A stretch of 64,000 nucleotides of DNA from Variovorax sp. V93 (GTDB taxonomy: Bacteria; Pseudomonadota; Gammaproteobacteria; Burkholderiales; Burkholderiaceae_C), in assembly GCF_041154485.1 (NCBI RefSeq), contig NZ_AP028669.1:5249001-5313000 (forward strand), written 5' to 3'. Position numbers and translations under genes: made by a program. Within the stretch, counting starts at the first letter, position 1; each line of letters opens with the position of its first letter. Below, one piece after another: positions 1-64,000 of the stretch. Below the pieces are notes generated by a model. It saw only the letters and a list, made by a program, of their open reading frames with translations. It was not told the origin of the DNA and did no database searches.

Positions 1-2486
1 GCGGCGGTGCCCACGCGCGTGGTGCGGATCGCCTCCTGCGACTGGCCGATCAACGCATGGCTCCAGGTGGCGCCGCCCTTTTGGGCGAGGCCGGCCGCGT
101 CCTGCGTGACGATGCCCTTGCCCTCGATGTGCGCCGCCATGCCCAGCAGCTGGCCGATGGTGATGACGCCCGTGCCGCCGACGCCGGCCACCACGATGCC
201 CCACACCTGGTCCTGCGCCAGCACCGGCACGGCCGGCTCGGGCAGCGGGCCGAGTGCGAGCGGCGAATCGGCCTTGTCCCGGGCCTTCTTCTTGAGCTGC
301 CCACCCTCGACCGTGACGAAGCTGGGGCAGAAGCCCTTGAGGCAGCTCATGTCCTTGTTGCAGCTGCTCTGGTTGATGGTGCGCTTGCGGCCGAACTCGG
401 TTTCCAGCGGCTCGACCGACAGGCAGTTGCTCTGCACGCTGCAGTCGCCGCAGCCTTCGCAGACCAGCTCGTTGATGACCACGCGCTTGGCCGGATCGAC
501 GGCCGTGCCCCGCTTGCGGCGGCGGCGCTTCTCGGTGGCGCAGGTCTGGTCGTAGATGATGGCGGTGGTGCCGGCGATCTGGCGGAATTCGCGCTGGACC
601 TCGTCGAGCAGGTCGCGATGCTTGACCGCCACATGGTCGCCCGGGATGTTCACGCCCTCGTACTTCTCGGGCTCGTCGGTCACGATGACGACCTTCTTGG
701 CGCCCTCGGCATGCAGGCTCTCGGCGATCTGCAGCACCGAGTGGCCCTCGGGCCGCTCGCCGACCTGCTGGCCGCCGGTCATGGCCACGGCATCGTTGTA
801 GAGGATCTTGTAGGTGATGTTCACGCCGGCCGCGATGCTCTGGCGGATCGCGAGCAGGCCGCTGTGGAAGTAGGTGCCGTCGCCCAGGTTCGCAAAGATG
901 TGCTGGTCGGTGGTGAAAGGCTGCTGGCCGACCCACGGCACGCCCTCGCCGCCCATCTGCGTGAAGCCGATGGTGGAGCGGTCCATCCAGGTGGCCATGA
1001 AGTGGCAGCCGATGCCGCCCATCGCGCGCGAGCCCTCGGGCACCACGGTGCTGGTGTTGTGCGGGCAGCCCGAGCAGAACCAGGGCTGGCGGTCGGCGCC
1101 CTGCACGCCGCCCACCTTGAGCACTTCCATCGAGCGCTCCTTGGCTTCGAGGATGGCCATCTGGGCGTCGATGCGCGCGCGCATGTCTGCGCCGGCCTGC
1201 TCCAGGATGCCGAGCTTGCGCAGGCGCTGCGCAATCGCCTTGGCGATCAGCGCCGGGTTCAGGTCGGCGTTGGCGCGCAGCAGCGTGTTGGCGGTGGGGT
1301 TGGGCATGGCCCATTCGCCGCCGGAGAAATCGCCGTCGAGCTCGTTGAACTTGCCGAGCACGGTGGGGCGCACGTCGGCGCGCCAGTTGTAGAGCTCTTC
1401 CTTCAGCTGGTATTCGATGACCTGGCGCTTTTCTTCGACCACCAGGATCTCCTGCAGGCCGGTGGCGAAGTCGCGCGTGAGCTGCGCCTCCAGCGGCCAC
1501 ACCACGCCCACCTTGTGCAGCCGGATGCCCAGCTGGCGGCAGGTGGCGTCGTCCAGGCCCAGGTCGATCAGGGCCTGGCGGGTGTCGTTGTAGGCCTTGC
1601 CGCTGGCCATGATGCCGAAGCGGTCGTTCGGGCCTTCGATCACGTTGTGGTTCAGCCGGTTGGCGCGGATGTAGGCGAGCGCGGCATACCACTTGTAGTG
1701 CATGAGGCGCGCTTCCTGCTCGAGCGCGTGGTCGGGCCAGCGGATGTGCAGGCCGCCGGGCGGCATCTGGAAATCGGTGGGAATGACGATCTCGACGCGG
1801 TCCGGGTCGATCATGGCCGTGGCGCTCGACTCGACGATTTCCTGGATCGTCTTCATGCCCGACCAGATGCCCGAGAAGCGGCTCATCGCAAAGGCGTGGA
1901 TGCCGAGGTCCAGGATTTCCTGCACGTTGGCCGGAAAGAACACCGGCGTGCCGCAGGCCTTGAAGATGTGGTCGCTCTGGTGCGCGGCCGTGCTGCTCTT
2001 GGAAATATGGTCGTCGCCCGCCACCGCGATCACGCCGCCCCACTCGGTGGTGCCCGCCATGTTGGCGTGCTTGAAGACGTCGGAGCAGCGGTCCACGCCC
2101 GGGCCCTTGCCATACCAGATGCCGAAGACGCCGTCGAACCTGTTGGTGCCCGCGGGCGAGAAGCCCAGCTGCTGGGTGCCCCAGAGCGCGGTGGCGGCGA
2201 GTTCTTCGTTCACGCCGGGCTGGAACACGATGTTCTGTTCCTTCAGGAACTTGCTGGCCTTCCACAGCGCCTGGTCGTAGCCGCCGAGCGGGGAACCGCG
2301 GTAGCCGCTGATGAAGCCCGCGGTGTTCTTGCCGGCCTGCTTGTCGCGCAGGCGCTGCAGCATCGGCAGCTTGACCAGCGCCTGGACGCCGCTCATGAAG
2401 GCCCGGCCGTAGTCGAGGCTGTATTTATCGTCGAGCGTGACCGTTTCGAGGGCCTTGCGAATGTGCTCCGGCAGCGGTGCGTTCAT
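1..2486 (-). CDS. Indolepyruvate ferredoxin oxidoreductase, fused large/small subunit type (3' end beyond the window)
   Basis: Partial gene; about 828 codons are present and the C-terminus runs off the left edge. The ATG at 2486 begins MNAPLPEHIRKALETV. The family oxidatively decarboxylates aryl-pyruvates (from aromatic amino acid transamination) to aryl-acetyl-CoA, using thiamine diphosphate and Fe-S clusters. Visible parts in order: an N-terminal pyruvate-oxidoreductase-like region, a ThDP-binding motif starting GDGTYFHSG near residue 530, a cysteine cluster (CEGCGDC near residue 675, then further Cys to about 715), and the start of the IorB-like domain with VAGVGGTGV near residue 763. Fused proteins of this family are usually near 1,150-1,200 residues, so roughly 350 are missing. 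A divergently transcribed Lrp/AsnC regulator starts 181 bases away and probably controls it (inference). Family assignment is firm; the exact 2-oxoacid preferred is not. Confidence 0.93.
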   Translation of the reverse strand, partial: MNAPLPEHIRKALETVTLDDKYSLDYGRAFMSGVQALVKLPMLQRLRDKQAGKNTAGFISGYRGSPLGGYDQALWKASKFLKEQNIVFQPGVNEELAATALWGTQQLGFSPAGTNRFDGVFGIWYGKGPGVDRCSDVFKHANMAGTTEWGGVIAVAGDDHISKSSTAAHQSDHIFKACGTPVFFPANVQEILDLGIHAFAMSRFSGIWSGMKTIQEIVESSATAMIDPDRVEIVIPTDFQMPPGGLHIRWPDHALEQEARLMHYKWYAALAYIRANRLNHNVIEGPNDRFGIMASGKAYNDTRQALIDLGLDDATCRQLGIRLHKVGVVWPLEAQLTRDFATGLQEILVVEEKRQVIEYQLKEELYNWRADVRPTVLGKFNELDGDFSGGEWAMPNPTANTLLRANADLNPALIAKAIAQRLRKLGILEQAGADMRARIDAQMAILEAKERSMEVLKVGGVQGADRQPWFCSGCPHNTSTVVPEGSRAMGGIGCHFMATWMDRSTIGFTQMGGEGVPWVGQQPFTTDQHIFANLGDGTYFHSGLLAIRQSIAAGVNITYKILYNDAVAMTGGQQVGERPEGHSVLQIAESLHAEGAKKVVIVTDEPEKYEGVNIPGDHVAVKHRDLLDEVQREFRQIAGTTAIIYDQTCATEKRRRRKRGTAVDPAKRVVINELVCEGCGDCSVQSNCLSVEPLETEFGRKRTINQSSCNKDMSCLKGFCPSFVTVEGGQLKKKARDKADSPLALGPLPEPAVPVLAQDQVWGIVVAGVGGTGVITIGQLLGMAAHIEGKGIVTQDAAGLAQKGGATWSHALIGQSQEAIRTTRVGTA

Positions 2487-2666
2487 TGATGTCTGTCTCC
2501 GTGTGGCAGGGCCTTTTGGGCCTGGCTGATGGGGTGTGGGTCTGTGCCCGGGTCGGGCGCGAGCCCATGATCACGCAAAGTGTATGCCGGGGTGCGCGAC
2601 AGGTGTTTGCGTTCTGTGCCTCAAAAAAGCAGCTTCCAGGAAGAATCTTGCTTAATATTGCCATCC
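2487..2666. promoter_or_regulatory. Divergent intergenic region between the oxidoreductase and its Lrp regulator
   Basis: This 180-base spacer must carry promoters for both divergent genes. Its A+T content rises toward the regulator start (the stretch CTTGCTTAATATTGCC lies just upstream of the ATG at 2667). A perfect dyad CTTCC-A-GGAAG sits at 2633-2643, a plausible position for an autoregulatory Lrp site, though no Lrp consensus can be claimed from it. I see no open reading frame with a convincing ribosome site here. Confidence 0.4.
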
Positions 2667-3143
2667 ATGGAAAGCATTGACAAGTTCGACCTCGCAATCC
2701 TGCAAGAACTGCAGGCCGATGGACGCCTCACCAACGCCGAGCTTGCGCAGCGCGTGGGGCTCTCGGCCGCGCCCTGCTGGCGCCGCGTGCGCGCGCTGGA
2801 GGAAGCCGGCTTCATCAAGGGCTACCACGCCGAGATCGATCGCCACAAGATCGGGCTGGGCGTGCTCGCTTTCGTGCGCGTGGACACCGAGCGCGTCACC
2901 AACGATGCAACGCTGAAACTGGAGGACGCGATCCGCAAGCTGCCCGAGGTGGTGGCCTGCCACTACATCAGCGGCACCGGCACCTTCGAGCTGCAGGTGG
3001 TGGCGCAGGACCTGGACAGCTTCTCGGCCTTCGCGCGCCAGCACCTCATGAACCTGCCGAACGTGAAAGACCTGCACACCAGCTTCTCGCTGGGCGAGGT
3101 GAAGGCCAGCAGCGCCTGGCCGCTCGGGCACCTGGCGCACTAG
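2667..3143 (+). CDS. Lrp/AsnC family transcriptional regulator
   Basis: The 158-residue protein has the standard two-part layout: an N-terminal winged HTH (about residues 5-62, DLAILQELQADGRL then the helix around LTNAELAQRVGLS) and a C-terminal RAM/AsnC effector-binding domain (about 70-148). The start was placed at ATG 2667 because MESIDKFDLAI matches the usual Lrp beginning; an upstream in-frame ATG would add about 29 residues with no resemblance to the family. No strong ribosome-binding sequence precedes it. The position, divergent from the indolepyruvate oxidoreductase, suggests it responds to an amino or oxo acid and controls that gene. Many Lrp proteins act on their divergent neighbour, but here this is inference. 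Confidence 0.93.
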   Translation: MESIDKFDLAILQELQADGRLTNAELAQRVGLSAAPCWRRVRALEEAGFIKGYHAEIDRHKIGLGVLAFVRVDTERVTNDATLKLEDAIRKLPEVVACHYISGTGTFELQVVAQDLDSFSAFARQHLMNLPNVKDLHTSFSLGEVKASSAWPLGHLAH

Positions 3144-3217
3144 CGGCAACCTAGAATTCCCGCCCACCCATACACACACGCCGCCAGCCGGCGGATCAAG
3201 ACGAAGAGGACCCCGCA

Positions 3218-3976
3218 ATGAACCCCATCCGCCGCGCCCTGGCGCTCGGCCTTGCCGCCGCCACGCTCGCCTTCGGCGCCCAGGCCCAGAACCGCGAACT
3301 CACCGTGGCCTCCAGCGCCACCTACGCGCCCTTCGCCTTCGAGAACAAGGACAAGCAGATCGTCGGCTTCGACATCGACATCATCAACGCCATCGCCAGG
3401 CAGCAGGGACTGAAGATCAAGGTGGTCAACACGCCGTTCACCGGCATCTTCGGCGCGCTCAACAACGGCGACGTCGACCTCGTGATCTCGGGTGTCACCA
3501 TCAACGAGAAGCGCAAGCAGAGCTACGACTTCACGCCGCCCTACTTCGCGGCGCGCCAGCTGATCGCGCTGCCCAAGAACAGCACGGTCGCCTCGCTGAA
3601 GGACCTCGCGGGCAAGAAGATTGCCGTGGTGAGCGCCTCCACGGCCGACGACATCGCCTCGCGCGAGTTCGGCAAGACCAGCCCCAACATCCGCCGATTC
3701 GAGAGCACGCCGCTCATCATTTCCGAGCTGGCCGGCGGCGGCGTCGATGCCGCCATGGGCGACAACGGCGTGATCGCCTACCGCGTTGCGCAAAACCCCG
3801 ACCTGAAGACCATCGACGACAAGTCCTTCCCCGAGGAAGGCTTCGGCATCGTCGTGAAGAAGGGCGACAAGGCGCTGCTCGACAAGCTCACGGCCGGCCT
3901 GGCCGCGATCCGCGCCGACGGCAGCTACGCCACCATCTACAAGAAGTGGTTCAACAAGGACCCGAACGCGCGATGA
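3218..3976 (+). CDS. Periplasmic amino-acid-binding protein of a polar amino acid ABC transporter
   Basis: The 252-residue protein has a clear signal peptide (n-region MNPIRR, alanine/leucine-rich core, cleavage after AQA near residue 23), followed by the SBP_bac_3 fold. Typical family segments are seen: LTVASSATYAPFAF at the mature N-terminus, the GFDIDIINAIA segment, and DLVISGVTIN. It resembles the ArtJ/HisJ/GlnH class, so the likely ligand is an amino acid; basic versus neutral preference cannot be read from sequence. It lies 74 bases after the Lrp gene and 32 bases before a matching permease gene, so the two are probably co-transcribed. No ATPase gene follows. Confidence 0.92.
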   Translation: MNPIRRALALGLAAATLAFGAQAQNRELTVASSATYAPFAFENKDKQIVGFDIDIINAIARQQGLKIKVVNTPFTGIFGALNNGDVDLVISGVTINEKRKQSYDFTPPYFAARQLIALPKNSTVASLKDLAGKKIAVVSASTADDIASREFGKTSPNIRRFESTPLIISELAGGGVDAAMGDNGVIAYRVAQNPDLKTIDDKSFPEEGFGIVVKKGDKALLDKLTAGLAAIRADGSYATIYKKWFNKDPNAR

Positions 3977-4008
3977 GCGCGGCCGGTCCGAGCGCGAGGG
4001 CGCAATAG

Positions 4009-4779
4009 ATGGAACAGCCGATCCTCCTGTTCGGATGGTTCCGCTGGGACATCCTGGTCGAATACAAGGACCTGTTCTGGCACGGCGCCTGGATGACGCT
4101 GCGCATGACGGTGGTGTGCGTGCTGCTGGGTTCGAGCTGGGGCCTGTGCCTGGCGCTCGCGCGGCTCGCCCGGCCGCGCCATGCGCCCTGGAGCTGGGTG
4201 GCGCGCTTCTTCCTGCGCTGGCCGGCCACGGTGTACGTGAGCTTCTTCCGCGGCACGCCGCTGTTCGTGCAGATCCTCTTGATCCACTTCGCGGTGATGC
4301 CGGTGTTCATCCATCCGGCGACCGGCCTGCTGATCAGCGGCGACCTGGCACGCGAGCTCAAGCAGGAGCATGGCGCGCTGATCTCGGGCGTGGTGGCGCT
4401 CACGCTCAATTCGGCGGCCTACATCTCGGAGGTGTTCCGCGCCGGCATCCAGTCGATCTCGCGCGGGCAGTTCGACGCCGGCCGCTCGATCGGCTTCACG
4501 CCCCTGCAGGTGATGCGCTACGTGGTGCTGCCGCAGGCCTTCAGGCGCATGCTGCCGCCGCTGGGCAACAACGCGATCGCGCTGCTGAAGGACACCTCGC
4601 TGGTCTCGGCCATCGGGCTGGCCGAGCTGGCCTACGCCGCGCGCACGGTGGCCGGCGCCTATGCGCGCTACTGGGAGCCGTACCTCGCGATCTCGGTGGT
4701 CTACTGGGTGATGACGCTGGTGCTCACGACGATGCTGCGGCGGCTCGAACACCGGCTGGCGCGCAGCGACAGGGGATAG
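4009..4779 (+). CDS. Amino acid ABC transporter permease (HisM/GltK type)
   Basis: The 256-residue inner-membrane protein has several hydrophobic helices and the cytoplasmic EAA-type coupling loop (around YISEVFRAGIQSISRGQFDA, then GRSIGF) that contacts the ATPase in this family. The segment between helices (SFFRGTPLFVQILL) is characteristic of polar amino acid permeases. It follows its binding protein by 32 bases. A single permease implies a homodimeric translocator, or a partner encoded elsewhere. The ATP-binding subunit is absent from the neighbourhood: the next gene is an unrelated MFS exporter 15 bases downstream. A shared ATPase elsewhere in the genome is the simplest explanation. Confidence 0.92.
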   Translation: MEQPILLFGWFRWDILVEYKDLFWHGAWMTLRMTVVCVLLGSSWGLCLALARLARPRHAPWSWVARFFLRWPATVYVSFFRGTPLFVQILLIHFAVMPVFIHPATGLLISGDLARELKQEHGALISGVVALTLNSAAYISEVFRAGIQSISRGQFDAGRSIGFTPLQVMRYVVLPQAFRRMLPPLGNNAIALLKDTSLVSAIGLAELAYAARTVAGAYARYWEPYLAISVVYWVMTLVLTTMLRRLEHRLARSDRG

Positions 4780-4794
4780 GCACAATCGGGCGAC

Positions 4795-6423
4795 ATGCCA
4801 CCGATTTCCCCCGAAGAGACACCCATTCCCCCGGCCCGGCCGCAGCCGCCGAAGTTCGCGGCGCTCGAGCCGCTCAAGCTGCCCGTGTTCCGCATGCTGT
4901 GGAGCACCTGGCTCATCGCCAACATCTGCATGTGGATGAACGACGTGGCGGCGGCGTGGATGATGACCTCGCTGACCACCTCGCCGATCTGGGTGGCGCT
5001 GGTGCAGTCGGCCTCGACCCTGCCGGTGTTCCTGCTGGGCCTGCCCAGCGGGGCGCTGGCCGACATCCTGGACCGCCGGCGCTGGCTGGTGGCCACGCAG
5101 TTCTGGCTGGCGGGCACGGCCATCGTGCTGTGCGCGGCCATTGCGATGGACCTGATGACCGCGCCGCTCTTGCTGGCGCTCACCTTTGCCAACGGCATCG
5201 GCCTGGCGCTGCGCTGGCCGGTGTTCTCGGCCATCGTGCCCGAGCTGGTGCCGCGGCCGCAATTGCCGGCGGCGCTGGGCCTGAACGGCATCGCGATGAA
5301 CGCCTCGCGCATCATCGGCCCGCTCACGGCCGGCATGCTGATTGCCAGCGCGGGCAGCGTCTGGGTGTTCGCACTCAACGCGGTGCTGTCGGTGGCCTCG
5401 GGCTTCGTGGTGCTGCGCTGGCGGCGCGAGCACACGCCCAATCCGCTGGGCCGCGAAAAACTCATCAGCGCGATGCGCGTGGGCGTGCAGTTCGTCTGGC
5501 AGTCGCAGCGCATGCGGGCCGTGCTCTCGCGCATCACGATCTTCTTCTTCCATTCCACCGCCCTGCTCGCGCTGCTGCCGCTGCTGGCGCGCAACCTCAA
5601 GGGCGGCGGCGCCGCCACCTTCACGCTGCTGCTGGCCGCCATGGGCGCGGGCGCGATCATCGCGGTGCTGTTCCTGCCGCGGCTGCGCCAGGCGCTCGGG
5701 CGCGACCAGCTGGTGCTGCGCGGCACGGTGCTGCAGTCGCTCGCCACCGCGGTGATGGCCTTCGCGCCCAACGCCTGGGTGGCGGTGCCCGCGATGTTCT
5801 TCGGCGGCATGGCCTGGATCACGGTGGCCAACTCGCTCTCGGTGTCGGCCCAGCTCGCGCTGCCCGACTGGGTGCGCGCGCGCGGCATGTCGACCTACCA
5901 GATGGCGATCATGGGCGCGAGCGCGATCGGCGCGGCGCTCTGGGGCCAGGTGGCCACCGTCACCGACCTGCGCTCCAGCCTCGAGATCGCCGCCGCGAGC
6001 GGCACCCTGCTGATGCTGGCGGCGCTGCGCTGGGTCACCGACGTCTCGGGCGAGGAAGCCGACATGAGCCCGGCGCGTGCCGGCTGGGCCGCGGGCCCGC
6101 CGGCGGAAACGCCGGAGGAAAACGGCCGCGTGGTCATCACCATCGAATACATGATCGACCCCGCGCGCGCGGCCGCCTTCCACCTGGTGATGCACCAGAC
6201 CCGGCGCGCGCGCCTGGGCCAGGGCGCCATCGGCTGGGAACTGCTGCACGACATCGCGGAGCCGGGCCGCTACCTGGAAGAGATCGTGGACGAAAGCTGG
6301 ACCGACCACCTGCGCCGCTTCAACCGCGCCACGGCCGCCGACATGGCGCTGCGCGAGCGGCGGCTGGCCTTCCACATCGGCGAGTCGCCGCCGGTGGTGA
6401 CGCGCTACGTGGTGAAGCGCTGA
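4795..6423 (+). CDS. MFS exporter of the EntS/MFS_3 type with a C-terminal soluble domain
   Basis: The 542-residue protein has about 12 membrane helices over residues 25-420. The N-terminus (LKLPVFRMLWSTWLIANICM) and the loop GALADILDRRRWL are those of the MFS_3 (enterobactin exporter-like) branch. Residues 430-542 form a soluble tail (VVITIEYMIDPARAAAFH through the region ending RYVVKR) that looks like the ferredoxin-fold monooxygenase-like tail found in many MFS_3 proteins. The substrate is unknown; siderophore or drug export would be guesses. It starts 15 bases after the permease gene and ends convergently against the oxidase operon, with 16 bases between stop codons. Confidence 0.88.
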   Translation: MPPISPEETPIPPARPQPPKFAALEPLKLPVFRMLWSTWLIANICMWMNDVAAAWMMTSLTTSPIWVALVQSASTLPVFLLGLPSGALADILDRRRWLVATQFWLAGTAIVLCAAIAMDLMTAPLLLALTFANGIGLALRWPVFSAIVPELVPRPQLPAALGLNGIAMNASRIIGPLTAGMLIASAGSVWVFALNAVLSVASGFVVLRWRREHTPNPLGREKLISAMRVGVQFVWQSQRMRAVLSRITIFFFHSTALLALLPLLARNLKGGGAATFTLLLAAMGAGAIIAVLFLPRLRQALGRDQLVLRGTVLQSLATAVMAFAPNAWVAVPAMFFGGMAWITVANSLSVSAQLALPDWVRARGMSTYQMAIMGASAIGAALWGQVATVTDLRSSLEIAAASGTLLMLAALRWVTDVSGEEADMSPARAGWAAGPPAETPEENGRVVITIEYMIDPARAAAFHLVMHQTRRARLGQGAIGWELLHDIAEPGRYLEEIVDESWTDHLRRFNRATAADMALRERRLAFHIGESPPVVTRYVVKR

Positions 6424-6439
6424 GCGGCCCGCAGCGGCT

Positions 6440-6754
6440 TCAGTGGAAGAACTGCAGCCGCGTGAGGAAGGTATGGCCGCCCTCTGCCGCCATCAGCCCG
6501 ACCAGCACCAGCAGGCACAGGGGCGGCACCAGGATGGCATAGACCAGCGACAGCCGCTCCCAGGCCATGTGCATGAAGACCGCGACGATCAGCCCCGCCT
6601 TCAGCAGCATGAAAGTGATGATCAGGGCCCAGCGCAGGTACCCCTGGAAATGGAAGTAGTCGACCAGGTAGGACATCGTGCTGAGCACGAACAGCAGCCC
6701 CCAGATCTTGAGATAGAGGCTGATCGGATGTTGCTGGCCTGCGACGGGGTCCAT
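6440..6754 (-). CDS. Cytochrome c oxidase subunit IV (prokaryotic type)
   Basis: This 104-residue protein has three predicted membrane helices (about residues 14-32, 42-64 and 72-90) and the subunit IV pattern of a polar loop between helices 1 and 2 (VDYFHFQGYLRW). It is the last gene of the caa3 oxidase operon, starting 8 bases after the stop of the subunit III gene at 6763. The start ATG (6754) gives MDPVAGQQHPISLYLK. Subunit IV stabilises the catalytic core and carries no redox centre. Confidence 0.88.
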   Translation of the reverse strand: MDPVAGQQHPISLYLKIWGLLFVLSTMSYLVDYFHFQGYLRWALIITFMLLKAGLIVAVFMHMAWERLSLVYAILVPPLCLLVLVGLMAAEGGHTFLTRLQFFH

Positions 6755-6762
6755 GATGGTCC

Positions 6763-7464
6763 TCACCAGAGATAGAACAGCGCAAAGATGAACACCCACA
6801 CCAGGTCCACGAAGTGCCAGTACAGCCCGGCGATCTCGACGATCTGGTAGTTGCCGGCCTTGTCGTAGTCGCCGCGCAAGAGCTTGAAGGCCACGGTGAA
6901 CAGGAAGACCACGCCGGCCGACACGTGCAGCCCGTGGAAGCCCGTGATCATGAAGAAGGCCGAGCCGAATTGCGCGGCCCCCATCGGATTGCCCCAGGGC
7001 CGCACGCCCTCCTCGAGGATCAGCTTGGACCACTCGAAGGCCTGCATGCCGACGAAGATTTCGCCGCAGGTCGCGGTCACGAGCATCAGCGTGGCGGCGT
7101 TCACGCGGTCGCGGCGGTAGGCGAAATTGACCGCCATCGCCATCGTGCCGCTGCTGCTGATGAGCACGAAGGTCATGATCGCGATCAGCAGCAGCGGGAT
7201 GTCGGCGCCCCCCACATGGAGCGCGAACACCTCGCTCGGGCTGGGCCACGGCACGGTGGTCGAGGCGCGCACCGTCATGTAGCCGGTCAGGAAGCAGCTG
7301 AAGACGAAGGTGTCGCTGAGCAGGAAGATCCACATCATCGCCTTGCCCCACGACACGTGGAAGGCCTGGCGGTCGGAGGACCAGTCGGCTATCAGCCCGC
7401 GCCAGCCGCTGGCGGCGAGGGTCGGACTCAAGGGCCTTGCGGCGATCGTTGCGGTGTTGTTCAT
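6763..7464 (-). CDS. Haem-copper oxidase subunit III (second copy)
   Basis: A 233-residue integral membrane protein of the cytochrome c/quinol oxidase subunit III family. Recognisable segments are the first helix MMWIFLLSDTFVFSCFL, the GEIFVGMQAFEW region, GFHGLHV, and the terminal GLYWHFVDLVWVFIF helix. The start at 7464 is supported by a strong GAGGAGGCG ribosome site just upstream. It follows a first, shorter subunit III gene by 11 bases; two adjacent subunit III genes are a known layout in caa3-like clusters of proteobacteria. It is probably part of the assembled complex; why two are needed is not evident from sequence. Confidence 0.93.
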   Translation of the reverse strand: MNNTATIAARPLSPTLAASGWRGLIADWSSDRQAFHVSWGKAMMWIFLLSDTFVFSCFLTGYMTVRASTTVPWPSPSEVFALHVGGADIPLLLIAIMTFVLISSSGTMAMAVNFAYRRDRVNAATLMLVTATCGEIFVGMQAFEWSKLILEEGVRPWGNPMGAAQFGSAFFMITGFHGLHVSAGVVFLFTVAFKLLRGDYDKAGNYQIVEIAGLYWHFVDLVWVFIFALFYLW

Positions 7465-7475
7465 GGGACGCCTCC

Positions 7476-8090
7476 TCAGGATGTGCCGCAGATGAAGCGC
7501 GCCACCTCCGGCGTCACCCAGCCCAGCAGCGCGAACAGCACCAGCCACACCGCCAGCATGAAGTGCCAGTAGCGCGCGCACAGCGCAATGCGCCATGCGG
7601 CCCGGGCCGGATCGGGCCATGCGGCGTTCGCCGTCCAGGCCCACCCGACCAGCCCGCCCGCCAGGTGGAGCCCGTGCATGGCGGTCAACAGGTAGAAGAA
7701 GCTGCCCGCCGGATTTCCGGCCGGCATCACCTGCGCGCTCAGCAGCGCCTGCCAGGCCCACAGCTGCGCGCCCAGGAAGGCCACTGCGAAGAGGCCGCCG
7801 GCGAGCAGCAGGCGGCGGGCCCGCATCGGGGCGCGACGGCGCGCTGCGCCGCCGGCCCATTGCAGCGCCGCGCTGCCCGCCACCAGCAGCGCCGAACTGA
7901 GCCAGAGCTGCCACGGCAGCGCGATCGTCATCGAATCGTCGCCGCCCATGCGCATCACGTAGGCCACGATGAAGAGCGAGAACAACGCGGTGGCCACGCC
8001 CATGAAGACCCACAGGCCGATGCTGGCCGCGCTCGCGTGCGCGTCGCGAGGCAGGCCGCCGCGGAGGCTCCAAGCGGTGCCCGCGCTCAT
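7476..8090 (-). CDS. Haem-copper oxidase subunit III-like protein (first copy)
   Basis: A 204-residue protein with about five membrane helices. It keeps the subunit III hallmarks TAMHGLHLAGGLVG and ARYWHFMLAVWLVLF but is more divergent and shorter than the second copy downstream. Its ATG (8090) overlaps the stop of the subunit I gene (ATGA, 8087-8090), so translation is probably coupled to ctaD. It acts in the cytoplasmic membrane as a non-redox subunit next to subunit I. Confidence 0.88.
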   Translation of the reverse strand: MSAGTAWSLRGGLPRDAHASAASIGLWVFMGVATALFSLFIVAYVMRMGGDDSMTIALPWQLWLSSALLVAGSAALQWAGGAARRRAPMRARRLLLAGGLFAVAFLGAQLWAWQALLSAQVMPAGNPAGSFFYLLTAMHGLHLAGGLVGWAWTANAAWPDPARAAWRIALCARYWHFMLAVWLVLFALLGWVTPEVARFICGTS

Positions 8091-9883
8091 GCCGGCGCTC
8101 CCCGGACCTCGCTCTGGCCCTGCGGCTCGGGCTCCCCGGGCCCGGCTTCCGGCGGTGCGTTCTGTGGTATGAAATCCTCCGCCGCACCCGGCTCTCCATA
8201 GGCATAGGCCCACCGGTAGACCACCGGCAGCCGCGGCCCCCAGTTGCCGTGGCCCGGCGGCGTGGCGGGCGTCTGCCATTCGAGCGAGGCGGCGCGCCAT
8301 GGATTGGCGTCGGCCCGCTGCCCGCGCCAGGCGCTCCAGGCGAGATTGGCGATGAACAGCAGCTGCGCCACGCCGACGATCAGCGCGACCACGGTGATGA
8401 ACGTGTTCAGGCTGAATGCCGAGGGCGGGATGAACGCGTAGCCGTCGAAGTTGTAGTAGCGCCGCGGCATGCCCAGCACGCCCAGGTAGTGCATCGGAAA
8501 ATAGATCAGGTAGGTGCCGAGGAAGGTGATCCAGAAATGCAGCCGGCCGAGCCGGTCGTCGAGCATGCGGCCCGTGACCTTGGGGAACCAGTGGTAGATG
8601 CCGCCGAACACCACCAGCAGCGGCGCCACGCCCATCACCATGTGGAAGTGCGCCACCACGAAATAGGTGCCCGACAGCGGAATGTCCACGCTCACGTTGC
8701 CGAGGAACAGGCCCGTGAGCCCGCCGATCAGGAAGGTGCACAGGAAGGCCAGCGCGAACAGCATCGGCACCGTCAGGTGGATGTCGCCGCGCCACAGCGT
8801 CAGGATCCAGTTGTAGACCTTGATCGCGGTGGGCACCGCGATGATCAGCGTGGTGGTCGCGAAGAAGAAGCCGAAGTACGGGTTCATGCCGCTCACGAAC
8901 ATGTGGTGCGCCCACACCACCACGCTGAGCGCGCCGATGGCGACGATGGCCCACACCATCATGCGGTAGCCGAAGATGCACTTGCGCGCGTGCACGCTGA
9001 TCAGGTCGGACACGATGCCGAAGGCCGGCAGCGCCACGATGTAGACCTCCGGATGGCCGAAGAACCAGAACAGGTGCTGGAACAGCAGCGGGCTGCCGCC
9101 CTTGTAGCCCGTCACCTGGCCCATCGACACCAGCGCCGGCATGAAGAAGCTGGTGCCCAGCGTGCGGTCGAGCAGCAGCATCACGCCGCTGACGAACAGC
9201 GCCGGGAAGCCGAGCAGCGCGAGGATGGTGGCCACGAAGATGCCCCACACCGTGAGCGGCATGCGCAGCAGCGTCATGCCTTCGCAGCGTGCCTGCAGCA
9301 CGGTGGTCACGTAGTTGAGGCCGCCCATCGTGGTCGCCACGATGAAGATGAGCAGCGACACCAGCATCAGCACGATGCCGCCCGCATGGCCCGGCGTGCC
9401 GGGCAGGATCGACTGCGGCGGGTACAGCGTCCAGCCCGCGCCGGTCGGTCCGCCCGCGACGAAGAAGCTCGCCATCAGGACCACCACCGACAGCAGGTAG
9501 ACCCAGAAGCTCAGCATGTTGAGGTAGGGGAACACCATGTCCCGCGCCCCCACCATCAGCGGAATCAGGTAGTTGCCGAAGCCGCCGAGGAACAGCGCCG
9601 TGAGCAGGTAGATCACCATGATCATCCCGTGCATGGTCACGAACTGGTAGTAGCGCTCGGCGTTGATGAACTCGAACTGGCCCGGAAAGCCCAGCTGCAG
9701 CCGCATCAGGTTGGACAGCACCACGCCCACCACGCCCACCGCGATGGCGGTGCAGGCGTACTGGACGGCGATCACCTTGTGGTCCTGGCTCCAGACGTAG
9801 CGGGTCAGGAAACTCTGCGGCGCGGGGTGCCCGGCGTCGTCGGCGTGGGACATGGCATGCCCCGTGGGCGAAGAAGAGTTCAT
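8087..9883 (-). CDS. ctaD: Cytochrome c oxidase subunit I (A-type haem-copper oxidase)
   Basis: The 598-residue catalytic subunit has 12 or more membrane helices, haem a / a3-CuB centres and proton pumping. The diagnostic A1 motif WFFGHPEVYI with its Tyr and Glu is present, as are the CuB histidine pair region (WAHHMFVSGM) and the haem-ligand region HFHMVMG. The start at 9883 overlaps the stop of the subunit II gene (ATGA at 9880-9883), showing co-translation. Length is slightly above the ~540 usual for aa3 enzymes because of a C-terminal extension (ending in a Pro/Glu-rich tail), as often seen in the caa3-like branch. It terminates respiration by reducing oxygen with electrons from cytochrome c. 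Confidence 0.97.
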   Translation of the reverse strand: MNSSSPTGHAMSHADDAGHPAPQSFLTRYVWSQDHKVIAVQYACTAIAVGVVGVVLSNLMRLQLGFPGQFEFINAERYYQFVTMHGMIMVIYLLTALFLGGFGNYLIPLMVGARDMVFPYLNMLSFWVYLLSVVVLMASFFVAGGPTGAGWTLYPPQSILPGTPGHAGGIVLMLVSLLIFIVATTMGGLNYVTTVLQARCEGMTLLRMPLTVWGIFVATILALLGFPALFVSGVMLLLDRTLGTSFFMPALVSMGQVTGYKGGSPLLFQHLFWFFGHPEVYIVALPAFGIVSDLISVHARKCIFGYRMMVWAIVAIGALSVVVWAHHMFVSGMNPYFGFFFATTTLIIAVPTAIKVYNWILTLWRGDIHLTVPMLFALAFLCTFLIGGLTGLFLGNVSVDIPLSGTYFVVAHFHMVMGVAPLLVVFGGIYHWFPKVTGRMLDDRLGRLHFWITFLGTYLIYFPMHYLGVLGMPRRYYNFDGYAFIPPSAFSLNTFITVVALIVGVAQLLFIANLAWSAWRGQRADANPWRAASLEWQTPATPPGHGNWGPRLPVVYRWAYAYGEPGAAEDFIPQNAPPEAGPGEPEPQGQSEVRGAPA

Positions 9884-11037
9884 CGCGGGGCCTTCTGTTC
9901 GGCGGCAGCCTGCGCCGGCGGACTGCCCAGACTCTGGATGTAGGCCACCAGCGCGGCCAGTTCTTCATCGGTCATTTCGATCTTGGGCATGACCGGCGGG
10001 AAGCCCTTCACGTGGCGGGCCTGCGGGTCGCGGATGAAGCTGCGCAGATAGGCTTCGTCGACCAGCGCGGTGGAGCCGTCCGCCATGGTTTCGGTCTTGC
10101 CGTGCAGGCCCTTCCAGGTCGGCCCCACGCGCGGGCTGCCGTCGACCGTGTGGCAGGCCACGCAGCCCTTGGCGTCCGCCAGCGCGCGGCCCTGTTCGAC
10201 GCGCGTGCCGCCGGCCGCCGCGGCACCGGCCGGGGGCTCGGGCGCCTTGGCCTGCGACCTGGCGAAGGTCGGCAGCGCCGCGTGCCAGGCCTTGTAACTC
10301 GCCGGATCTTCCACCACCACGTAGCCGCGCATGTTGGGATGGCCCACGCCGCACAGCTGCGCGCACAGCGCTTCGTAGCGGCCCGCGACGGTCGGCGTGA
10401 ACCAGAAGCGGCTGACCTGTCCCGGCACCATGTTCATCCGGGCGCGGAAGTTCGGCACGAAGAAGTCGTGCAGCACATCGTTCGAACGCATCAGCACCAG
10501 CACCGGCTTGCCGAGCGGCAGGTGCACCTCGTTGCCGGCGATCAGGAGATCGTCCTGCCCGGCCCGGTCGGCGGGGTCGACCCCGAACGGATTGGTGGCG
10601 CTGACAAAGCGCGCATCGGTCGCGCCGAGCTTGCCGTCCTCTCCCGGGAAGCGGAAGCGCCACTGCCATTGCTGGCCCAGCACCTCCAGCACGAGGGAGT
10701 CGTGGGGTTCCCTGACATAGTTCGCGTACACCACGAGGCCGGGCGCCAGCAGCGCCATGATGCCGACGGTGGTGCCGCCGATCAGCCAGCGCTCGAGCTT
10801 CCTGTTCTCGGGCTCATGCGCCGCACGGTGTCCCTCGCGGTGGCGAAAGCGCACCAGCATGTAGGCGATGAACACGTTGATGGCGATGAAGAAGATCCCC
10901 GTGATCACCAGCGTGATGGTCAGGGTGTCGTCCATCAGCTGCCAGTTCGAAGCAAGGGGCGTCGTCCACCACGGATTGAAGACGTGGAACAGCACCGAGG
11001 CGAGCACGACGAGCAGCAGGGCGACGGCCATGATCAT
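9880..11037 (-). CDS. ctaC: Cytochrome c oxidase subunit II fused to cytochrome c (caa3 type)
   Basis: A 385-residue protein. Two N-terminal membrane helices (about residues 2-15 and 40-62) are followed by the periplasmic cupredoxin domain with the CuA ligands (HDFFVPNF, then CAQLCGVGHPNM). A C-terminal class I cytochrome c domain follows, with haem motif CVACH and a probable Met ligand in PPVMPKIEM. The fusion defines a caa3-type oxidase, in which the tethered cytochrome feeds CuA. The GAGGGAGCG ribosome site before the ATG at 11037 supports the start. It heads the five-gene oxidase unit and lies 44 bases after the small membrane protein gene upstream. No assembly factors (CtaG, SURF1, haem A synthase) are seen nearby. 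Confidence 0.96.
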   Translation of the reverse strand: MIMAVALLLVVLASVLFHVFNPWWTTPLASNWQLMDDTLTITLVITGIFFIAINVFIAYMLVRFRHREGHRAAHEPENRKLERWLIGGTTVGIMALLAPGLVVYANYVREPHDSLVLEVLGQQWQWRFRFPGEDGKLGATDARFVSATNPFGVDPADRAGQDDLLIAGNEVHLPLGKPVLVLMRSNDVLHDFFVPNFRARMNMVPGQVSRFWFTPTVAGRYEALCAQLCGVGHPNMRGYVVVEDPASYKAWHAALPTFARSQAKAPEPPAGAAAAGGTRVEQGRALADAKGCVACHTVDGSPRVGPTWKGLHGKTETMADGSTALVDEAYLRSFIRDPQARHVKGFPPVMPKIEMTDEELAALVAYIQSLGSPPAQAAAEQKAPR

Positions 11038-11081
11038 GTGCGCTCCCTCGGCTCGGCATGGGTTCGGGGCTCATGCGCGCT

Positions 11082-11597
11082 TCAGAGAAACGCCGGGACT
11101 TGCGGCTCTTCGCCCTCGAACCGGGCTTCGGGATGCGCGGAGCGCAGCAGCGCCTCGATGTCCCGCACGCGCGAGCGCGGCAAGTCCACCATCAGCAGGA
11201 TCTGTCCCCGCGCGATGGCGCCCTCGAAACGCTGCAGCCTGGGGCTCGGGATGGAAATGCCGATCATGCTGGCCGACCAGGCGCCGACCACGCCCCCCAC
11301 GATGGCCACCAGCACAGCCACCTCCCATTCGGGGCCGTCGCCGGTGATCGGGAACAGCAGCGCGGCCGCGAGGCCGACCAAGATGCCGCAGGCACTGCCG
11401 ACCACCCACCCGGTCTTGGCTGCGTGGACGAGGTCCGAGGTTTGCCACACGTTGGCCGCATGGAGCCCGGCCATGTCCATGCCTTCCGGTCCGGCGAAAT
11501 GAATGTGCGCAACGTCGACGCGTGCCCACACCAGATCGTCCATCGCCTGCCTGGCGCTCGCCAGGTCCGGCATCAGCCAGTAGATGCGCCTCTTCAT
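11082..11597 (-). CDS. Membrane protein with a glycine-rich hydrophobic hairpin (DUF1269-like), upstream of the oxidase operon
   Basis: The protein is 171 residues when started at ATG 11597, which has a GGGGGCG ribosome site; an in-frame start 30 bases upstream lacks one. It begins with a short soluble segment (MKRRIYWLMPDLASARQAMD), has two hydrophobic stretches (about 62-84 and 92-115) rich in Gly/Ala, and ends in a soluble tail ending VPAFL. The layout (soluble part, glycine-zipper hairpin, soluble part) resembles DUF1269/general-stress membrane proteins, but I cannot name a function. It is transcribed in the same direction as ctaC and sits 44 bases before it, so it may be part of the oxidase transcript. 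Confidence 0.75.
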   Translation of the reverse strand: MKRRIYWLMPDLASARQAMDDLVWARVDVAHIHFAGPEGMDMAGLHAANVWQTSDLVHAAKTGWVVGSACGILVGLAAALLFPITGDGPEWEVAVLVAIVGGVVGAWSASMIGISIPSPRLQRFEGAIARGQILLMVDLPRSRVRDIEALLRSAHPEARFEGEEPQVPAFL

Positions 11598-11793
11598 AGC
11601 GCCCCCTTTCGTCTTGCGACGAGTCAAGGAACCATGAATGACTTATATGCCCAAGGAAGGCCGCCATCAAGTGGCCGCCGCATTTCACGCGGCAGCGGCA
11701 TGGGGGTTATTGCCAAGCCATCTTTTTTTGACCGATTGGATAATTTAGCTCATCATTCCGGCCCTGTTGCCCGCCATCACAAGGTACGCCACG

Positions 11794-12615
11794 ATGAACC
11801 CGCACCCCCTGCGCAGCCGCTTCTGGTCCGACCTGACCAGCGAAGAGTTCTCCCGCCTCGACCGCGAACGGCTCATTGCCGTGCTGCCGGTGGGCGCGAC
11901 CGAGCAGCACGGCCCCCACCTGCCGATGTCGACCGACACCGCCACCATCGACGGCATGGTGCAGGCCGCGCTGCCGCACCTGCCGGACGAGCTGCCGGTG
12001 CTCTTCCTGCCCACGGTCGCCTACGGCAAGAGCAACGAGCATTCGCGCTATCCGGGCACGCTGACCGTCTCGGCCACCACGCTGATCTCGCTGTGGAAGG
12101 ACATCGGCGCCTGCGTGGCCAAGGCCGGTGTGCGCAAGCTGGTGCTCTACAACAGCCACGGCGGCCAGATGAGCGTGATGGACATCGTGGCGCGCGACCT
12201 GCGCGAGGAACACGGCATGATGGTCGTGGCCGCCAACTGGTATACGCTGGGCCTGCCCGAAGGGCTCTTCACCGCGCACGAAGGCCGGCACGGCATCCAT
12301 GCCGGCGACCTCGAAAGCTCGGTGATGCTGCACCTTGCGCCGGACGACGTGCGTCCCGACCAGTTCCGCAACTTCCGCTCGATGACCGAAGACCTCGCCG
12401 CCGAGAACAAATTCCTCTCGATCACGCCCAGCGGCAAGCTCGGCTGGCAGATGCACGACATCAATCCCGCGGGCGCGGCCGGCGATGCCACGCGCGCCAC
12501 CGCCGAAAAGGGCGCCGCGGTGCTCGACCACGTGGGGCGGCGCTTCGTTGAACTGCTGCAGGAGGTGGACCGCTTCCCGCTGTCGCGCCTCGCCAATGTT
12601 CCCGCCTGGCGCTAG
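11794..12615 (+). CDS. Creatininase-family amidohydrolase
   Basis: The 273-residue protein has the metal-binding pattern of the creatininase superfamily: Glu37/His39 in GATEQHGPHLP, Asp48, His122 in NSHGGQ, and Glu174 in HAGDLESS. True creatininase has a Glu two residues after the second His; here that place is Gly, and the HAG..E motif looks more like the wider family (formamide hydrolases such as ArfB, or MftE peptidase). Cyclic-amide or formamide hydrolysis is therefore likely, but creatinine itself is doubtful. ATG 11794 was chosen over an upstream TTG because AAGG lies at the right distance. It starts a plus-strand cluster, 13 bases before an ABC ATPase gene, so the transported compound is plausibly related to its substrate. 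Confidence 0.88.
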   Translation: MNPHPLRSRFWSDLTSEEFSRLDRERLIAVLPVGATEQHGPHLPMSTDTATIDGMVQAALPHLPDELPVLFLPTVAYGKSNEHSRYPGTLTVSATTLISLWKDIGACVAKAGVRKLVLYNSHGGQMSVMDIVARDLREEHGMMVVAANWYTLGLPEGLFTAHEGRHGIHAGDLESSVMLHLAPDDVRPDQFRNFRSMTEDLAAENKFLSITPSGKLGWQMHDINPAGAAGDATRATAEKGAAVLDHVGRRFVELLQEVDRFPLSRLANVPAWR

Positions 12616-12628
12616 GCTCGCACCCACC

Positions 12629-13438
12629 ATGGAAAGCCTCGCACCCTCTTCCCCGCCTTCCCCGCCGCTGGTCAGCCTGCGCCGCGTCAGCAAGCGCTTT
12701 GCCAACGGCACGCTCGCGCTGCAGGGCATGACCCTCGACATCGGCGAGCACGACTTCATCAGCTTTCTCGGCCCCTCGGGCTGCGGCAAGAGCACCGCGC
12801 TGCGGCTGATCGCCGGCTTGACCCGGCTCAGTTCGGGCGAAATGCACTGGTCCGGCGCCAACAGCGGCAAGACGCAGAGCGACCGCGACCTGGGCTTCGT
12901 GTTCCAGGAGCCCACGCTCATGCCCTGGGCCAAGGTGTTCGACAACGTCTGGCTGCCGCTCAAGCTCGCCGGCCAGAGCCGTGATGCGGCGGCGCCGGTG
13001 GTGCAGCAGGCGCTCGAGATGGTCGGCCTCTCGCGCTTTGCGGGCGTGTACCCGCGCGAGCTGTCGGGCGGCATGAAGATGCGCGTGTCGATCGCGCGCG
13101 CGCTGGTCACGCATCCGCGCCTGCTGCTGATGGACGAGCCCTTTGCCGCACTCGACGAGATGACGCGCATCAAGCTCAACAACGACCTGCTCGCGATCTG
13201 GCGCGAGCACCGCTTCTCAGTGGTGTTCGTCACGCACAGCGTCTACGAGTCGGTGTACCTCTCGAACCGCATCGTGGTGATGGCCGCGCGCCCGGGCCGC
13301 GTGATCGACGAGATCCGCATCGACGAGCCCTATCCGCGTGGCGAAGACTTCCGCACCTCGAGCCGCTACAACGCGCACTGCACCGCGGTGTCGCAATCCC
13401 TGCATGGAGCCCTGCATGGCGTCGACATCGATCACTGA
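12629..13438 (+). CDS. ABC transporter ATP-binding protein (SsuB/TauB/ThiZ-like)
   Basis: The 269-residue nucleotide-binding subunit has Walker A GPSGCGKST at 48-56, the Q-loop in VFQEPTLMPW, signature LSGGM at 145-149, and Walker B LLLMDEP at 165-171. The FQEPTLMPW segment is typical of the nitrate/sulfonate/taurine/thiamine-precursor importer branch. It overlaps the permease gene by 23 bases, so the pair is co-translated. With the permease and the NMT1-type binding protein further down, it makes a complete importer. Confidence 0.95.
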   Translation: MESLAPSSPPSPPLVSLRRVSKRFANGTLALQGMTLDIGEHDFISFLGPSGCGKSTALRLIAGLTRLSSGEMHWSGANSGKTQSDRDLGFVFQEPTLMPWAKVFDNVWLPLKLAGQSRDAAAPVVQQALEMVGLSRFAGVYPRELSGGMKMRVSIARALVTHPRLLLMDEPFAALDEMTRIKLNNDLLAIWREHRFSVVFVTHSVYESVYLSNRIVVMAARPGRVIDEIRIDEPYPRGEDFRTSSRYNAHCTAVSQSLHGALHGVDIDH

Positions 13439-14297
13439 GCCCGTCGCGCTCGCCGACGCGGACACGGCGCCTTCCGAGGCCGCGCTGCGCGCGCACGAAG
13501 ACAGGCTGCGCCGGCGCGAATCGATGCTGCGCATCGCGGTGCCCGCGGGCATCGTCATCGCACTGCTGCTGGCCTGGGAATGGATGGTGCGCGCCAACAA
13601 CATCCCGCACTACATCCTGCCCGCGCCCTCGCTCATCCTGAAGACACTGTTCGACAACTGGGCCTCGCTCTCGAGCGCGCTGTGGTTCACCGTGAAGCTC
13701 ACGCTGCTCGCGCTCGGCGCGGCCATCGTGGGCGGCGTGCTGCTGGCGATTGCCTTCGCGCTCTTCAAGTGGGTGGAGATCGGCCTGTTCCCGATCGCGG
13801 TGATCCTGCAGGTGACGCCGATCATCGCGATCGCGCCGCTGATCCTGATCTACGTGTCGAGCACCACCGCGGCGCTCCTGCTGTGCGCCTGGATCGTGGC
13901 CTTCTTCCCGATCCTGTCGAACACCGTCATCGGCCTGAAAAGCGCCGACAGCAACCTGCGCGACCTGTTCCAGCTCTACAAGGCCTCGCCGTGGCAGACC
14001 TTCCGCCATCTGCTCGCGCCCAGTGCGCTGCCGTACTTCATGGCGGGCCTGAAGATCGCGGGTGGGCTGAGCCTGATCGGCGCCGTGGTGGCCGAGTTCA
14101 CGGCCGGCACGGCGGGCAAGGAGACGGGGCTGGCCTCGCGCATCCTCGAATCGAGCTTCCGCACCGAGATCCCGATGATGTTCGCGGCACTGCTCTTGGT
14201 GTCGTTGCTGGGCATCGTGATCTTCATCGTGTTCGCGGCACTGTCGCGCCTCGTGCTCGGCCATTGGCACGAAAGCGAAATGCGCCGTGAACGCTAG
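13416..14297 (+). CDS. ABC transporter permease (SsuC/ThiX-like)
   Basis: The 293-residue inner-membrane subunit has about six helices after a charged N-terminal region of about 35 residues. Typical motifs are LPAPSLILKTLFDNW after the first helix, and the coupling loop around SNLRDLFQLYKASPWQTF. The start at 13416 (MASTSITEP) lies inside the ATPase gene; an ATG 12 bases earlier is an alternative. Its 3' end overlaps the next gene by 11 bases. It belongs to the importer with the ATPase at 12629 and the binding protein at 16065. Confidence 0.94.
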   Translation: MASTSITEPVALADADTAPSEAALRAHEDRLRRRESMLRIAVPAGIVIALLLAWEWMVRANNIPHYILPAPSLILKTLFDNWASLSSALWFTVKLTLLALGAAIVGGVLLAIAFALFKWVEIGLFPIAVILQVTPIIAIAPLILIYVSSTTAALLLCAWIVAFFPILSNTVIGLKSADSNLRDLFQLYKASPWQTFRHLLAPSALPYFMAGLKIAGGLSLIGAVVAEFTAGTAGKETGLASRILESSFRTEIPMMFAALLLVSLLGIVIFIVFAALSRLVLGHWHESEMRRER

Positions 14298-15666
14298 GAC
14301 CATCGTGCCTGCCGTCGATTGGGAGGCCGTGCGCGCCGACCTGCGCGGGCTCAACCTCGTCACCGCGCCGGCCCAGCGCAAGCAGCTGTCGAAGGACTTC
14401 TACTGGTACAGCCCCATCCTCAGCGCGCAGCTCGCGGGCTGCGTGGCCGACCTCGTGGTCAAGGTCAGCACCGAGGACGACGTGCGCCAGGCCGCGGCCG
14501 TGGCTGCGAAGTGGAAGCTGCCGCTCACCGTGCGCGCCGGCGGCACCGGCAACTACGGCCAGTGCGTGCCGCTCGAGGGCGGCGTCGTGCTCGACGTGAC
14601 GCAGATGTGCCGCGTGCTCGACATCCAGGAGGGCCGCATGCGCGTGGAGGCAGGGGCGCGCATGCACGACATCGACCTTGCGGCGCGCGAGACCGGCCAG
14701 GCGCTGCGCATGTGGCCCTCGACCTGGCACGTGGCCACGATCGGCGGCTTCATCGCGGGCGGCTTCGGCGGCATCGGCTCATTCCGCCACGGCATCCTGC
14801 GCGACCCCGGCAACCTGCTGCGCGCGCGCGTGATGACGGTGGAGCGCGAGCCGCGCATCATCGAACTGCATGGCGACGAGATCCAGCAGGTGCACCATGC
14901 CTACGGCACCAACGGCGTGATCCTCGACGTGGAAGTGGCGCTGAGCCCGGCCGTCGAGTGGGTGCACTGCACGGTGCTGTTCGACACCTACCGCGGCGCA
15001 CTGGACTTCGGCATCGCCGCGCAGGCGCCGACGCTCGACATCTTCCTGCTCTCGACGGTCGAGGCGCGCTTCTCGCCCTACTACACGGCCATGCGCGATC
15101 GCTTTCCTGCCGACCGGCATGCGGTGTTCGCGATGGTCTCGCCCGAGTCGATGGCCGATTTCCGCGCGCTGGCCGCTGCGCATCGCGGCACCATCTCCGT
15201 CGCCGGTACCGAGCCCGATCTGCTCGCCGAGGGCCTGCCGCCCGCCTATGAATGCGCGTTCAACCACACGACGCTGCAGGCGCTGAAAGCGGATCGCAGC
15301 TGGACCTACCTGCAGGTGGCCTACGCCCAACCCTTCGACCCGGCCGTGGTCGAACGGCATCTGCAAATCTTCGGCGACGACGTGCTGCAGCACCAGGACT
15401 TCGCGCGCGCCGGCGGCGAATGCGGCACCTTCGGCATCCTGCTCGTGCGCTGGAAGGGCGAGGCTCACCAGTACGAAGTGATCCGCGAGATCGAGTCGCA
15501 GGGCGGCTGCAAGATCTTCAACCCGCACGTGGTCACCATCGAGGACGGCGGCATGAAGACCATCGACACGCAGCAGATCGAGTTCAAGAAGCGCAGCGAT
15601 CCGATGGGCTTGATGAACCCCGGCAAGACGCGCGGCTGGACTTCCGATATGGCTGTCGAGCGTTGA
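14287..15666 (+). CDS. FAD-linked oxidoreductase (PCMH/FAD_binding_4 family)
   Basis: A 459-residue flavoprotein starting at GTG 14287 inside the permease gene (11-base overlap). The FAD-pyrophosphate-binding segment of the vanillyl-alcohol-oxidase/lactate-dehydrogenase fold is clear at about residues 83-99 (RAGGTGNYGQCVPLEGG). A second FAD-contacting segment, TIGGFIAGGFGGIGSF, lies near residue 148. No signal peptide is evident, so it should be cytosolic. Substrates in this family are alcohols or hydroxy acids, sometimes cyclic amines. The tight coupling to the importer suggests it oxidises the imported compound (inference). A 398-base repeat-bearing gap follows before the binding protein gene. 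Confidence 0.88.
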   Translation: MNARTIVPAVDWEAVRADLRGLNLVTAPAQRKQLSKDFYWYSPILSAQLAGCVADLVVKVSTEDDVRQAAAVAAKWKLPLTVRAGGTGNYGQCVPLEGGVVLDVTQMCRVLDIQEGRMRVEAGARMHDIDLAARETGQALRMWPSTWHVATIGGFIAGGFGGIGSFRHGILRDPGNLLRARVMTVEREPRIIELHGDEIQQVHHAYGTNGVILDVEVALSPAVEWVHCTVLFDTYRGALDFGIAAQAPTLDIFLLSTVEARFSPYYTAMRDRFPADRHAVFAMVSPESMADFRALAAAHRGTISVAGTEPDLLAEGLPPAYECAFNHTTLQALKADRSWTYLQVAYAQPFDPAVVERHLQIFGDDVLQHQDFARAGGECGTFGILLVRWKGEAHQYEVIREIESQGGCKIFNPHVVTIEDGGMKTIDTQQIEFKKRSDPMGLMNPGKTRGWTSDMAVER

Positions 15667-15716
15667 AATGAAGCGTCGCTTGGTCGTCTGTCGCGTTGGT
15701 GGTTTCGAGCGCTGCT

Positions 15717-15983
15717 GTTCGGGGCGCGCTCCCGCCGACGGGGTACCTTGCTCCGCGAATGTCCCCCGGCCTTCGGCCTCCTCCTTTATTTCGCTGCGCA
15801 AGGCACCCCATCGACGGGAGCGTTATCAGCAACGGTCGTTGATCGCGGTTCACCGACAGCGTGCCCAGGTGCACAGGGCGTCGGGTGCTTCCCGCAGCGA
15901 AATAAAGGAGGAGGGGCGCAGCCCCGGGGGACATTCGCGGAGGGAAGTACCCGGCGGCCTGTGCACGCGCCCCGAACTGCACC
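15717..15983. repeat. Large imperfect inverted repeat (two ~98-bp arms) inside the catabolic cluster
   Basis: The 398-base gap between the FAD oxidoreductase and the binding protein holds two inverted copies of one sequence. The left arm is about 15717-15815 and the right arm about 15883-15983, with a 67-base centre. Shared blocks, read from the left arm and from the reverse complement of the right, are TTCGGGGCGCG, CTCCGCGAATGTCCCCCGG, and CTCCTCCTTTATTTCGCTGCG. Each arm has its own small hairpin in the middle (CCGGCCTTCGGCC on the left), which differs between arms. The open frames crossing it are by-products of the repeat, with no ribosome site. The remaining 3' part (15984-16064) leads to the binding protein gene and contains AGGAG before its ATG. 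Confidence 0.85.
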
Positions 15984-16064
15984 GAACTTGCAGCCTCGTC
16001 CATCGAACGATGGCCAAGCTGACATGAGAATATCCCGTCGAATTCACACCAGGAGTCCACTGCC

Positions 16065-17093
16065 ATGCGCGTTCCCGCTCTGACAATCCGTCCGCTTGCT
16101 CTAGCCCTCGCCCTCTCGGCCGCCGCCTTCGCCGCACAGGCGCAGGAAAAAGTGGTGTTCGCCACCAACTGGAAGGCGCAGGCCGGCCACGGCGGCTTCT
16201 ACCAGGCGCTGGTGGACGGCACCTACAAGAAGTACGGCCTCGACGTCGACATCCAGCAGGGCGGACCGATGGTCAACAACCGGCCGATGCTGCCGGCCGG
16301 CAAGGTCGACTTCCTGATGACAGGCAACCTGCTGCAGTCCTTCGACAACGTCAAGAACGGCGTGCCCACGGTGGTGGTCGCGGCCTTCTTCCAGAAGGAT
16401 CCGCAGGCCATGTTCGCGCATCCGGGCCAGGGCTTCGACACCTTCAAGGACATGGCCAAGGCGCCCGTGGCCTTCATCGGCAAGGACGGCCAGTTCAGCT
16501 TCTGGCAGTGGATGAAGTCGGAGCACGGCTTCAAGGATTCGCAGCTCAAGCCCTACACCTTCAATGTCGGCCCGTTCCTCGCGGACAAGAAGTCGATCCA
16601 GCAGGGCTACGCCATTTCGGAGCCGCTTTCGATCAAGGCCCAGGCCGGCTTCGATCCCGTGGTGCAGCTCTTGGCCGACAACGGCTTCTCGACCTACTCG
16701 ACCACCATCGAGACGCGCGCCGACCTCGTCAAGACCAAGCCCGAGACGGTGCGCAAGTTCGTAGAGGCCTCGATCATCGGCTGGAACAACTACCTCTACG
16801 GCGACAACAAGGCCGCCAACGAGATGATCGCCAAGATCAACCCCGACTCGCCCGTCGCCGCGTCGCAGGGCTCGATCGAGCTCATGAAGAAGATGGGCAT
16901 CGTCGACAGCGGCGAGTCGCTCACCAAGGGCATCGGCGCGATGGACGAGGCCCGCGTGAAGGACTTCTACGACAAGATGGTGAAGGCCGGCCTCTACAAG
17001 CCCGGCGAGGTCGATCTCTCGAAGGTCGTGACCACGCAGTTCGTCAACAAGGGCGTCGGTGTCGACGTCCGCAAGAAGCTCGCTGGAAAGTAG
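16065..17093 (+). CDS. ABC transporter substrate-binding protein, NMT1/THI5-like
   Basis: The 342-residue protein has a signal peptide (residues 1-26, cleavage after AQA). The mature start VVFATNWKAQAGHGGFYQAL is the conserved opening of NMT1/ThiY/SsuA-type proteins, followed by the YGLDVDIQQGG segment. This family binds pyrimidines (thiamine precursors), riboflavin-like compounds, sulfonates or other small cyclic molecules; the ligand here cannot be told. The ribosome site AGGAG precedes the ATG at 16065. It is separated from the ATPase, permease and oxidoreductase genes by the large inverted repeat, which may set up its own expression level, as binding proteins are needed in excess. Confidence 0.93.
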   Translation: MRVPALTIRPLALALALSAAAFAAQAQEKVVFATNWKAQAGHGGFYQALVDGTYKKYGLDVDIQQGGPMVNNRPMLPAGKVDFLMTGNLLQSFDNVKNGVPTVVVAAFFQKDPQAMFAHPGQGFDTFKDMAKAPVAFIGKDGQFSFWQWMKSEHGFKDSQLKPYTFNVGPFLADKKSIQQGYAISEPLSIKAQAGFDPVVQLLADNGFSTYSTTIETRADLVKTKPETVRKFVEASIIGWNNYLYGDNKAANEMIAKINPDSPVAASQGSIELMKKMGIVDSGESLTKGIGAMDEARVKDFYDKMVKAGLYKPGEVDLSKVVTTQFVNKGVGVDVRKKLAGK

Positions 17094-17131
17094 GCGCCGA
17101 TTTTTCCCGCGGGCCGCGCGGGGCTTGCGCC

Positions 17132-17201
17132 GGGGTCAGATGCCGGCGCCTGGGTTGCCATAAGGCACTGCGCGGCTCTTCATTCCCTGGGCTCTGACCC
17201 C
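17132..17201. repeat. Inverted GGGGTCAGA / TCTGACCCC repeat pair
   Basis: In the 139-base gap between the binding protein gene and the flavodoxin-fold gene, GGGGTCAGA (17132-17140) is matched exactly by its reverse complement TCTGACCCC (17193-17201), 52 bases apart. Such GGGGTCAGA-ended elements resemble REP-like/BIME units found between genes in many proteobacteria. No transposase is present. The inner 52 bases show no long stem. Confidence 0.6.
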
Positions 17202-17232
17202 GTCTCGCCGAACCGGCGAACCGGCCCTCCCC

Positions 17233-17823
17233 ATGAAAACGCTCGTCGTCCACTGCCATCCGAACCCTGACAGCTTCAACCACGCGCTCTACCGCACCGC
17301 GCTCGAGGCCCTCCAGCCGCGGCACCCCGTCAAGGCCATCGACCTCTACGCCGAAGGCTTCGACCCCACGCTGACGCGCGAAGAGCGCATCGCCTATCTC
17401 GACAACCCCGAACTGATCCGCGAACGCGTCAAGCCGCATGTCGAAGCGCTGCTGTGGGCCGAGCACCTGGTGTTCGTCTATCCCACCTGGTTCCACGGGC
17501 CGCCGTCGATGCTCAAGGGCTGGCTCGAACGGGTGTGGCTGCCGGGCGTGGCCTTCCTGCCGGCGCAACGCAAGGGGCAGCTCGCGAGGTCGGGCATGCG
17601 GCACATCCGGCGGCTGACGGTGGTGACCACGGGCGGCTCGCCGCGCTGGTTCGTGATGCTCATCGGCGACCCGGGCCGGCGGCTCTTCACGCGCGCGCTG
17701 CGGGCGCTGTTCGCGTGGCGCTGCAAGGTCACGTGGCTGCAGCTGCACGACATGAACGCCGTCACCGCGCGCGACCGCACCCATTTCATCGAACGCGTTG
17801 CGCGCAAGCTGCAGAGCATCTAG
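17233..17823 (+). CDS. NAD(P)H dehydrogenase (quinone)-like flavodoxin-fold protein
   Basis: The 196-residue protein matches the KefF/NQO-type flavodoxin_2 fold: the FMN/FAD-binding N-terminus MKTLVVHCHPNPDSFNHAL and the segment YPTWFHGPPSMLKGWLERVW (isoalloxazine loop) are both clear. These proteins pass electrons from NAD(P)H to quinones or flavins, in the cytosol. It lies in the plus-strand catabolic cluster, 16 bases before a VanB-type reductase gene, so it may supply reduced flavin or remove a quinoid product (inference). Confidence 0.87.
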   Translation: MKTLVVHCHPNPDSFNHALYRTALEALQPRHPVKAIDLYAEGFDPTLTREERIAYLDNPELIRERVKPHVEALLWAEHLVFVYPTWFHGPPSMLKGWLERVWLPGVAFLPAQRKGQLARSGMRHIRRLTVVTTGGSPRWFVMLIGDPGRRLFTRALRALFAWRCKVTWLQLHDMNAVTARDRTHFIERVARKLQSI

Positions 17824-17839
17824 CCAGGGAGACAACACC

Positions 17840-18799
17840 ATGAGCCTCGAACGCACGCTCACCGTCCGCGTCGAACGCATCTCGCGCGAGACGCCGGAAA
17901 TCCTGGCCTTCGAGCTGATCCACCCCTGGGGCCGCGCGCTGCCGGGCTACGAGGCCGGTGCGCACATCGACGTGCACATGCCGGGCGGCTTCTCGCGCCA
18001 GTATTCGCTGGCGCGCGCGCCGTCGAATGCCGGCTCTTACGTGATCGGCGTGAAGCGCGAAGCCGAAAGCCGCGGCGGCTCGGCCTCGATGCACGAGCGC
18101 GTGCGCAAGGGCGACCTGCTCGCGATCAGCGCGCCGCGCAACACCTTTGCGCTGCGCGAGGAAGCGAAGCACCACCTGCTGCTGGCCGGCGGCATCGGCA
18201 TGACGCCGCTGCTGGCGATGGCGCAGGCACTCGCGGCGCGCGGTGACTCGTTCACGCTCTGCGTGTTCGCACGCAGCGAGGAGCACCTGGCCTTTGCCGA
18301 TGCGCTGCATTCGCCTGCGCTGGCGCCGCACCTGCGCCTGCACCTCGACCAGGGCGACGCCTCGCAGCGCATCGACCTGCGCGCGCTGCTGGCCGAGCGC
18401 GCGCCTGATACGCACCTGTACGTCTGCGGCCCCGGCGGCTTCATGAAGGCAGTGCGCGAGGCCGCGGCGCATTGGCCCGGGGACACGCTGCACGCCGAAT
18501 ACTTCGCCGCCCCCACCGATGCGAACACGAGCACCGGCCTGCCCTTCACGCTGAAGCTCGCGCAGCGCGGCATCAGCGTGCCGGTGGCGGCCGACCAGAC
18601 CGCCGTCGATGCGCTGCGCGAAGTGGGCATCGACATTCCCGTGTCATGCCAGCAGGGCCTGTGCGGCACCTGCGTGGTCGAGGGCGATGGTGAAGGCGCC
18701 GAGCACCGCGACTTCTGCCTCACGGGCAGCGAGCGGCGCCACAAGGTGGCCTTGTGCTGCTCGCGCGCCAAGGGCCTGGAACTGGTGCTTCAGCTGTGA
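17840..18799 (+). CDS. PDR/VanB-family oxidoreductase (FMN + NADH + 2Fe-2S)
   Basis: A 319-residue three-domain reductase. The flavin-binding RQYSL lies at 53-57, the nucleotide-binding GGIGMTP at 117-123 and CGPGGF at 196-201. The C-terminal plant-type ferredoxin domain has Cys270, Cys275, Cys278 and Cys306/307. In this family it passes electrons from NADH to a Rieske oxygenase (vanillate or phthalate type). No oxygenase gene is present in the window, so its partner is missing or is another protein of this cluster. The start at 17840 follows AGGGAGA. Its stop overlaps the start of the TetR gene (GTGA). Confidence 0.93.
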   Translation: MSLERTLTVRVERISRETPEILAFELIHPWGRALPGYEAGAHIDVHMPGGFSRQYSLARAPSNAGSYVIGVKREAESRGGSASMHERVRKGDLLAISAPRNTFALREEAKHHLLLAGGIGMTPLLAMAQALAARGDSFTLCVFARSEEHLAFADALHSPALAPHLRLHLDQGDASQRIDLRALLAERAPDTHLYVCGPGGFMKAVREAAAHWPGDTLHAEYFAAPTDANTSTGLPFTLKLAQRGISVPVAADQTAVDALREVGIDIPVSCQQGLCGTCVVEGDGEGAEHRDFCLTGSERRHKVALCCSRAKGLELVLQL

Positions 18800-19449
18800 G
18801 CATCGAGGAAGAAAGCGACGGCGAGGCGCCCGCCACGCGCGGCCGCTCGCGCAAGTACACGCAGGTGCTCGGCCTCATCAACCAGGCCGCCATCGAGGTG
18901 TTTGCAAGCGAGGGCCTGGCCGGCGCATCGACCCAGGCCATTGCCGACAAGGCCGGGCTCTCGAAGGCGCAGCTGCACTACTACATCGAGAGCAAGGAAG
19001 CGCTCTACCGGCAGATCCTGCAGGACATCCTCAACGACTGGATCGTGGTGTTCGGCTTTGCCGACGAGGCCTTCGGCCCGCGCAAGGTGCTGGGCGACCT
19101 GATCCGCCGCAAGATGGTGTTCTCGTTCGAGCACCCGCTGCGCTCGCGCATCTTCACGGCCGAGATGATGCGCGGCGCGCCGGTGCTCAACACCATGATG
19201 GACACGAGCAAGCAGCGCACCGACCAGGCCGCCGCCGTCATACAGAACTGGATGAACCAGGGCCTGATGGACACCGCCGACCCGATGCTGGTGCTGTTCC
19301 ACATCTGGGCGGTGACGCAGTTCTATGCCGACCACGCCACGCAGGCCGCGTACTTCCGCGACGTGGCGCAGCAGGGCGACGATAAAGACCGGCGCTACCT
19401 GATCGAGCAGGTGACCGAATTCCTGCTGAAAGGCGCGGGCGTCAGGTAG
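18796..19449 (+). CDS. TetR-family regulator, RutR-like
   Basis: The 217-residue protein starts at GTG 18796, overlapping the reductase stop (GTGA). The DNA-binding HTH lies at about 44-66 (ASTQAIADKAGLSKAQLHYY). The C-terminal half (FEHPLRSRIFTAEMMRGAP, later MLVLFHIWAVTQFYADH) resembles RutR, the uracil/thymine-responsive TetR repressor of pyrimidine use. It is the last gene of the plus-strand cluster and is probably its local regulator, responding to a heterocyclic or N-containing ligand. The ligand identity is inference from family resemblance. Confidence 0.88.
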   Translation: MSIEEESDGEAPATRGRSRKYTQVLGLINQAAIEVFASEGLAGASTQAIADKAGLSKAQLHYYIESKEALYRQILQDILNDWIVVFGFADEAFGPRKVLGDLIRRKMVFSFEHPLRSRIFTAEMMRGAPVLNTMMDTSKQRTDQAAAVIQNWMNQGLMDTADPMLVLFHIWAVTQFYADHATQAAYFRDVAQQGDDKDRRYLIEQVTEFLLKGAGVR

Positions 19450-19465
19450 GGCGGGACTTTTTGCG

Positions 19466-19555
19466 GAACACCGCGGAACCGGCTTTGCCGGGCCGCAGGT
19501 GTTGCCCCCGGCGAGGGGGTTGGCGAAGCGACACGCAGTGCGCGAAGCTTGGGGG
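19466..19555. repeat. 90-bp two-hairpin repeat, copy 1 (reverse orientation)
   Basis: This copy fills the gap between the convergent TetR (ends 19449) and RidA (ends 19561) genes. Relative to the copies at 38404 and 49102 it is inverted. Shared parts are the dyad CCGGCTTTGCCGG next to CCGCGG, then TGTTGCCCCC, a G-run opposite (forming a CCCCC/GGGGG stem), and GGCGAAGCGACACG. The position between two gene ends suggests bidirectional transcription termination or mRNA end protection (inference). Confidence 0.85.
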
Positions 19556-19560
19556 AGTGC

Positions 19561-20016
19561 CTATTTCGGCAGGTACATGGTGGCTTCGACCTCCACCAGC
19601 ACCTCGTCGCCCGGCAGGAAGCGCGACACCTCGACCACCGTGCTGACCGGCGGCTCGCCCGGATAGAACAGGCCGCGCACGCGGTTGTAGAACGCGTAGT
19701 GCGGCAGGTGGCGGAAGTATTGCACCAGCTTCACCACGTCTTCCATGGTGCCGCCGTGTTCGGCCGCGATCTGGCGGATGCGCTCGAGCACGAACCAGCT
19801 CTGCGCCACGATGGGGGCCTCGAAGATGTCGACCGACATCTGCCCCGTGGCATAGCCCAGGCCCTGCAGGGCCGTGCGGGCTTCCTCGGGAATGGCGTCG
19901 TAGCCGGCCACGGCACGGCGCGTGGCCGGATCGACCGCAACCACGCCGCTCATGAAGACGAAATCGCCCACGCGCTTGGCGGCGGCGTAGTTGGCCATTG
20001 GTTTGCCCATGCTCAT
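19561..20016 (-). CDS. RidA/YjgF/UK114-family protein lacking the catalytic arginine
   Basis: The 151-residue protein of the YjgF fold has GDFVFMSG near the N-terminus and the terminal VSTVVEVSRFLPGDEV / LVEVEATM strands. In canonical imine deaminases (E. coli RidA) an Arg precedes the C-terminal VEV segment; here that place is Ser (PPVSTVVEV). It therefore belongs to a divergent Rid subgroup with a different or unknown activity. RutC, the Rid member of pyrimidine catabolism, is a family parallel. Its ATG overlaps the stop of the deaminase-like gene (ATGA at 20013-20016), so the two are co-translated. It is the last gene of the minus-strand acid-sugar operon. Confidence 0.88.
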   Translation of the reverse strand: MSMGKPMANYAAAKRVGDFVFMSGVVAVDPATRRAVAGYDAIPEEARTALQGLGYATGQMSVDIFEAPIVAQSWFVLERIRQIAAEHGGTMEDVVKLVQYFRHLPHYAFYNRVRGLFYPGEPPVSTVVEVSRFLPGDEVLVEVEATMYLPK

Positions 20017-21212
20017 CGTGTTGGCTCCAGAATTTTTTGACCGCCTCGGATCACGATGCGCCGGCGTCCGCGCGGACCGACGAGTTCATGCTCGCCGGTG
20101 GCTGCGAGCAGCACCAGGTCCGCGGGGCAGCCCGGTGCGATGCGGCCGTCCCACGCAAGGCCGAGCGCCTTCGCGGGGCTGAGGGTGATCGCGTCGAGCC
20201 ATTCGTCAGCGGGCGCGAGGTGCGCCGTCTGCACGCCGAGGCCGAAGGTTTCGAGAAGGTCGTAGCTGCCATAGGGATAGAAGGCGTCCTGCACGTTGTC
20301 CGTTGCCAGGCTCGCACGCAAGCCCCGTGCCGCCGCCTCGCGGATGCGCGTGATGCCGCGCGGCACGGGCGTGCGGTCCCAGGCGCCCTGCAGGTAGAGG
20401 TTGGTGGTCGGCAGCGCGACGATGTGGAGGCCGGCGCCCGCGCACAGCGCCAGCGTTTCGTTGGCGACGGCATCGTCCTGCATCGCCAGCGAGCAGCAGT
20501 GGCCGCAGACCACGCCGCGCCGGAAGTCGCGCGCACGCACCAGCTGCGCGATGCTGCGCAGGCCGCTCGCATCGGCGTCGAGCCCTTCGTCGACATGGAA
20601 GTCGAGGCCCAGGCCGTGGTCCTGCGCGAGGTCGAACACGCGGCCCAGCTTGTGCACCAGGCCCTCGTTGCGATACACGAAGGCGCCCAGCACGCCGCCC
20701 GCGCGCTTCACCTCGCGCGCAATGCGCTCGCCGGCCGCGAGATCGGCGAACAGGTCCAGCGGCGTGAGCGAGACGAACTGCAGCTCGATGCGGCCGCGCC
20801 ACTCTTCGCGCAGCGCTTCGAACACCGCCAGCGCGGCGGGCGGCTCGCCCTCTACCCAGTCGATGTGGGTGCGCAGCGCGCGCGTGCCCGACTGCCAGGC
20901 CTCGCGCAGCGCGCGTTCCATGCGCGGACGCAGCGTTTCGCCGCTCCAGCCCGCGCGGTGCTTCGCCATGCGATCGATGGCCGCGAACAGGTTGCCCTCG
21001 GCCGCGCCGACTTCCTGCACGGTGTAGTTCTTGTCGATGTGCGCATGCGCCTCGACCAGCGCGCTCAACAAGGTGCCGCGCGCCTGCGACTGCGATGCGC
21101 TTGGCACGACGGCCTGCACCCTGTCGCCGGCCAGCGTGACGTCGAAGACCTGCGCATCGCCCGCGGCAAAGCCCCGCAGCCGCGATGGAATGCGCAGCGA
21201 CTCGAGCTTCAT
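20013..21212 (-). CDS. Cytosine-deaminase-like amidohydrolase
   Basis: A 399-residue metal-dependent amidohydrolase. All metal and catalytic positions of bacterial cytosine deaminase can be aligned: His56 and His58 (EAHAHIDK), His206 and Glu209 (HVDEG), His238 (GHCC) and Asp305 (ATDN). The residue after the metal Asp, which helps select cytosine in E. coli CodA (Asp314), is Asn306 here, so the substrate is probably another N-heterocycle or cyclic amide. ATG 21212 overlaps the otnI stop (ATGA), which favours this start over upstream ones. It is co-translated with otnI before it and ridA after it, which ties it to an acid-sugar operon and not to free-standing pyrimidine salvage. Confidence 0.88.
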
Positions 21213-22027
21213 GCGCGCTGTCGCAGCGCCCGCAGCCAGCCCAGTCCGGCCGAGGTGCCGCCGGGTTCCGAACCGCGCTGGGGCCGGTACTCGCAGCCGA
21301 CCCAGCCCTGCCAGCCGCACTGCGCCGACACGTCGTCGATCAGGTCGAACAGGTAGGGATAGTTCTGCTCGCCGATGTCGGGCTCATGGCGCTCGGGCAC
21401 GCCGGCAATCTGGATGTGGCCCACGCGCCCGGTGGGCAGGTACTTGCGGATCTTCATGGCCACGTCGCCCTCGACGATCTGGCAGTGGTACAGGTCCATC
21501 TGCACCTTGAGGTTGGGCGCGCCCACCATGTCGACGATCTCGTGCGCATGGTCCTGCCGGTTCAGGAAGAAGCGCGGAATGTCGCGCGTGTTGATCGGCT
21601 CGATCAGCACGTCGCGCCCGGCCTTGGCCGCCTCGGCCGCGGCCCAGCGCAGGTTGTCGATGTACACGGGCTGCACGGCCTCGCGCTCCAGGCCTTCGGG
21701 CACCAGGCCGGCCATGACGTGGATGCGCGGGCAGCCGAGCGCCACCGCATAGTCGATGGCCGTGGTCATGCCCTCGCGGAATTCGGCGTCGCGGCCCGGC
21801 AGGCAGGCCAGGCCGCGCTCGCCGCGGTCCCAGTCGCCCGGCGGGGCGTTGAAGAGCACCTGCTGCAGGCCGTTGTCCTTCAGGCGGGCCGCGATCTGGC
21901 GGCGCTCGTAGGGATAGGGAAAAAGATACTCGACGGCCTTGAAGCCGTCCTTCGCGGCGGCTTCGAAGCGGTCGAGGAAGTCGAGCTCCGGATAGAGCAT
22001 CGAGAGGTTGGCGGCGAATTGGGGCAT
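21209..22027 (-). CDS. otnI: 2-oxo-tetronate isomerase (hydroxypyruvate isomerase family)
   Basis: The 272-residue TIM-barrel protein of the xylose-isomerase-like family (Hyi/YgbM) has a conserved opening ([17 protein letters not shown]) and probable metal-binding acids in VLIEPIN and GCEYRP. In the described pathway OtnI converts 2-oxo-tetronate (from L-threonate or D-erythronate dehydrogenation) to 3-oxo-tetronate for the kinase OtnK. The surrounding otnK, otnC, denD and ltnD genes make this assignment much more likely than plain hydroxypyruvate isomerase. It lies 25 bases after otnC and overlaps the deaminase-like gene by 4 bases. Confidence 0.88.
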
Positions 22028-22052
22028 GGCGTGTTTTTACTACTACTGCTGG

Positions 22053-22721
22053 CTACCAGCGCGCGCCGAAGGTGCGGCGCAGTTCATCGATCTGTTCGTT
22101 GCCGAGCGGCTCGGGCCTGGCGGTGCCGGCGAGCAGCCGGAGCTTGGCGGTTTCCTCGAGCTCCTCCAGCACGGCCATCGCGGCGGCCGGGCTCTCGTGC
22201 CAGACATTGGGACCGAGGCGTTCGAGCATCACGGCGCGAACCGGCGTGCCGGCCGCGCCATGGCGCTCGATGGCCTGCGCCACGAGTTCGGCCGCTTCGG
22301 GCGCGCCGGGGCGGTGGTACGGAATGAGCGGCACGTGGCCGACCTTCATCACGAAATACGGCGTGAGCGCGGGCAGCAGTTCGTCGCCCGGCGTGTTCGC
22401 CAGCGTGAGCGCGACGCAGTGCGTGCTGTGCGTGTGGATCACGCAGGCCGTGTTGGCATCGAACCTGCGCGCCGCGGCGTAGATGCGGGTGTGCAGCGCA
22501 ATGGTCTTGCTGGCGCGGTCGCCGCCGGTCTGCTGGCCCTGCGCATCGAGTCTTGCCAGGCGTGCCGGATCGAGAAAGCCCAGGCAGGCATCGGTCGGCG
22601 TGATGAGGAAGCCATCGTCCAGCCGCACGCTGATGTTGCCCGCGGTGGCATGCACGTAGCCGCGCTCGAACAGGCTGCGGCCGACGCGGCAGATTTCTTC
22701 GCGGGCTTGGTTCTCGGTCAT
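22053..22721 (-). CDS. otnC: 3-oxo-tetronate 4-phosphate decarboxylase (class II aldolase fold)
   Basis: The 222-residue protein of the class II aldolase/adducin family has the phosphate/substrate loop ATAGNISVR near residue 26 and the zinc-binding HTHSTHCV. It also has the GHVPLIPYHRPG segment typical of the YgbL/OtnC group. It decarboxylates 3-oxo-tetronate 4-phosphate to dihydroxyacetone phosphate. Its ATG (22721) overlaps the otnK stop (ATGA), so kinase and decarboxylase are co-translated. A cytosolic protein, probably tetrameric as in the family. Confidence 0.9.
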   Translation of the reverse strand: MTENQAREEICRVGRSLFERGYVHATAGNISVRLDDGFLITPTDACLGFLDPARLARLDAQGQQTGGDRASKTIALHTRIYAAARRFDANTACVIHTHSTHCVALTLANTPGDELLPALTPYFVMKVGHVPLIPYHRPGAPEAAELVAQAIERHGAAGTPVRAVMLERLGPNVWHESPAAAMAVLEELEETAKLRLLAGTARPEPLGNEQIDELRRTFGARW

Positions 22722-23989
22722 GCCAGCACTGTAAAGGCCTTGGTGAAGAAATCGTCCCCCCCGAAGTTGCCCGACTTCAGCGCGATGTGCACCGGCAGGC
22801 CTTCCGCAACGTCGGTGCGCGCATGGCACCACGGCACCCCGGGGTCGATCTGCGGACCGATCTGCATTTGCGCGATGCCCAGCGCCTGCACGCAGGCACC
22901 CGAGGTCTCGCCGCCCGCCACCACCAGCTGGCGCACCCCCCGCTCGACCAGGCCGCGCGCAACGGCGGCAATGGTGCGCTCGACCATCGCGCCGGCTTCC
23001 TCGACCCCGAGCCTGCCCTGCACCGATTTCACGGCGCCGGCCTCGGCGGTGGAATACACCAGCACCGGCTGCCTGCCGATCAGCGGCGCGGCCCAGGCCA
23101 GCGCTTCGGCCACGACGTCCACGCCTGCGGCAATGCGAAGCGGATCGACGGCCAGCGCCGCGCCGCCGCGCTGGATGAAGTCGAGCACCTGCCGGTTGGT
23201 GGCGAGCGAGCAGCTGCCCGACACCACGGCGCGCAGTCCGGCGGCCGTCGGCAGCGCACTGGCCTGCGACGACGGCGCCAGGCCGAAGTTGGCCGGCAGC
23301 CCGATGGCCACGCCCGAGCCCGCGGTGAGCAGCGGCATCTTCGCGAGCGCCGGGCCAAGGCGCAGCAGGTCGTCGTTCGACACGGCATCGACGATGGCGA
23401 TCGACACGCCCTCGCCTTTCAGCTGCTCGATGCGTTCGGTGACGGCCGCCGCGCCGCGCGCCACCACCGCATGGTCGATCAACCCTACCTTGCGCGTGCA
23501 CTGCGCCTGCAGCACCCGCACGAGGTTCGGATCGGTCATGGGCGTGAGCGGATGGTTCTGCATGCCGCTCTCGTTGAGCAGCACATCGCCCGCGAACAGG
23601 TAGCCCTTGAACACGGTGCGCTTGTTGTCGGGGAAGGCGGGCGTGGCGATGGTGAAGTCGCATTGCATCGCTTCCATCAACGCCTCGGTCACGGGGCCGA
23701 TGTTGCCCTGCGGCGTGCTGTCGAAGGTGGAGCAGTACTTGAAGTAGATCTGTTGCGCGCCCTGCGCCTGCAGCCAGCGCAGTGCCTCGAGCGACTGTGC
23801 AATGGCCTCGGCCGGCGCGATGGTGCGCGACTTGAGTGCGACGACCACCGCATCGACGTCGGCGGCCAGCGGCGTGGCCGGCACGCCGATCGCCTGCACC
23901 ACGCGCATGCCGGCGCGCACGAGGTTGTTGGCGAGGTCGGTGGCGCCGGTGAAATCGTCGGCGATGCAGCCGAGCAGAAGCTTCGCCAT
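22718..23989 (-). CDS. otnK: 3-oxo-tetronate kinase (DUF1537 family)
   Basis: A 423-residue kinase. The N-terminal sugar-binding domain opens with GCIADDFTGATDLANNL, the hallmark of the DUF1537 family (YgbK). The C-terminal nucleotide-binding domain has VVAGGETSGACVQALG and ends ALKSGNFGG. It phosphorylates 3-oxo-tetronate with ATP. The start at 23989 gives MAKLLLGCIADDF, with AAGG upstream. It lies 2 bases after denD and overlaps otnC. The DUF1537 family was assigned to acid-sugar catabolism; the presence of all four partners here supports tetronate as substrate. Confidence 0.93.
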   Translation of the reverse strand: MAKLLLGCIADDFTGATDLANNLVRAGMRVVQAIGVPATPLAADVDAVVVALKSRTIAPAEAIAQSLEALRWLQAQGAQQIYFKYCSTFDSTPQGNIGPVTEALMEAMQCDFTIATPAFPDNKRTVFKGYLFAGDVLLNESGMQNHPLTPMTDPNLVRVLQAQCTRKVGLIDHAVVARGAAAVTERIEQLKGEGVSIAIVDAVSNDDLLRLGPALAKMPLLTAGSGVAIGLPANFGLAPSSQASALPTAAGLRAVVSGSCSLATNRQVLDFIQRGGAALAVDPLRIAAGVDVVAEALAWAAPLIGRQPVLVYSTAEAGAVKSVQGRLGVEEAGAMVERTIAAVARGLVERGVRQLVVAGGETSGACVQALGIAQMQIGPQIDPGVPWCHARTDVAEGLPVHIALKSGNFGGDDFFTKAFTVLA

Positions 23990-23991
23990 GG

Positions 23992-25005
23992 TCAGCCTTT
24001 CACCGGCAGCTTCACCGCCTGCGGGTTCTCGCGCACGTAGTCGCGCAGGATGGCGTCGAAGCTCGCGTCGGCCTGGAGGCCCAGCGCCTCGGCGCGCGCC
24101 GCATGGATGCGGCTGGGCCAACTGGTCACGATCTTCGCGATGGCTGCATCGGGCTCCCAGTCGATCAGTCCGGTGGCGTCCTTGCCGGCGATGCGCTCGA
24201 GCGCCCCGGCCATCTCGCGCACGGTGGTGGTCAGCGCCGGCAGGTTGACGGCGGTGCGCGCGCCCCATTCGGCAGCGCTGGCCGTGGCCGCGCGCACGAT
24301 GCCCGCGACGGTGTTGCCGGGCGATGCGAGCGCAACCGCCGTCTCGGGCGCCACGGGGCAGCGCGCGCGCTCACCGGCCAGCGGCTCGCGCAGCATGCCG
24401 CTCAAAAAGCTCGAGGCCGCACCGTTGGGCCGGCCCGGCCGCACCGAGACCGTCATGAGCCGAACGTTGCGGCCCTGCACGAAACCCTTGCGCGTGAAGT
24501 CCGCCACCAGCTGCTCGCCGATGAACTTCTGGATGCCGTAGCTGTTCTGCGGCGTCGGCAGGGTGGTGTCCTCGATCACCGCAGGCAGCCGCTGCTCGGG
24601 CGAATCGCCGAACACCGCGACCGAGCTGGAGAACACGAACACCGGCGCATGGCCCGCGCGGCGGCAGGCGTCGAGCAGGGCGCGCGTGGTGTCGAGATTG
24701 CTGCGCATGCCCAGGTCGAAGTCGGCCTCGCATTCGCCGCTCACGGCCGCGGCCAGGTGGAACACGGCGTGGGTGCCGGCCAGCGGCAGCGTGCCATTGG
24801 CGGCCTGCTCGTACAGGTCGCCCTGCACGAACTGCACGCGGGCATCGGCCTGCAGGTCGGCGGGCGGCGCCACGCGGTCCGCCAGGGTGATGCGGGAGAT
24901 CGGCTGTGCCGTGCCGCCGGCCAGCGCCAGCGGGCCGCCTGCGAGCAGCGTGCGGGCGAGCCGCGCGCCGAGAAAACCGCAGCCGCCGGTGATGAGGATG
25001 TTCAT
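23992..25005 (-). CDS. denD: D-erythronate dehydrogenase (NAD-dependent epimerase/dehydratase family)
   Basis: The 337-residue short-chain dehydrogenase of the extended type has an N-terminal NAD-binding GGCGFLGARLA and the catalytic Tyr/Lys pair in SYGIQKF. In the published pathway DenD oxidises D-erythronate at C2 to 2-oxo-tetronate. The neighbours otnK, otnC, otnI and ltnD support that role over sugar-nucleotide epimerisation. The start at 25005 follows an AGAGAAGA stretch. It lies 23 bases downstream of the hydrolase gene and only 2 bases from otnK. Confidence 0.88.
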   Translation of the reverse strand: MNILITGGCGFLGARLARTLLAGGPLALAGGTAQPISRITLADRVAPPADLQADARVQFVQGDLYEQAANGTLPLAGTHAVFHLAAAVSGECEADFDLGMRSNLDTTRALLDACRRAGHAPVFVFSSSVAVFGDSPEQRLPAVIEDTTLPTPQNSYGIQKFIGEQLVADFTRKGFVQGRNVRLMTVSVRPGRPNGAASSFLSGMLREPLAGERARCPVAPETAVALASPGNTVAGIVRAATASAAEWGARTAVNLPALTTTVREMAGALERIAGKDATGLIDWEPDAAIAKIVTSWPSRIHAARAEALGLQADASFDAILRDYVRENPQAVKLPVKG

Positions 25006-25028
25006 GGTGTCGTCTTCTCTTTCTGGAT

Positions 25029-25922
25029 TCAGGCAATGGCGGGCAGGAAGCGCAGCAGCGCGGCCGCCACCGCCGCGGGCGCTTCGCGCTGCGGGAAGTG
25101 GCCGACGCCGTCGAGCAGTTCGCGGCGGTAGGGGCCGCTGAAGAATCGCTCCTTGCCTGCCGAAGTATCGGGATGATTGCAGCTGTCGGCCGCGCCATGC
25201 AGCACGAGCGTGGGCACGGGCAGCACCGGCGCCGGATCGAGCGCGGCGTCGTCCGCCGCATAGCGCGGATCGCCGGACGCGTAGCCCCAGCGGTGGCGGT
25301 AGGAATGCAGCACCACCCGCGCCCAGTCGTCGCCTGCGAAGGCGGCGGCTGTGGCCTCGAATTCGGCTTTCTCGTACCAGCCCGCGGGCGCCCAGGTGTC
25401 CCACATCATCCGGGTGAAGGCGATGCGGTCGTCGTGCACCGTGCGTTCGCCGCGCGGCGTGGCCATGTACCAGTGATACCAGTAGTTGCGCGCCTGCTCG
25501 AGCGCCATCGGCTGGCCTGGCGCATTGGTGCCGTAGCCGACCGACATCAGCACCAGCGCGCGCGCCACCTCGGGCCTCAGCCCGCAGGCGTTGGCCACCG
25601 CGCGGGCGCCCCAGTCGTGGCCGACCAGCGCGGGCTTGTCGAGGCCGAGCGCGTCGATGAAATCGAGCAGATCCCGCCCGAGCGCGGAGAGCTGGCCGCT
25701 GCGCGGCGTGCCGTCATGCAGGAAGCGCGTGGGTGCGAAGCCGCGCAGGGCGGGCGCGAGCACGCGCCAGCCGGCCTCGGCCAGGCTCGGCGCCACGCCA
25801 TGCCAGCTGCGCGTGCTGTCGGGCCAGCCATGCATCAGCACCACGGTGGCGGTACCGCCGGGGTTCCACTCTTCGTAGCCGATGCGAAGCAGCGGCGTGT
25901 CGATGGTCTTGAGATCGCTCAC
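25029..25922 (-). CDS. Alpha/beta hydrolase (epoxide hydrolase-like) in the tetronate operon
   Basis: The 297-residue protein has the oxyanion-hole motif HGWPDSTRSW, an aspartate nucleophile in GHDWGAR, an acid in HGAADSCNHP and the catalytic His in GVGHFPQRE. An Asp nucleophile is usual for epoxide hydrolases and haloalkane dehalogenases. GTG 25922 overlaps the ltnD stop (GTGA), so it is translationally coupled to a pathway gene. A role in opening a lactone or other cyclic precursor of erythronate/threonate would fit the operon, but that is inference and the Asp nucleophile does not specially favour it. Confidence 0.85.
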   Translation of the reverse strand: MSDLKTIDTPLLRIGYEEWNPGGTATVVLMHGWPDSTRSWHGVAPSLAEAGWRVLAPALRGFAPTRFLHDGTPRSGQLSALGRDLLDFIDALGLDKPALVGHDWGARAVANACGLRPEVARALVLMSVGYGTNAPGQPMALEQARNYWYHWYMATPRGERTVHDDRIAFTRMMWDTWAPAGWYEKAEFEATAAAFAGDDWARVVLHSYRHRWGYASGDPRYAADDAALDPAPVLPVPTLVLHGAADSCNHPDTSAGKERFFSGPYRRELLDGVGHFPQREAPAAVAAALLRFLPAIA

Positions 25923-26845
25923 GAAGCTTTTCCGTTTGCGGCCGGCAGTTCGATGCCGGGAAAAATCTTGATGACCGCGCTGTCGTCCTCGCGCGCGAAG
26001 CCCGCGGTCGATGCCTGCATGAACATCTGGTGCGCGGTGGACGACAGCGGCAGCGGAAACTTGCTGGCGCGCGCCACGTCGAGCACCAGGCCCAGGTCCT
26101 TCACGAAGATATCGACGGCCGACAGCGGCGTGTAGTCGCCCGCCAGCACGTGTGCCATGCGGTTCTCGAACATCCAGCTGTTGCCCGCGCTGTGCGTGAT
26201 GACTTCGTACAGCGCGGCCGGGTCCACCCCTTCGCGCAGGCCCAGCGCCATGGCCTCGGCGGCCGCGGCAATGTGCACGCCGGCCAGCAGCTGGTTGATG
26301 ACCTTGACCTTGCTGCCCGCACCCGCGCGGTCGCCCAGACGATAGACCTTGGCCGCCATCGCGTCGAGCACGGCGCCGGCCTTTTCATAGGCCGCTGGCG
26401 TGCCGGCGGTCATCATCGTCATCTGGCCGCTCGCGGCCTTGGCGGCGCCGCCGGAGATCGGCGCGTCGAGGTACAGGATGCCTTCTGCGGCCAGGCGCGC
26501 CTCGAGCGCGACCGACCAGTTCGGGTCGACGGTGGAACACATCACGAACAGGCTGCCGGGCTTCATCGACGCCGCGCAGCCGGGCGTGGTGCCGTCGCCG
26601 AACAGCACCGACTCCGTCTGCGCCGCGTTGACCACCACGGATACCACGATGTCGCACTGCCCGCCGAGTGCGGCCAGCGTGTCGCAGGCCACGCCGCCGT
26701 CGCGCGCAAAGGCGTGAGCGACATCGAGGCGCACGTCGAACACATGCGGCTCGTAGCCCGCGCGGCGCAGCGACTGCGCCATGCCGCTGCCCATGGCGCC
26801 GAGGCCCACGACGCCGACGACGGGTGTGTTGGTGTTGGAAGTCAT
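25919..26845 (-). CDS. ltnD: L-threonate dehydrogenase (beta-hydroxyacid dehydrogenase family)
   Basis: A 308-residue protein. The N-terminal Rossmann motif is GLGAMGSGMAQSL. The substrate-binding segment DAPISGGAAKAASGQMT and the catalytic Lys in GAGSKVKVINQLL match the 6-phosphogluconate/3-hydroxyisobutyrate dehydrogenase-like family. LtnD (YgbJ) oxidises L-threonate to 2-oxo-tetronate. The co-transcribed otnI, otnC and otnK make this the best call. It begins 16 bases after the MFS gene and overlaps the hydrolase gene. Confidence 0.89.
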   Translation of the reverse strand: MTSNTNTPVVGVVGLGAMGSGMAQSLRRAGYEPHVFDVRLDVAHAFARDGGVACDTLAALGGQCDIVVSVVVNAAQTESVLFGDGTTPGCAASMKPGSLFVMCSTVDPNWSVALEARLAAEGILYLDAPISGGAAKAASGQMTMMTAGTPAAYEKAGAVLDAMAAKVYRLGDRAGAGSKVKVINQLLAGVHIAAAAEAMALGLREGVDPAALYEVITHSAGNSWMFENRMAHVLAGDYTPLSAVDIFVKDLGLVLDVARASKFPLPLSSTAHQMFMQASTAGFAREDDSAVIKIFPGIELPAANGKAS

Positions 26846-26861
26846 GTGAGGGTTCTTTCGA

Positions 26862-28184
26862 TCAGCGATTCACGAGTTGCTTGGGCGTGAGCCACACGCC
26901 AATGGCGCCGAGCACCAGTGCGCCGGCCAGCACATACATGCCGATCTGCGTGCTGCCGGTGAGGTCTTTCAGGTAGCCGATGAGGTAGGGGCTGACGAAG
27001 CCCGCCAGGTTGCCCACCGAGTTGATGGCCGCGATGCCGGCGGCCGCCGCCGTGCCCGAGAGGAAGGCCGTGGGCAGCGACCAGAACAGCGGCGCGCAGG
27101 TCAGTACGCCGGCCGCGGCGAGCGAAAGAAATGCAAGGGACACGACCGTATTCTGCGTGTACGACGCGGCCACCGTGAAGCCGATGGCGCCCATCAGCGC
27201 GGGCACGATCAGGTGCCAGCGGCGCTCCTGCCGGCGGTCGGCGCTGCGGCCGAAGAGGTTCATCGCGACGATCGCGCAGATGAACGGAATGGCGCTCAAA
27301 AGGCCGATGTGCAGGTTGCCCTTCACGCCCGTGGCCTTGACCAGCGTGGGCAGCCAGAAGGTCAGCGCGTACTGGCCCATCACGAAGGCGAAATAGATGA
27401 GCGCCATCCACCACACGCGCATGTCGCGGAACATGGCACCCACGGAGTGCGGCCCCTTGGCGCCATGCGCCTGGTCGCGCTCGACCTCGCGCTGCAGCAG
27501 GCTCTTCTCCTCGGGCGAGAGCCAGCGCGCATGCTGGATGCCGTTGTCCAGGTAGAGCAGCACCATCACCCCCACGAGCACGGCCGGAATGGCCTCGATG
27601 ATGAACATCCACTGCCAGCCGTGCATCGACGACACGCCGTGGAAGGCGTCCATGATCCAGCCCGACAGCGGGTTGCCGAAGATGCCCGCCACCGGGATGG
27701 CCGACATGAAGACCGCGATGATGCGCGCGCGCCGGTGCGCCGGATACCAGTGGGTCAGGTAGAGGATCACGCCGGGATAGAAACCCGCCTCCGCCACGCC
27801 GAGCAGGAAGCGCAGGATGTAGAAGCTGGTCGGCGTTTCCACGAACACGAAGCAGACCGACAGCACGCCCCAGGTGATCATGATCCGCGCAATCCAGATG
27901 CGCGCACCCACGCGGTTGAGCAGCAGGTTGCTCGGCACCTCGAACAAGAAGTAGCCGAGGAAGAAGATACCCGCGCCCAGGCCGAACACCGTTTCGCTGA
28001 AGCCCAGGTCCTGTCCCATCTGCAGCTTGGCAAAGCCCACGTTCACGCGGTCGAGGTACGCGACCACGTAGCACAGCATCAAAAAGGGAACCAGGCGCCA
28101 GAACACCTTGGCATAGGCGCGCTTTTCGAGCGCGGCGTCGGCGGACACGGGCAGAGCGCCAACCGGAAGGGTGGAGGAAGTCAT
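26862..28184 (-). CDS. MFS transporter, anion:cation symporter family (probable tetronate importer)
   Basis: The 440-residue protein has 12 predicted helices and the sequence style of the ACS family (tartrate, galactonate, phthalate importers): AYLDRVNVGFAKLQM after helix 1, LGVAEAGFYPGVILYLTHW in helix 4, and a long central loop. The start at 28184 gives MTSSTLPVG. It lies 16 bases before ltnD and after the GntR gene, so it is probably the uptake system for the acid sugar this operon degrades. Confidence 0.9.
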   Translation of the reverse strand: MTSSTLPVGALPVSADAALEKRAYAKVFWRLVPFLMLCYVVAYLDRVNVGFAKLQMGQDLGFSETVFGLGAGIFFLGYFLFEVPSNLLLNRVGARIWIARIMITWGVLSVCFVFVETPTSFYILRFLLGVAEAGFYPGVILYLTHWYPAHRRARIIAVFMSAIPVAGIFGNPLSGWIMDAFHGVSSMHGWQWMFIIEAIPAVLVGVMVLLYLDNGIQHARWLSPEEKSLLQREVERDQAHGAKGPHSVGAMFRDMRVWWMALIYFAFVMGQYALTFWLPTLVKATGVKGNLHIGLLSAIPFICAIVAMNLFGRSADRRQERRWHLIVPALMGAIGFTVAASYTQNTVVSLAFLSLAAAGVLTCAPLFWSLPTAFLSGTAAAAGIAAINSVGNLAGFVSPYLIGYLKDLTGSTQIGMYVLAGALVLGAIGVWLTPKQLVNR

Positions 28185-28250
28185 GAGAAGGGTTGTCCCG
28201 CTTTGGATGAGAAAGAGGCCTTGCCGTCGCTGGTTCGCGCGGCCGCCCCT

Positions 28251-28273
28251 ATTTGTCAGGTCATCATACAAAT
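28251..28273. promoter_or_regulatory. Candidate GntR operator between the regulator and transporter genes
   Basis: An exact inverted repeat ATTTGT / ACAAAT (28251-28256 and 28268-28273) lies in the A+T-richer part of the 170-base gap, 67 bases upstream of the MFS start. On the minus strand it begins TTTGTATGATGAC, close to the TNGTATNATAC style of many FadR-subfamily operators. It probably controls the transporter and pathway genes. No binding has been tested. Confidence 0.4.
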
Positions 28274-28354
28274 TTGATTTCGGAGCTTCGCCTCGGGTAA
28301 ACCCGAACATTCCCCCGTCCGCAGTGCCTTTTTGGTGACCTGGTGTGTCGCGGC

Positions 28355-29131
28355 TCAGCTGCCGACCGGCCAGCCTTCGACCAGCGGCCGCGCGAGCTGC
28401 GCGCCCTCCTGCTGCCAGAACGCGGGATCGGCCTGCTCGATGCGGCGGATCGCGTTGTCCATGTGGGACTTGGCCGCCTCGCGGGCCCGCAGCGGATCGC
28501 CGGCCTCGATGGCCTCGACGATGCGGGCGTGCTCCTGCGCCACCTCGCGCGCGAAATCGGCCCGGCGCGCCTCGTTGGCGCGCGTGACGCGCGTGGCGCC
28601 ATGCAGGAACTGCCGCAGGTATTGCAGCGTGCCGATCAGGAACGGGTTGCGTGCGGCCTCGGCGATGGCGCGGTGAAAGCGCACGTCTTCCTCGGCGCCG
28701 TTGCCGCCTGCGGCCACGGCCGCATGCAGCGCGCCGATGGCCTCCTGGATGCGCTGCACATCGTCGGGCGTGCGCCGTTCGGCCGCGAGCGCGGCCACCT
28801 CGGCTTCGAGCGCGCGGCGCAGCTCGACCATCTGGATCACCGCTTCGCGCGAAGCCACGTGAGGCATCTCGAAGCGCAGCGGCTCCACGCCCGCGGCACG
28901 CACGTACACACCGCTGCCCTGGCGCGAATCGAGCAGCCCCAGCGACTTGAGCCGCGACACCGCCTCGCGCACCACGGTGCGGCTCACGCCGAATTGCTCG
29001 GCCAGCGCGGCCTCGGTCGGCAGGCGGTCGCCTTCCGACAGGCGCCCGCTGCGCACTTCGGCGGCCAATGCGTCGGCCACCTGGTCGGCGAGGCGGGCAC
29101 CGGGAGCGATGGATTGGAAGCGGGCGGTCAT
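28355..29131 (-). CDS. FadR-subfamily GntR transcriptional regulator
   Basis: The 258-residue protein has an N-terminal winged HTH (about residues 10-72: LPTEAALAEQFGVSRTVVRE, then GSGVYV) and an all-helical FCD ligand domain with metal-binding His positions (DVRFHRAIA, later AKSHMDNA). ATG 29131 (MTARFQSIAPG) was chosen; longer starts add unrelated residues. It is oriented like the operon and lies 170 bases upstream of the transporter gene. FadR-type proteins commonly repress sugar-acid catabolic operons, so it probably senses an acid sugar or its oxo derivative. Confidence 0.92.
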   Translation of the reverse strand: MTARFQSIAPGARLADQVADALAAEVRSGRLSEGDRLPTEAALAEQFGVSRTVVREAVSRLKSLGLLDSRQGSGVYVRAAGVEPLRFEMPHVASREAVIQMVELRRALEAEVAALAAERRTPDDVQRIQEAIGALHAAVAAGGNGAEEDVRFHRAIAEAARNPFLIGTLQYLRQFLHGATRVTRANEARRADFAREVAQEHARIVEAIEAGDPLRAREAAKSHMDNAIRRIEQADPAFWQQEGAQLARPLVEGWPVGS

Positions 29132-29208
29132 GAGTCGCGAAAGGGATGGGGCCTGCGACTCTAACGCAGGCCTGCGCAAGCGGCACGCCCGCACATCCTG
29201 TGCCGCCA

Positions 29209-29314
29209 GGAATGCGAGTAGATGACGCATCTTCTGCCCGTGAAAGGCCGGTCCGCATGGTGTAACGCGCGTCCCGGGAATGCGAGTAGGCCAATACGAG
29301 CCTTCACTCGTATT
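29209..29314. promoter_or_regulatory. Cluster of GAATRCGAGTR motifs upstream of a small operon
   Basis: GGAATGCGAGTAG occurs twice as a direct repeat (29209-29221 and 29277-29289). A third, inverted variant is part of a perfect hairpin AATACGAG-CCTTCA-CTCGTATT at 29293-29314. The spacing and orientation look like a multi-site regulator target or a phase-variable promoter region. The whole 304-base stretch between GntR (ends 29131) and the next main gene (29436) otherwise contains only the short leader frame described next. Confidence 0.45.
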
Positions 29315-29361
29315 CTTTGGGCACACGAAATCGCTCAACGACCTGAACGGAGATCGAACGC

Positions 29362-29427
29362 ATGAAAACCCAACTCAAAGGCCACCTGAAGTGCCGTCCT
29401 CAATTCGGCGAGGCAGGCGTTGCCTGA
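29362..29427 (+). CDS. Possible 21-residue leader peptide
   Basis: ATG 29362 follows GGAG at a good distance and opens a 21-codon frame (MKTQLKGHLKCRPQFGEAGV, then Ala and stop) that ends at 29427, eight bases before the ATG of the membrane protein gene. That gene has no good ribosome site of its own apart from this overlap zone, so translational coupling is possible. The amino acid content shows no run typical of amino-acid attenuators. Support is limited to ribosome site and spacing. Confidence 0.35.
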   Translation: MKTQLKGHLKCRPQFGEAGVA

Positions 29428-29435
29428 GCACGCCG

Positions 29436-29897
29436 ATGCTGTACACGACTGCCCTGATGATCCACGCCGGCGCGACATTCGCGGCACTTCTGTCGTTCGT
29501 GGCCGGCGAACTGCTTCTTGCCATTGCCCGGAAAGGCCGATCGCAGCCCGCAAGGATGGCGCTGCGCGCCGGCCGGCTCGCACACTTGCTGCTCAACCTG
29601 GGCGTGCTCGCCGGAATCGCTCTGGTGTTCCTCGGCGGCTGGCCACTGTGGACACCATGGCTGCTGGCGGCATTCGCCGTCATTGCCGCTGCCATGGTGG
29701 TGCGAAGCGAATTCGTCGCCCCTTGGGAGTCGCGGGTCGAATCGGCGCTCGGTGGCAGGGCTTCGGATGAGCAGGTCGGGGCGTTTGCAAGCGAGGGGTC
29801 CGCCTTCGTGGGGCGTGTGAGCGTGATCGCCCTGTTCGGCGTTGTCGCAGCCTTGATGACGATGAAGCCGAGCTTCGCGCTCCTGGCCGGCGGTTGA
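29436..29897 (+). CDS. Small integral membrane protein of unknown function
   Basis: The 153-residue protein has four hydrophobic segments (about residues 4-28, 45-66, 70-88 and 128-150), linked by a basic loop (RKGRSQPARMALRAGRLAH) and a longer acidic/polar loop with WESRVESALGGRASDEQVG. I do not recognise the family with confidence; it resembles small four-helix membrane proteins of the DUF2269 kind. ATG 29436 was preferred because the longer frame begins in a region with a dyad and no membrane character. It ends 49 bases before the convergent E1 gene. Confidence 0.65.
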   Translation: MLYTTALMIHAGATFAALLSFVAGELLLAIARKGRSQPARMALRAGRLAHLLLNLGVLAGIALVFLGGWPLWTPWLLAAFAVIAAAMVVRSEFVAPWESRVESALGGRASDEQVGAFASEGSAFVGRVSVIALFGVVAALMTMKPSFALLAGG

Positions 29898-29946
29898 TCC
29901 AGGAACCGTGCGGGCCGCAGCCGCTAGCCCCGGGGCTCGCCGGAAC

Positions 29947-32625
29947 TCAACAGGCGGTGCCGAGCGCGTAGCGCGCAGCCCGCGCAATGCTCCCCGCATC
30001 CACCCCGAAGAACTGCCGCAGCGCCGCGCGCGTGTCGCTGCGCCCGAACCCGTCGGTGCCCAGCGTGAGGTAGCGGCGCCCCTCGGGCAGGAAGGCGCGC
30101 AGGCTCTCGGGCACGGCGCGCACGTAGTCGGTGGCGGCAATGATCGGGCCCTTGCCGGTGCCGAGCTGCTGCGCGATGAACGGCACGCCGGCTTCCTTCT
30201 TCTCGCCCGCGATCGCGCGCTGCTCGCAAGCCTGCCCGTCGCGCGCGAGCTCGCTCCAGCTCGTGACGCTGAACACCTCGGCCTCGATGCCTTCGTTGGC
30301 CAGCAACTGCGCGGCCTTCACGACCTCGGTGAGGATCGCGCCCGAGCCCATCAGCGTGACCTTCTTCTTCGCCTCGCCTGAAACCGGCGCATACACGCCG
30401 AAGCGATAGCAGCCGCGCAGGATGCCGGCCTCCGCGCCTTGCGGCACGTCGGGCTGCGCGTAGTTCTCGTTCATGAGCGTGACGTAATAGAACACGTCCT
30501 TTTGCTCGACCATCATTTCGCGGATGCCCGCATCGACGATCACCGCCATCTCGCCCGCGAAGGCCGGGTCGTAGGCCTTGCAGTTGGGAATGGTCGCGGC
30601 CACGAGGTGGCTGCTGCCGTCCTGGTGCTGCAGGCCTTCGCCGCCGAGCGTGGTGCGGCCCGAGGTGGCGCCGAGCAAAAAGCCGCGTGCACGCTGGTCG
30701 GCCGCGGCCCAGATGGCGTCGCCCACGCGCTGGAAGCCGAACATCGAATAGTAGATGTAGAAGGGCAGCATCGCCAGGCCGTGCACGCTGTAGCTGGTGG
30801 CCGCGGCGGTCCAGCTGGCAATGGCGCCGGCTTCGCTGATGCCCTCTTCGAGGATCTGGCCGTCGGTGGCTTCGCGGTAGCTCAGCACCGAGCCGATGTC
30901 TTCGGGCGCGTAGCGCTGGCCCACGCTCGAATAGATGCCGACCTGCTTGAACAGGTTGGCCATGCCGAAGGTGCGCGCCTCGTCGGCCACGATGGGCACG
31001 ATGCGCGGGCCGAGCGCAGCGTCCTTCATGAGGTTGCCCAGCATGCGCACGAAGGCCATGGTGGTGCTCATCTCCTTGCCGGCCGCTGCGGTGGCGAACT
31101 GCGCGTAGCTTGCGATGTCGGGCTTGGGCACGATGTCGCACGCTGTCTCGCGGCGCGGCATGGCGCCGCCGAGCGCGGCGCGGTGGCTGCGCAGGTACTG
31201 CATCTCGGCGCTGTCTTCGGGCGGGCGGTAGAAGTCCATCGCAATGGCCTGCGCATCGGTGAGCGGCAGGCTGAAGCGGTCGCGGAATTCGAGCAAATCG
31301 ACGTCGCCCATCTTCTTGTGCGAGTGCGTGGTCATCTTGCCCTGCGCGGCGCTGCCCATGCCGTAGCCCTTCTTGGTGTGGGCGAGGATCACGGTGGGCC
31401 GGCCCTTGTGCGCGGCCGCGGCGGCGTAGGCCGCATGGATCTTCACGAGGTCGTGGCCGCCGCGCTTCAGGCGGTCGATCTGCTCGTCGGTCATGCCTTC
31501 GGCCAGGCGCGCGAGCTCGGGGTTCTGGCCGAAGAAGTTGTCGCGGTTGAAGCGGCCGTCCTTGGCCGCGAAGGTCTGCATCTGGCCGTCGACGGTTTCG
31601 GCGAACACGCGCGCCAGCGCACCGCTCACGTCCTGCGCGAACAGGCCGTCCCAGTCGCTGCCCCAGATGAGCTTGATGACGTTCCAGCCCGCGCCGGCAA
31701 AGAGCTTTTCGAGCTCGTCGATGATGCGGCCGTTGCCGCGCACCGGGCCGTCCAGGCGCTGCAGGTTGCAGTTGACCACCCACACGAGGTTGTCGAGCTT
31801 CTCGCGCGCGGCCAGCGTCAGGGCGCTCATCGATTCGGGCTCGTCCATCTCGCCGTCGCCGAACACGCCCCACACTTTCCGGCCCTCGCAGTCGAGCAGA
31901 TGGCGGTGCGTGAGGTAGCGCATGAAGCGCGCGTGGTAGATCGAGCTGATCGGGCCGATGCCCATCGAGCCGGTCGGGAACTGCCAGAAGTCCGGCATCA
32001 GGTAGGGATGCGGGTAGCTGCTGAGGCCGCGCGCGCCGCTGCCTCGGGTGAAGGCGGGCGCGGTGAGTTCCTGGCGGTAGTGCTTGAGGTCTTCTTCGCC
32101 GAGGCGGCCTTCGAGGTAGGCGCGGGCATAGACGCCGGGCGCGCTGTGCGGCTGGAAGAAGACGAGGTCGCCGCGGTGCGCATCGTCGCCCGAGTCCTTG
32201 CGCGCATGGAAGAAGTGATTGAAGCCGGTCTCGAACAGGTCGGCCGCGCTCGCATAGCTCGCGATGTGGCCGCCGAGTTCGCCATACGCCTGGTTGGCCC
32301 TGGCCACCATCGCGAGGGCGTTCCACCGCATCAGCGAGGCCAGGCGCTCCTCGATGGCGAGGTCGCCGGGGAACGGCGGCTGGTCTTCCACCGCAATGGT
32401 GTTGACGTAGGGCGTGGCAAGCTCGGGCTGCCAGCCGATGCGCTGCTGCCGCGCGAGGCGGGCCAGTTCCACCAGCATCTGCCGGGCGCGCTGGGGGCCG
32501 TGGGCCTGGGCCAGCGCCAGGAAGGCGTCGCGCCATTCGGCGGTCTCGGCCGGATCGGGGTCGTGCGAGAGCGGCGTGTCGAGCAGCAGCGCACGCATCT
32601 GGTCGGTGGAAATCGGGGCGTTCAT
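29947..32625 (-). CDS. Homodimeric 2-oxoacid dehydrogenase E1 (AceE/MdeB-like)
   Basis: An 892-residue protein matching the alpha2-type pyruvate dehydrogenase E1. The ThDP motif runs from GDGEMDEPES to VNCNLQRLDGP. Other typical segments are the H-rich loop region TKKGYGMGSAAQGKMTTHSH and GGEGLQHQDGSSH, and FFGVDAGSIA near the C-terminus. There are no E2 or E3 genes in the window, so it is not part of the usual aceEF-lpd operon. It has a divergent Lrp regulator, the same layout as mdeB-mdeR of Pseudomonas putida, where the E1 acts on 2-oxobutyrate from methionine. It may therefore be a second, specialised E1. AceE proper cannot be excluded. Confidence 0.92.
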   Translation of the reverse strand: MNAPISTDQMRALLLDTPLSHDPDPAETAEWRDAFLALAQAHGPQRARQMLVELARLARQQRIGWQPELATPYVNTIAVEDQPPFPGDLAIEERLASLMRWNALAMVARANQAYGELGGHIASYASAADLFETGFNHFFHARKDSGDDAHRGDLVFFQPHSAPGVYARAYLEGRLGEEDLKHYRQELTAPAFTRGSGARGLSSYPHPYLMPDFWQFPTGSMGIGPISSIYHARFMRYLTHRHLLDCEGRKVWGVFGDGEMDEPESMSALTLAAREKLDNLVWVVNCNLQRLDGPVRGNGRIIDELEKLFAGAGWNVIKLIWGSDWDGLFAQDVSGALARVFAETVDGQMQTFAAKDGRFNRDNFFGQNPELARLAEGMTDEQIDRLKRGGHDLVKIHAAYAAAAAHKGRPTVILAHTKKGYGMGSAAQGKMTTHSHKKMGDVDLLEFRDRFSLPLTDAQAIAMDFYRPPEDSAEMQYLRSHRAALGGAMPRRETACDIVPKPDIASYAQFATAAAGKEMSTTMAFVRMLGNLMKDAALGPRIVPIVADEARTFGMANLFKQVGIYSSVGQRYAPEDIGSVLSYREATDGQILEEGISEAGAIASWTAAATSYSVHGLAMLPFYIYYSMFGFQRVGDAIWAAADQRARGFLLGATSGRTTLGGEGLQHQDGSSHLVAATIPNCKAYDPAFAGEMAVIVDAGIREMMVEQKDVFYYVTLMNENYAQPDVPQGAEAGILRGCYRFGVYAPVSGEAKKKVTLMGSGAILTEVVKAAQLLANEGIEAEVFSVTSWSELARDGQACEQRAIAGEKKEAGVPFIAQQLGTGKGPIIAATDYVRAVPESLRAFLPEGRRYLTLGTDGFGRSDTRAALRQFFGVDAGSIARAARYALGTAC

Positions 32626-32730
32626 GCCGGCACTTTAGGCCGCTAAGCGGCAAATTAGCTACCGGCGCACGCAATCCCATGCGGGCTTCGCAGCATAAAA
32701 TTCCGGCGATTCTTTATTTGTCGGCATTTC

Positions 32731-33195
32731 ATGCAACTCGATGCCATCGACCTGCGCATTCTCGACGAGCTGCAGCGCGACGGCGCGCTCTCGAACGTGG
32801 AGCTGGCGCGCCGCGTGCACCTCTCGCCCTCGCCCTGCCTCGCGCGCGTGAAGATGCTCGAGGCGAACGGCGTGATCGACCGTTACGTGGCGCTCGCAAG
32901 CGCCAAGGCGCTGGGCCTGGGGCTCAATGTGTTCATCTCGATCAGCCTCACGACGCAAAGCAAGCAGTCGCTCGCCGACTTCGAGCAGCGCATTGCCGAG
33001 CATGACGAGGTGATGGAGTGCTACCTGATGACGGGCGACAGCGACTACCTGATCCGCATCGCCGTGGCCGACATGGCGGCGCTGGAGAAATTCATCCTGG
33101 AACAGCTCACGCCGATTCCGGGCATCGAGAAGATCCGCTCGAGCTTTGCGCTCAAGCAGGTGCGCTACAAGACGGCGCTGCCGCTGCCCCGGTAG
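32731..33195 (+). CDS. Lrp/AsnC family regulator divergent from the E1 gene
   Basis: The 154-residue protein has an HTH at about residues 4-60 (DAIDLRILDELQRDG, NVELARRVHLSPSPC) and an effector domain after it (GLNVFISISLTTQS, later MTGDSDYLIRIAVADM). The latter contains the usual GDSDYLIR effector-site motif. The start lies 105 bases from the E1 start. A/T-rich sequence (ATTCTTTATTTG) lies just upstream. It probably controls the E1 gene in response to an amino acid; the comparison with MdeR is by arrangement only. Confidence 0.93.
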   Translation: MQLDAIDLRILDELQRDGALSNVELARRVHLSPSPCLARVKMLEANGVIDRYVALASAKALGLGLNVFISISLTTQSKQSLADFEQRIAEHDEVMECYLMTGDSDYLIRIAVADMAALEKFILEQLTPIPGIEKIRSSFALKQVRYKTALPLPR

Positions 33196-33217
33196 GAGGC
33201 AGCGGCAGCGCAACCGG

Positions 33218-35470
33218 TCAGAGGCCGATCAGGCCGCCGTCATCCCTGGTGATGACCACCGTGGCCGAGCGCGGGCGGCTCTTGGCGCCATCCGGCCAGT
33301 GGCTGATGTAGCCATCAGGATTGGCGATGTCCTTCGAACCCTCGCCCGGGTGCTGGATGTTCACGAACAGCGCACGGCCGTCGCCGGATTCGGCAATGCC
33401 GGTGATCTCGCAGTCCTTCGGGCCGACCAGGAAGCGGCGCAGGCCGTCGGTGCCGGGCGCCTTGCCCACGAAGGTGTCCTGGGTGCGCGTGGTGGCGCCA
33501 TCGATGTTGGTGATGGTCCTGGCGCCGCCGTCGCCGACCTTGCCCGGCAGCGCGGCCAGCAGCATGCAGTTGGTGACGTCGGTGTAGGCGCCGTCGTCGG
33601 TCTCCAGCCAGAGCAGGCCGGCGGTGGCGTGGCTGAACCACATGCCGTCGGGGCTGGAGAAGTCGTTGTCGGCGCTCAGCTGCGACAGGTTGACGTCGGC
33701 CGAGGCGGTGGAGCGCGCGCCGAACAGGTACACGTCCCACTTGAAGCTCAGCGAGGCCGGGTCGGCGTTGTCGTCGGCGAAGCGCACGACGTGGCCGTTC
33801 GGATTGCCCTTCTGGTCCGAGCCAGTGGTCGTCTTGTCGTTGTAGAAGCGCGGGTTGGCGCCGTCGGTGGCGGTGATGGGGCGCGAGGCGGCGTTGGTGT
33901 TGGTGAGGGTGACGTACACCTCGCCGGTCTTCGGATTGACGGCCGTCCACTCCGGGCGGTCCATCTTGGTGGCGCCGGCGGCGTCGGCCGCGAGGCGCGC
34001 GTTGACCACCACGTCGGCCGCATCGGCAAAGGCATAGGCCGGATTGCTCGCGGTGATGCCGTTGACGCCGAGCTTCAGTTCGAGCCACGCGCCGGTGCCG
34101 TCGGCGTTGAACTTGGCCACGTAGAGGCGGCCGTCGTCCATGTACTTGTCGCCGGCCGCGGTGCCGCCGCCCACGTCGGCCGCATCCCAGTTCTTCGCCG
34201 AGACGAACTTGTAGATGTACTCGTTGCGCGAGTCGTCGCCCATGTACCAGACCAGCGGCTTGCCGACCACGACCGGGCCGAGGCAGGCGCCTTCATGGCC
34301 GAAACGGCCGAGCGCGGTGCGCTTCTTGGGGGTGCTGGAGGGGTTGAAGGGATCGATCTCGACCACCCAGCCGTAGGTGTTGGCGCCATTGCGGAAGTCG
34401 TCGGTGGCGGTGGCGCCGACCACCTGGGCATTCCAGCGGCCGTAGAGGTTGTCGGCCGTGTCGGGCGTGACGGTGGCCCAGAGTTCGCGGCCGGTGCTGG
34501 CCACGCCATAGCGGGTGAACGAGGCGATCTCCTTGGCGCTGCGGCTGGGGTCGTCGGTGGCCTTGATGCGGCGGAAGTAGCCGGCCCAGTTTTCTTCGCA
34601 GGTCAGGTAGGTGCCCCAGGGCGTGGTGCCGTTGGCGCAGTTGTTGAGTGTGCCGCGGGTCTTGCTGCCGTCGGTCGAATACTTGGTCTTCAGGTAGTCG
34701 GTCTTGGCGGCCGGGCCCGAGAACGCCATTTCGGTGAGCGTGTGGACGCGGCGGTTGAAGCTCGAGTCCTGCTTGTAGCTCCAGGCGTTGCCGCTCTTGT
34801 TGATCTCGATCACGCTCACGCCGTGCAGGTAGAACTCGCGCAGCACTTCGTCGGCGGAGGTGCGCACCGCGGCGTTGCCGGTGCCGCTGATGGTCTGGCC
34901 GGCGGGATGCAGGAACAGCGGGGTGATGGCTTCGTGGTTCATCACGAGCAGGCCGCGCGCGGCGCTGGCTGCGTCCCACTTGTTCGACGCGTTCATGCCG
35001 AAGAAGGTCATGCCGTCGTGGTGGTCGCCGGCGCGCCGGTCGTAGGTGGCCGGATCGTCGGTGCCGTCGTTCTTGTAGGCGGCCACGCCTGCGGCGATCG
35101 GGTCGCCCAGGCGATAGAGCACGCTGGCGGTGTAGCCGGCGGGCACGGTGACCACGTCGGCAAGGCTCTTGGCCACGGCATTGAAGCCGAGCTTGGCCGG
35201 TGCGGGAGCCGGCGCGGGGGCTGGCGCCGGGGCCGGCGCAGGAGCGGGGGCCGGTGCAGGCGGAATGATCGGGAAAGCCACGCCGCCATTGCCGCCGCCA
35301 CCGCAGGCCTGCAGCAGCGCGGTGCTGGCCGTGCCGACGCCCAGGCCGAACAGATGGCGGCGGCTCAGGCGCGAGGCGATCAGGTCGGTGAAGGACGGAT
35401 TCGGGCTGGGGTTGGTGCCGATGTCGTCAAGATCGATGCCGTTGGCGTCGGTACGGTTGTTTGCGGTCAT
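33218..35470 (-). CDS. PhoX-family phosphatase with a Tat signal and lipobox-like cysteine
   Basis: The 750-residue protein belongs to the DUF839/PhoX family of calcium/iron phosphatases. The N-terminal region has a long leader, then the twin-arginine motif SRRHLFGLG and a hydrophobic core ending LLQAC-GGGG. A Pro-Ala linker follows at about residues 70-93, and then the PhoX domain (GYTASVLYRLGDPI, GLLVMNHE, TCEENWAGYF, GHEGACLGP). PhoX enzymes hydrolyse phosphomonoesters or diesters in the periplasm. The cysteine after LLQA suggests possible lipidation after Tat export. ATG 35470 was chosen over TTG six bases earlier. A small stem (GGGTTG 35487-35492 / CAACCC 35503-35508) lies just upstream in its 5' leader. 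No good Pho box is visible. Confidence 0.92.
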   Translation of the reverse strand: MTANNRTDANGIDLDDIGTNPSPNPSFTDLIASRLSRRHLFGLGVGTASTALLQACGGGGNGGVAFPIIPPAPAPAPAPAPAPAPAPAPAPAKLGFNAVAKSLADVVTVPAGYTASVLYRLGDPIAAGVAAYKNDGTDDPATYDRRAGDHHDGMTFFGMNASNKWDAASAARGLLVMNHEAITPLFLHPAGQTISGTGNAAVRTSADEVLREFYLHGVSVIEINKSGNAWSYKQDSSFNRRVHTLTEMAFSGPAAKTDYLKTKYSTDGSKTRGTLNNCANGTTPWGTYLTCEENWAGYFRRIKATDDPSRSAKEIASFTRYGVASTGRELWATVTPDTADNLYGRWNAQVVGATATDDFRNGANTYGWVVEIDPFNPSSTPKKRTALGRFGHEGACLGPVVVGKPLVWYMGDDSRNEYIYKFVSAKNWDAADVGGGTAAGDKYMDDGRLYVAKFNADGTGAWLELKLGVNGITASNPAYAFADAADVVVNARLAADAAGATKMDRPEWTAVNPKTGEVYVTLTNTNAASRPITATDGANPRFYNDKTTTGSDQKGNPNGHVVRFADDNADPASLSFKWDVYLFGARSTASADVNLSQLSADNDFSSPDGMWFSHATAGLLWLETDDGAYTDVTNCMLLAALPGKVGDGGARTITNIDGATTRTQDTFVGKAPGTDGLRRFLVGPKDCEITGIAESGDGRALFVNIQHPGEGSKDIANPDGYISHWPDGAKSRPRSATVVITRDDGGLIGL
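35196..35261 (-). repeat. Pro-Ala linker coding repeat in phoX
   Basis: About eleven alternating Pro-Ala dipeptides are encoded by a GC-rich hexameric repeat (GCC/GGG variants). It separates the signal/lipobox region from the enzyme domain. Repeats of this type are prone to length change by slippage, so different strains may carry different linker lengths. Confidence 0.8.
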
Positions 35471-35579
35471 GCGCAATCGCTTTCGTGGGTTGAAAAGGAA
35501 TCCAACCCGCGAAGTTAGGCAATTCGCATGACATCCGCGTGAAACGCTCAGCTTGCGGTCAGGCGCATCTGCTCGGCGT

Positions 35580-36728
35580 TCAGGGCGCCGGCATTTGCCT
35601 GGGCCACAGCGCCCACAGGCGCAGCGGCTGGTTCATGCTGGCGGCCAGGCGCCCGGCATCGGCGCCGGTGCCGGCAAAGTAGTCGGCGCGCACGGCGCCC
35701 AGGATGGCGCTGCCGGTGTCCTGCGCGACCACCAGTTTCTGCAGCTGCGCCGCCGGCCCGCTCGATGCGAGCCAGACCGGCGTGCCGTACGGGATGCTGT
35801 CGCGGTCGACCGCAATGGAGCGCCCGGCCGTCAGCGGCACGCCCTGCGCGCCGCGCGGGCCGAAGGCCGCATCGAGCTCGCTCATGGTTTCCTCGCGGAA
35901 GAACACGTAGCGCGGATTGCTCCACAGCAGCTGCGTCACGCGCTGCGGGTTCTGCGCGGCCCATGCCTTGGTGTCCTCGGGCCATTTGCCGACCTTGGTC
36001 ACGCCCTGGCCGATCAGCCATTGCTGCACGCTCTTGTACGGCTGCTCGTTGGTGGCCGAGAACGCCACGCGCACGGTGCGCTGGATGCCGTTGGCCTCGG
36101 TGATGCGAAGGCGCCCCGAGCCCTGGATGTGGAGCATCAGCGCGTCGATGGGGTCGGCCATCCAGGCGATCTCGCGGCCGCGCAGCGCGGCCTGGGCTTC
36201 GGGCAGGGTTTCGATTTCCTGGCGGGTGTACCAGGGCCGGCGCGGCACCAGCCCGTCGGGCGCCTGGTAGATCGGAATGTTGAAGGTGGCGGTGGGCACG
36301 CGCGAGGCCTCGTACACCGGCTCGTAGTAGCTCGTGAGCTTGCCTTCGCTCGAGCCCGCGAGAGATTCGACGCGGTAGGGCTGCAGCCTGTCGGTCATCC
36401 ACTGGCGCTGTTCCTCGGGCGTGGCGATGGCCAGCTGGCGCACCTCGCGGCACAGTGGCGCAAAGGCGGCGTTGGGCCGTGCGCAATTGGCCAGGAGCGC
36501 GATCCAGGCTTCGTGCAGCGGGTCGTCGCCGAAACCCGGCAGCTCCGACCAGCCGACCGGCACCCACCGGCTCTTGGGATGCGCGAGCGAACCGGTCAGC
36601 GGTCCGAGGTCGCGCGGCGGCGTGGCGGCCGGCCGGGCCGGGGTGTCGGGCGCGCGCGGGGCGATCGAGCAGCCGGCCAGCGTTGCTACGATCGCGAGCC
36701 CAACCAGCCACTGGAGTCCATTTCTCAT
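35580..36728 (-). CDS. mltA: Membrane-bound lytic murein transglycosylase A
   Basis: The 382-residue lipoprotein has signal peptide MRNGLQWLVGLAIVATLAGC with lipobox LAGC. MltA domain segments are GKLTSYYEPV, ALMLHIQGSGRL and, in the 3D domain, VAQDTGSAILGAVRADYF, where the Asp acts as catalytic acid in E. coli MltA. It cuts peptidoglycan between MurNAc and GlcNAc on the inner face of the outer membrane. ATG 36728 gives the lipoprotein start; its start codon overlaps the ATG of the divergent small membrane protein, so their promoters must lie inside or beyond each other's coding starts. Confidence 0.95.
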   Translation of the reverse strand: MRNGLQWLVGLAIVATLAGCSIAPRAPDTPARPAATPPRDLGPLTGSLAHPKSRWVPVGWSELPGFGDDPLHEAWIALLANCARPNAAFAPLCREVRQLAIATPEEQRQWMTDRLQPYRVESLAGSSEGKLTSYYEPVYEASRVPTATFNIPIYQAPDGLVPRRPWYTRQEIETLPEAQAALRGREIAWMADPIDALMLHIQGSGRLRITEANGIQRTVRVAFSATNEQPYKSVQQWLIGQGVTKVGKWPEDTKAWAAQNPQRVTQLLWSNPRYVFFREETMSELDAAFGPRGAQGVPLTAGRSIAVDRDSIPYGTPVWLASSGPAAQLQKLVVAQDTGSAILGAVRADYFAGTGADAGRLAASMNQPLRLWALWPRQMPAP

Positions 36729-36891
36729 GGGTTTGATTTTGCTTGAAGCCCTCGGGGCCGGGCTCGTGTTCATATTGATCGTCTGGTGGACCATGTTTTC
36801 CGGTCGAAAAAAGGGCGAACTGCATGACGACGGCGAGGCCGCCGATGGCAACGGCGCCGGCGAGAAAAAGAATCCGCCGCCCGAAGCGTGA
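36727..36891 (+). CDS. Small single-span membrane protein
   Basis: The 54-residue protein consists of an N-terminal hydrophobic helix (LILLEALGAGLVFILIVWW), then MFSGRKKG and an acidic/polar tail rich in Gly, Asp, Glu and Pro. GGAG lies upstream with a spacing of 11. It is divergent from mltA, and the two ATGs overlap by two bases. The pattern is that of a bitopic inner-membrane peptide, but I cannot assign a family. Confidence 0.6.
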   Translation: MGLILLEALGAGLVFILIVWWTMFSGRKKGELHDDGEAADGNGAGEKKNPPPEA

Positions 36892-37088
36892 ATTACTTGC
36901 GTAGCCGAGAGTCGCAGCGGAATGTCGGAGAACAGGCTATCAGCTATTACTTTAGTAGCAATCATCGCAGCATTCACGGGGCTTTGCAGAAAGTTTTCTT
37001 CTTTCCTGCAAGTTGGGAAGGCCGTACCATTGCAGGTTCGCCGAGGCTAAGCTGTGGCCCGCCTGATTCAACCTTGAAAGGGATTGCC
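36892..37088. other. Intergenic region upstream of the first OmpA-like gene
   Basis: This 197-base spacer is A+T-richer than its surroundings. It contains a small hairpin GCTATTA-CTT-TAGTAGC (36943-36959, one G-T pair), similar in style to short dyads common between Comamonadaceae genes. It should contain the promoter of the OmpA-like gene; no confident -35/-10 pair can be picked by eye. Confidence 0.35.
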
Positions 37089-37748
37089 ATGAAAAAGTTT
37101 GTACTCGCCACCACCGCTGCCGCCCTCGTCCTGTCCGGCTGTGCCGGCGGCATGACCGATACCCAGCGCAACACCGGCATCGGCGCCGGCATCGGCGCGC
37201 TGGGCGGTGCGGCCATCGGTTCCGCCACCGGCGGCAACCGCGGCGCCATCGGCACCGGTGCCGTGGTCGGCGCCGCGGCCGGCGCGCTCGGCGGCTACCT
37301 GTGGTCGCAGCGCATGGAAAACCAGAAGCGCCAGATGGAAGCCGCCACCCAGGGCACCGGCGTGGCCGTGACGCAAACCCCGAACAACGAGCTCAAGCTC
37401 CAGATCCCGAGCGACGTCTCCTTCGACGTGGGCCGCTCCAACATCAAGCCCAACTTCGCACCGGTGCTCGACCAGTTCGCGAGCGGCCTGCGCAACAACC
37501 CGAACGCCGAGGTGCGCATCATCGGCCACACCGACAACACCGGCTCGGACGCCATCAACAATCCGCTGTCGGTCGACCGCGCCGCCAGCACGCGCGACTA
37601 CCTGGTGGCGCGCGGCGTGAGCGCCGCGGCCTTCCGCATCGAAGGACGCGGTTCGCACGAGCCGATCGCCAACAACAACAGCGATGCCGGCCGGGCGCAG
37701 AACCGCCGCGTCGAGATCTACGTGGGCGAGCGCGCGCCGCGGGGCTGA
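37089..37748 (+). CDS. OmpA-family lipoprotein with glycine-zipper domain
   Basis: The 219-residue protein has the signal MKKFVLATTAAALVLSGC (lipobox LSGC). Residues 28-80 form a glycine-zipper segment (GIGAGIGALGGAAIGSATGG). The C-terminal OmpA domain has the peptidoglycan-binding signature HTDNTGSD, then NNPLSVDRAASTRDYL and GRAQNRRVEIYV. It should sit in the outer membrane and bind the wall. A second OmpA-like gene follows 91 bases downstream, and the two share about half their C-terminal domain by eye, suggesting duplication. Confidence 0.92.
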   Translation: MKKFVLATTAAALVLSGCAGGMTDTQRNTGIGAGIGALGGAAIGSATGGNRGAIGTGAVVGAAAGALGGYLWSQRMENQKRQMEAATQGTGVAVTQTPNNELKLQIPSDVSFDVGRSNIKPNFAPVLDQFASGLRNNPNAEVRIIGHTDNTGSDAINNPLSVDRAASTRDYLVARGVSAAAFRIEGRGSHEPIANNNSDAGRAQNRRVEIYVGERAPRG

Positions 37749-37773
37749 CCGGATCGGCTGATATAAAAACAAA

Positions 37774-37797
37774 GCCGGCCGTGCGGGAGCGGCCGGC
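37774..37797. terminator. Strong hairpin between the two OmpA-like genes
   Basis: GCCGGCCG and its exact complement CGGCCGGC enclose an 8-base loop. No T-run follows on the plus strand, but AAAACAAA precedes it, so a U-tract would follow in a minus-strand transcript. It may act as a partial terminator or mRNA-stabilising end for the first OmpA-like gene. Confidence 0.5.
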
Positions 37798-37839
37798 GCC
37801 CATCGCCATCGTTTCATGTTCACAAAGAGGGAAAAACTC

Positions 37840-38403
37840 ATGAGGAAGCTTGTTGTTTCGGGTGCGGCTGCGGCCGCATTGTTCGTTGCGGGGTGCGCCT
37901 CGCAGTCGCCCGCGCCGGGATCGGCCGCCGCACCAGCCGCCCAGGCGGCTGCGCCGGCCAACAGCTGGACTGCGCGCCTGGCGGCGCTCAAGACCGAGCT
38001 GGAGAATTCCACCAAGGGCACGGGCGTGGTGATCGAGCAGACCGCGGACAACCAGCTGCATCTCGTGGTTCCCAACGAACTGTCGTTCGACGTGGGCCGC
38101 GCCAACGTCAAGCGCAACCTGGCGCAGGTGCTCGACAAGGTGGCCGAAGGCCTGCGCAGCGCCGCCGCAGCCAGCGTGCGCGTGGTGGGCCACACCGACA
38201 ACACCGGCAGCGAGGAAGGCAACGAGCGCCTCTCGGTGAGCCGCGCCGACAGCGTGCGCAACCACCTGGTCAGCCGCGGCGTCTCGACCACGGCCATCAC
38301 CACCGACGGCCGCGGCTCGCGCGAACCGATCGCCGACAACGGCACGCCGGCCGGCCGGGCCCAGAACCGCCGCGTCGAGATCTTCGTCGCGGAAAAAAGC
38401 TGA
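37840..38403 (+). CDS. OmpA-family lipoprotein (second copy)
   Basis: The 187-residue lipoprotein has signal and lipobox MRKLVVSGAAAAALFVAGC, an Ala/Pro-rich linker (residues 21-46) in place of the glycine zipper of its neighbour, and a short helical part. Its OmpA C-domain has HTDNTGSEEGNERLSVSRAD and GRAQNRRVEIFV. ATG 37840 follows AGAGGG; an ATG eight codons earlier would disturb the signal peptide. The likely role is anchoring of the envelope to peptidoglycan. It ends 117 bases from the convergent response-regulator gene. Confidence 0.91.
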   Translation: MRKLVVSGAAAAALFVAGCASQSPAPGSAAAPAAQAAAPANSWTARLAALKTELENSTKGTGVVIEQTADNQLHLVVPNELSFDVGRANVKRNLAQVLDKVAEGLRSAAAASVRVVGHTDNTGSEEGNERLSVSRADSVRNHLVSRGVSTTAITTDGRGSREPIADNGTPAGRAQNRRVEIFVAEKS

Positions 38404-38493
38404 CCCCCAGTCTTCGCGCACTTCGTGTCGCTTCGCCAACCCCCTTCCAGGGGGCAACACCAGCGGCCCGGCAAAGCCGGTTCCGCGGTGTTC
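38404..38493. repeat. 90-bp two-hairpin repeat, copy 2
   Basis: Directly after the OmpA-like stop codon. It contains CTTCGCGCACTTCGTGTCGC, the stem CCCCC-TTCCA-GGGGG, then GCAACAC and the stem CCGGC-AAA-GCCGG followed by TTCCGCGGTGTT. It is nearly identical to the copy at 49102 and inverted relative to that at 19466. Here again it separates two convergent genes. Confidence 0.87.
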
Positions 38494-38519
38494 ACACGAA
38501 AAACCGAAGCTCGTGACAG

Positions 38520-39146
38520 CTAGAGATCTCTGAGGCGGTTGGCCAGTTCGACCGCCGATTTCACTTCCATCTTGTCGAACACGCGTGCGCGGTGGACCTC
38601 CACCGTGCGCACGCTGATCGCCAGCTGATCGGCGATCAGCTTGTTCGGCAGGCCCTCGACCACGAGCCGCATCACGTCGCGCTCGCGGTCGGTCAGTTCG
38701 GCGACGCGGCCAGCCAGGCTGCGCCGCACGCGCCGCACCTCCAGCGCCCGCAGCGAAGCGCCCAGCGCCTGCTCGATGCGGTCGACCAGGGCGTTGTCGG
38801 AGAACGGCTTCTCGCAGAAGTCGAAGGCGCCCCGCTTCACCGCGTCCACGGCCGTGGGCACGTCGGCGTGGCCGGTCAGGAAGATCACCGGCATGGCGTC
38901 CAGCAGGCCGCGCTCGGCGAGCCGGTCGAACAGCACCAGCCCGCTGGTGCCGGGCATGCGCACGTCCAGCAGCAGGCACAGCGGCTGATCGGGCAGCGGG
39001 CCTTCGGCCAGGCGCAGCTCGAAGGCCTCGGCGCTCGCGAAGTGTTCGCTCTCGAGGCGGCGCGAGCGCAGCAGCCAGGCCAGTGCCTCGCGCACACTGG
39101 CGTCGTCGTCCACGATGAAGATCAGGCCGTCGATCAGCGGTTGCAT
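38520..39146 (-). CDS. FixJ/DctR-type response regulator
   Basis: The 208-residue protein has a receiver domain with acidic pocket DDD at 13-15, phospho-acceptor Asp61 in LLLDVRMPG, Thr in FLTGHAD and Lys in CEKPF. A C-terminal LuxR-type HTH follows (ELTDRERDVMRLVVEGLPN, SVRTVEVHRARVFDKM). The layout is that of FixJ/DctR. The start at 39146 gives MQPLIDGLIFIVDDD. It lies 43 bases after its sensor kinase gene and is co-transcribed with it. Confidence 0.94.
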   Translation of the reverse strand: MQPLIDGLIFIVDDDASVREALAWLLRSRRLESEHFASAEAFELRLAEGPLPDQPLCLLLDVRMPGTSGLVLFDRLAERGLLDAMPVIFLTGHADVPTAVDAVKRGAFDFCEKPFSDNALVDRIEQALGASLRALEVRRVRRSLAGRVAELTDRERDVMRLVVEGLPNKLIADQLAISVRTVEVHRARVFDKMEVKSAVELANRLRDL

Positions 39147-39189
39147 GTCATGTCGATTCCAGAAACGGGCGCAAAAGCCTGGGAGTAAA

Positions 39190-41238
39190 TCATGTACTCG
39201 GCAGGGTAAACCGGAACACGGTGCCCCGGGGGCGGTTGGGCTCGAACACGAGCACCCCGCCATGCTGCTCCACCACGGTGCGGCACAGGCTGAGGCCCAG
39301 CCCCATGCCGTCGGCACGCGTGGTGAAGAAAGGCGTGAAGAGGCGGCCGGCCACCTCTTCGCTGATGCCGCAGCCGAGATCGGCGACCGAGAACTCCAGC
39401 CAGCGCCGGGCGTCCTCCGCGCCCGGGCCGCCGACCGCGACAACGCGCGACACGCGCAGCCGCAGCACGCGCTCGCCCACGTGCTCCGCCGTATCCATGG
39501 CCTGCATCGCATTGCGCGCCAGGTTCAGCAGCACCTGCTCGACCAGCGTGCGGTCGCACACGGCCGGAGGCAGGCGGTCTTCGAGCGCCACCTCGATGCT
39601 CACGCCGAGCTTGCGCGCCTGCAACCGCACCAGCGGCAGCACCGCATCGATCAGCGCCTGCGGCGCCACCGCCTCGCGCGTGCGGTCGCGGCGGCGCACG
39701 AAGTCGTGCACGCTGCGGATCACCTGGCCGGCGCGGTCGGCCTGCTCGGCAATGCGCCGCACCGCCATGGCCACCTCGGCCTGCTCGCCCTTGGCGTGCG
39801 GCCCGAGCATGTTGAGCGACCCCGTCGCATAGCTGGCGATGGCGGCCAGCGGCTGCGTGAGCTCGTGGCTCAGCAGCGAGGCCATCTCGCCCACCGTGGC
39901 AAGCCGCGCGCTGGCCTGCAGCCGTTCCTGGCTGGCGCGCGAGAGCTCCTCGATGCGGCGCTGCTCGCTGATGTCGATGAAGGCGCTCATCCAGCCGGTC
40001 TGCACGCGATGCGCGTTGATCAGCGGGGCCTCGAAGATGAGCACCGGAAAGCGCGTACCGTCCTTGCGCATGAAGACCGATTCGAAGCCCTCGCGCGGCG
40101 GCATGCCGCCGGCCAGCCGCCGGGCCTGCCGCTGCTGGTATTCGTGCGCCAGCTCGGTCGGCCAATAGGGGGCCTCGATGTCTTCGCCGCTGCCGGCCAT
40201 CAGCTCTTCGGGGCTGAAGCCGACCATTTCGCAGAACGCGGGGTTCACGTAGGTGATGCGCCCCTGCAGGTCGCGCGCGCGCAGGCCGGTGATGACCGAG
40301 TCTTCCATCGCCTTGCGGAAGGCCAGCGCATCGGCCAGGTCGCGTTCGGCGCGCAGCCGGCGGCGCGTGTCGCGCGCAAGCAGCACCAGCACCGACACCA
40401 GCGCGATCGAAATGGCCGTGACCAGCGCCGTCAGCACGTTCGGAAAGAGATCGGGCGCGGCGCGCCAGCCGTCCACGCGCAGCATCAGCGCGGCACCGGG
40501 CAGGTCGATCAGCTGCTGCGAGGTGAAGACGCGCGTTCCGGTGCGGCGCGAGGTGCCGAGCGCCACCAGGCGCGTGCCGTCGGCCTCGGTAAAGGCCACT
40601 TCCTGGCCGCGCGTGAGCGTGGGGCCGACCAGCTCGATGAGCGTGTCGCGCAGCGAGTAGCTCGCCACCAGGAAGCCGCCCGCATCGATCGGCACGCACA
40701 GTTCCATCACCTCGACGCCGCCTCCGCCGAGGATCGGCACGTAGTGGCTCGGCGAATAGGCCGGCGCGCCGAGCTTGCGCGCGGCCGCGCAGGCGAGGCC
40801 CACGTCGGACTGGTCGGCGCCGCGGCTCTCGTCGGCGATCAGCCGCATGCGGTAGGGCGTGTTCACCGCTTCGAGCGGACGCAGCGCGGCGTCGCGCCAT
40901 TCGAGCCGCAGCCACTCGCGGTGCTCGCGCAGCAGGGAGGCCGCGGCGTCGGGCCAATGCGTGCGGTCCAGGCCCGAGGCCTGGGTGGCGCGCAGGCTCT
41001 GGGCGTTGCGCTGCAGGCCGATGCGAAGGTCCGAAACCGCGTCGGCGGTGTCGCGGTCGAGGTTCGCCTGGACCTGCTCGACCTCGTGCCGGCCCGCGAG
41101 CCACACCACGGTGACCAGCAGCGCCGACACCAGCACGGCCAGGATCAGCCAGAGAAACCAGCGCTGCCAGAGCGAGCGCAGGCGCGCGAACGCCGACAGC
41201 GCCCACCGGGGCGGTGCGACAGCCAAAGCCTCCTCCAT
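39190..41238 (-). CDS. PAS-containing sensor histidine kinase (DctS/FixL-like)
   Basis: The 682-residue protein has a membrane helix at about residues 28-48, a periplasmic sensor region of about 220 residues and a second helix near 275-295. A PAS domain follows (DLQGRITYVNPAFCEMVGFS), then the histidine-kinase dimerisation domain (LLSHELTQPLAAIASYA), and an ATPase domain with DRTLVEQVLLNLARNAMQAM and GMGLGLSLCRTVVEQHGG. The double-helix sensor plus PAS is the pattern of DctS-type kinases, which sense C4-dicarboxylates. No dctPQM-type transporter is in the window, so the ligand is open. Confidence 0.93.
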   Translation of the reverse strand: MEEALAVAPPRWALSAFARLRSLWQRWFLWLILAVLVSALLVTVVWLAGRHEVEQVQANLDRDTADAVSDLRIGLQRNAQSLRATQASGLDRTHWPDAAASLLREHREWLRLEWRDAALRPLEAVNTPYRMRLIADESRGADQSDVGLACAAARKLGAPAYSPSHYVPILGGGGVEVMELCVPIDAGGFLVASYSLRDTLIELVGPTLTRGQEVAFTEADGTRLVALGTSRRTGTRVFTSQQLIDLPGAALMLRVDGWRAAPDLFPNVLTALVTAISIALVSVLVLLARDTRRRLRAERDLADALAFRKAMEDSVITGLRARDLQGRITYVNPAFCEMVGFSPEELMAGSGEDIEAPYWPTELAHEYQQRQARRLAGGMPPREGFESVFMRKDGTRFPVLIFEAPLINAHRVQTGWMSAFIDISEQRRIEELSRASQERLQASARLATVGEMASLLSHELTQPLAAIASYATGSLNMLGPHAKGEQAEVAMAVRRIAEQADRAGQVIRSVHDFVRRRDRTREAVAPQALIDAVLPLVRLQARKLGVSIEVALEDRLPPAVCDRTLVEQVLLNLARNAMQAMDTAEHVGERVLRLRVSRVVAVGGPGAEDARRWLEFSVADLGCGISEEVAGRLFTPFFTTRADGMGLGLSLCRTVVEQHGGVLVFEPNRPRGTVFRFTLPST

Positions 41239-41257
41239 CTAGGGCCTGTTCACAACA

Positions 41258-42073
41258 CTAGAGCACGCAGTGCGAAAGAACGGGCAGCTGCGCACGCACC
41301 CGCTCGATCTGCCCGGCATCGATGTCGAACAGCACCACGCCCTCTTCGCTCGCCTGCTGCGCCACCACCGTGCCCCAGGGGTCGACCACCATCGACTGGC
41401 CCCAGGTATGGCGGCCGTTCTCGTGCGTGCCGCCCTGCGCGGGCGCCACCACCCAGGCCAGGTTCTCGATGGCCCGCGCGCGCAGCAGCACTTCCCAGTG
41501 CGCGGCGCCCGTGGTGCGGGTGAAGGCACTGGGCACCAGCAGCAGCTCGGCGCCGCGTTTGGCGAGCGCGCGGTAGAGCTCGGGAAAGCGCAGGTCGTAG
41601 CAGACGCTCATGCCCACGCGCCAGCGATGGCCGTCGCGCGAGGGCAGCTCGAACAGCACGGGCTCGGCGCCCGGCGCGATGACGCGGCGCTCGTCGTAGC
41701 GCTCGCTGCCGTTGTCGAAGAAGAAGAGATGGATCTTGTCGTAGCGCGCCACGCACCGGCCATCGGGCGAATAGCACAGCGAGCTGTTGAACACGTGCTC
41801 GGCGTCGCCGCTTTCGATGGGCAGCGTGCCGCCCACGATCCAGAGCCCGAACTCGCGCGCCGCGTCGGCCAGAAAGCCCTGCACGGTGCCCGCGCCCGCG
41901 GTCTCGCGCAGGCCCAGCTTGTCGGTGTCGCGCGCGCCCATCATGCAGAAATACTCGGGCAGCACCGCCAGTTCGGCACCGGCCGCGGCGGCTTGCGCTA
42001 GCAGGCCGTGCGCGCGTGCGAGGTTGGCTTCGCGGGCGATGGCCGACACCATCTGGATGGCTGCGACTTTCAT
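41258..42073 (-). CDS. Carbon-nitrogen hydrolase (Nit/omega-amidase-like)
   Basis: The 271-residue nitrilase-superfamily protein has the catalytic triad Glu40 (VLPEYF), Lys113 (DKIHLF) and Cys158 (VCYDLRFPEL). The context CYDLRFPELYR matches the Nit1/NitFhit branch, whose members clean up damaged metabolites such as deaminated glutathione. Start ATG 42073 overlaps the yhdP stop (ATGA), a pairing frequent in betaproteobacteria. A cytosolic enzyme. Confidence 0.94.
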   Translation of the reverse strand: MKVAAIQMVSAIAREANLARAHGLLAQAAAAGAELAVLPEYFCMMGARDTDKLGLRETAGAGTVQGFLADAAREFGLWIVGGTLPIESGDAEHVFNSSLCYSPDGRCVARYDKIHLFFFDNGSERYDERRVIAPGAEPVLFELPSRDGHRWRVGMSVCYDLRFPELYRALAKRGAELLLVPSAFTRTTGAAHWEVLLRARAIENLAWVVAPAQGGTHENGRHTWGQSMVVDPWGTVVAQQASEEGVVLFDIDAGQIERVRAQLPVLSHCVL

Positions 42074-45000
42074 TGCGTGGTCTCCGTTTTCTTGCCCTGC
42101 CCGCCGGCCGGCGCCGCGGGAAGGCCAGGTGCGTTCGGCAGGATGGATCGTGGCACCTTGGCTATTTTGGGGTCGGCCCAGGTGCCTTCGATATGGAACT
42201 CCTGCGTGGCGGCGGCCGCAAGCGGCTTGCTCAGCACCCACTGCGCGAGGAAGGTGCCCAGGCCGATCGCGGGGTTGATCGCGGTGGCCACCAGCGCGGC
42301 CGTACCGGCATTGATCTCGGGCACCACCACCACGCGCAGGTCCTGCGTTTCGCGCACGATGTCGGCCGAGCCGTCCATCAGCGCGCCCGCGTTGACGCCC
42401 TTCATCTGCAGGTTGTTGGTGCTCGCGATGCCGTTGTGTATTTTTGCGTCGCCGCGGATGAAGTCGAAGGCGAAGCCCTGGCTGAAGACATCGCGGAAAT
42501 CCAGCGTGAGCCGGCGCGGCAGCGCCTGCAGGCTCAGCACGCCGAGCAGCTTGGCCAGGCCGGGGTCGGCCTTGAGGAACTGGCCCGATTCGACGTTGAC
42601 CTGGAGCTGCCCGCCCAGGCTCGGATAGTCGAGCGAGAACGGCGAGCCGCGCCAGTTGACCTCGCCTTCGAGCCGCCCGCTGCCGCGCCGCAGCACGCCG
42701 GGCATGCCGAAGCGCGCGAGCAGATCGCCCGCGTCCGCGATCTCCAGCCTGAAGGTCATGGCCGTGCGGCGCTGCTCTGCACGCCCGGGGGTGCCGCCCG
42801 GCGCGGCGGCCCAGGTGCCCTTGGCCGAGAAACTGGCCTCGGGCATGGTGAAGCTCAACTTGTTGAGCATCCATTCGCGGCCCGCGCCGCCGCGGTTGAC
42901 GGCATCGATCTCGGCACGGCCCAGGCGCTTGCCCAGCAGTTCGAAGTCGTCGATGACGATGTCGAGCGCGGGCAGCGTGCCCGGCTGCTCGTCGAGCAGG
43001 GTTTCGACCTGCCTGGCTTCGGTGGGCGCAATCTTGAGCCGCGCCAGCCGCGCATAGAGCCGCCCGGCCTGGGTGTGGCGGTACTCGGCATAGCCGCTGA
43101 GTTCGGTGGCGTCGATGTTGGCGCGCCAGAGCGCACCGTCGCGCGTGCCGCCGAGCACCACGTTGTGCAGCGTGCGCCCCGCGATGCCGAGTTCCTGCGC
43201 ACGCACCGCGATGCGCGTGGGCAGGTAGCCCGTGGCCGCGTCTTCGGGCCGCTCGGCATTGCCCGCCGCTTCGGCCGCGCTGCTTCCGGTGTCGCCGACC
43301 AGCGCCTGCCACGCAGGCATGTCGAGCTTCGCGACGTTGACGTTGGCCAGCACGCCCTTGTCGGGCAAGGGGGCGGTATCGCCCGCGGCAAGGCCGATGC
43401 CGATGCTGCCGCGCAGCACGCGCGCTTCGGCGCCGGAGATGTCGCGCACATACTGGGCGGCGCCGATGCGGCCGAGCTCCATCGAGAGCTGGTCCTGCAC
43501 GGCAACGGCGGCACCCGCCCGGGTCTCGCGCTGCAGCACCTTTTTCTCGATGCGCAGCGGCATCTGTTCGTCCGCCGTCTTCACGAGCGGGGCGGGCAGC
43601 TGCAGCGCCAGGCCCTGCAGCGTGCTGGTGAGCGAGAACTCCGGCGCGCCGTCGCGCATCGAGAAGGTGGCCGCATAGGGCGTGCCGCCGCTCGCCTTGG
43701 CCGCGATGCGCGTGAGCCACTCGGCCTCGCGCGCCGCGCGCAGGCCCTCGGCCGTTGCGGTGCCCTGCGCCTTCAATGCCAGCTCGCGGTTGGGCCCGGC
43801 AAAGCGGCCGCGGCCTTCGACGCGAACGTCGCCGCCGAGCAGCCTGGCGTTGACGCCGGCCAGCGAAAAGCCCGTTTCGGTAAAGCCGACGACGCCCTTC
43901 GCATGGGTGAAGGACGGTGCCTCGGGCACCAGCTGCAGCTCGTTGTCGGCGAGCGCGATGCTGGCCTGGACCTTGGCCGCCTCCAGCGCGGCCAGCGGCA
44001 GTTCGAGGTGCAGCCGGTAGTCGGCCGTGCCGGTGGCGCGCGCGCGGGACAGCACCTCGCCGGTTTCCCCGGCCAGCGGCGCGCCCACGCGCAGCAGTTC
44101 GGCGAGCGGGCCCTTGGCCTGGGCATCGACGCGCAGCAGCGAGGCATGGTGCGACATGTCGGCAATCTGCGCCTCGGCCTTGGTCACCTCGATGCCGGTG
44201 GCACCCGCCAGCCGGCCGCGCGCGTTGCGCACCAGCATGCCCGCGCGCTCGAACACCAGTTCGCCCGAAAGCCCCGTGAGCGCGGGCCAGGCCGGCGCCG
44301 GCGCACCGCTGCGGGCCGCGGAGGCCGGCGCCTTGGATGCCGTGGACGCGGCAATGGCCGAGGCCGGCGGCACATAGGCGTAGTTGACGTCGGCCACCTT
44401 GGCCACGATGCGGAACTCGCCCTGCTTCGGGTCCATGAACGGCATGTCGTGCAGGTCGCCGCGCACGCGGAAGTCGACGCTGCTGGCCGTGCCCTTGGTG
44501 ACCGCGTCGCGCACGTAGTCGCGCGTGTGCTGGGGGATCTCGAGCGGCAGGTAGCGGAACACGCGCGTGCCGTCGGCGCGGGTCAGCTTGCCCTGCAGGT
44601 CGAGCACGCCGGGGTAGAGCGACTGCCCGCGGGACACGGCGGGATCGCTGGTGCGCCAGCTGGCTTCGGCTTCGCCGTCGGCATCGGCATTGGCGAAGCG
44701 CAGCTTGGAAACCTGCAATTGCGCGTGGCCCTTGTCGAGCTTCCACTGCAATTGGGCCGCGAGACGGTCGATGGGAATGACCGGTTCCTCGAATACCCCC
44801 GGAAATTCGAGCGTGCCCTGCGCCATCGACAGTGCGGCGCTGCCGCCGGCCTGGGTGGCGTCGAACTCGACGGTGGCCCCGCTCAGGCCCGGCGAGCCGG
44901 CATGCGGCCGCTGGGCGGCGGGCGCGGCGCCGGCGGGCCTGGCCGCGGTGGCCGGTGGGGCGGGGGCGGCTTCAGGCGTGGCCGCCGCCTGCGAGGCGAC

Positions 45001-46272
45001 GCGCAGGCCGCTGACCCGCCCCTTGGCCTGGTAGCGTTCAGGGGCGCCCAGCGAGCCTTGCCAGTTCAGGTCGATGCGCTCGACCAGCCCGCGCGGCGCA
45101 TAGGCGTCGAGCACGCGGTGCGTGGCATCGCCCAGCGGCAGCCGGTCGGCAATGAGGGCCAGCGCGGCCAGGTCGAGCCGGTCGGCGCGCAAGGCGCCCT
45201 GCTCCGGCGTGCGGCCCCGCGCGGGGGAGTGCTGCAGCCACAGGTTGCCGCCGGGCCAGCGCATGCCGTCCGCGGTGTCGAACTGCAGGGCGGCGGTCGA
45301 GAACTCGAGCTTTTCCTCGTCCAGTTGGCCGGCCAGCCGTCCGGTCACCGCGCGCAACACCAGCGGCTGCAGGCCCCGGCCCAGCGAGGCGTCGATGCGG
45401 TCGAGCCCGAGGTCCGCCGCGCCGCCCACGATCTGCCCCCTTTTCACGTCGGCCCAGAGGCGCAGCGCGCCGCTGCCTTCGCGGATGCGGGCATCGAGGG
45501 AGACATAGCGGCCCAGGCGGGTGACGTCCATGTAGGGCAGGTCGGCATAGACCTGGCCGTCCCAGGTCTGCCAGCGGCCCGAGCGCACCGACAGCAGCGG
45601 CTGGCGGAACTGCCCGCGCAGCGTGAAGCGCTCGCCCCAGCCGACCGGCGGCGTGGCGTCGAGCCTGAGGCCGTGGCGCCGGGCCGTGTTGCGCGCCACG
45701 AAGCGCACGTCGGTCAGGAGCAGGGGCTCGGCCTGGCGCTGCTCGTCGGTCCAGCGCACGGTGCCGCCTTCGACCACCAGCTCGCGCTGGGCGAAAAACC
45801 AGTCGGCGGCGCGGGTCTCTCCGGTGGTGTCGGTGTCCATGTGGAGGCCCGCCACGTGCAGCTTGCCGAGCACGTCGCGCCGCACGTCGACCTGCGGCCC
45901 CTCGATGTAGAGCTGCTCGAAATTGAGGCGCCACAGCGAGCGCGGCGACACGCTCGCCACCACCCGCACGAGACGCAGGGCTTCCCGCTTCTGGGCGTCG
46001 TGCAGCACCACGTCGCGCAACTCGAAAGCGGGAAAGAGACTATCGGAACGGGCCGTGATCGACCCGATGCGCACGGGTACCCCGATGGCCTTGCTGGCTT
46101 GTGCCTCGAGCGCGCCACGGTAATCGCCGATTCGCGGCACAATCCACGCGTGTAGGACAACCACTGACAGTGCCAGCAGAAGCCATGCAGCGATCAGTAA
46201 ACCCAGCAGCCAGCGCGCCGTCGCAGCGGTGATCTTGAGCAGACGTGAAGGGGAAGACGCCGTGTCGTTCAT
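42070..46272 (-). CDS. yhdP: YhdP-family AsmA-like inner-membrane/periplasmic protein
   Basis: The 1,400-residue protein has an N-terminal membrane anchor (residues about 22-42), then a very long beta-rich periplasmic region of the AsmA/DUF3971 type and the terminal conserved segment (around RGDAKIHNGIASTNNLQMKG, VVPEINAGTAALVATAINPA). YhdP, with TamB and YdbH, is thought to carry phospholipids across the periplasm. ATG 46272 (MNDTASSP) is preferred; an ATG 39 bases upstream would overlap the start of divergent glnE. A Pro/Ala-rich interval near residue 440 (APAPPATAARPAGAAPAAQ) is probably a flexible linker. Confidence 0.93.
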   Translation of the reverse strand: MNDTASSPSRLLKITAATARWLLGLLIAAWLLLALSVVVLHAWIVPRIGDYRGALEAQASKAIGVPVRIGSITARSDSLFPAFELRDVVLHDAQKREALRLVRVVASVSPRSLWRLNFEQLYIEGPQVDVRRDVLGKLHVAGLHMDTDTTGETRAADWFFAQRELVVEGGTVRWTDEQRQAEPLLLTDVRFVARNTARRHGLRLDATPPVGWGERFTLRGQFRQPLLSVRSGRWQTWDGQVYADLPYMDVTRLGRYVSLDARIREGSGALRLWADVKRGQIVGGAADLGLDRIDASLGRGLQPLVLRAVTGRLAGQLDEEKLEFSTAALQFDTADGMRWPGGNLWLQHSPARGRTPEQGALRADRLDLAALALIADRLPLGDATHRVLDAYAPRGLVERIDLNWQGSLGAPERYQAKGRVSGLRVASQAAATPEAAPAPPATAARPAGAAPAAQRPHAGSPGLSGATVEFDATQAGGSAALSMAQGTLEFPGVFEEPVIPIDRLAAQLQWKLDKGHAQLQVSKLRFANADADGEAEASWRTSDPAVSRGQSLYPGVLDLQGKLTRADGTRVFRYLPLEIPQHTRDYVRDAVTKGTASSVDFRVRGDLHDMPFMDPKQGEFRIVAKVADVNYAYVPPASAIAASTASKAPASAARSGAPAPAWPALTGLSGELVFERAGMLVRNARGRLAGATGIEVTKAEAQIADMSHHASLLRVDAQAKGPLAELLRVGAPLAGETGEVLSRARATGTADYRLHLELPLAALEAAKVQASIALADNELQLVPEAPSFTHAKGVVGFTETGFSLAGVNARLLGGDVRVEGRGRFAGPNRELALKAQGTATAEGLRAAREAEWLTRIAAKASGGTPYAATFSMRDGAPEFSLTSTLQGLALQLPAPLVKTADEQMPLRIEKKVLQRETRAGAAVAVQDQLSMELGRIGAAQYVRDISGAEARVLRGSIGIGLAAGDTAPLPDKGVLANVNVAKLDMPAWQALVGDTGSSAAEAAGNAERPEDAATGYLPTRIAVRAQELGIAGRTLHNVVLGGTRDGALWRANIDATELSGYAEYRHTQAGRLYARLARLKIAPTEARQVETLLDEQPGTLPALDIVIDDFELLGKRLGRAEIDAVNRGGAGREWMLNKLSFTMPEASFSAKGTWAAAPGGTPGRAEQRRTAMTFRLEIADAGDLLARFGMPGVLRRGSGRLEGEVNWRGSPFSLDYPSLGGQLQVNVESGQFLKADPGLAKLLGVLSLQALPRRLTLDFRDVFSQGFAFDFIRGDAKIHNGIASTNNLQMKGVNAGALMDGSADIVRETQDLRVVVVPEINAGTAALVATAINPAIGLGTFLAQWVLSKPLAAAATQEFHIEGTWADPKIAKVPRSILPNAPGLPAAPAGGQGKKTETTQ

Positions 46273-46297
46273 TGAGGATCGCGCTGTGTCCGGAATT

Positions 46298-49093
46298 ATG
46301 ACCGCCAGCATTCAGAGGGGTTCCGCGGAAGCCGACACCAGTGTGAACCAGTTGCCAGCCACGCCATCGACAGAAGCGACCGAGGTCGCGTTCTCTTCCT
46401 ATTCGCGCTTCGTCCAGCGCCTGCGCCGCAGGTATGCGGCCGAGCTTGCATTGCTTTCCCCTGGCGCGCCACGGCGCGAGTCGATGTCGAAGGCCTACGA
46501 GGCACTGCGCGAACGCGGGGACGGCGTCGGCGATGCGCTGCGCATTGTGCGGCAGCTCGTGATGGAACGGCTTGTCACCCTCGATTGCGATGCGAAGGCG
46601 CCGCTGGCCGTGGTGACCACCGCCGTCACCGAGCTCGCTGAATTCGCGCTCGACGTCGCCTGCCGCGACGCCTGCCAGGAACTCGACGCGGTGCACGGCG
46701 CCCCGCTGGGCCCCGAAGGCCAGCGCGCGCAGCTCTGGGTGGTGGGCATGGGCAAGCTCGGCGCGCGCGAGCTCAACGTGTCGAGCGACATCGACCTGAT
46801 CTACCTCTACGACCTGGACGGCGAAACCCGCGGCGATGCCGACGGCCGCAGCCGCCTCTCGAACCAGGAATATTTCTCGCGCGCCGTGAAGCGCATCTAT
46901 GCGCTGGTGGGCGACATCACCGAGCACGGCTTCGTGTTCCGCGTCGACCTTGCGCTGCGGCCGAACGGCAATTCCGGGCCCAGCGTGGTGTCGCTCGATG
47001 CGCTCGAAGAATATTTCCAGGTGCAGGGCCGCGAGTGGGAGCGCTTTGCCTGGATGAAGAGCCGGGTCGTCGCGCCGCGCGACGTGGTCTCGGAAGGCCT
47101 TGCGCAGGGCCTGCGCGCCACCGTGCTGCCCTTCGTGTTCCGGCGCTACCTGGACTACAGCGTGTTCGATTCGCTGCGCACGCTGCACCGGCAGATCCGC
47201 GAGCAGTCGGCCCGCCGCAGCGCCGGGCGGCCCGAGCGCGCCAACGACGTCAAGCTCTCGCGCGGCGGCATCCGCGAGATCGAGTTCACCGTGCAGCTGC
47301 TGCAGGTGGTGCGCGGCGGCCAGTTTCCCGAACTGCGCACGCGCCCCACGCTCGACGCGCTGCAGCGGCTCGCGCGCGCCGGCCTGATGCCGCAGGAAAC
47401 CGCCGACACCCTGGCCGCGGCCTACGAGTTCCTGCGCCGCGTGGAGCACCGCATCCAGTACCTGGACGACCAGCAGACCCACGTCCTGCCGGTGGCCGAC
47501 GACGACCTGCGCTGGGTCGCGCAGACCATGGGCTACGCCAGCTGCTGCCCGTTCCTCGAGCAGCTCGACACGCACCGCGAGTTCGTGGCGCAGGAGTTCG
47601 ACAAGCTGCTCGGCGGCGAGAAGCCCTGCAACGGCAAATGCAACGGCAAGAAGGCCGCCGCCCCCACCGACCTGGCCGACCTGCTCGACGACCTGCCGCC
47701 GGCCTTTGCCGACCGCATCCGCAACTGGTGCGAGCAGCCCCGCGTGCTGGCGCTGCGCGAGGAAACGCGCGCCCGGCTGCGCCAGCTGGTGCAGCGCACC
47801 GGGCAATGGCTGAAGGAGCCCGACGGCGACGGCCCCGGACAGACGCCGCGCCATGTGGACGCCGCCTTGCGCTGGGCCGACTGGATCGAGCCGCTGCTGC
47901 GGCGCGAGAGCTACCTGGCGCTGCTGGTCGAGCGGCCCGCGGTGCAGGAACGGCTGCTGCGGCTCTTGGGCGCCGCGAAGTGGCCCGCGCGCTACCTGAT
48001 GCAGCACCCGGGCGTGATCGACGAGCTCGCGAGCGACGAAATGCTCTCGGGCCGCTTCATGGCGGCCGAGTTCGAGCGCGAACTCGAGGCGCGCCACGCC
48101 TCGCTCAGCCGCACCGGCGAGGCCGACGAGGAGCGCCTGCTGAACCTGCTGCGCCACGCCCACCATGCCGAGGTGTTCCGCACGCTGGCGCGCGACGTGG
48201 ACGGCCGGCTCACGGTGGAGCAGGTGGCCGACGACCTGAGCGCGCTGGCCGACACCACCTTGCGCGTGACCGCCCATTGGTGCTGGCCGCATGTGCGCAA
48301 CAGGCACCGCGAGCTGCCGCAGTTCGCGATCATCGGCTACGGCAAGCTCGGCGGAAAGGAACTGGGCTACGGCAGCGACCTCGACATCGTGTTCGTCTAC
48401 GAAGACGACGACGAACGCGCGGGCGAAGTCTATGCGGCCTACGTGCGCAAGCTGATCAACTGGCTCACCGTGAAGACGCGCGAGGGCGACCTGTTCGAGA
48501 TCGACACTGCCTTGAGGCCGAACGGCAATTCGGGCCTGCTGACCACCAGCTTCGAAGCCTACGAGCGCTACCAGCTGGGCCGCGGCAGCAACACCGCATG
48601 GACCTGGGAGCACCAGGCCATGACGCGTGCGCGCTTCGTGCTCGGCAGTACAGCGCTGGGCACGCGCTTCGACCAGGTGCGCGAAGCCGTGCTGGTGGCG
48701 CCGCGCGACCGCGAGGCACTGAAGGCCGAGATCATCGCAATGCGCAACAAGCTGCGCGGCGCGCGGCCGGTGAAGGCCGATCGCTTCGACGTCAAGCACA
48801 GCCCCGGCGGCATGGTGGATGCCGAGTTCGCGGTGCAGTTCCTGGTGCTGTCGGCCTCGGGCGAGCATCCGGAGCTGATTCCCAACGTCGGCAACATCGC
48901 GCTGCTGCTGCGCGCCGAAGAAGCCGGCCTGCTGCCCGAAGGCGTCGGCCGCAATGCCGCCGCCGCCTACCGCGAACTGCGCCGCGTGCAGCACCGTGCA
49001 CGCCTCAACGAAGAACCGACCCAGGTCACCCCGCCCGCACTGGCCGCCGAGCGCGACGCCATGCTGGCCTTGTGGAAGGCGGTATTTGGCTGA
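46298..49093 (+). CDS. glnE: Bifunctional glutamine synthetase adenylyltransferase/adenylyl-removing enzyme
   Basis: A 931-residue protein with two nucleotidyltransferase domains. The N-terminal adenylyl-removing domain has GMGKLGARELNVSSDIDLIY; the C-terminal adenylyltransferase domain has GYGKLGGKELGYGSDLDIVF. It tunes glutamine synthetase activity in response to PII and glutamine. ATG 46298 (MTASIQRGSAEAD) gives a normal length; a longer start would overlap the divergent yhdP coding region. Between the domains lies an unusual short Cys/Lys/Asn-rich insert (PCNGKCNGKKAAAPTD, near residue 445). Only 25 bases separate its start from yhdP. Confidence 0.96.
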   Translation: MTASIQRGSAEADTSVNQLPATPSTEATEVAFSSYSRFVQRLRRRYAAELALLSPGAPRRESMSKAYEALRERGDGVGDALRIVRQLVMERLVTLDCDAKAPLAVVTTAVTELAEFALDVACRDACQELDAVHGAPLGPEGQRAQLWVVGMGKLGARELNVSSDIDLIYLYDLDGETRGDADGRSRLSNQEYFSRAVKRIYALVGDITEHGFVFRVDLALRPNGNSGPSVVSLDALEEYFQVQGREWERFAWMKSRVVAPRDVVSEGLAQGLRATVLPFVFRRYLDYSVFDSLRTLHRQIREQSARRSAGRPERANDVKLSRGGIREIEFTVQLLQVVRGGQFPELRTRPTLDALQRLARAGLMPQETADTLAAAYEFLRRVEHRIQYLDDQQTHVLPVADDDLRWVAQTMGYASCCPFLEQLDTHREFVAQEFDKLLGGEKPCNGKCNGKKAAAPTDLADLLDDLPPAFADRIRNWCEQPRVLALREETRARLRQLVQRTGQWLKEPDGDGPGQTPRHVDAALRWADWIEPLLRRESYLALLVERPAVQERLLRLLGAAKWPARYLMQHPGVIDELASDEMLSGRFMAAEFERELEARHASLSRTGEADEERLLNLLRHAHHAEVFRTLARDVDGRLTVEQVADDLSALADTTLRVTAHWCWPHVRNRHRELPQFAIIGYGKLGGKELGYGSDLDIVFVYEDDDERAGEVYAAYVRKLINWLTVKTREGDLFEIDTALRPNGNSGLLTTSFEAYERYQLGRGSNTAWTWEHQAMTRARFVLGSTALGTRFDQVREAVLVAPRDREALKAEIIAMRNKLRGARPVKADRFDVKHSPGGMVDAEFAVQFLVLSASGEHPELIPNVGNIALLLRAEEAGLLPEGVGRNAAAAYRELRRVQHRARLNEEPTQVTPPALAAERDAMLALWKAVFG

Positions 49094-49101
49094 TTTGGCT
49101 C

Positions 49102-49192
49102 ACCCCCAGGCTTCGCGCACTTCGTGTCGCTTCGCCACCCCCCTCACCGGGGGCAACACCGGCGGCCCGGCAAAGCCGGTTCCGCGGTGTTT
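49102..49192. repeat. 90-bp two-hairpin repeat, copy 3
   Basis: Between glnE (ends 49093) and rlpA (starts 49203), in the same orientation as the copy at 38404. It differs mainly in the first loop (CCCCC-CTCA-CCGGGGG). It ends 10 bases before the rlpA ATG, so it would form the rlpA 5' leader if transcription reads through from glnE. Here the neighbours are co-directional, not convergent. Confidence 0.87.
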
Positions 49193-49202
49193 CTGGCGCG
49201 AA

Positions 49203-50333
49203 ATGCATCGAAAAGCAGCGGCGGTGTGTGCCATCGCCGTCGCCGTCCTTCTCGCGGGCTGCGCGAGCGGCACGCGCAGCGGCGGCGGCGCACTGGGCGG
49301 CCGCGACGGCCCGGGCAGCAACATCCCGTCCGACCTGGACCGCGTGCCCGATGCCGAGCCCCGCATCGAAGCCATCCGCAACAGCGGCGGCACCAGCAAG
49401 CCCTACACGGTGCTGGGCCGGGCCTACCAGCCGATCACCGACGACCGGCCGTTCCGCGAATCGGGCATCGCCTCGTGGTACGGCCGCAAGTTCCACAGCG
49501 CCTCGACCGCGAGCGGCGAGCCCTACGACATGTACGCCATGACGGCCGCACACAAGACGCTGCCGCTGCCCAGCTACGTGCGGGTGCGCAACCCGGCCAA
49601 CGGGCGCGAGGTGATCGTGCGGGTGAACGACCGCGGGCCCTTCGTCGACGGCCGCATCATCGACCTGAGCTACACCGCGGCGCTCAAGCTCGACCTGCTG
49701 CGCGGCGTGGCGCCGGTGGAAATCGAGCGCATCACGAACGAGGACATCCGCACGGGCGCATGGCGGCGCGATTCGGGCACGGCGTATGCCTCGGCCTCGC
49801 AGCCGCCGCGCGCCGAGCCTGCACCGGTGGCCGTGCCCTCGGCCTGGGTGGCGCCGGTGGCGATGAACGCTGCAGCGCCGGCCGGGGCGATGCCGGTCGC
49901 GCCGCAAACGCCCATGGCATCCACGGCGCCCGCCGACCGGATCGCGCAGGCCGCGCCGGCGCCCGAGCCGGAGGCCGCATCGCCCCGCCAGCCGATCATG
50001 GTCACCGACCTCCCGCCGCTGGCGCCGCCCACGGCACCGCCGCCCGCGCCCGCAGCTGCCTCGCAGGGCGCGGCGCCCTCCTCGCCTTCAGCCGCAGCCG
50101 CGGGTTTCTGGGTGCAGCTCGGTGCCTTCCGCGAGCGCGATGGCGCCGAGAGCCTGCGGAGCCAGGCCGCGCGCGGCCTGCCCACCCTGGCGCCGCAGCT
50201 GCGCGTGTTCAGCGAAGCCGGCACGCACCGCCTGCAGGCCGGGCCCTTTACCTCGCGCAGCGAAGCCGGCGAGGCCGTCACGCAGCTGCGCGAGAGCCTG
50301 CGCATCGCGCCGATGGTGGTCGAGCGACGCTGA
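49203..50333 (+). CDS. rlpA: RlpA-like septal ring lytic transglycosylase with SPOR domain
   Basis: The 376-residue lipoprotein has signal MHRKAAAVCAIAVAVLLAGC (lipobox LAGC) and a double-psi-beta-barrel RlpA domain at about 95-180 (GIASWYGRKFHSASTASGE, RVNDRGPFVDGRIIDLS). A Pro/Ala-rich linker (about 200-300) is followed by a C-terminal SPOR domain (FWVQLGAFRERDGAESL) that binds denuded septal glycan. ATG 49203 has no clear ribosome site, because the repeat occupies the upstream DNA. Confidence 0.93.
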   Translation: MHRKAAAVCAIAVAVLLAGCASGTRSGGGALGGRDGPGSNIPSDLDRVPDAEPRIEAIRNSGGTSKPYTVLGRAYQPITDDRPFRESGIASWYGRKFHSASTASGEPYDMYAMTAAHKTLPLPSYVRVRNPANGREVIVRVNDRGPFVDGRIIDLSYTAALKLDLLRGVAPVEIERITNEDIRTGAWRRDSGTAYASASQPPRAEPAPVAVPSAWVAPVAMNAAAPAGAMPVAPQTPMASTAPADRIAQAAPAPEPEAASPRQPIMVTDLPPLAPPTAPPPAPAAASQGAAPSSPSAAAAGFWVQLGAFRERDGAESLRSQAARGLPTLAPQLRVFSEAGTHRLQAGPFTSRSEAGEAVTQLRESLRIAPMVVERR

Positions 50334-50342
50334 TTCGAGGCC

Positions 50343-50810
50343 TCAGGGCATCGCCTTGGCCGCCACCGGCAGGCGCATGCCCACGCCCATGCGGTTCCAC
50401 GCGTTGATCTGCGCGATGGCGATCGAGAGTTCGACGATCTCGAGTTCGCTGAAATGCGCCTGGAGCGCTTCGAATTCGGCATCGCGGGCTTGGTGATGAT
50501 CGGGCAGGCGCGTCAGCGTCTCGGCCCAGTCGAGCGCCGCGCGCTCGCGCTCGCTGAAGAAGCTCACTTCGCGCCAGGTGGACAGGCTGTTGATGCGCTG
50601 CCAGTCCTCGCCCTGCTGGCGCAGGTCGCGCACGTGCATGTCGAGGCAGTAGGCGCAGCCGTTGATCTGCGAGACGCGGGCAAAGACGAGGTCGATCAGC
50701 ACCTTGCCGAGCGTGCTCGACTCGATGGTGCCGTTGACGGCGATCATGGCCTGGAAGGCCTTGGGCGCGATCTTGAACCAGGTCAGGCGGGGGGCGATGG
50801 GGTTGCTCAT
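50343..50810 (-). CDS. Carboxymuconolactone decarboxylase/AhpD-like protein, ECF41 partner
   Basis: The 155-residue protein has the AhpD-like redox motif CAYCLDMH (Cys52, Cys55, His59) and the AhpD core helix IVELSIAIAQINAWNR. It is the kind of carboxymuconolactone-decarboxylase-like protein always found next to ECF41 sigma factors. It is preceded by an exact ECF41-type promoter at 50862-50888, so it is very likely the direct target of the sigma factor upstream. A likely role is peroxide or thiol redox chemistry in the cytosol. Confidence 0.94.
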   Translation of the reverse strand: MSNPIAPRLTWFKIAPKAFQAMIAVNGTIESSTLGKVLIDLVFARVSQINGCAYCLDMHVRDLRQQGEDWQRINSLSTWREVSFFSERERAALDWAETLTRLPDHHQARDAEFEALQAHFSELEIVELSIAIAQINAWNRMGVGMRLPVAAKAMP

Positions 50811-50861
50811 GGTGCGTGCTCCAGGTGGTTGAGATGAAGAATCTGCTTGCTACCCACTGAA

Positions 50862-50888
50862 GACGGGCCGGCCATCGGCCCTGTGACA
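50862..50888 (-). promoter_or_regulatory. ECF41-type promoter of the AhpD-like gene
   Basis: Read on the minus strand: TGTCACA (50888-50882), a 16-base spacer, then CGTC (50865-50862). This equals the published ECF41 consensus (TGTCACA-N16-CGTC) with no mismatch. The start codon at 50810 is 52 bases downstream of the -10. The same element with the same spacing precedes the sigma factor gene. Confidence 0.9.
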
Positions 50889-50901
50889 CGCCGTCCGAAA
50901 A

Positions 50902-51783
50902 TTATTTCGACGAATAGAGCTGCGCGATGCGCGCGAGCTTGTCGGGGTTGCGCTGCACGCGGACGCGCACGATGCGCTCGTCCTCGATCTCGAAGGTCTG
51001 GGCCGATTCGAGCTGCCCGTCGATGAAACGCAAGAGTCCGGGCTCGCCGTTGATCTCCACCAGTTCCATGCGCACCGCGGTGCCCATGCGGCGCCAAAGC
51101 GCGAAGTACAGCTGCGCGAGCCGCTGGCTGCCGCGCAGGACCTTGCTGAAGCTCTGCACCTTGCCGCCGCCGTCGCCGATGAGTTCCACGTCTTCCGCCA
51201 TCAGCGCCTTCAGCTCCTGCAGGCTGCCGCGCGCTGCCGCATCGGCAAAGGCGCGCAGCAGGCGCTGGTGGGTTTCGCGCGGCACCTGGAAGCGCGGGCG
51301 CGCCTCCTGCACCTGGGCCTTGGCGCGGTGCACCAGCTGCCGGCAGGCGGCTTCGCTCTTGCCGAGCGTGCGGGCCACCTCGTCGTAGTCGGCATCGAAC
51401 ACCTCGCGCAGCAGGAAGGCCGCGCGCGCCTCGGGCGCCAGGCGCTCGAGCACGGCCAGGAAGGCGACGGAAATGTTGTCGGCGCGTTCGAGCAGCTGCT
51501 CCGGGGTGTCCGGCCCGCCGGTCAGCGTGGGCTCGGGCATCCAGGCACCGACGTAGTGCTCGCGCTGGACCTTCGCGGCGCGCAGCCGGTCGATCGAAAG
51601 GCGCGTGACGACGGTGACCAGCCAGGCTTCGGCACTGCCCAGGTCGGCCTTGTCGGCCTCATGCCAGCGCAGCCAGGCGTCCTGCACCACCTCTTCGGCT
51701 TCCGCGACGGAGCCGAGCATGCGGTAGGCGATGCCCTGCAGGCGGCGGCGGTGGCTGTTGAAGGCGAGGGTGGGATCGTCCAT
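50902..51783 (-). CDS. ECF41-family RNA polymerase sigma factor (SigJ-like)
   Basis: The 293-residue protein has sigma region 2 (LAFNSHRRRLQGIAYRMLGS, then EAEEVVQDAWLRW) and region 4 (LLREVFDADYDEVARTLGKS), followed by a SnoaL-like C-terminal domain. The ECF41 marks are present: WMPEP (usually WLPEP), DGGGK and NPDKL. In this group the C-terminal domain regulates activity, and no anti-sigma factor is needed. ATG 51783 was chosen although a GTG six bases earlier is in frame: the -10 of its own promoter ends nine bases upstream (51792), so a transcript would begin at or near this ATG. The stop is followed by the AhpD-like gene. Confidence 0.95.
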   Translation of the reverse strand: MDDPTLAFNSHRRRLQGIAYRMLGSVAEAEEVVQDAWLRWHEADKADLGSAEAWLVTVVTRLSIDRLRAAKVQREHYVGAWMPEPTLTGGPDTPEQLLERADNISVAFLAVLERLAPEARAAFLLREVFDADYDEVARTLGKSEAACRQLVHRAKAQVQEARPRFQVPRETHQRLLRAFADAAARGSLQELKALMAEDVELIGDGGGKVQSFSKVLRGSQRLAQLYFALWRRMGTAVRMELVEINGEPGLLRFIDGQLESAQTFEIEDERIVRVRVQRNPDKLARIAQLYSSK

Positions 51784-51791
51784 GCTCACAA

Positions 51792-51818
51792 GACGGGCGA
51801 CCCACCGGGTTTGTGACA
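51792..51818 (-). promoter_or_regulatory. ECF41-type promoter of the sigma factor gene (autoregulation)
   Basis: Minus-strand TGTCACA (51818-51812), 16 bases, CGTC (51795-51792): a second exact match to the ECF41 consensus. Only eight bases separate the -10 from ATG 51783, so the message may be leaderless or nearly so. It ends just before the stop of the ferritin-like gene (51823). Confidence 0.88.
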
Positions 51819-51822
51819 GGTG

Positions 51823-52731
51823 CTATGCGCCCTGGTACTCGGGCCTGGGGCCGAGCGAGGCGGCCAGTTCCTTGCGGTAGCGGTTGAGTTCCTGCACGGT
51901 CTTGAAGCTGCGGTTCATCAGCAGGCTCAGGTTGTGCAGGATGCGCTCGCCGACCTTGCTTTCCCAGACCGCGTCGAACTTGATCTGCTTGTCCAGCCAG
52001 TGCTCGAGCCAGTCGGGGTCGGGCATGCGGCTCTGGATGGTGTCGTTGGGGAACAGCGCCTTGTTGACGTGCAGGTTGGTCGGGTGCAGCGCCTGGGCCG
52101 TGCGCCTCGCGCTGGCCATCAGCACGCCCACCTTGGTGAACGCGGCGCGCGCCTCGTCGCCGAACTTTTCCATGGCGCGCTTCATGTAGCGCAGGTAGGC
52201 GCCGCCGTGGCGGGCCTCGTCCTGGCTCAGCGTGGTGTAGATGTGCTTGATGACCGGCTCGGTGTGCCACTGGGCGGCGCGGCGGTACCAGTGGTTGAGG
52301 CGGATTTCGCCGCAGAAGTGCAGCATCAGGGTTTCGAGCGGGGGGGCCGGGTCGAAGTCGAAGCGCACCTCGTGCAGTTCCTGCTCGGTGGGCGCATGCT
52401 GGGGACTGAAACGCTTCAGGTACTCCATGAGCACCAGCGAATGCTTCTGCTCCTCGAAGAACCAGATCGACATGAAAGCGGAAAAGTCGCTATCGTGGCG
52501 GTTGTCGCGCAGGAACATCTCGGTGGCCGGCAGTGCCGCCCACTCGGTGATGGCGTTCATCTTGATGGTCTGCGCCTGCTCTTCGGACAGCAGCGAAGCA
52601 TCGAACGACTGCCAGGGAATGTCCTTGTCCATGTCCCAGCGGACAGATTCGAGTTGTCTGAAGAGTTCCGGATAAAGCATCAAAGTCTTTCTAAGGCCGT
52701 CGATTTTAGTCGGCTCGTTTGGCGCACCCAT
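51823..52731 (-). CDS. Ferritin-like di-iron protein (acyl-ACP desaturase/AurF-like fold)
   Basis: The 302-residue helical protein has carboxylate/His motifs of a di-iron site: AITEWAALPATE, FEEQKHSL, FCGEIRLNHW and SQDEARHGG. This pattern (E...EExxH...E...DExxH-like) matches ferritin-like oxygenases or desaturases. Substrate unknown. An ATG at 52680 (MLYPELFRQLE) would also fit the family and is the shorter alternative. It is oriented like the sigma factor but has its own upstream region, and its stop lies five bases before the sigma promoter. Function is inferred from fold motifs only. Confidence 0.8.
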   Translation of the reverse strand: MGAPNEPTKIDGLRKTLMLYPELFRQLESVRWDMDKDIPWQSFDASLLSEEQAQTIKMNAITEWAALPATEMFLRDNRHDSDFSAFMSIWFFEEQKHSLVLMEYLKRFSPQHAPTEQELHEVRFDFDPAPPLETLMLHFCGEIRLNHWYRRAAQWHTEPVIKHIYTTLSQDEARHGGAYLRYMKRAMEKFGDEARAAFTKVGVLMASARRTAQALHPTNLHVNKALFPNDTIQSRMPDPDWLEHWLDKQIKFDAVWESKVGERILHNLSLLMNRSFKTVQELNRYRKELAASLGPRPEYQGA

Positions 52732-52810
52732 GACAGACGCGCGATGATGTGTGGATAAGCGCGGTCTTATGGCGCGAAATGCACACTTTTTTGTCTTCAG
52801 GAGCCCTCTT

Positions 52811-53428
52811 ATGCGAATCCCCGCCGTCCTGGCCGCATGCCTCCTTGCCGCTGGCACGGCGGTCGCCCAGGCCCCTTCTCCCAGCCCGTCTCCAACTCCC
52901 GCTGCTGCCCCATCCGCCGCGGCCGACGGTGCCGCGGCCGCCGCCTGCCCGCCCATCCTGCAACACACCTTTCCGCGGCTGCAGGACGAAAAACCCCAAT
53001 CGCTGTGCCAGTACGCGGGCAAGGTGGTGCTGGTGGTGAACACCGCGAGCTTCTGCGGCTTTACCCCGCAATACAAGGGGCTGGAGGCGCTGGACAGCAG
53101 ATACCGCTCGCGCGGGCTGGTGGTGCTGGGCTTCCCGTCCAACGATTTCGCGCAGGAATCGGGTTCGAACAAGGAAATTGCCGATTTCTGCGAAAGCACC
53201 TTCGGCGTGAAGTTTCCGATGTTCGCGAAGTCGTCGGTGCGCGGCGCCAATGCCAACCCGCTGTTCAAGCAGCTCGCGCTGGCCTCGGGCACCACGCCGA
53301 AGTGGAATTTCTACAAGTACCTGATCGGGCGGGACGGCAAGGTGGTGCAGGCCTGGTCCAGCATGACGGCGCCCGACGAGAGCGCCTTCGTCAAGGTCAT
53401 CGAGAGCCAGCTCGCGGCCGGGGGCTGA
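52811..53428 (+). CDS. Exported glutathione peroxidase family protein
   Basis: The 205-residue protein has signal MRIPAVLAACLLAAGTAVA, a Pro/Ser/Ala-rich linker (about 21-45), then a GPx fold with Cys82 in NTASFCGFTPQYKGLE (Cys instead of Sec), a Gln/Asn region (FPSNDFAQESG) and WNFYKYLI. It likely reduces peroxides in the periplasm. ATG 52811 gives a good signal; earlier starts do not. It lies divergent from the ferritin-like gene. Confidence 0.93.
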   Translation: MRIPAVLAACLLAAGTAVAQAPSPSPSPTPAAAPSAAADGAAAAACPPILQHTFPRLQDEKPQSLCQYAGKVVLVVNTASFCGFTPQYKGLEALDSRYRSRGLVVLGFPSNDFAQESGSNKEIADFCESTFGVKFPMFAKSSVRGANANPLFKQLALASGTTPKWNFYKYLIGRDGKVVQAWSSMTAPDESAFVKVIESQLAAGG

Positions 53429-53690
53429 CGGCTTGCCGCCGTGAACTAACGGTCACAAACGTTTACCACTGGAGGGGGAACCGGACTGGCACACTGTGCT
53501 CATAACGAACGAGTGCAGCAAATGCCTTCCAGTTTTCATGTTGCGAGGTCTTCCGGGCGTCTTGCCTGGTCGAAATCCCGAGGCGATTCTTCTCCTCCTC
53601 CCTCCCTCCCTCCTTCGCGTCGGGGCGCCTCGCAGCATTTTTGTATTTCCCGCACGGGCGGGGCGCGGCATACGCCGGCGCCCTGAAACG
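53429..53690. other. Gene-free stretch between the peroxidase and GST genes
   Basis: This stretch of about 260 bases carries a polypyrimidine run (about 53590-53612, CTCCTCCCTCC repeats) and no open frame with a convincing ribosome site; a 79-codon frame at 53496 has no ribosome site and odd composition. I see no recognisable RNA gene. The convergent hairpin at its right end is listed as a terminator. Confidence 0.5.
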
Positions 53691-53715
53691 AAAAAGGCGC
53701 CAGAGGCGCCTTTTT
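53691..53715. terminator. Bidirectional rho-independent terminator
   Basis: The perfect stem GGCGCC-AGA-GGCGCC is flanked by AAAAA on the left and TTTTTT on the right, so it works in both directions. It directly precedes the GST stop codon (minus strand) and lies downstream of the exported peroxidase on the plus strand. Confidence 0.93.
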
Positions 53716-54327
53716 TCATGGTTGGGTGTCGATGAAGCTGGGCCGCAGCATCAGCTTGTCGTACAGCTTTGCGAGATTGGCGTGCTCATGGCGCCAGTCG
53801 ATCTCGGGAAAGCGCAACCCCAGCCAGCCCAGCGCGCAGCCCACGGCGATGTCCGACAGGCTCAGGTGGATGCCGCTGCAAAAGGGCTTGTCGGCCAGCC
53901 CCTTGGCCATGGCGGCGATGCCGCCTTCGACCTTGGCGCGCTGGCGCTCGATCCAGGCGGCGCTGCGCTCGCCATCGCTGCGGCCCGACCAGGTGGCTTC
54001 CAGCCGCCAGAGCACGCCGGCGTCCATGACGCCGTCGGCCAGCGCTTCCCAGGTCTTGACCTCGGCGCGCTCGCGGCCCTGCTGGGGAATCAGCTTGCCC
54101 ACGGGGGACAGGGTGTCGAGGTATTCGACGATCACGCGCGAATCGAACATCGCGTCGCCGCCTTCCATGATGAGGCAAGGCACCTTCCCGAGGGGGTTGG
54201 AGTGCGCGATGGTGGTGTCGGCCGCCCAGACGTCCTCGATCACGAACTGGTAGTCGAGACGCTTTTCGGCCAGCACCACGCGCACCTTGCGCACATAAGG
54301 GCTGGCGGCCGATCCGATCAGTTTCAT
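53716..54327 (-). CDS. Glutathione S-transferase
   Basis: The 203-residue protein has an N-terminal thioredoxin-like domain (MKLIGSAASPYVRKVRVVLAEKR; catalytic Ser likely in SPYVRK) and the glutathione site region NPLGKVPCLIMEGG then FDSRVIVEYLD. A helical C-domain follows. ATG 54327 with a GGGGAGAGAG ribosome site was chosen; seven upstream codons do not fit. Probably a cytosolic detoxification or housekeeping thiol transferase. The terminator at 53691 lies at its 3' end. Confidence 0.94.
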   Translation of the reverse strand: MKLIGSAASPYVRKVRVVLAEKRLDYQFVIEDVWAADTTIAHSNPLGKVPCLIMEGGDAMFDSRVIVEYLDTLSPVGKLIPQQGRERAEVKTWEALADGVMDAGVLWRLEATWSGRSDGERSAAWIERQRAKVEGGIAAMAKGLADKPFCSGIHLSLSDIAVGCALGWLGLRFPEIDWRHEHANLAKLYDKLMLRPSFIDTQP

Positions 54328-54376
54328 GAAAGCTCTCTCCCCTTGCATTGATGACGTTTGTTCATGGTCATTTTAG

Positions 54377-55828
<1,452 letters not shown>

Positions 55829-55850
55829 CCTCCCCGCACGCCGATGCAGC

Positions 55851-55876
55851 AGCCGCCCGAGGGCGGCTGTTTTCTT
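55851..55876 (+). terminator. Rho-independent terminator after purB
   Basis: AGCCGCCC / GGGCGGCT (55851-55858, 55861-55868) form a perfect 8-bp stem with a two-base apex, followed by GTTTTCTT. It lies 23 bases after the purB stop. Confidence 0.92.
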
Positions 55877-55963
55877 CGTGCCACGCCCCCTTTCCAGCCA
55901 ACGCGCCCCGTGCGGCGCGCCAGCCAACAACCAGGCGGGGCCTTTTCGACGCCCCTGTTGTCC

Positions 55964-57106
55964 ATGCTGCGCGCATCCCTCCGACGCCTCTGGCTCAAGA
56001 TCCACCGCTGGATCGGCCTCTCGCTCGGTCCGGTCCTGGCCCTCACGGCGCTGCTGGGCGCCGTGCTGGTGGTGGCCTTGCCGATCGACCGCCATGCGCA
56101 TCCCGCGCTCTTCGTCGCACGAAGCGCGGCCGAAGCGGGAACGGGGATGCCCACGCTGCCGCTCGAACCGCTGCGCCAGCACCTCGTGGCCGAGTTCGGC
56201 CCCGACACCACCTTCACGCTGCGCCCGCCGCGCAGCCCCGGCGAGACGCTCTGGGTGTACGTGCGCGGCCCCTGGGACGGCACCCTCTACCTCGACCCCG
56301 CCACCGGCGCGGAGCAAGGCCGGCGCGGCTCGCACGAAGGCGCCTACAACCTGCTCTTCGAGCTGCACAGCAGCCTGCTGCTGGAAGACACAGGCAAGGG
56401 CATCCTGGCCTTCGTGGCGCTGGCCTACCTCTTCCTGCTGGTCACCGGCCTGGTGCTCTGGTGGCCCGCGCGCTGGCCGCCGTCGCTGCGCATTTCGCTC
56501 GACCGCGGCCTGCTGCGCGGGCTGTTCGACCTGCACCGCACCGGCGGCGCGGTGCTCGGGCTGCTGATTGCGGTGTCGGTGTTCACGGGCGCCTACATGG
56601 CCTGGCGGCCGCTCGGCGGCTTCATTTCCACCGCCATGGGCCAGGAGCTGGTCAAGCCGCCCGCGGTTCCCAAGGGCTCGCCCATGAGCGCCCGGCTTTC
56701 GCTCGACGAACTGGTGGCCCGCGCGCAAAGCGTATTCCCGGGCCAGCCGATCGGCTACGTGCAGGTGCCGGCCAGGCCGAACCGCCCGATGCGCGTGCGC
56801 TTCCGGCTGGCCGACGATCCGCATCCGAACGGCATCAGCTCCGTGTGGCTGCATCCGCTGACCGGCGAAGTGCTGGCGGTGCGCCGCTGGCAGGACCTGG
56901 ACGCCGGCAACGGCGCGGTGGTGGTGATCTACCCGCTGCACACGGGCGTGCTGGGCGGGCCGGTGCACCAGGCGATCACCATGCTGCTCGGCCTGGCGCT
57001 CGGCGGCCTGGGCCTGAGCGGCATCTGGCTCTGGTGGCGCCGCCGCCGCGCGGCGGCCGCGGCCCGCGACATCGCGCTTTCGGGCGGCAACCGCACCACG
57101 TCCTGA
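55964..57106 (+). CDS. PepSY-associated membrane protein (siderophore-reductase type)
   Basis: The 380-residue protein has an N-terminal helix (LKIHRWIGLSLGPVLALTALLG) with the conserved HRW/GL pattern and further helices near residues 138-160, 188-212 and 340-365. A periplasmic PepSY-like domain lies between. Such PepSY_TM proteins (FoxB and similar) often accompany TonB receptors and may help iron release from siderophores. ATG 55964 starts just before the first helix; the earlier frame runs through the purB terminator. The receptor gene follows 49 bases later. Confidence 0.9.
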   Translation: MLRASLRRLWLKIHRWIGLSLGPVLALTALLGAVLVVALPIDRHAHPALFVARSAAEAGTGMPTLPLEPLRQHLVAEFGPDTTFTLRPPRSPGETLWVYVRGPWDGTLYLDPATGAEQGRRGSHEGAYNLLFELHSSLLLEDTGKGILAFVALAYLFLLVTGLVLWWPARWPPSLRISLDRGLLRGLFDLHRTGGAVLGLLIAVSVFTGAYMAWRPLGGFISTAMGQELVKPPAVPKGSPMSARLSLDELVARAQSVFPGQPIGYVQVPARPNRPMRVRFRLADDPHPNGISSVWLHPLTGEVLAVRRWQDLDAGNGAVVVIYPLHTGVLGGPVHQAITMLLGLALGGLGLSGIWLWWRRRRAAAAARDIALSGGNRTTS

Positions 57107-57155
57107 GCCGGACGCCCTGCAGCTTTCGATTTTTATGGATATCCGAGGAGAAGCC

Positions 57156-59327
57156 TTGTTCAAGCAAAAGAAGTGCGCCGCACTGGTCATGGCGCTGTTC
57201 CCCATCAGTTTCCAGAGCCTGGCGGCCGAGGCCGAGCCGGCCGGTGCCGCATCCGGCGCGAAGTCGCTGGAGGCGGTGACCGTCACGGGCGACTGGCTCG
57301 GCACGCCCAGCGAGACCAAGGTGCTCGAGCACCCGGGCGCGCGCAGCATCGTCGAGCGCACGCAGATCCAGGAAAGCGGCGCCACCAGCGTGCGCGAGGC
57401 GCTGCGCCAGGTTCCGGGCGTGCAAGTGCAGGAGAGCAACGGCACGGGCGGCAGCGACATCTCGCTCAACGTGGGCGTGCGCGGCCTCACCTCGCGGCTG
57501 TCGCCGCGCTCGACCATCCTGCTGGACGGCGTGCCGCTGGCCTATGCGCCCTACGGCCAGCCGCAGCTGTCGCTGGCACCGCTGTCGCTCGGCAGCCTGG
57601 AAGCGGTCGACGTGGTGCGCGGCGCGGGCTCGGTGCGCTACGGACCGCAGAACGTGGGCGGCATCATCAACTTCGTGACGCGCGCTATTCCCAAGCAGTT
57701 CGCGGGCGAAGTGAGTGTGGGCGTGGAAAGCGCGGGCCACGGCGGCGGCACCAAGACCACGCCCAGCCTGTTCATCGGCGGCACCAACGAGAACGGCCTG
57801 GGCCTGGCGCTGCTCTATTCGGGCACGCACGGCGACGGCTTTCGCCGGAGCAACGACCACACCAGCATCGACGACCTGATGCTCAAGGGCGCCTACCGCC
57901 TGTCGAAGACCGACGACATCGCGGTGACGCTGCATCACTTCGAGGGCAAGGGCCGCATGCCGGGCGGGCTGACCACCGCGCAGTTCGCGGCCGACCCGTT
58001 CCAGTCGGACCGGCCTTTCGACGAGTTTTCCGGACGCCGCACCGACGGCTCGATCAAGTACACGCACGACGACGGCGTGAACAAGTTCGAGATGCTGAGC
58101 TACTACACGGACTCCTTCCGCAGCAGCTACCTCGAGCAGGAAGGCACCGGCGCCAACGCCAGCCGGCGGCGCCTGACCAGCGCGCCGCGCAACTACAAGA
58201 CCTACGCCTTCGAGCCCCGCTACTCGCGCCTGATCGATTCGGGCAGCGTGGTGCAGGAGATCAGCGTCGGCGCGCGCTACCTCAAGGAAGAAGCCTCCGA
58301 AGTGGCGACGCGCAGCGCCTACTACCGGCCGAGCCCGGGCTTCGACGCCTATGCCCTCGCCCAGCCCGCCTACCAGTCGAGCAAGGGCGGCACCACCGCC
58401 CACGCCGTCTACATCGACGACCGCATCGACTTCGGCAACTGGACGGTCACGCCCGGCGTGCGCTACGAATCGATCCGCTCGCACAACGACGTCTTCACGC
58501 TGGCCAACGGCCGCGTCACCGGCGCGAACTATCCGAAGATCGATTCCAACGAGGTGCTGCCGACGCTGTCGGTGCTCTACCGCATGAACGAGCGCTGGTC
58601 GGTGTTCGCGAATGCCGGCGTTTCGTTCGGGCCGCAGCAATATGCGCAGCTCGCGCAGTCCACCACCGGCCTGCACCCCGAGAAGGCCAAGACCTACGAG
58701 ATCGGCACGCACTACAAGGGCGAGGCCTGGAGCGGCGAGCTGACGCTGTTCAACATCAACTTCGACAAGGAGCTGCTGCTGGCCCGCTCGATCACCGGCG
58801 ACGTCGGCCAGTGGACCGACCTGGGCGCCACGCGGCACCGCGGCCTGGAGTCGGCGCTGCGCTACCAGCTCGGCAGCCTGAGCGATTCGCTCAAGGGCCT
58901 GTCGGTGTCGGCCACCTACACCTACACGCAGGCGATTGCCAAGGCCGGGGCCTTTGCCGGGCGCGACCTGCCCTTCTACTCGCGCCAGGTGGCCACGCTC
59001 GGCGCGCGCTACGAGCGCGGGCCGTGGACCTTCAATGCCGACGTGTACGCGCAATCGAAGCAGCGCTCGCCGGGCTCGCCCGACGACGGCGCGCAATACA
59101 TCACGCTGGAAGACCCGAACGGCCGGCTCGGCAACATTCCGGGCTACGCCACCATGAACCTGCGCGCGGCGTACGACTTCGGCCCCTCGATGAGCCACCT
59201 GAAGCTGGCCGTCGGCGTCAAGAACCTGTTCGACCGCCGCTACTACAACCGCTCGGTCGACAACAACGGCGGCAAGTACGTGGGCCAGCCGCGCACGGTA
59301 TACCTGCAGGCCTCGGTGGCGTTCTGA
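57156..59327 (+). CDS. TonB-dependent siderophore receptor, FecA-like
   Basis: The 723-residue outer-membrane receptor has a signal peptide (core ALVMALFPISFQSLA) and a TonB box-like EAVTVTG. The plug domain has LDGVPLAYAPYGQPQLSLAP and VRYGPQNVGGIINFVTRAIP, typical of the FecA (ferric dicitrate) group, and the beta-barrel ends in a terminal Phe. No N-terminal sigma-regulator domain is present. TTG 57156 is chosen because GAGGAGAAG sits at ideal distance and gives a normal signal; an ATG at 57135 would prefix MDIRGEA. It is paired with the PepSY protein, which suggests iron-siderophore uptake. Confidence 0.93.
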   Translation: MFKQKKCAALVMALFPISFQSLAAEAEPAGAASGAKSLEAVTVTGDWLGTPSETKVLEHPGARSIVERTQIQESGATSVREALRQVPGVQVQESNGTGGSDISLNVGVRGLTSRLSPRSTILLDGVPLAYAPYGQPQLSLAPLSLGSLEAVDVVRGAGSVRYGPQNVGGIINFVTRAIPKQFAGEVSVGVESAGHGGGTKTTPSLFIGGTNENGLGLALLYSGTHGDGFRRSNDHTSIDDLMLKGAYRLSKTDDIAVTLHHFEGKGRMPGGLTTAQFAADPFQSDRPFDEFSGRRTDGSIKYTHDDGVNKFEMLSYYTDSFRSSYLEQEGTGANASRRRLTSAPRNYKTYAFEPRYSRLIDSGSVVQEISVGARYLKEEASEVATRSAYYRPSPGFDAYALAQPAYQSSKGGTTAHAVYIDDRIDFGNWTVTPGVRYESIRSHNDVFTLANGRVTGANYPKIDSNEVLPTLSVLYRMNERWSVFANAGVSFGPQQYAQLAQSTTGLHPEKAKTYEIGTHYKGEAWSGELTLFNINFDKELLLARSITGDVGQWTDLGATRHRGLESALRYQLGSLSDSLKGLSVSATYTYTQAIAKAGAFAGRDLPFYSRQVATLGARYERGPWTFNADVYAQSKQRSPGSPDDGAQYITLEDPNGRLGNIPGYATMNLRAAYDFGPSMSHLKLAVGVKNLFDRRYYNRSVDNNGGKYVGQPRTVYLQASVAF

Positions 59328-59361
59328 CGCGGCCCGTGGGGGCGCATACACTCGCGCACCC

Positions 59362-59922
59362 ATGGCCCTCAAATCCACCATCTTCAAGGCTGCCCTCGCG
59401 GTGGCCGACATCGACCACGGCTACTACGCCGACCATGCGCTGACCCTGGCGCGCCATCCGAGCGAGACCGACGAGCGGATGATGATCCGGCTCGTCGCGC
59501 TCGCGCTCAACGCGCACAAGCTGCAGGACGTTTGCCAGGGCGACGGCACGCTGGCCTTCGGCGCGGGCTTGTCGAATGTGGACGAACCCGATGTCTGGCT
59601 GCGCGATTTCACGGGCGAGACCAAGCTGTGGATCGAGGTCGGCCAGCCCGAGGACAAGCCCATCATCAAGGCCTGCGGCAAGGCGGACGAGGTGATCGTC
59701 TACTGCTTCAACCATGCGGCCGAGATCTGGTGGCGCGGCATCGAGAACAAGCTCACGCGGCCGCAGAACCTGCAGGTCTACCGGGTGCCGACGGAAGCCT
59801 CGCAGGCGCTGGCCGCGCTCGCGCAGCGCAGCATGCAGCTGCAGGCGACGATCCAGGAGAACACGCTGACGCTGGGCGACGGCACCCACAGCATCGACGT
59901 CGAGCTGCTGCGCTGGAAGTAG
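59362..59922 (+). CDS. YaeQ family protein
   Basis: The 186-residue protein matches YaeQ over its length: MALKSTIFKAALAVADIDH, HPSETDERMMIRLVALAL, then EPDVWLRDFTGETKLWIEVGQP, with a PD-(D/E)XK-like beta-strand arrangement (D.. E.G). E. coli YaeQ is linked to RfaH-related effects but has no proven activity. It ends two bases before a convergent small gene. Confidence 0.93.
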   Translation: MALKSTIFKAALAVADIDHGYYADHALTLARHPSETDERMMIRLVALALNAHKLQDVCQGDGTLAFGAGLSNVDEPDVWLRDFTGETKLWIEVGQPEDKPIIKACGKADEVIVYCFNHAAEIWWRGIENKLTRPQNLQVYRVPTEASQALAALAQRSMQLQATIQENTLTLGDGTHSIDVELLRWK

Positions 59923-59924
59923 CC

Positions 59925-60230
59925 TCAGGCCACCGGCATCATCCGGCCGCAGTGCCAGCACTGCTCGAAGCCGCCTTCGATGCGCTCGCCGCAGATGCAC
60001 TGCCAGTTGCGCTGCGGCCGGTGCTGGGCCGCATGCAGCACCTGCTGCGCGCGCTCGAACTGCGCTTCGTCGTCGATCCAGATCTCGGGCAGGCACTGGT
60101 CGGGCGGCAGCTGGCCCATGACGGCGCCCAGGTATTCGCGCTGAACCGTCGCCTCCACGCCCTCCTCGCGCAGCGCATGCACCCACAGGGCCGCGATCGC
60201 GAGGTTCGGAGCCTGGGCAAGGCGGCGCAT
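59925..60230 (-). CDS. DUF2007-type protein with C-terminal zinc ribbon
   Basis: The 101-residue protein starts at ATG 60230 (MRRLAQAPNLAIAALW). Residues 8-68 match the small ferredoxin-like DUF2007 domain (putative signal-transducing). The C-terminus has two Cys pairs (CICGE and CWHC) of a zinc-ribbon type. It follows the DUF3717-DUF1289 gene by 13 bases, so the two are co-transcribed. Function unknown. Confidence 0.82.
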   Translation of the reverse strand: MRRLAQAPNLAIAALWVHALREEGVEATVQREYLGAVMGQLPPDQCLPEIWIDDEAQFERAQQVLHAAQHRPQRNWQCICGERIEGGFEQCWHCGRMMPVA

Positions 60231-60243
60231 GGGGCGGCCTCCT

Positions 60244-60708
60244 TCAGGGCGCGTCGTCGGGACCGAGGGGCTCGGCGGGATCGTCGGGCCACTGCGGCGG
60301 CTCGGCCTCGCGCGCACGCTCCGCATATTTGTTGAAGCGCCAGGCCGAGTCTTCCATGGTGATGCGGCGCCAGGTCACGCGCTTCTCGGCCGGCGACATG
60401 GCGGGCCAGTGCTGCACCTCGTCGAAGCTGCGGCCGCAGCCCTTGCACTGATCGTCGCCCTGGCTGGTGGAGCAGATGGCGATGCAGGGGGTGTCGGGCG
60501 TGCTGTTGTACCAGTCGAGCCAGGCGGCCCAGGCTTTTTCGGGGAAGCCGAACTCGTCGACCTCGTCCTCGTGGTGGAACACCATGAGCGCGTAGACCTC
60601 GGCGAGCGCGCGCAATTCGGGCGCCAGCGTGATGCCGTCGGGCGAGGGGCTCTTCTCCCGCCAATGGTTGATGGCGGCCTCGATGTCGGTGATGTGAATG
60701 GCGGCCAT
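60244..60708 (-). CDS. DUF3717-DUF1289 fusion protein
   Basis: The 154-residue protein starts at ATG 60708 (MAAIHITDIEAAIN). Residues 1-65 look like DUF3717 (HITDIEAAINHWREKSPSP). Residues 80-125 are DUF1289 with its four-Cys pattern (PCIAICSTSQGDDQCKGCGR), probably metal-binding. Both are usually separate small proteins in Burkholderiales. Function unknown; the start was chosen at a family-like beginning. Confidence 0.82.
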   Translation of the reverse strand: MAAIHITDIEAAINHWREKSPSPDGITLAPELRALAEVYALMVFHHEDEVDEFGFPEKAWAAWLDWYNSTPDTPCIAICSTSQGDDQCKGCGRSFDEVQHWPAMSPAEKRVTWRRITMEDSAWRFNKYAERAREAEPPQWPDDPAEPLGPDDAP

Positions 60709-60857
60709 GAAGAGAGAAAAAACAGCGAGCCGGCGATCATAGTCCGGCAATGTCCCGCGTCAGTCGAAGGTTATATGCGCTACACAACACATAGCAACAT
60801 AACCAGCAACCACAAGGCTTTCGAGAGCATTCTTTTTGGATCTCGGTAATTTCGAGG
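60709..60857. other. Intergenic stretch before the riboswitch promoter
   Basis: About 150 bases, A+T-richer than average (TATATGCGCTACACAACACA region). It should hold the divergent promoter of the DUF3717-DUF1289 gene. No open frame or clear hairpin is supported. Confidence 0.4.
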
Positions 60858-60887
60858 TTGCCAGAACAGGGTTTGCAATGCTCTAAT
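60858..60887 (+). promoter_or_regulatory. Probable sigma-70 promoter of the riboswitch-terC transcript
   Basis: -35 TTGCCA (60858-60863) and -10 TCTAAT (60882-60887) each match five of six consensus positions, with an 18-base spacer. Transcription would start near 60893-60896, immediately before the aptamer. Confidence 0.65.
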
Positions 60888-60892
60888 TCTCC

Positions 60893-61015
60893 TCACGAAG
60901 GGGAGTAGCTCCCAGCCGCCGTGCACCACGGCGGCCATCGACAGGTCGTCAATACGAAGCACAACACTTCCGGCCTGTTGGACAACACGTGCCCCCGGGC
61001 GCGCGCTGTCGAGCA
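60893..61015 (+). promoter_or_regulatory. yybP-ykoY (manganese) riboswitch
   Basis: The conserved loop AAGGGGAGTAGC (from 60899) and the second conserved stretch GGTCGTCAATACGA (60944-60957) are those of the yybP-ykoY Mn2+ aptamer. The hairpin GCCGCCGTG-CAC-CACGGCGGC lies between them as expected. The downstream gene is a TerC/YjbE protein, the usual partner. The 3' limit is approximate because the closing helix is hard to place by eye. In the family Mn2+ binding turns on expression of the exporter. Confidence 0.88.
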
Positions 61016-61019
61016 AGAC

Positions 61020-61052
61020 CTTCGATTTGAACCTGCGCAGGTTTGGTCGAAG
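61020..61052 (+). promoter_or_regulatory. Hairpin in the riboswitch expression platform region
   Basis: CTTCGA (61020-61025) pairs with TCGAAG (61047-61052), enclosing a stem AACCTG/CAGGTT with a CG apex. No T-run follows, so it is not a simple terminator. About 140 more bases precede the AGAGGAA ribosome site at 61185-61191, so control is probably translational or by longer-range pairing. Confidence 0.5.
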
Positions 61053-61193
61053 CGTTCCTGAATCCCCGGTCATCGCCCGGTCTTCGCCATCGCTTCGGCC
61101 TACCCGCACGGGATGGATCGAAATGCAACGCATGCGCCGGACCGGCGCCATCCAGCCCAGGATGGACGGACCGCGCGAAGACAAGAGGAATCT

Positions 61194-61940
61194 ATGGAAC
61201 AGTTCATGACCCCGGAATTCTGGGTCGCGGTCGGTCAGATCATCATGATCGACATCCTGCTCGGCGGCGACAACGCCGTCGTCATTGCCCTGGCCTGCCG
61301 CAAGCTGCCGCCTGCGCAACGCACCAAGGGCATCCTCTGGGGCACGGCCGGCGCCATTGCGCTGCGGGTGATATTGATCTTCTTCGCGCTCACGCTCCTG
61401 GCCATTCCGTTCCTGAAACTCGTCGGCGCCGCGCTGCTGGTGTGGATCGGCATCAAGCTGCTGGCGCCCGACCATGACGATGCGCACGGCAACATCCAGA
61501 GCAGCGACAAGCTGTGGGGTGCGGTCAAGACCGTGATCGTGGCCGACCTGGTGATGAGCGTGGACAACGTGATTGCCATTGCCGGTGCCGCGCAAGGCGC
61601 CGGCCAGGCCCACCAGATGCCGCTGGTGATCTTCGGCCTGCTGGTGAGCATTCCGATCATCGTCTGGGGCAGCCAGCTGGTCATCAAGCTGATGGACCGC
61701 TTCCCGGTCATCATCACGCTCGGCGGCATGCTGCTGGGCTGGATTGCGGGCACCATGGCGGTGTCCGACCCCGCGCTGTCGAACACCGCGGCCTGGACCT
61801 GGGTGCCGAAGCTGCCGCAGACCGATACCATCCGGTACGCCGCAGGCATTGCCGGCGCGCTGCTGGTGCTGGCCGTCGGCAAGTGGGTGGCCATGCGCCA
61901 GGCTCGCCAGAAGCCGGCCGAAGCCGCCACGTCCAGCTGA
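61194..61940 (+). CDS. TerC/YjbE-family manganese exporter
   Basis: The 248-residue inner-membrane protein has about seven helices and the two conserved acidic motifs of this family: LGGDNAVVIAL (Asp26, Asn27) and MSVDNVIAIAG (Asp124, Asn125), which are thought to bind the metal. It is of the riboswitch-controlled YjbE type. Start ATG 61194 follows AGAGGAA; longer frames run into the riboswitch region. The likely role is Mn2+ efflux. Confidence 0.93.
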   Translation: MEQFMTPEFWVAVGQIIMIDILLGGDNAVVIALACRKLPPAQRTKGILWGTAGAIALRVILIFFALTLLAIPFLKLVGAALLVWIGIKLLAPDHDDAHGNIQSSDKLWGAVKTVIVADLVMSVDNVIAIAGAAQGAGQAHQMPLVIFGLLVSIPIIVWGSQLVIKLMDRFPVIITLGGMLLGWIAGTMAVSDPALSNTAAWTWVPKLPQTDTIRYAAGIAGALLVLAVGKWVAMRQARQKPAEAATSS

Positions 61941-62021
61941 CGGCCACTTGCAGGGGCCTGGCGAAAATGCTCTTCCCCTGCTGCCCGGTCTCTGCCACTC
62001 TAATTACTTGAAGGAGCACCC

Positions 62022-62486
62022 ATGGAAAAGGTCATTCTGTACGTCGACGACGCCGGCTATGCGGCCGAGCAGTTCGCCGAGCTTGCCCCCGACGCCAGCA
62101 GCGTCGTGGCACGCCACTGGGTACTCGTGGCCTGCGCTCCGCGCATGACGCACCGCATCAGCAAGTGGGTGAGCCACAGCGCACGCGAGAACTGGCGCGC
62201 CAAATGGTTCAGCAAGGTGCAGGCGCAATTGCTGCCGCTGCTCGAGCGCAATGGCGGCCAGGTGACGCCGGTGCTGGCCAAGGGCCCGCTGGCCGACCTG
62301 ACGCAGCAGCTCAAGCGCGAGCATTCGGCCACGCTCGTGGTCGATGCGCGCCGCCCCAAGATCGGCGTCGACCTGGAGCCGGTCACGCTCGACCAGGCGC
62401 CGCCGCGCCAGTCGGGCTGGGCCTTTCCCGGCGCCGTGATGGGCATGGGCGCGCTGCTGGTGCTTGCGAACGAACTGGCCGAATAA
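62022..62486 (+). CDS. Conserved hypothetical protein, possible universal-stress-like fold
   Basis: The 154-residue protein starts MEKVILYVDDAGYAAEQFAE and ends in a hydrophobic helix (WAFPGAVMGMGALLVLANELAE). The body alternates beta/alpha segments (ATLVVDARRPKIGVD). The start follows GGAGCACCC. I do not recognise a family. It lies 81 bases after terC and ends before a strong terminator, so it may be part of the same transcript. Confidence 0.7.
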   Translation: MEKVILYVDDAGYAAEQFAELAPDASSVVARHWVLVACAPRMTHRISKWVSHSARENWRAKWFSKVQAQLLPLLERNGGQVTPVLAKGPLADLTQQLKREHSATLVVDARRPKIGVDLEPVTLDQAPPRQSGWAFPGAVMGMGALLVLANELAE

Positions 62487-62505
62487 GCGCGCAACCCCGT
62501 CCCTG

Positions 62506-62547
62506 AACGAGCCCCGGTGCGGCAACGCGCCGGGGCTCGTTGTTTTG
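62506..62547 (+). terminator. Rho-independent terminator
   Basis: AACGAGCCCCGG and its exact complement CCGGGGCTCGTT (62506-62517, 62530-62541) flank a 12-base loop, followed by GTTTTG. It closes the terC/hypothetical unit. Confidence 0.9.
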
Positions 62548-62572
62548 GGGCCTCTGGGGTATCCTGCGCCGC

Positions 62573-62926
62573 ATGCGCATCATCATCAAATGGCTGCTCA
62601 GCGCTGTCGCGCTGCTGGCGGTGGCTTATCTCTATCCCGGTGTCCAGGTTGCCAGCTTCGGCTCCGCACTGATTGCCGCAGCCGTCATCGGCCTGCTCAA
62701 CATGGTCGTGCGGCCGGTGCTGGTGGTGCTGACGCTGCCGGTCACCATCGTCACGCTCGGGCTGTTCCTGTTCGTGATCAATGCGCTGCTGTTCTGGGCC
62801 GCATCGGGCCTGTTGTCCGGCTTCCAGGTCAACGGCTTCGTGGCGGCGCTGATCGGCTCGCTGATCTATTCGCTGCTGGGCCTGGTCATCGAAGCCGCGC
62901 TGGGCGGGCTGCTCTCCAAGGGCTGA
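62573..62926 (+). CDS. Phage-holin-like four-helix membrane protein (DUF360/YvlD type)
   Basis: The 117-residue protein has four hydrophobic segments (LLSAVALLAVAYLYPGVQV, AALIAAAVIGLLNMVVRP-type, then two more). The PGVQV and NMVVRPVLVVLTLP motifs match the mycobacterial 4TMS holin-like/YvlD family. It is not evidence for a prophage; these proteins are common chromosomal genes. The start gives MRIIIKWLL. Confidence 0.88.
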   Translation: MRIIIKWLLSAVALLAVAYLYPGVQVASFGSALIAAAVIGLLNMVVRPVLVVLTLPVTIVTLGLFLFVINALLFWAASGLLSGFQVNGFVAALIGSLIYSLLGLVIEAALGGLLSKG

Positions 62927-62966
62927 GCCGCCAAGGCGGGCGGCGCTTTCTTTATCGCTGCTCGGC

Positions 62967-64000
62967 TCACTTCAGCGGCGGCTCCTCGGCCTGCCGCTTC
63001 ACCAGCACCTCCACGGCCCGTGCGCGGGTGTCGATGATCGACGCCTCGTAGTGGTCAATGGGCGTGCCGGGCCTGCGCATGAGTTCCTGCGCGGCCTTGA
63101 GGCGGTCGCGTGCGGCCGGATAGTCGAGGATGGCCACATTGGCCTCGGCATCGGCGCGCACCGCGCGCACCGAATCGTTCTGCGCGCCATACAGGTTGGC
63201 CAGGGCCCGCCAGGCGGTGGCATCGCGCGGATTCGTGGCCACCCAGTCGCGCAGCACCGGCACCAGGGGCGCGGGCTGCCGCGTGGCCACGGCGGCATCG
63301 GCCGCAAGCAGCATCTCCGGCCGCTCCTTCGACTTGGCATCGAGCAGGCCCGCGGCCTTGGGCGCGTTGCCGCCGGCCAGTTCGATCTCGGCGTTGAGCC
63401 AGCGCGCCAGCCTGGCTGCGGAGGCGTCGTCGGCGGTGCGCGCCGTCAGCCGCTCGGCCATGGCGCGTGCGGCGCGGAAGTCGCGCAGCTCCTTGGCCGA
63501 CAGCGCCGCCGCATAGAGCGTGCCGGCCTGCTGGGCCGCACTGCTCTTGGCAAACTCGCCGCTGGAGGCCGCATCGACCCACAGCCGCAGCACGTCCACA
63601 CCCGGCCGCGTGAGCACGCGGGCACGCGCGGAGATCATGGCGTGGTCCATGGCCAGCGGCATGGCCGGGGCGGCATCGAGGCGGAACTGGAAGCGCCCCT
63701 GCATGTCCGAGATGCGCTCCGAGGTGAGCGGATGGCTGCGCAGGTAGGGGTAGGAGCCGTTGTCGTTCAGGCGCGAGGCGTACTGCAGCTTCTCGAACAT
63801 CGCGGCCGCGCCCTGCGGCGCAAAGCCCGCCTGCGTCATCACGCCGAAGCCGACGCGGTCGGCCTCGCGCTCCATGTCGCGCGAGAAGCTCAGCTGGTTC
63901 TGCATGAACAGCGCCTGGCTGCCCATCATCACGGCCTGGCCCGCATCGGCGTTGCGGCTCTTGCCGGCCGCGATCATGCCGAGGATCAGGCCCGCCAGCA
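62967..64000 (-). CDS. M48-family metalloprotease (BepA-like), N-terminus beyond the window
   Basis: Partial gene; the C-terminal ~345 codons are in the window and the frame stays open to the right edge. SRDMEREADRVGF contains the downstream zinc-ligand Glu of the M48 family; the HExxH motif should lie just outside. The rest is a helical TPR-like region (ALANLYGAQNDSVRAVRADAEA). BepA-type proteases act on outer-membrane protein assembly in the periplasm. It ends convergently to the holin-like gene, 40 bases between stop codons. Confidence 0.9.
   Translation of the reverse strand, partial: LAGLILGMIAAGKSRNADAGQAVMMGSQALFMQNQLSFSRDMEREADRVGFGVMTQAGFAPQGAAAMFEKLQYASRLNDNGSYPYLRSHPLTSERISDMQGRFQFRLDAAPAMPLAMDHAMISARARVLTRPGVDVLRLWVDAASSGEFAKSSAAQQAGTLYAAALSAKELRDFRAARAMAERLTARTADDASAARLARWLNAEIELAGGNAPKAAGLLDAKSKERPEMLLAADAAVATRQPAPLVPVLRDWVATNPRDATAWRALANLYGAQNDSVRAVRADAEANVAILDYPAARDRLKAAQELMRRPGTPIDHYEASIIDTRARAVEVLVKRQAEEPPLK

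Follow-up and report, generated by a model that had tools for sequence, protein, structure and literature searches.

We identify in the window, the whole 64-kb stretch of Variovorax DNA analysed here, a gene for an ECF41 sigma factor that quite likely activates its own expression through a promoter merged with its start codon, yielding a leaderless mRNA. In the proposed circuit, the holoenzyme formed with this sigma factor would initiate at the A of ATG 51783 and produce a leaderless mRNA without a Shine-Dalgarno sequence. It would also initiate 43 nt ahead of the neighbouring AhpD-like gene, and on a second replicon ahead of another AhpD-like gene, to produce mRNAs led by a Shine-Dalgarno sequence. 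The feedback arm and the output arm would share one promoter sequence and use two modes of translation start, with the sigma factor presumably activated when its C-terminal domain senses a signal. Promoter recognition by the window sigma factor, the exact +1 and leaderless translation are readings we infer from the DNA itself, and autoregulation is deduced from motif identity. Promoter–start codon fusion in many genera would provide a simple, testable sigma circuit in which feedback and output differ in translation start, and ECF41 factors are widespread.

The minus strand carries, in order, a ferritin-like gene (51823..52680, start approximate; PF03405), an exact TGTCACA-N16-CGTC motif (51792..51818), the sigma factor gene (50902..51783, 293 aa), a second exact motif copy (50862..50888) and the AhpD-like gene (50343..50810). 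The AhpD-like gene encodes a 155-aa protein of the carboxymuconolactone decarboxylase family (PF02627, E 4.2e-18; TIGR00778, 49 bits against a cut-off of 27.8) with a CxxC motif of the form CAYC. This pair is flanked by the co-directional ferritin-like gene, whose stop codon at 51823-51825 lies 4 nt upstream of the sigma promoter, and by a gene with SPOR and lytic transglycolase domains on the other strand. The ferritin-like protein scores 30.4 against a cut-off of 22.7 for PF03405, and its matches to PF11583 (AurF) and TIGR04535 (encapsulin-associated ferritin) fall below theirs. No Rfam family reached its gathering threshold in 50200-53000, and the predicted fold of the sigma message over its first 60 nt was unremarkable (z 0.51).

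The sigma protein scores 360 bits against TIGR02957 (cut-off 323.25), a family we take to be ECF41, and it contains both DGGGK and NPDKL, presumably ECF41 group motifs. The SigJ model NF007214 gives 321.8 bits against a cut-off of 271, Pfam regions 2 and 4 of ECF sigma factors are both found, and the closest solved structure by sequence is Mycobacterium tuberculosis SigJ (PDB 5xe7, E 6.9e-48, residues 8-251), which comes from another phylum. Between regions 2 and 4 the linker carries WMPEP, one conservative change from WLPEP, the ECF41 motif described at that position (PMC3426412). A C-terminal extension spans approximately residues 160-293 and matches SnoaL_2 at E 4.8e-4 and 21.1 bits, below the Pfam cut-off of 27; SigJ itself is named as an ECF41 factor with a SnoaL-like domain (PMC8999054). 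Profiling of the flanking genes found no anti-sigma gene beside the sigma gene. With the family profile over its cut-off, the WMPEP, DGGGK and NPDKL motifs all in the protein, the C-terminal extension, the CxxC partner gene and the promoter, the gene is by profile and motif an ECF41/SigJ-type factor with a CxxC AhpD-like neighbour downstream; the ECF41 identity and the AhpD-like partner were part of the original prediction.

Both promoters proposed at the outset proved exact, with no mismatch in either copy. They are the only two matches to TGTCACA-N(14-18)-CGTC in the window, both with N16 and both on the minus strand, and dinucleotide shuffles gave a mean of 0.12 matches, with two matches in 0 of 100 shuffles. 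At the sigma promoter, CGTC ends at 51792 and is followed by TTGTGAGC and then ATG 51783, so that 8 nt separate the −10 element from the start codon, the number originally counted; the second motif ends 51 nt ahead of the AhpD-like ATG 50810. Across the whole genome (6.74 Mb, two contigs) the motif with N15-17 occurs at 4 sites, compared with 3 for a reversed control. The genome-wide count alone proves nothing; site placement does, since the three N16 sites lie ahead of the sigma gene and two AhpD-like genes, at distances of 8, 51 and 43 nt, respectively. Single-mismatch sites showed no excess in this genome (21 in total, 3 exact and 18 with one mismatch, compared with 37 for the control), and no further targets can therefore be named. 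Among 86 Variovorax genomes with ECF41 we counted 355 exact sites (N15-17) and 162 control sites, compared with 20 and 27 in the 15 Variovorax genomes without ECF41. The base after CGTC is T in all 131 distinct exact sites before sigma, AhpD-like and NmrA-like genes, and with one mismatch allowed it is C in 7 of 66 near-spaced sigma genes.

To place this spacing among relatives, we profile-searched 229 loci, a set that includes a locus with the same promoter as the window (L010) and not the window's own. A sigma gene was found in 168 loci, and 151 genes were left after removal of identical promoter–start stretches and of rows without a usable start. Counting a motif with at most one mismatch, and taking as sigma start the ATG nearest the start expected from the profile (L275, with ATGs at 8 and 32 nt, was counted as 32), the motif lies 7-10 nt before the ATG in 66 of these 151 non-redundant genes and 19-129 nt before it in 15, and is absent in 70. 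The near group is sharply confined, with 1 gene at 7 nt, 33 at 8 nt, 31 at 9 nt, 1 at 10 nt and none at 11-18 nt. AhpD-like genes behave differently: 73 of 96 distinct genes have the motif, which lies 32-112 nt upstream in 72 of the 73, and the start of the one remaining gene, at 8 nt, is uncertain.

Near spacing recurs across genera. In a set of 77 loci, 73 of them usable (L078, L080, L085 and L086 were dropped for want of a usable start), 32 have the motif 8-10 nt upstream of the sigma ATG. They comprise 27 of the 30 usable loci from Variovorax plus a single locus each from Caenimonas, Polaromonas, Aquincola, Rhizobacter and Pelomonas, and they differ in their spacers and upstream DNA. Two sets of relatives consist of the best 30 loci each, so their counts lean towards close relatives: near spacing was found in 20 of the 29 family-level loci other than the window, under 11 genus codes, and in 5 of 26 new loci of the other set, these 5 being all the listed loci of another family of the class (f14), four of them with TGTCACG. 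Of 17 further new loci, 2 were near-spaced. On a tree of 132 sigma proteins the trait requires 11 changes; it is spread over Comamonadaceae- and Sphaerotilaceae-type lineages and f14, and occurs in no row of that tree from Burkholderia, Paraburkholderia, Caballeronia or Alcaligenaceae. The close promoter–ATG geometry of the sigma gene is, judged from these sequences, a lineage trait. A class-wide pattern search for an ATG 5-12 nt after the motif gave hits in 73 of 369 genomes, including the site of the f14 genome G265; the hits were scattered and chance-like, and we set them aside.

A mapped ECF41 promoter suggests where transcription would begin. In Sinorhizobium meliloti the SMb20029-rpoE9 transcript is reported to start 9 nt downstream of the same motif (PMC3616915), and the ninth base after the motif in the window would place the start of the sigma message at 51783, the A of the ATG, and that of the AhpD-like message at G 50853, leaving a 43-nt leader that contains GGAG and pairs with the anti-Shine-Dalgarno at −5.6 kcal/mol. 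Read instead as nine intervening bases, the published distance would shift the sigma +1 downstream by one base, into the start codon. Among 65 distinct AhpD-like promoters, 61 have a purine as their ninth base, usually a G with T after it, and starts mapped in the ECF41 promoters of Bacillus licheniformis and Rhodobacter sphaeroides are described as G (PMC3426412); we favour the ninth-base reading for both reasons. The predicted leader is 0 nt for the window sigma gene and 0-1 nt in most relatives, with a leader of one base and none equally probable at spacing 9.

These same bases frame the strongest alternative, which is compatible with a leaderless mRNA: in place of selection for leaderless translation, the fixed spacing may reflect an ECF41 preference for a purine followed by T at +1, with a start codon captured there by chance and then inherited. 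We regard this as a tentative reading. The AhpD-like promoters favour G or A followed by T at the same places, 10 of the 65 AhpD-like promoters have an ATG exactly 8 nt past CGTC compared with 0.63 per other place, and the geometry is clade-structured. Against it, sigma genes with spacing 9 have a pyrimidine at the usual +1 in 29 of 31 cases, compared with 54 of 76 ahead of the other sigma ATGs (p 0.011), as though the start had shifted together with the AUG. Such an ATG is also present in 5 of 12 NmrA-like promoters, and ATGs at this position open short or N-terminally extended frames ahead of the main start (L036, L038, L040, L041, L076, L131, L139, L173, L225, L242 and others); 5′-terminal AUGs have been described in Escherichia coli (PMC4965119).

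The sequence upstream of the start codon argues further for initiation without a leader. Counting as strong a Shine-Dalgarno pairing of −4 kcal/mol or better, we compared spacing classes in a reduced set of 132 rows (51 near, 81 others) that remained after a further similarity cut and from which the near row L040 is absent. None of the 51 near-spaced genes shows strong pairing compared with 46 of the 81 others (p 5e-13), and mean pairing is −0.63 kcal/mol for near-spaced genes, −3.16 for genes with a distant promoter (6 of 14 strong) and −4.48 for genes with no motif (40 of 67 strong). In the 77-locus set strong pairing occurs in 1 of 32 near genes (L040, spacing 10, −8.8 kcal/mol) compared with 22 of the remaining 41, and in another set in 1 of 59 near genes; AhpD-like genes with the motif pair strongly in 57 of 73. 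Near spacing and Shine-Dalgarno loss are not independent, because the −10 element occupies the place of the Shine-Dalgarno sequence, and both follow clades: independent pairs on the tree gave a constant direction for strong pairing, which was not significant (7 pairs, median p 0.25).

A less probable alternative, which we consider unlikely, is that most sigma protein comes from a longer read-through message of the ferritin-like gene, the promoter being real and the leaderless message minor. The tandem arrangement of the two genes favours it, near relatives L010-L012 share this arrangement by eye, and a scan of 50250-52900 found no terminator-like site. The DNA upstream of ATG 51783 provides no good Shine-Dalgarno sequence, and 13 of 31 near loci have, immediately ahead of the promoter, a T-run that would cut read-through. 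These T-runs follow a GC-rich inverted repeat, by eye; this is not so in the window, where translation from a read-through message is possible given that no terminator was found and that upstream pairing, at −3.2 kcal/mol, is weak.

Translation from GTG 51789, six bases upstream of the ATG, on a transcript starting further upstream is very improbable: the codon is in frame and 9 of the 33 spacing-8 genes have an in-frame start codon between the −10 element and the ATG, but this GTG lies just 2 nt past CGTC, too early for any plausible +1 of the sigma promoter, as had been noted from the outset, and 23 of the 31 spacing-9 genes instead have an in-frame stop codon right after CGTC, which leaves them no start ahead of the ATG, wherever +1 exactly falls. 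With +1 at 51783, no upstream sequence would be transcribed from the sigma promoter, and gene callers could pick the untranscribed GTG as the sigma start. The leaderless start of the original prediction has gained support from recurrence in multiple genera, two-peaked spacing, the missing Shine-Dalgarno sequence, the in-frame stops and the Sinorhizobium start-site offset, and we continue to infer it on these grounds.

Each element of the proposed circuit has a precedent. The ECF41 systems of B. licheniformis and R. sphaeroides, in which activity of ECF41-type promoters was shown, share with the window the motif, the CxxC carboxymuconolactone decarboxylase-family neighbour, the C-terminal extension and the lack of an anti-sigma gene; they differ in that the partner gene or operon is described as the only detected target and in mapped leaders of 22 and 23 nt (PMC3426412). 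The same ECF41 survey lists 53 loci with the >ECF> >COE> arrangement, of which 14 have a sigma promoter and 24 a partner promoter, and the word "leaderless" is absent from its text (PMC3426412). S. meliloti SMb20029-rpoE9 resembles the window in sigma group, motif and start-site distance (PMC3616915) but has the partner gene first and the sigma gene second, likely cotranscribed (PMC3616915, PMC6180224). Leaderless messages are established in Proteobacteria, with 171 leaderless starts given for S. meliloti (PMC3616915) and a leader under 5 nt given for 4.67% of primary starts in the related bacterium Cupriavidus metallidurans (PMC7563307), where such messages are thus not rare. The window sigma message would resemble these in its predicted 5′-terminal AUG and in having no Shine-Dalgarno sequence; unlike other leaderless mRNAs, it comes from a presumably autoregulated sigma gene that retains this geometry from genus to genus and whose presumed targets are leadered. 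A literature search by title and start of abstract, with most subscription journals outside its reach, returned no leaderless ECF41 gene, and the new part is the recurrent fusion of an ECF41 promoter with the sigma start codon alongside leadered presumed targets.

The circuit does not appear to be self-contained, and this part of the original prediction is not supported. A third exact N16 site lies on the second replicon (contig 2, 1143657-1143631), 43 nt ahead of a second AhpD-like gene with AAGGAG, and the window genome encodes one ECF41 factor over the TIGR02957 cut-off (one match at E 1e-40; six others score 74 bits or less); relatives likewise carry several unlinked sites. The genome search for other TGTCACA-N16-CGTC sites, suggested at the outset, yielded this third site; the fourth, an N17 site that falls inside a reading frame LysR-like by eye, we dropped as a promoter. 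Among 13 hand-picked genomes, a copy or close orthologue of the second AhpD-like gene (91-100% identity) is present in 5, the window genome included, and in none of the 4 without ECF41; the exact motif precedes it in 5 of 5, with four different spacers. The window sigma factor probably acts on at least one additional gene, located on another replicon, a sequence-based assignment that would speak against the published ECF41 rule of a single target gene or operon. One target was reported for S. meliloti RpoE9 (PMC6180224), and a review names an Azospirillum ECF41 factor, citing a paper whose title refers to motility and lateral flagella (PMC8999054), a title from which the single-target rule is probably already not absolute.

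We listed 98 exact N16 sites in 30 other Variovorax genomes and classed all of them by sequence motifs, with 1-2 members of most classes confirmed by Pfam. The sites precede the sigma gene (20), the neighbouring or a similar AhpD-like gene (22), the second AhpD-like gene (5), a third AhpD-like gene (6, four of them beside an ECF41 paralogue), an NmrA/NAD-binding gene (11), an HlyD-like adaptor (5), a winged-helix/ATPase regulator (6), pstS (9) and others (14). Nine of the NmrA-like sites are unlinked in genomes with ECF41, one lies beside the sigma gene and one is in a genome lacking ECF41; in a check of six genomes picked by hand, the NmrA-like gene had no match in the window genome at E 1e-40. 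Unlinked exact promoters of this kind are candidate ECF41 regulon members beyond the neighbouring gene. A more ambitious proposal, which we advance only speculatively, is that, in ECF41 systems of the Comamonadaceae type, selection keeps the promoter initiator and the sigma start codon as one element, with a feedback arm that is exclusively leaderless, targets led by a Shine-Dalgarno sequence and a dispersed regulon that includes AhpD-like, NmrA-like and efflux genes. Were this true, feedback gain would depend on the state of the ribosome, for example under stress, and would place a translational gate within a sigma circuit.

The pstS site, found in 9 of the 30 genomes including one without ECF41, was rejected as a target, with no T after CGTC in its 4 distinct forms. 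The site resembles what we take to be the Pho box consensus, and this highly conserved TGTCACA-N16-CGTC, which probably belongs to a Pho box, can mislead regulon searches that use the motif alone. The same stretch occurs with one mismatch in the window genome (C1:2447591-2447617, L204). In other genomes the partner genes vary: in G009 (L139) the sigma gene is followed directly by the NmrA-like gene in place of the AhpD-like partner, the third AhpD-like gene lies beside a second ECF41-like factor in G003, G008, G033 and G034, and the exact motif precedes an NmrA-like gene in G017 (L151), an 86% complete genome in which no ECF41 was found. Finally, at 19 distinct sites of the 77-locus set (L043, L053, L071, L074 and 15 others, from Burkholderia, Paraburkholderia, Advenella and other genera) the exact motif precedes a gene that looks LysR-type by sequence motif and lies approximately 1-2 kb downstream of the sigma start, and the sigma gene at these loci is itself without the motif.
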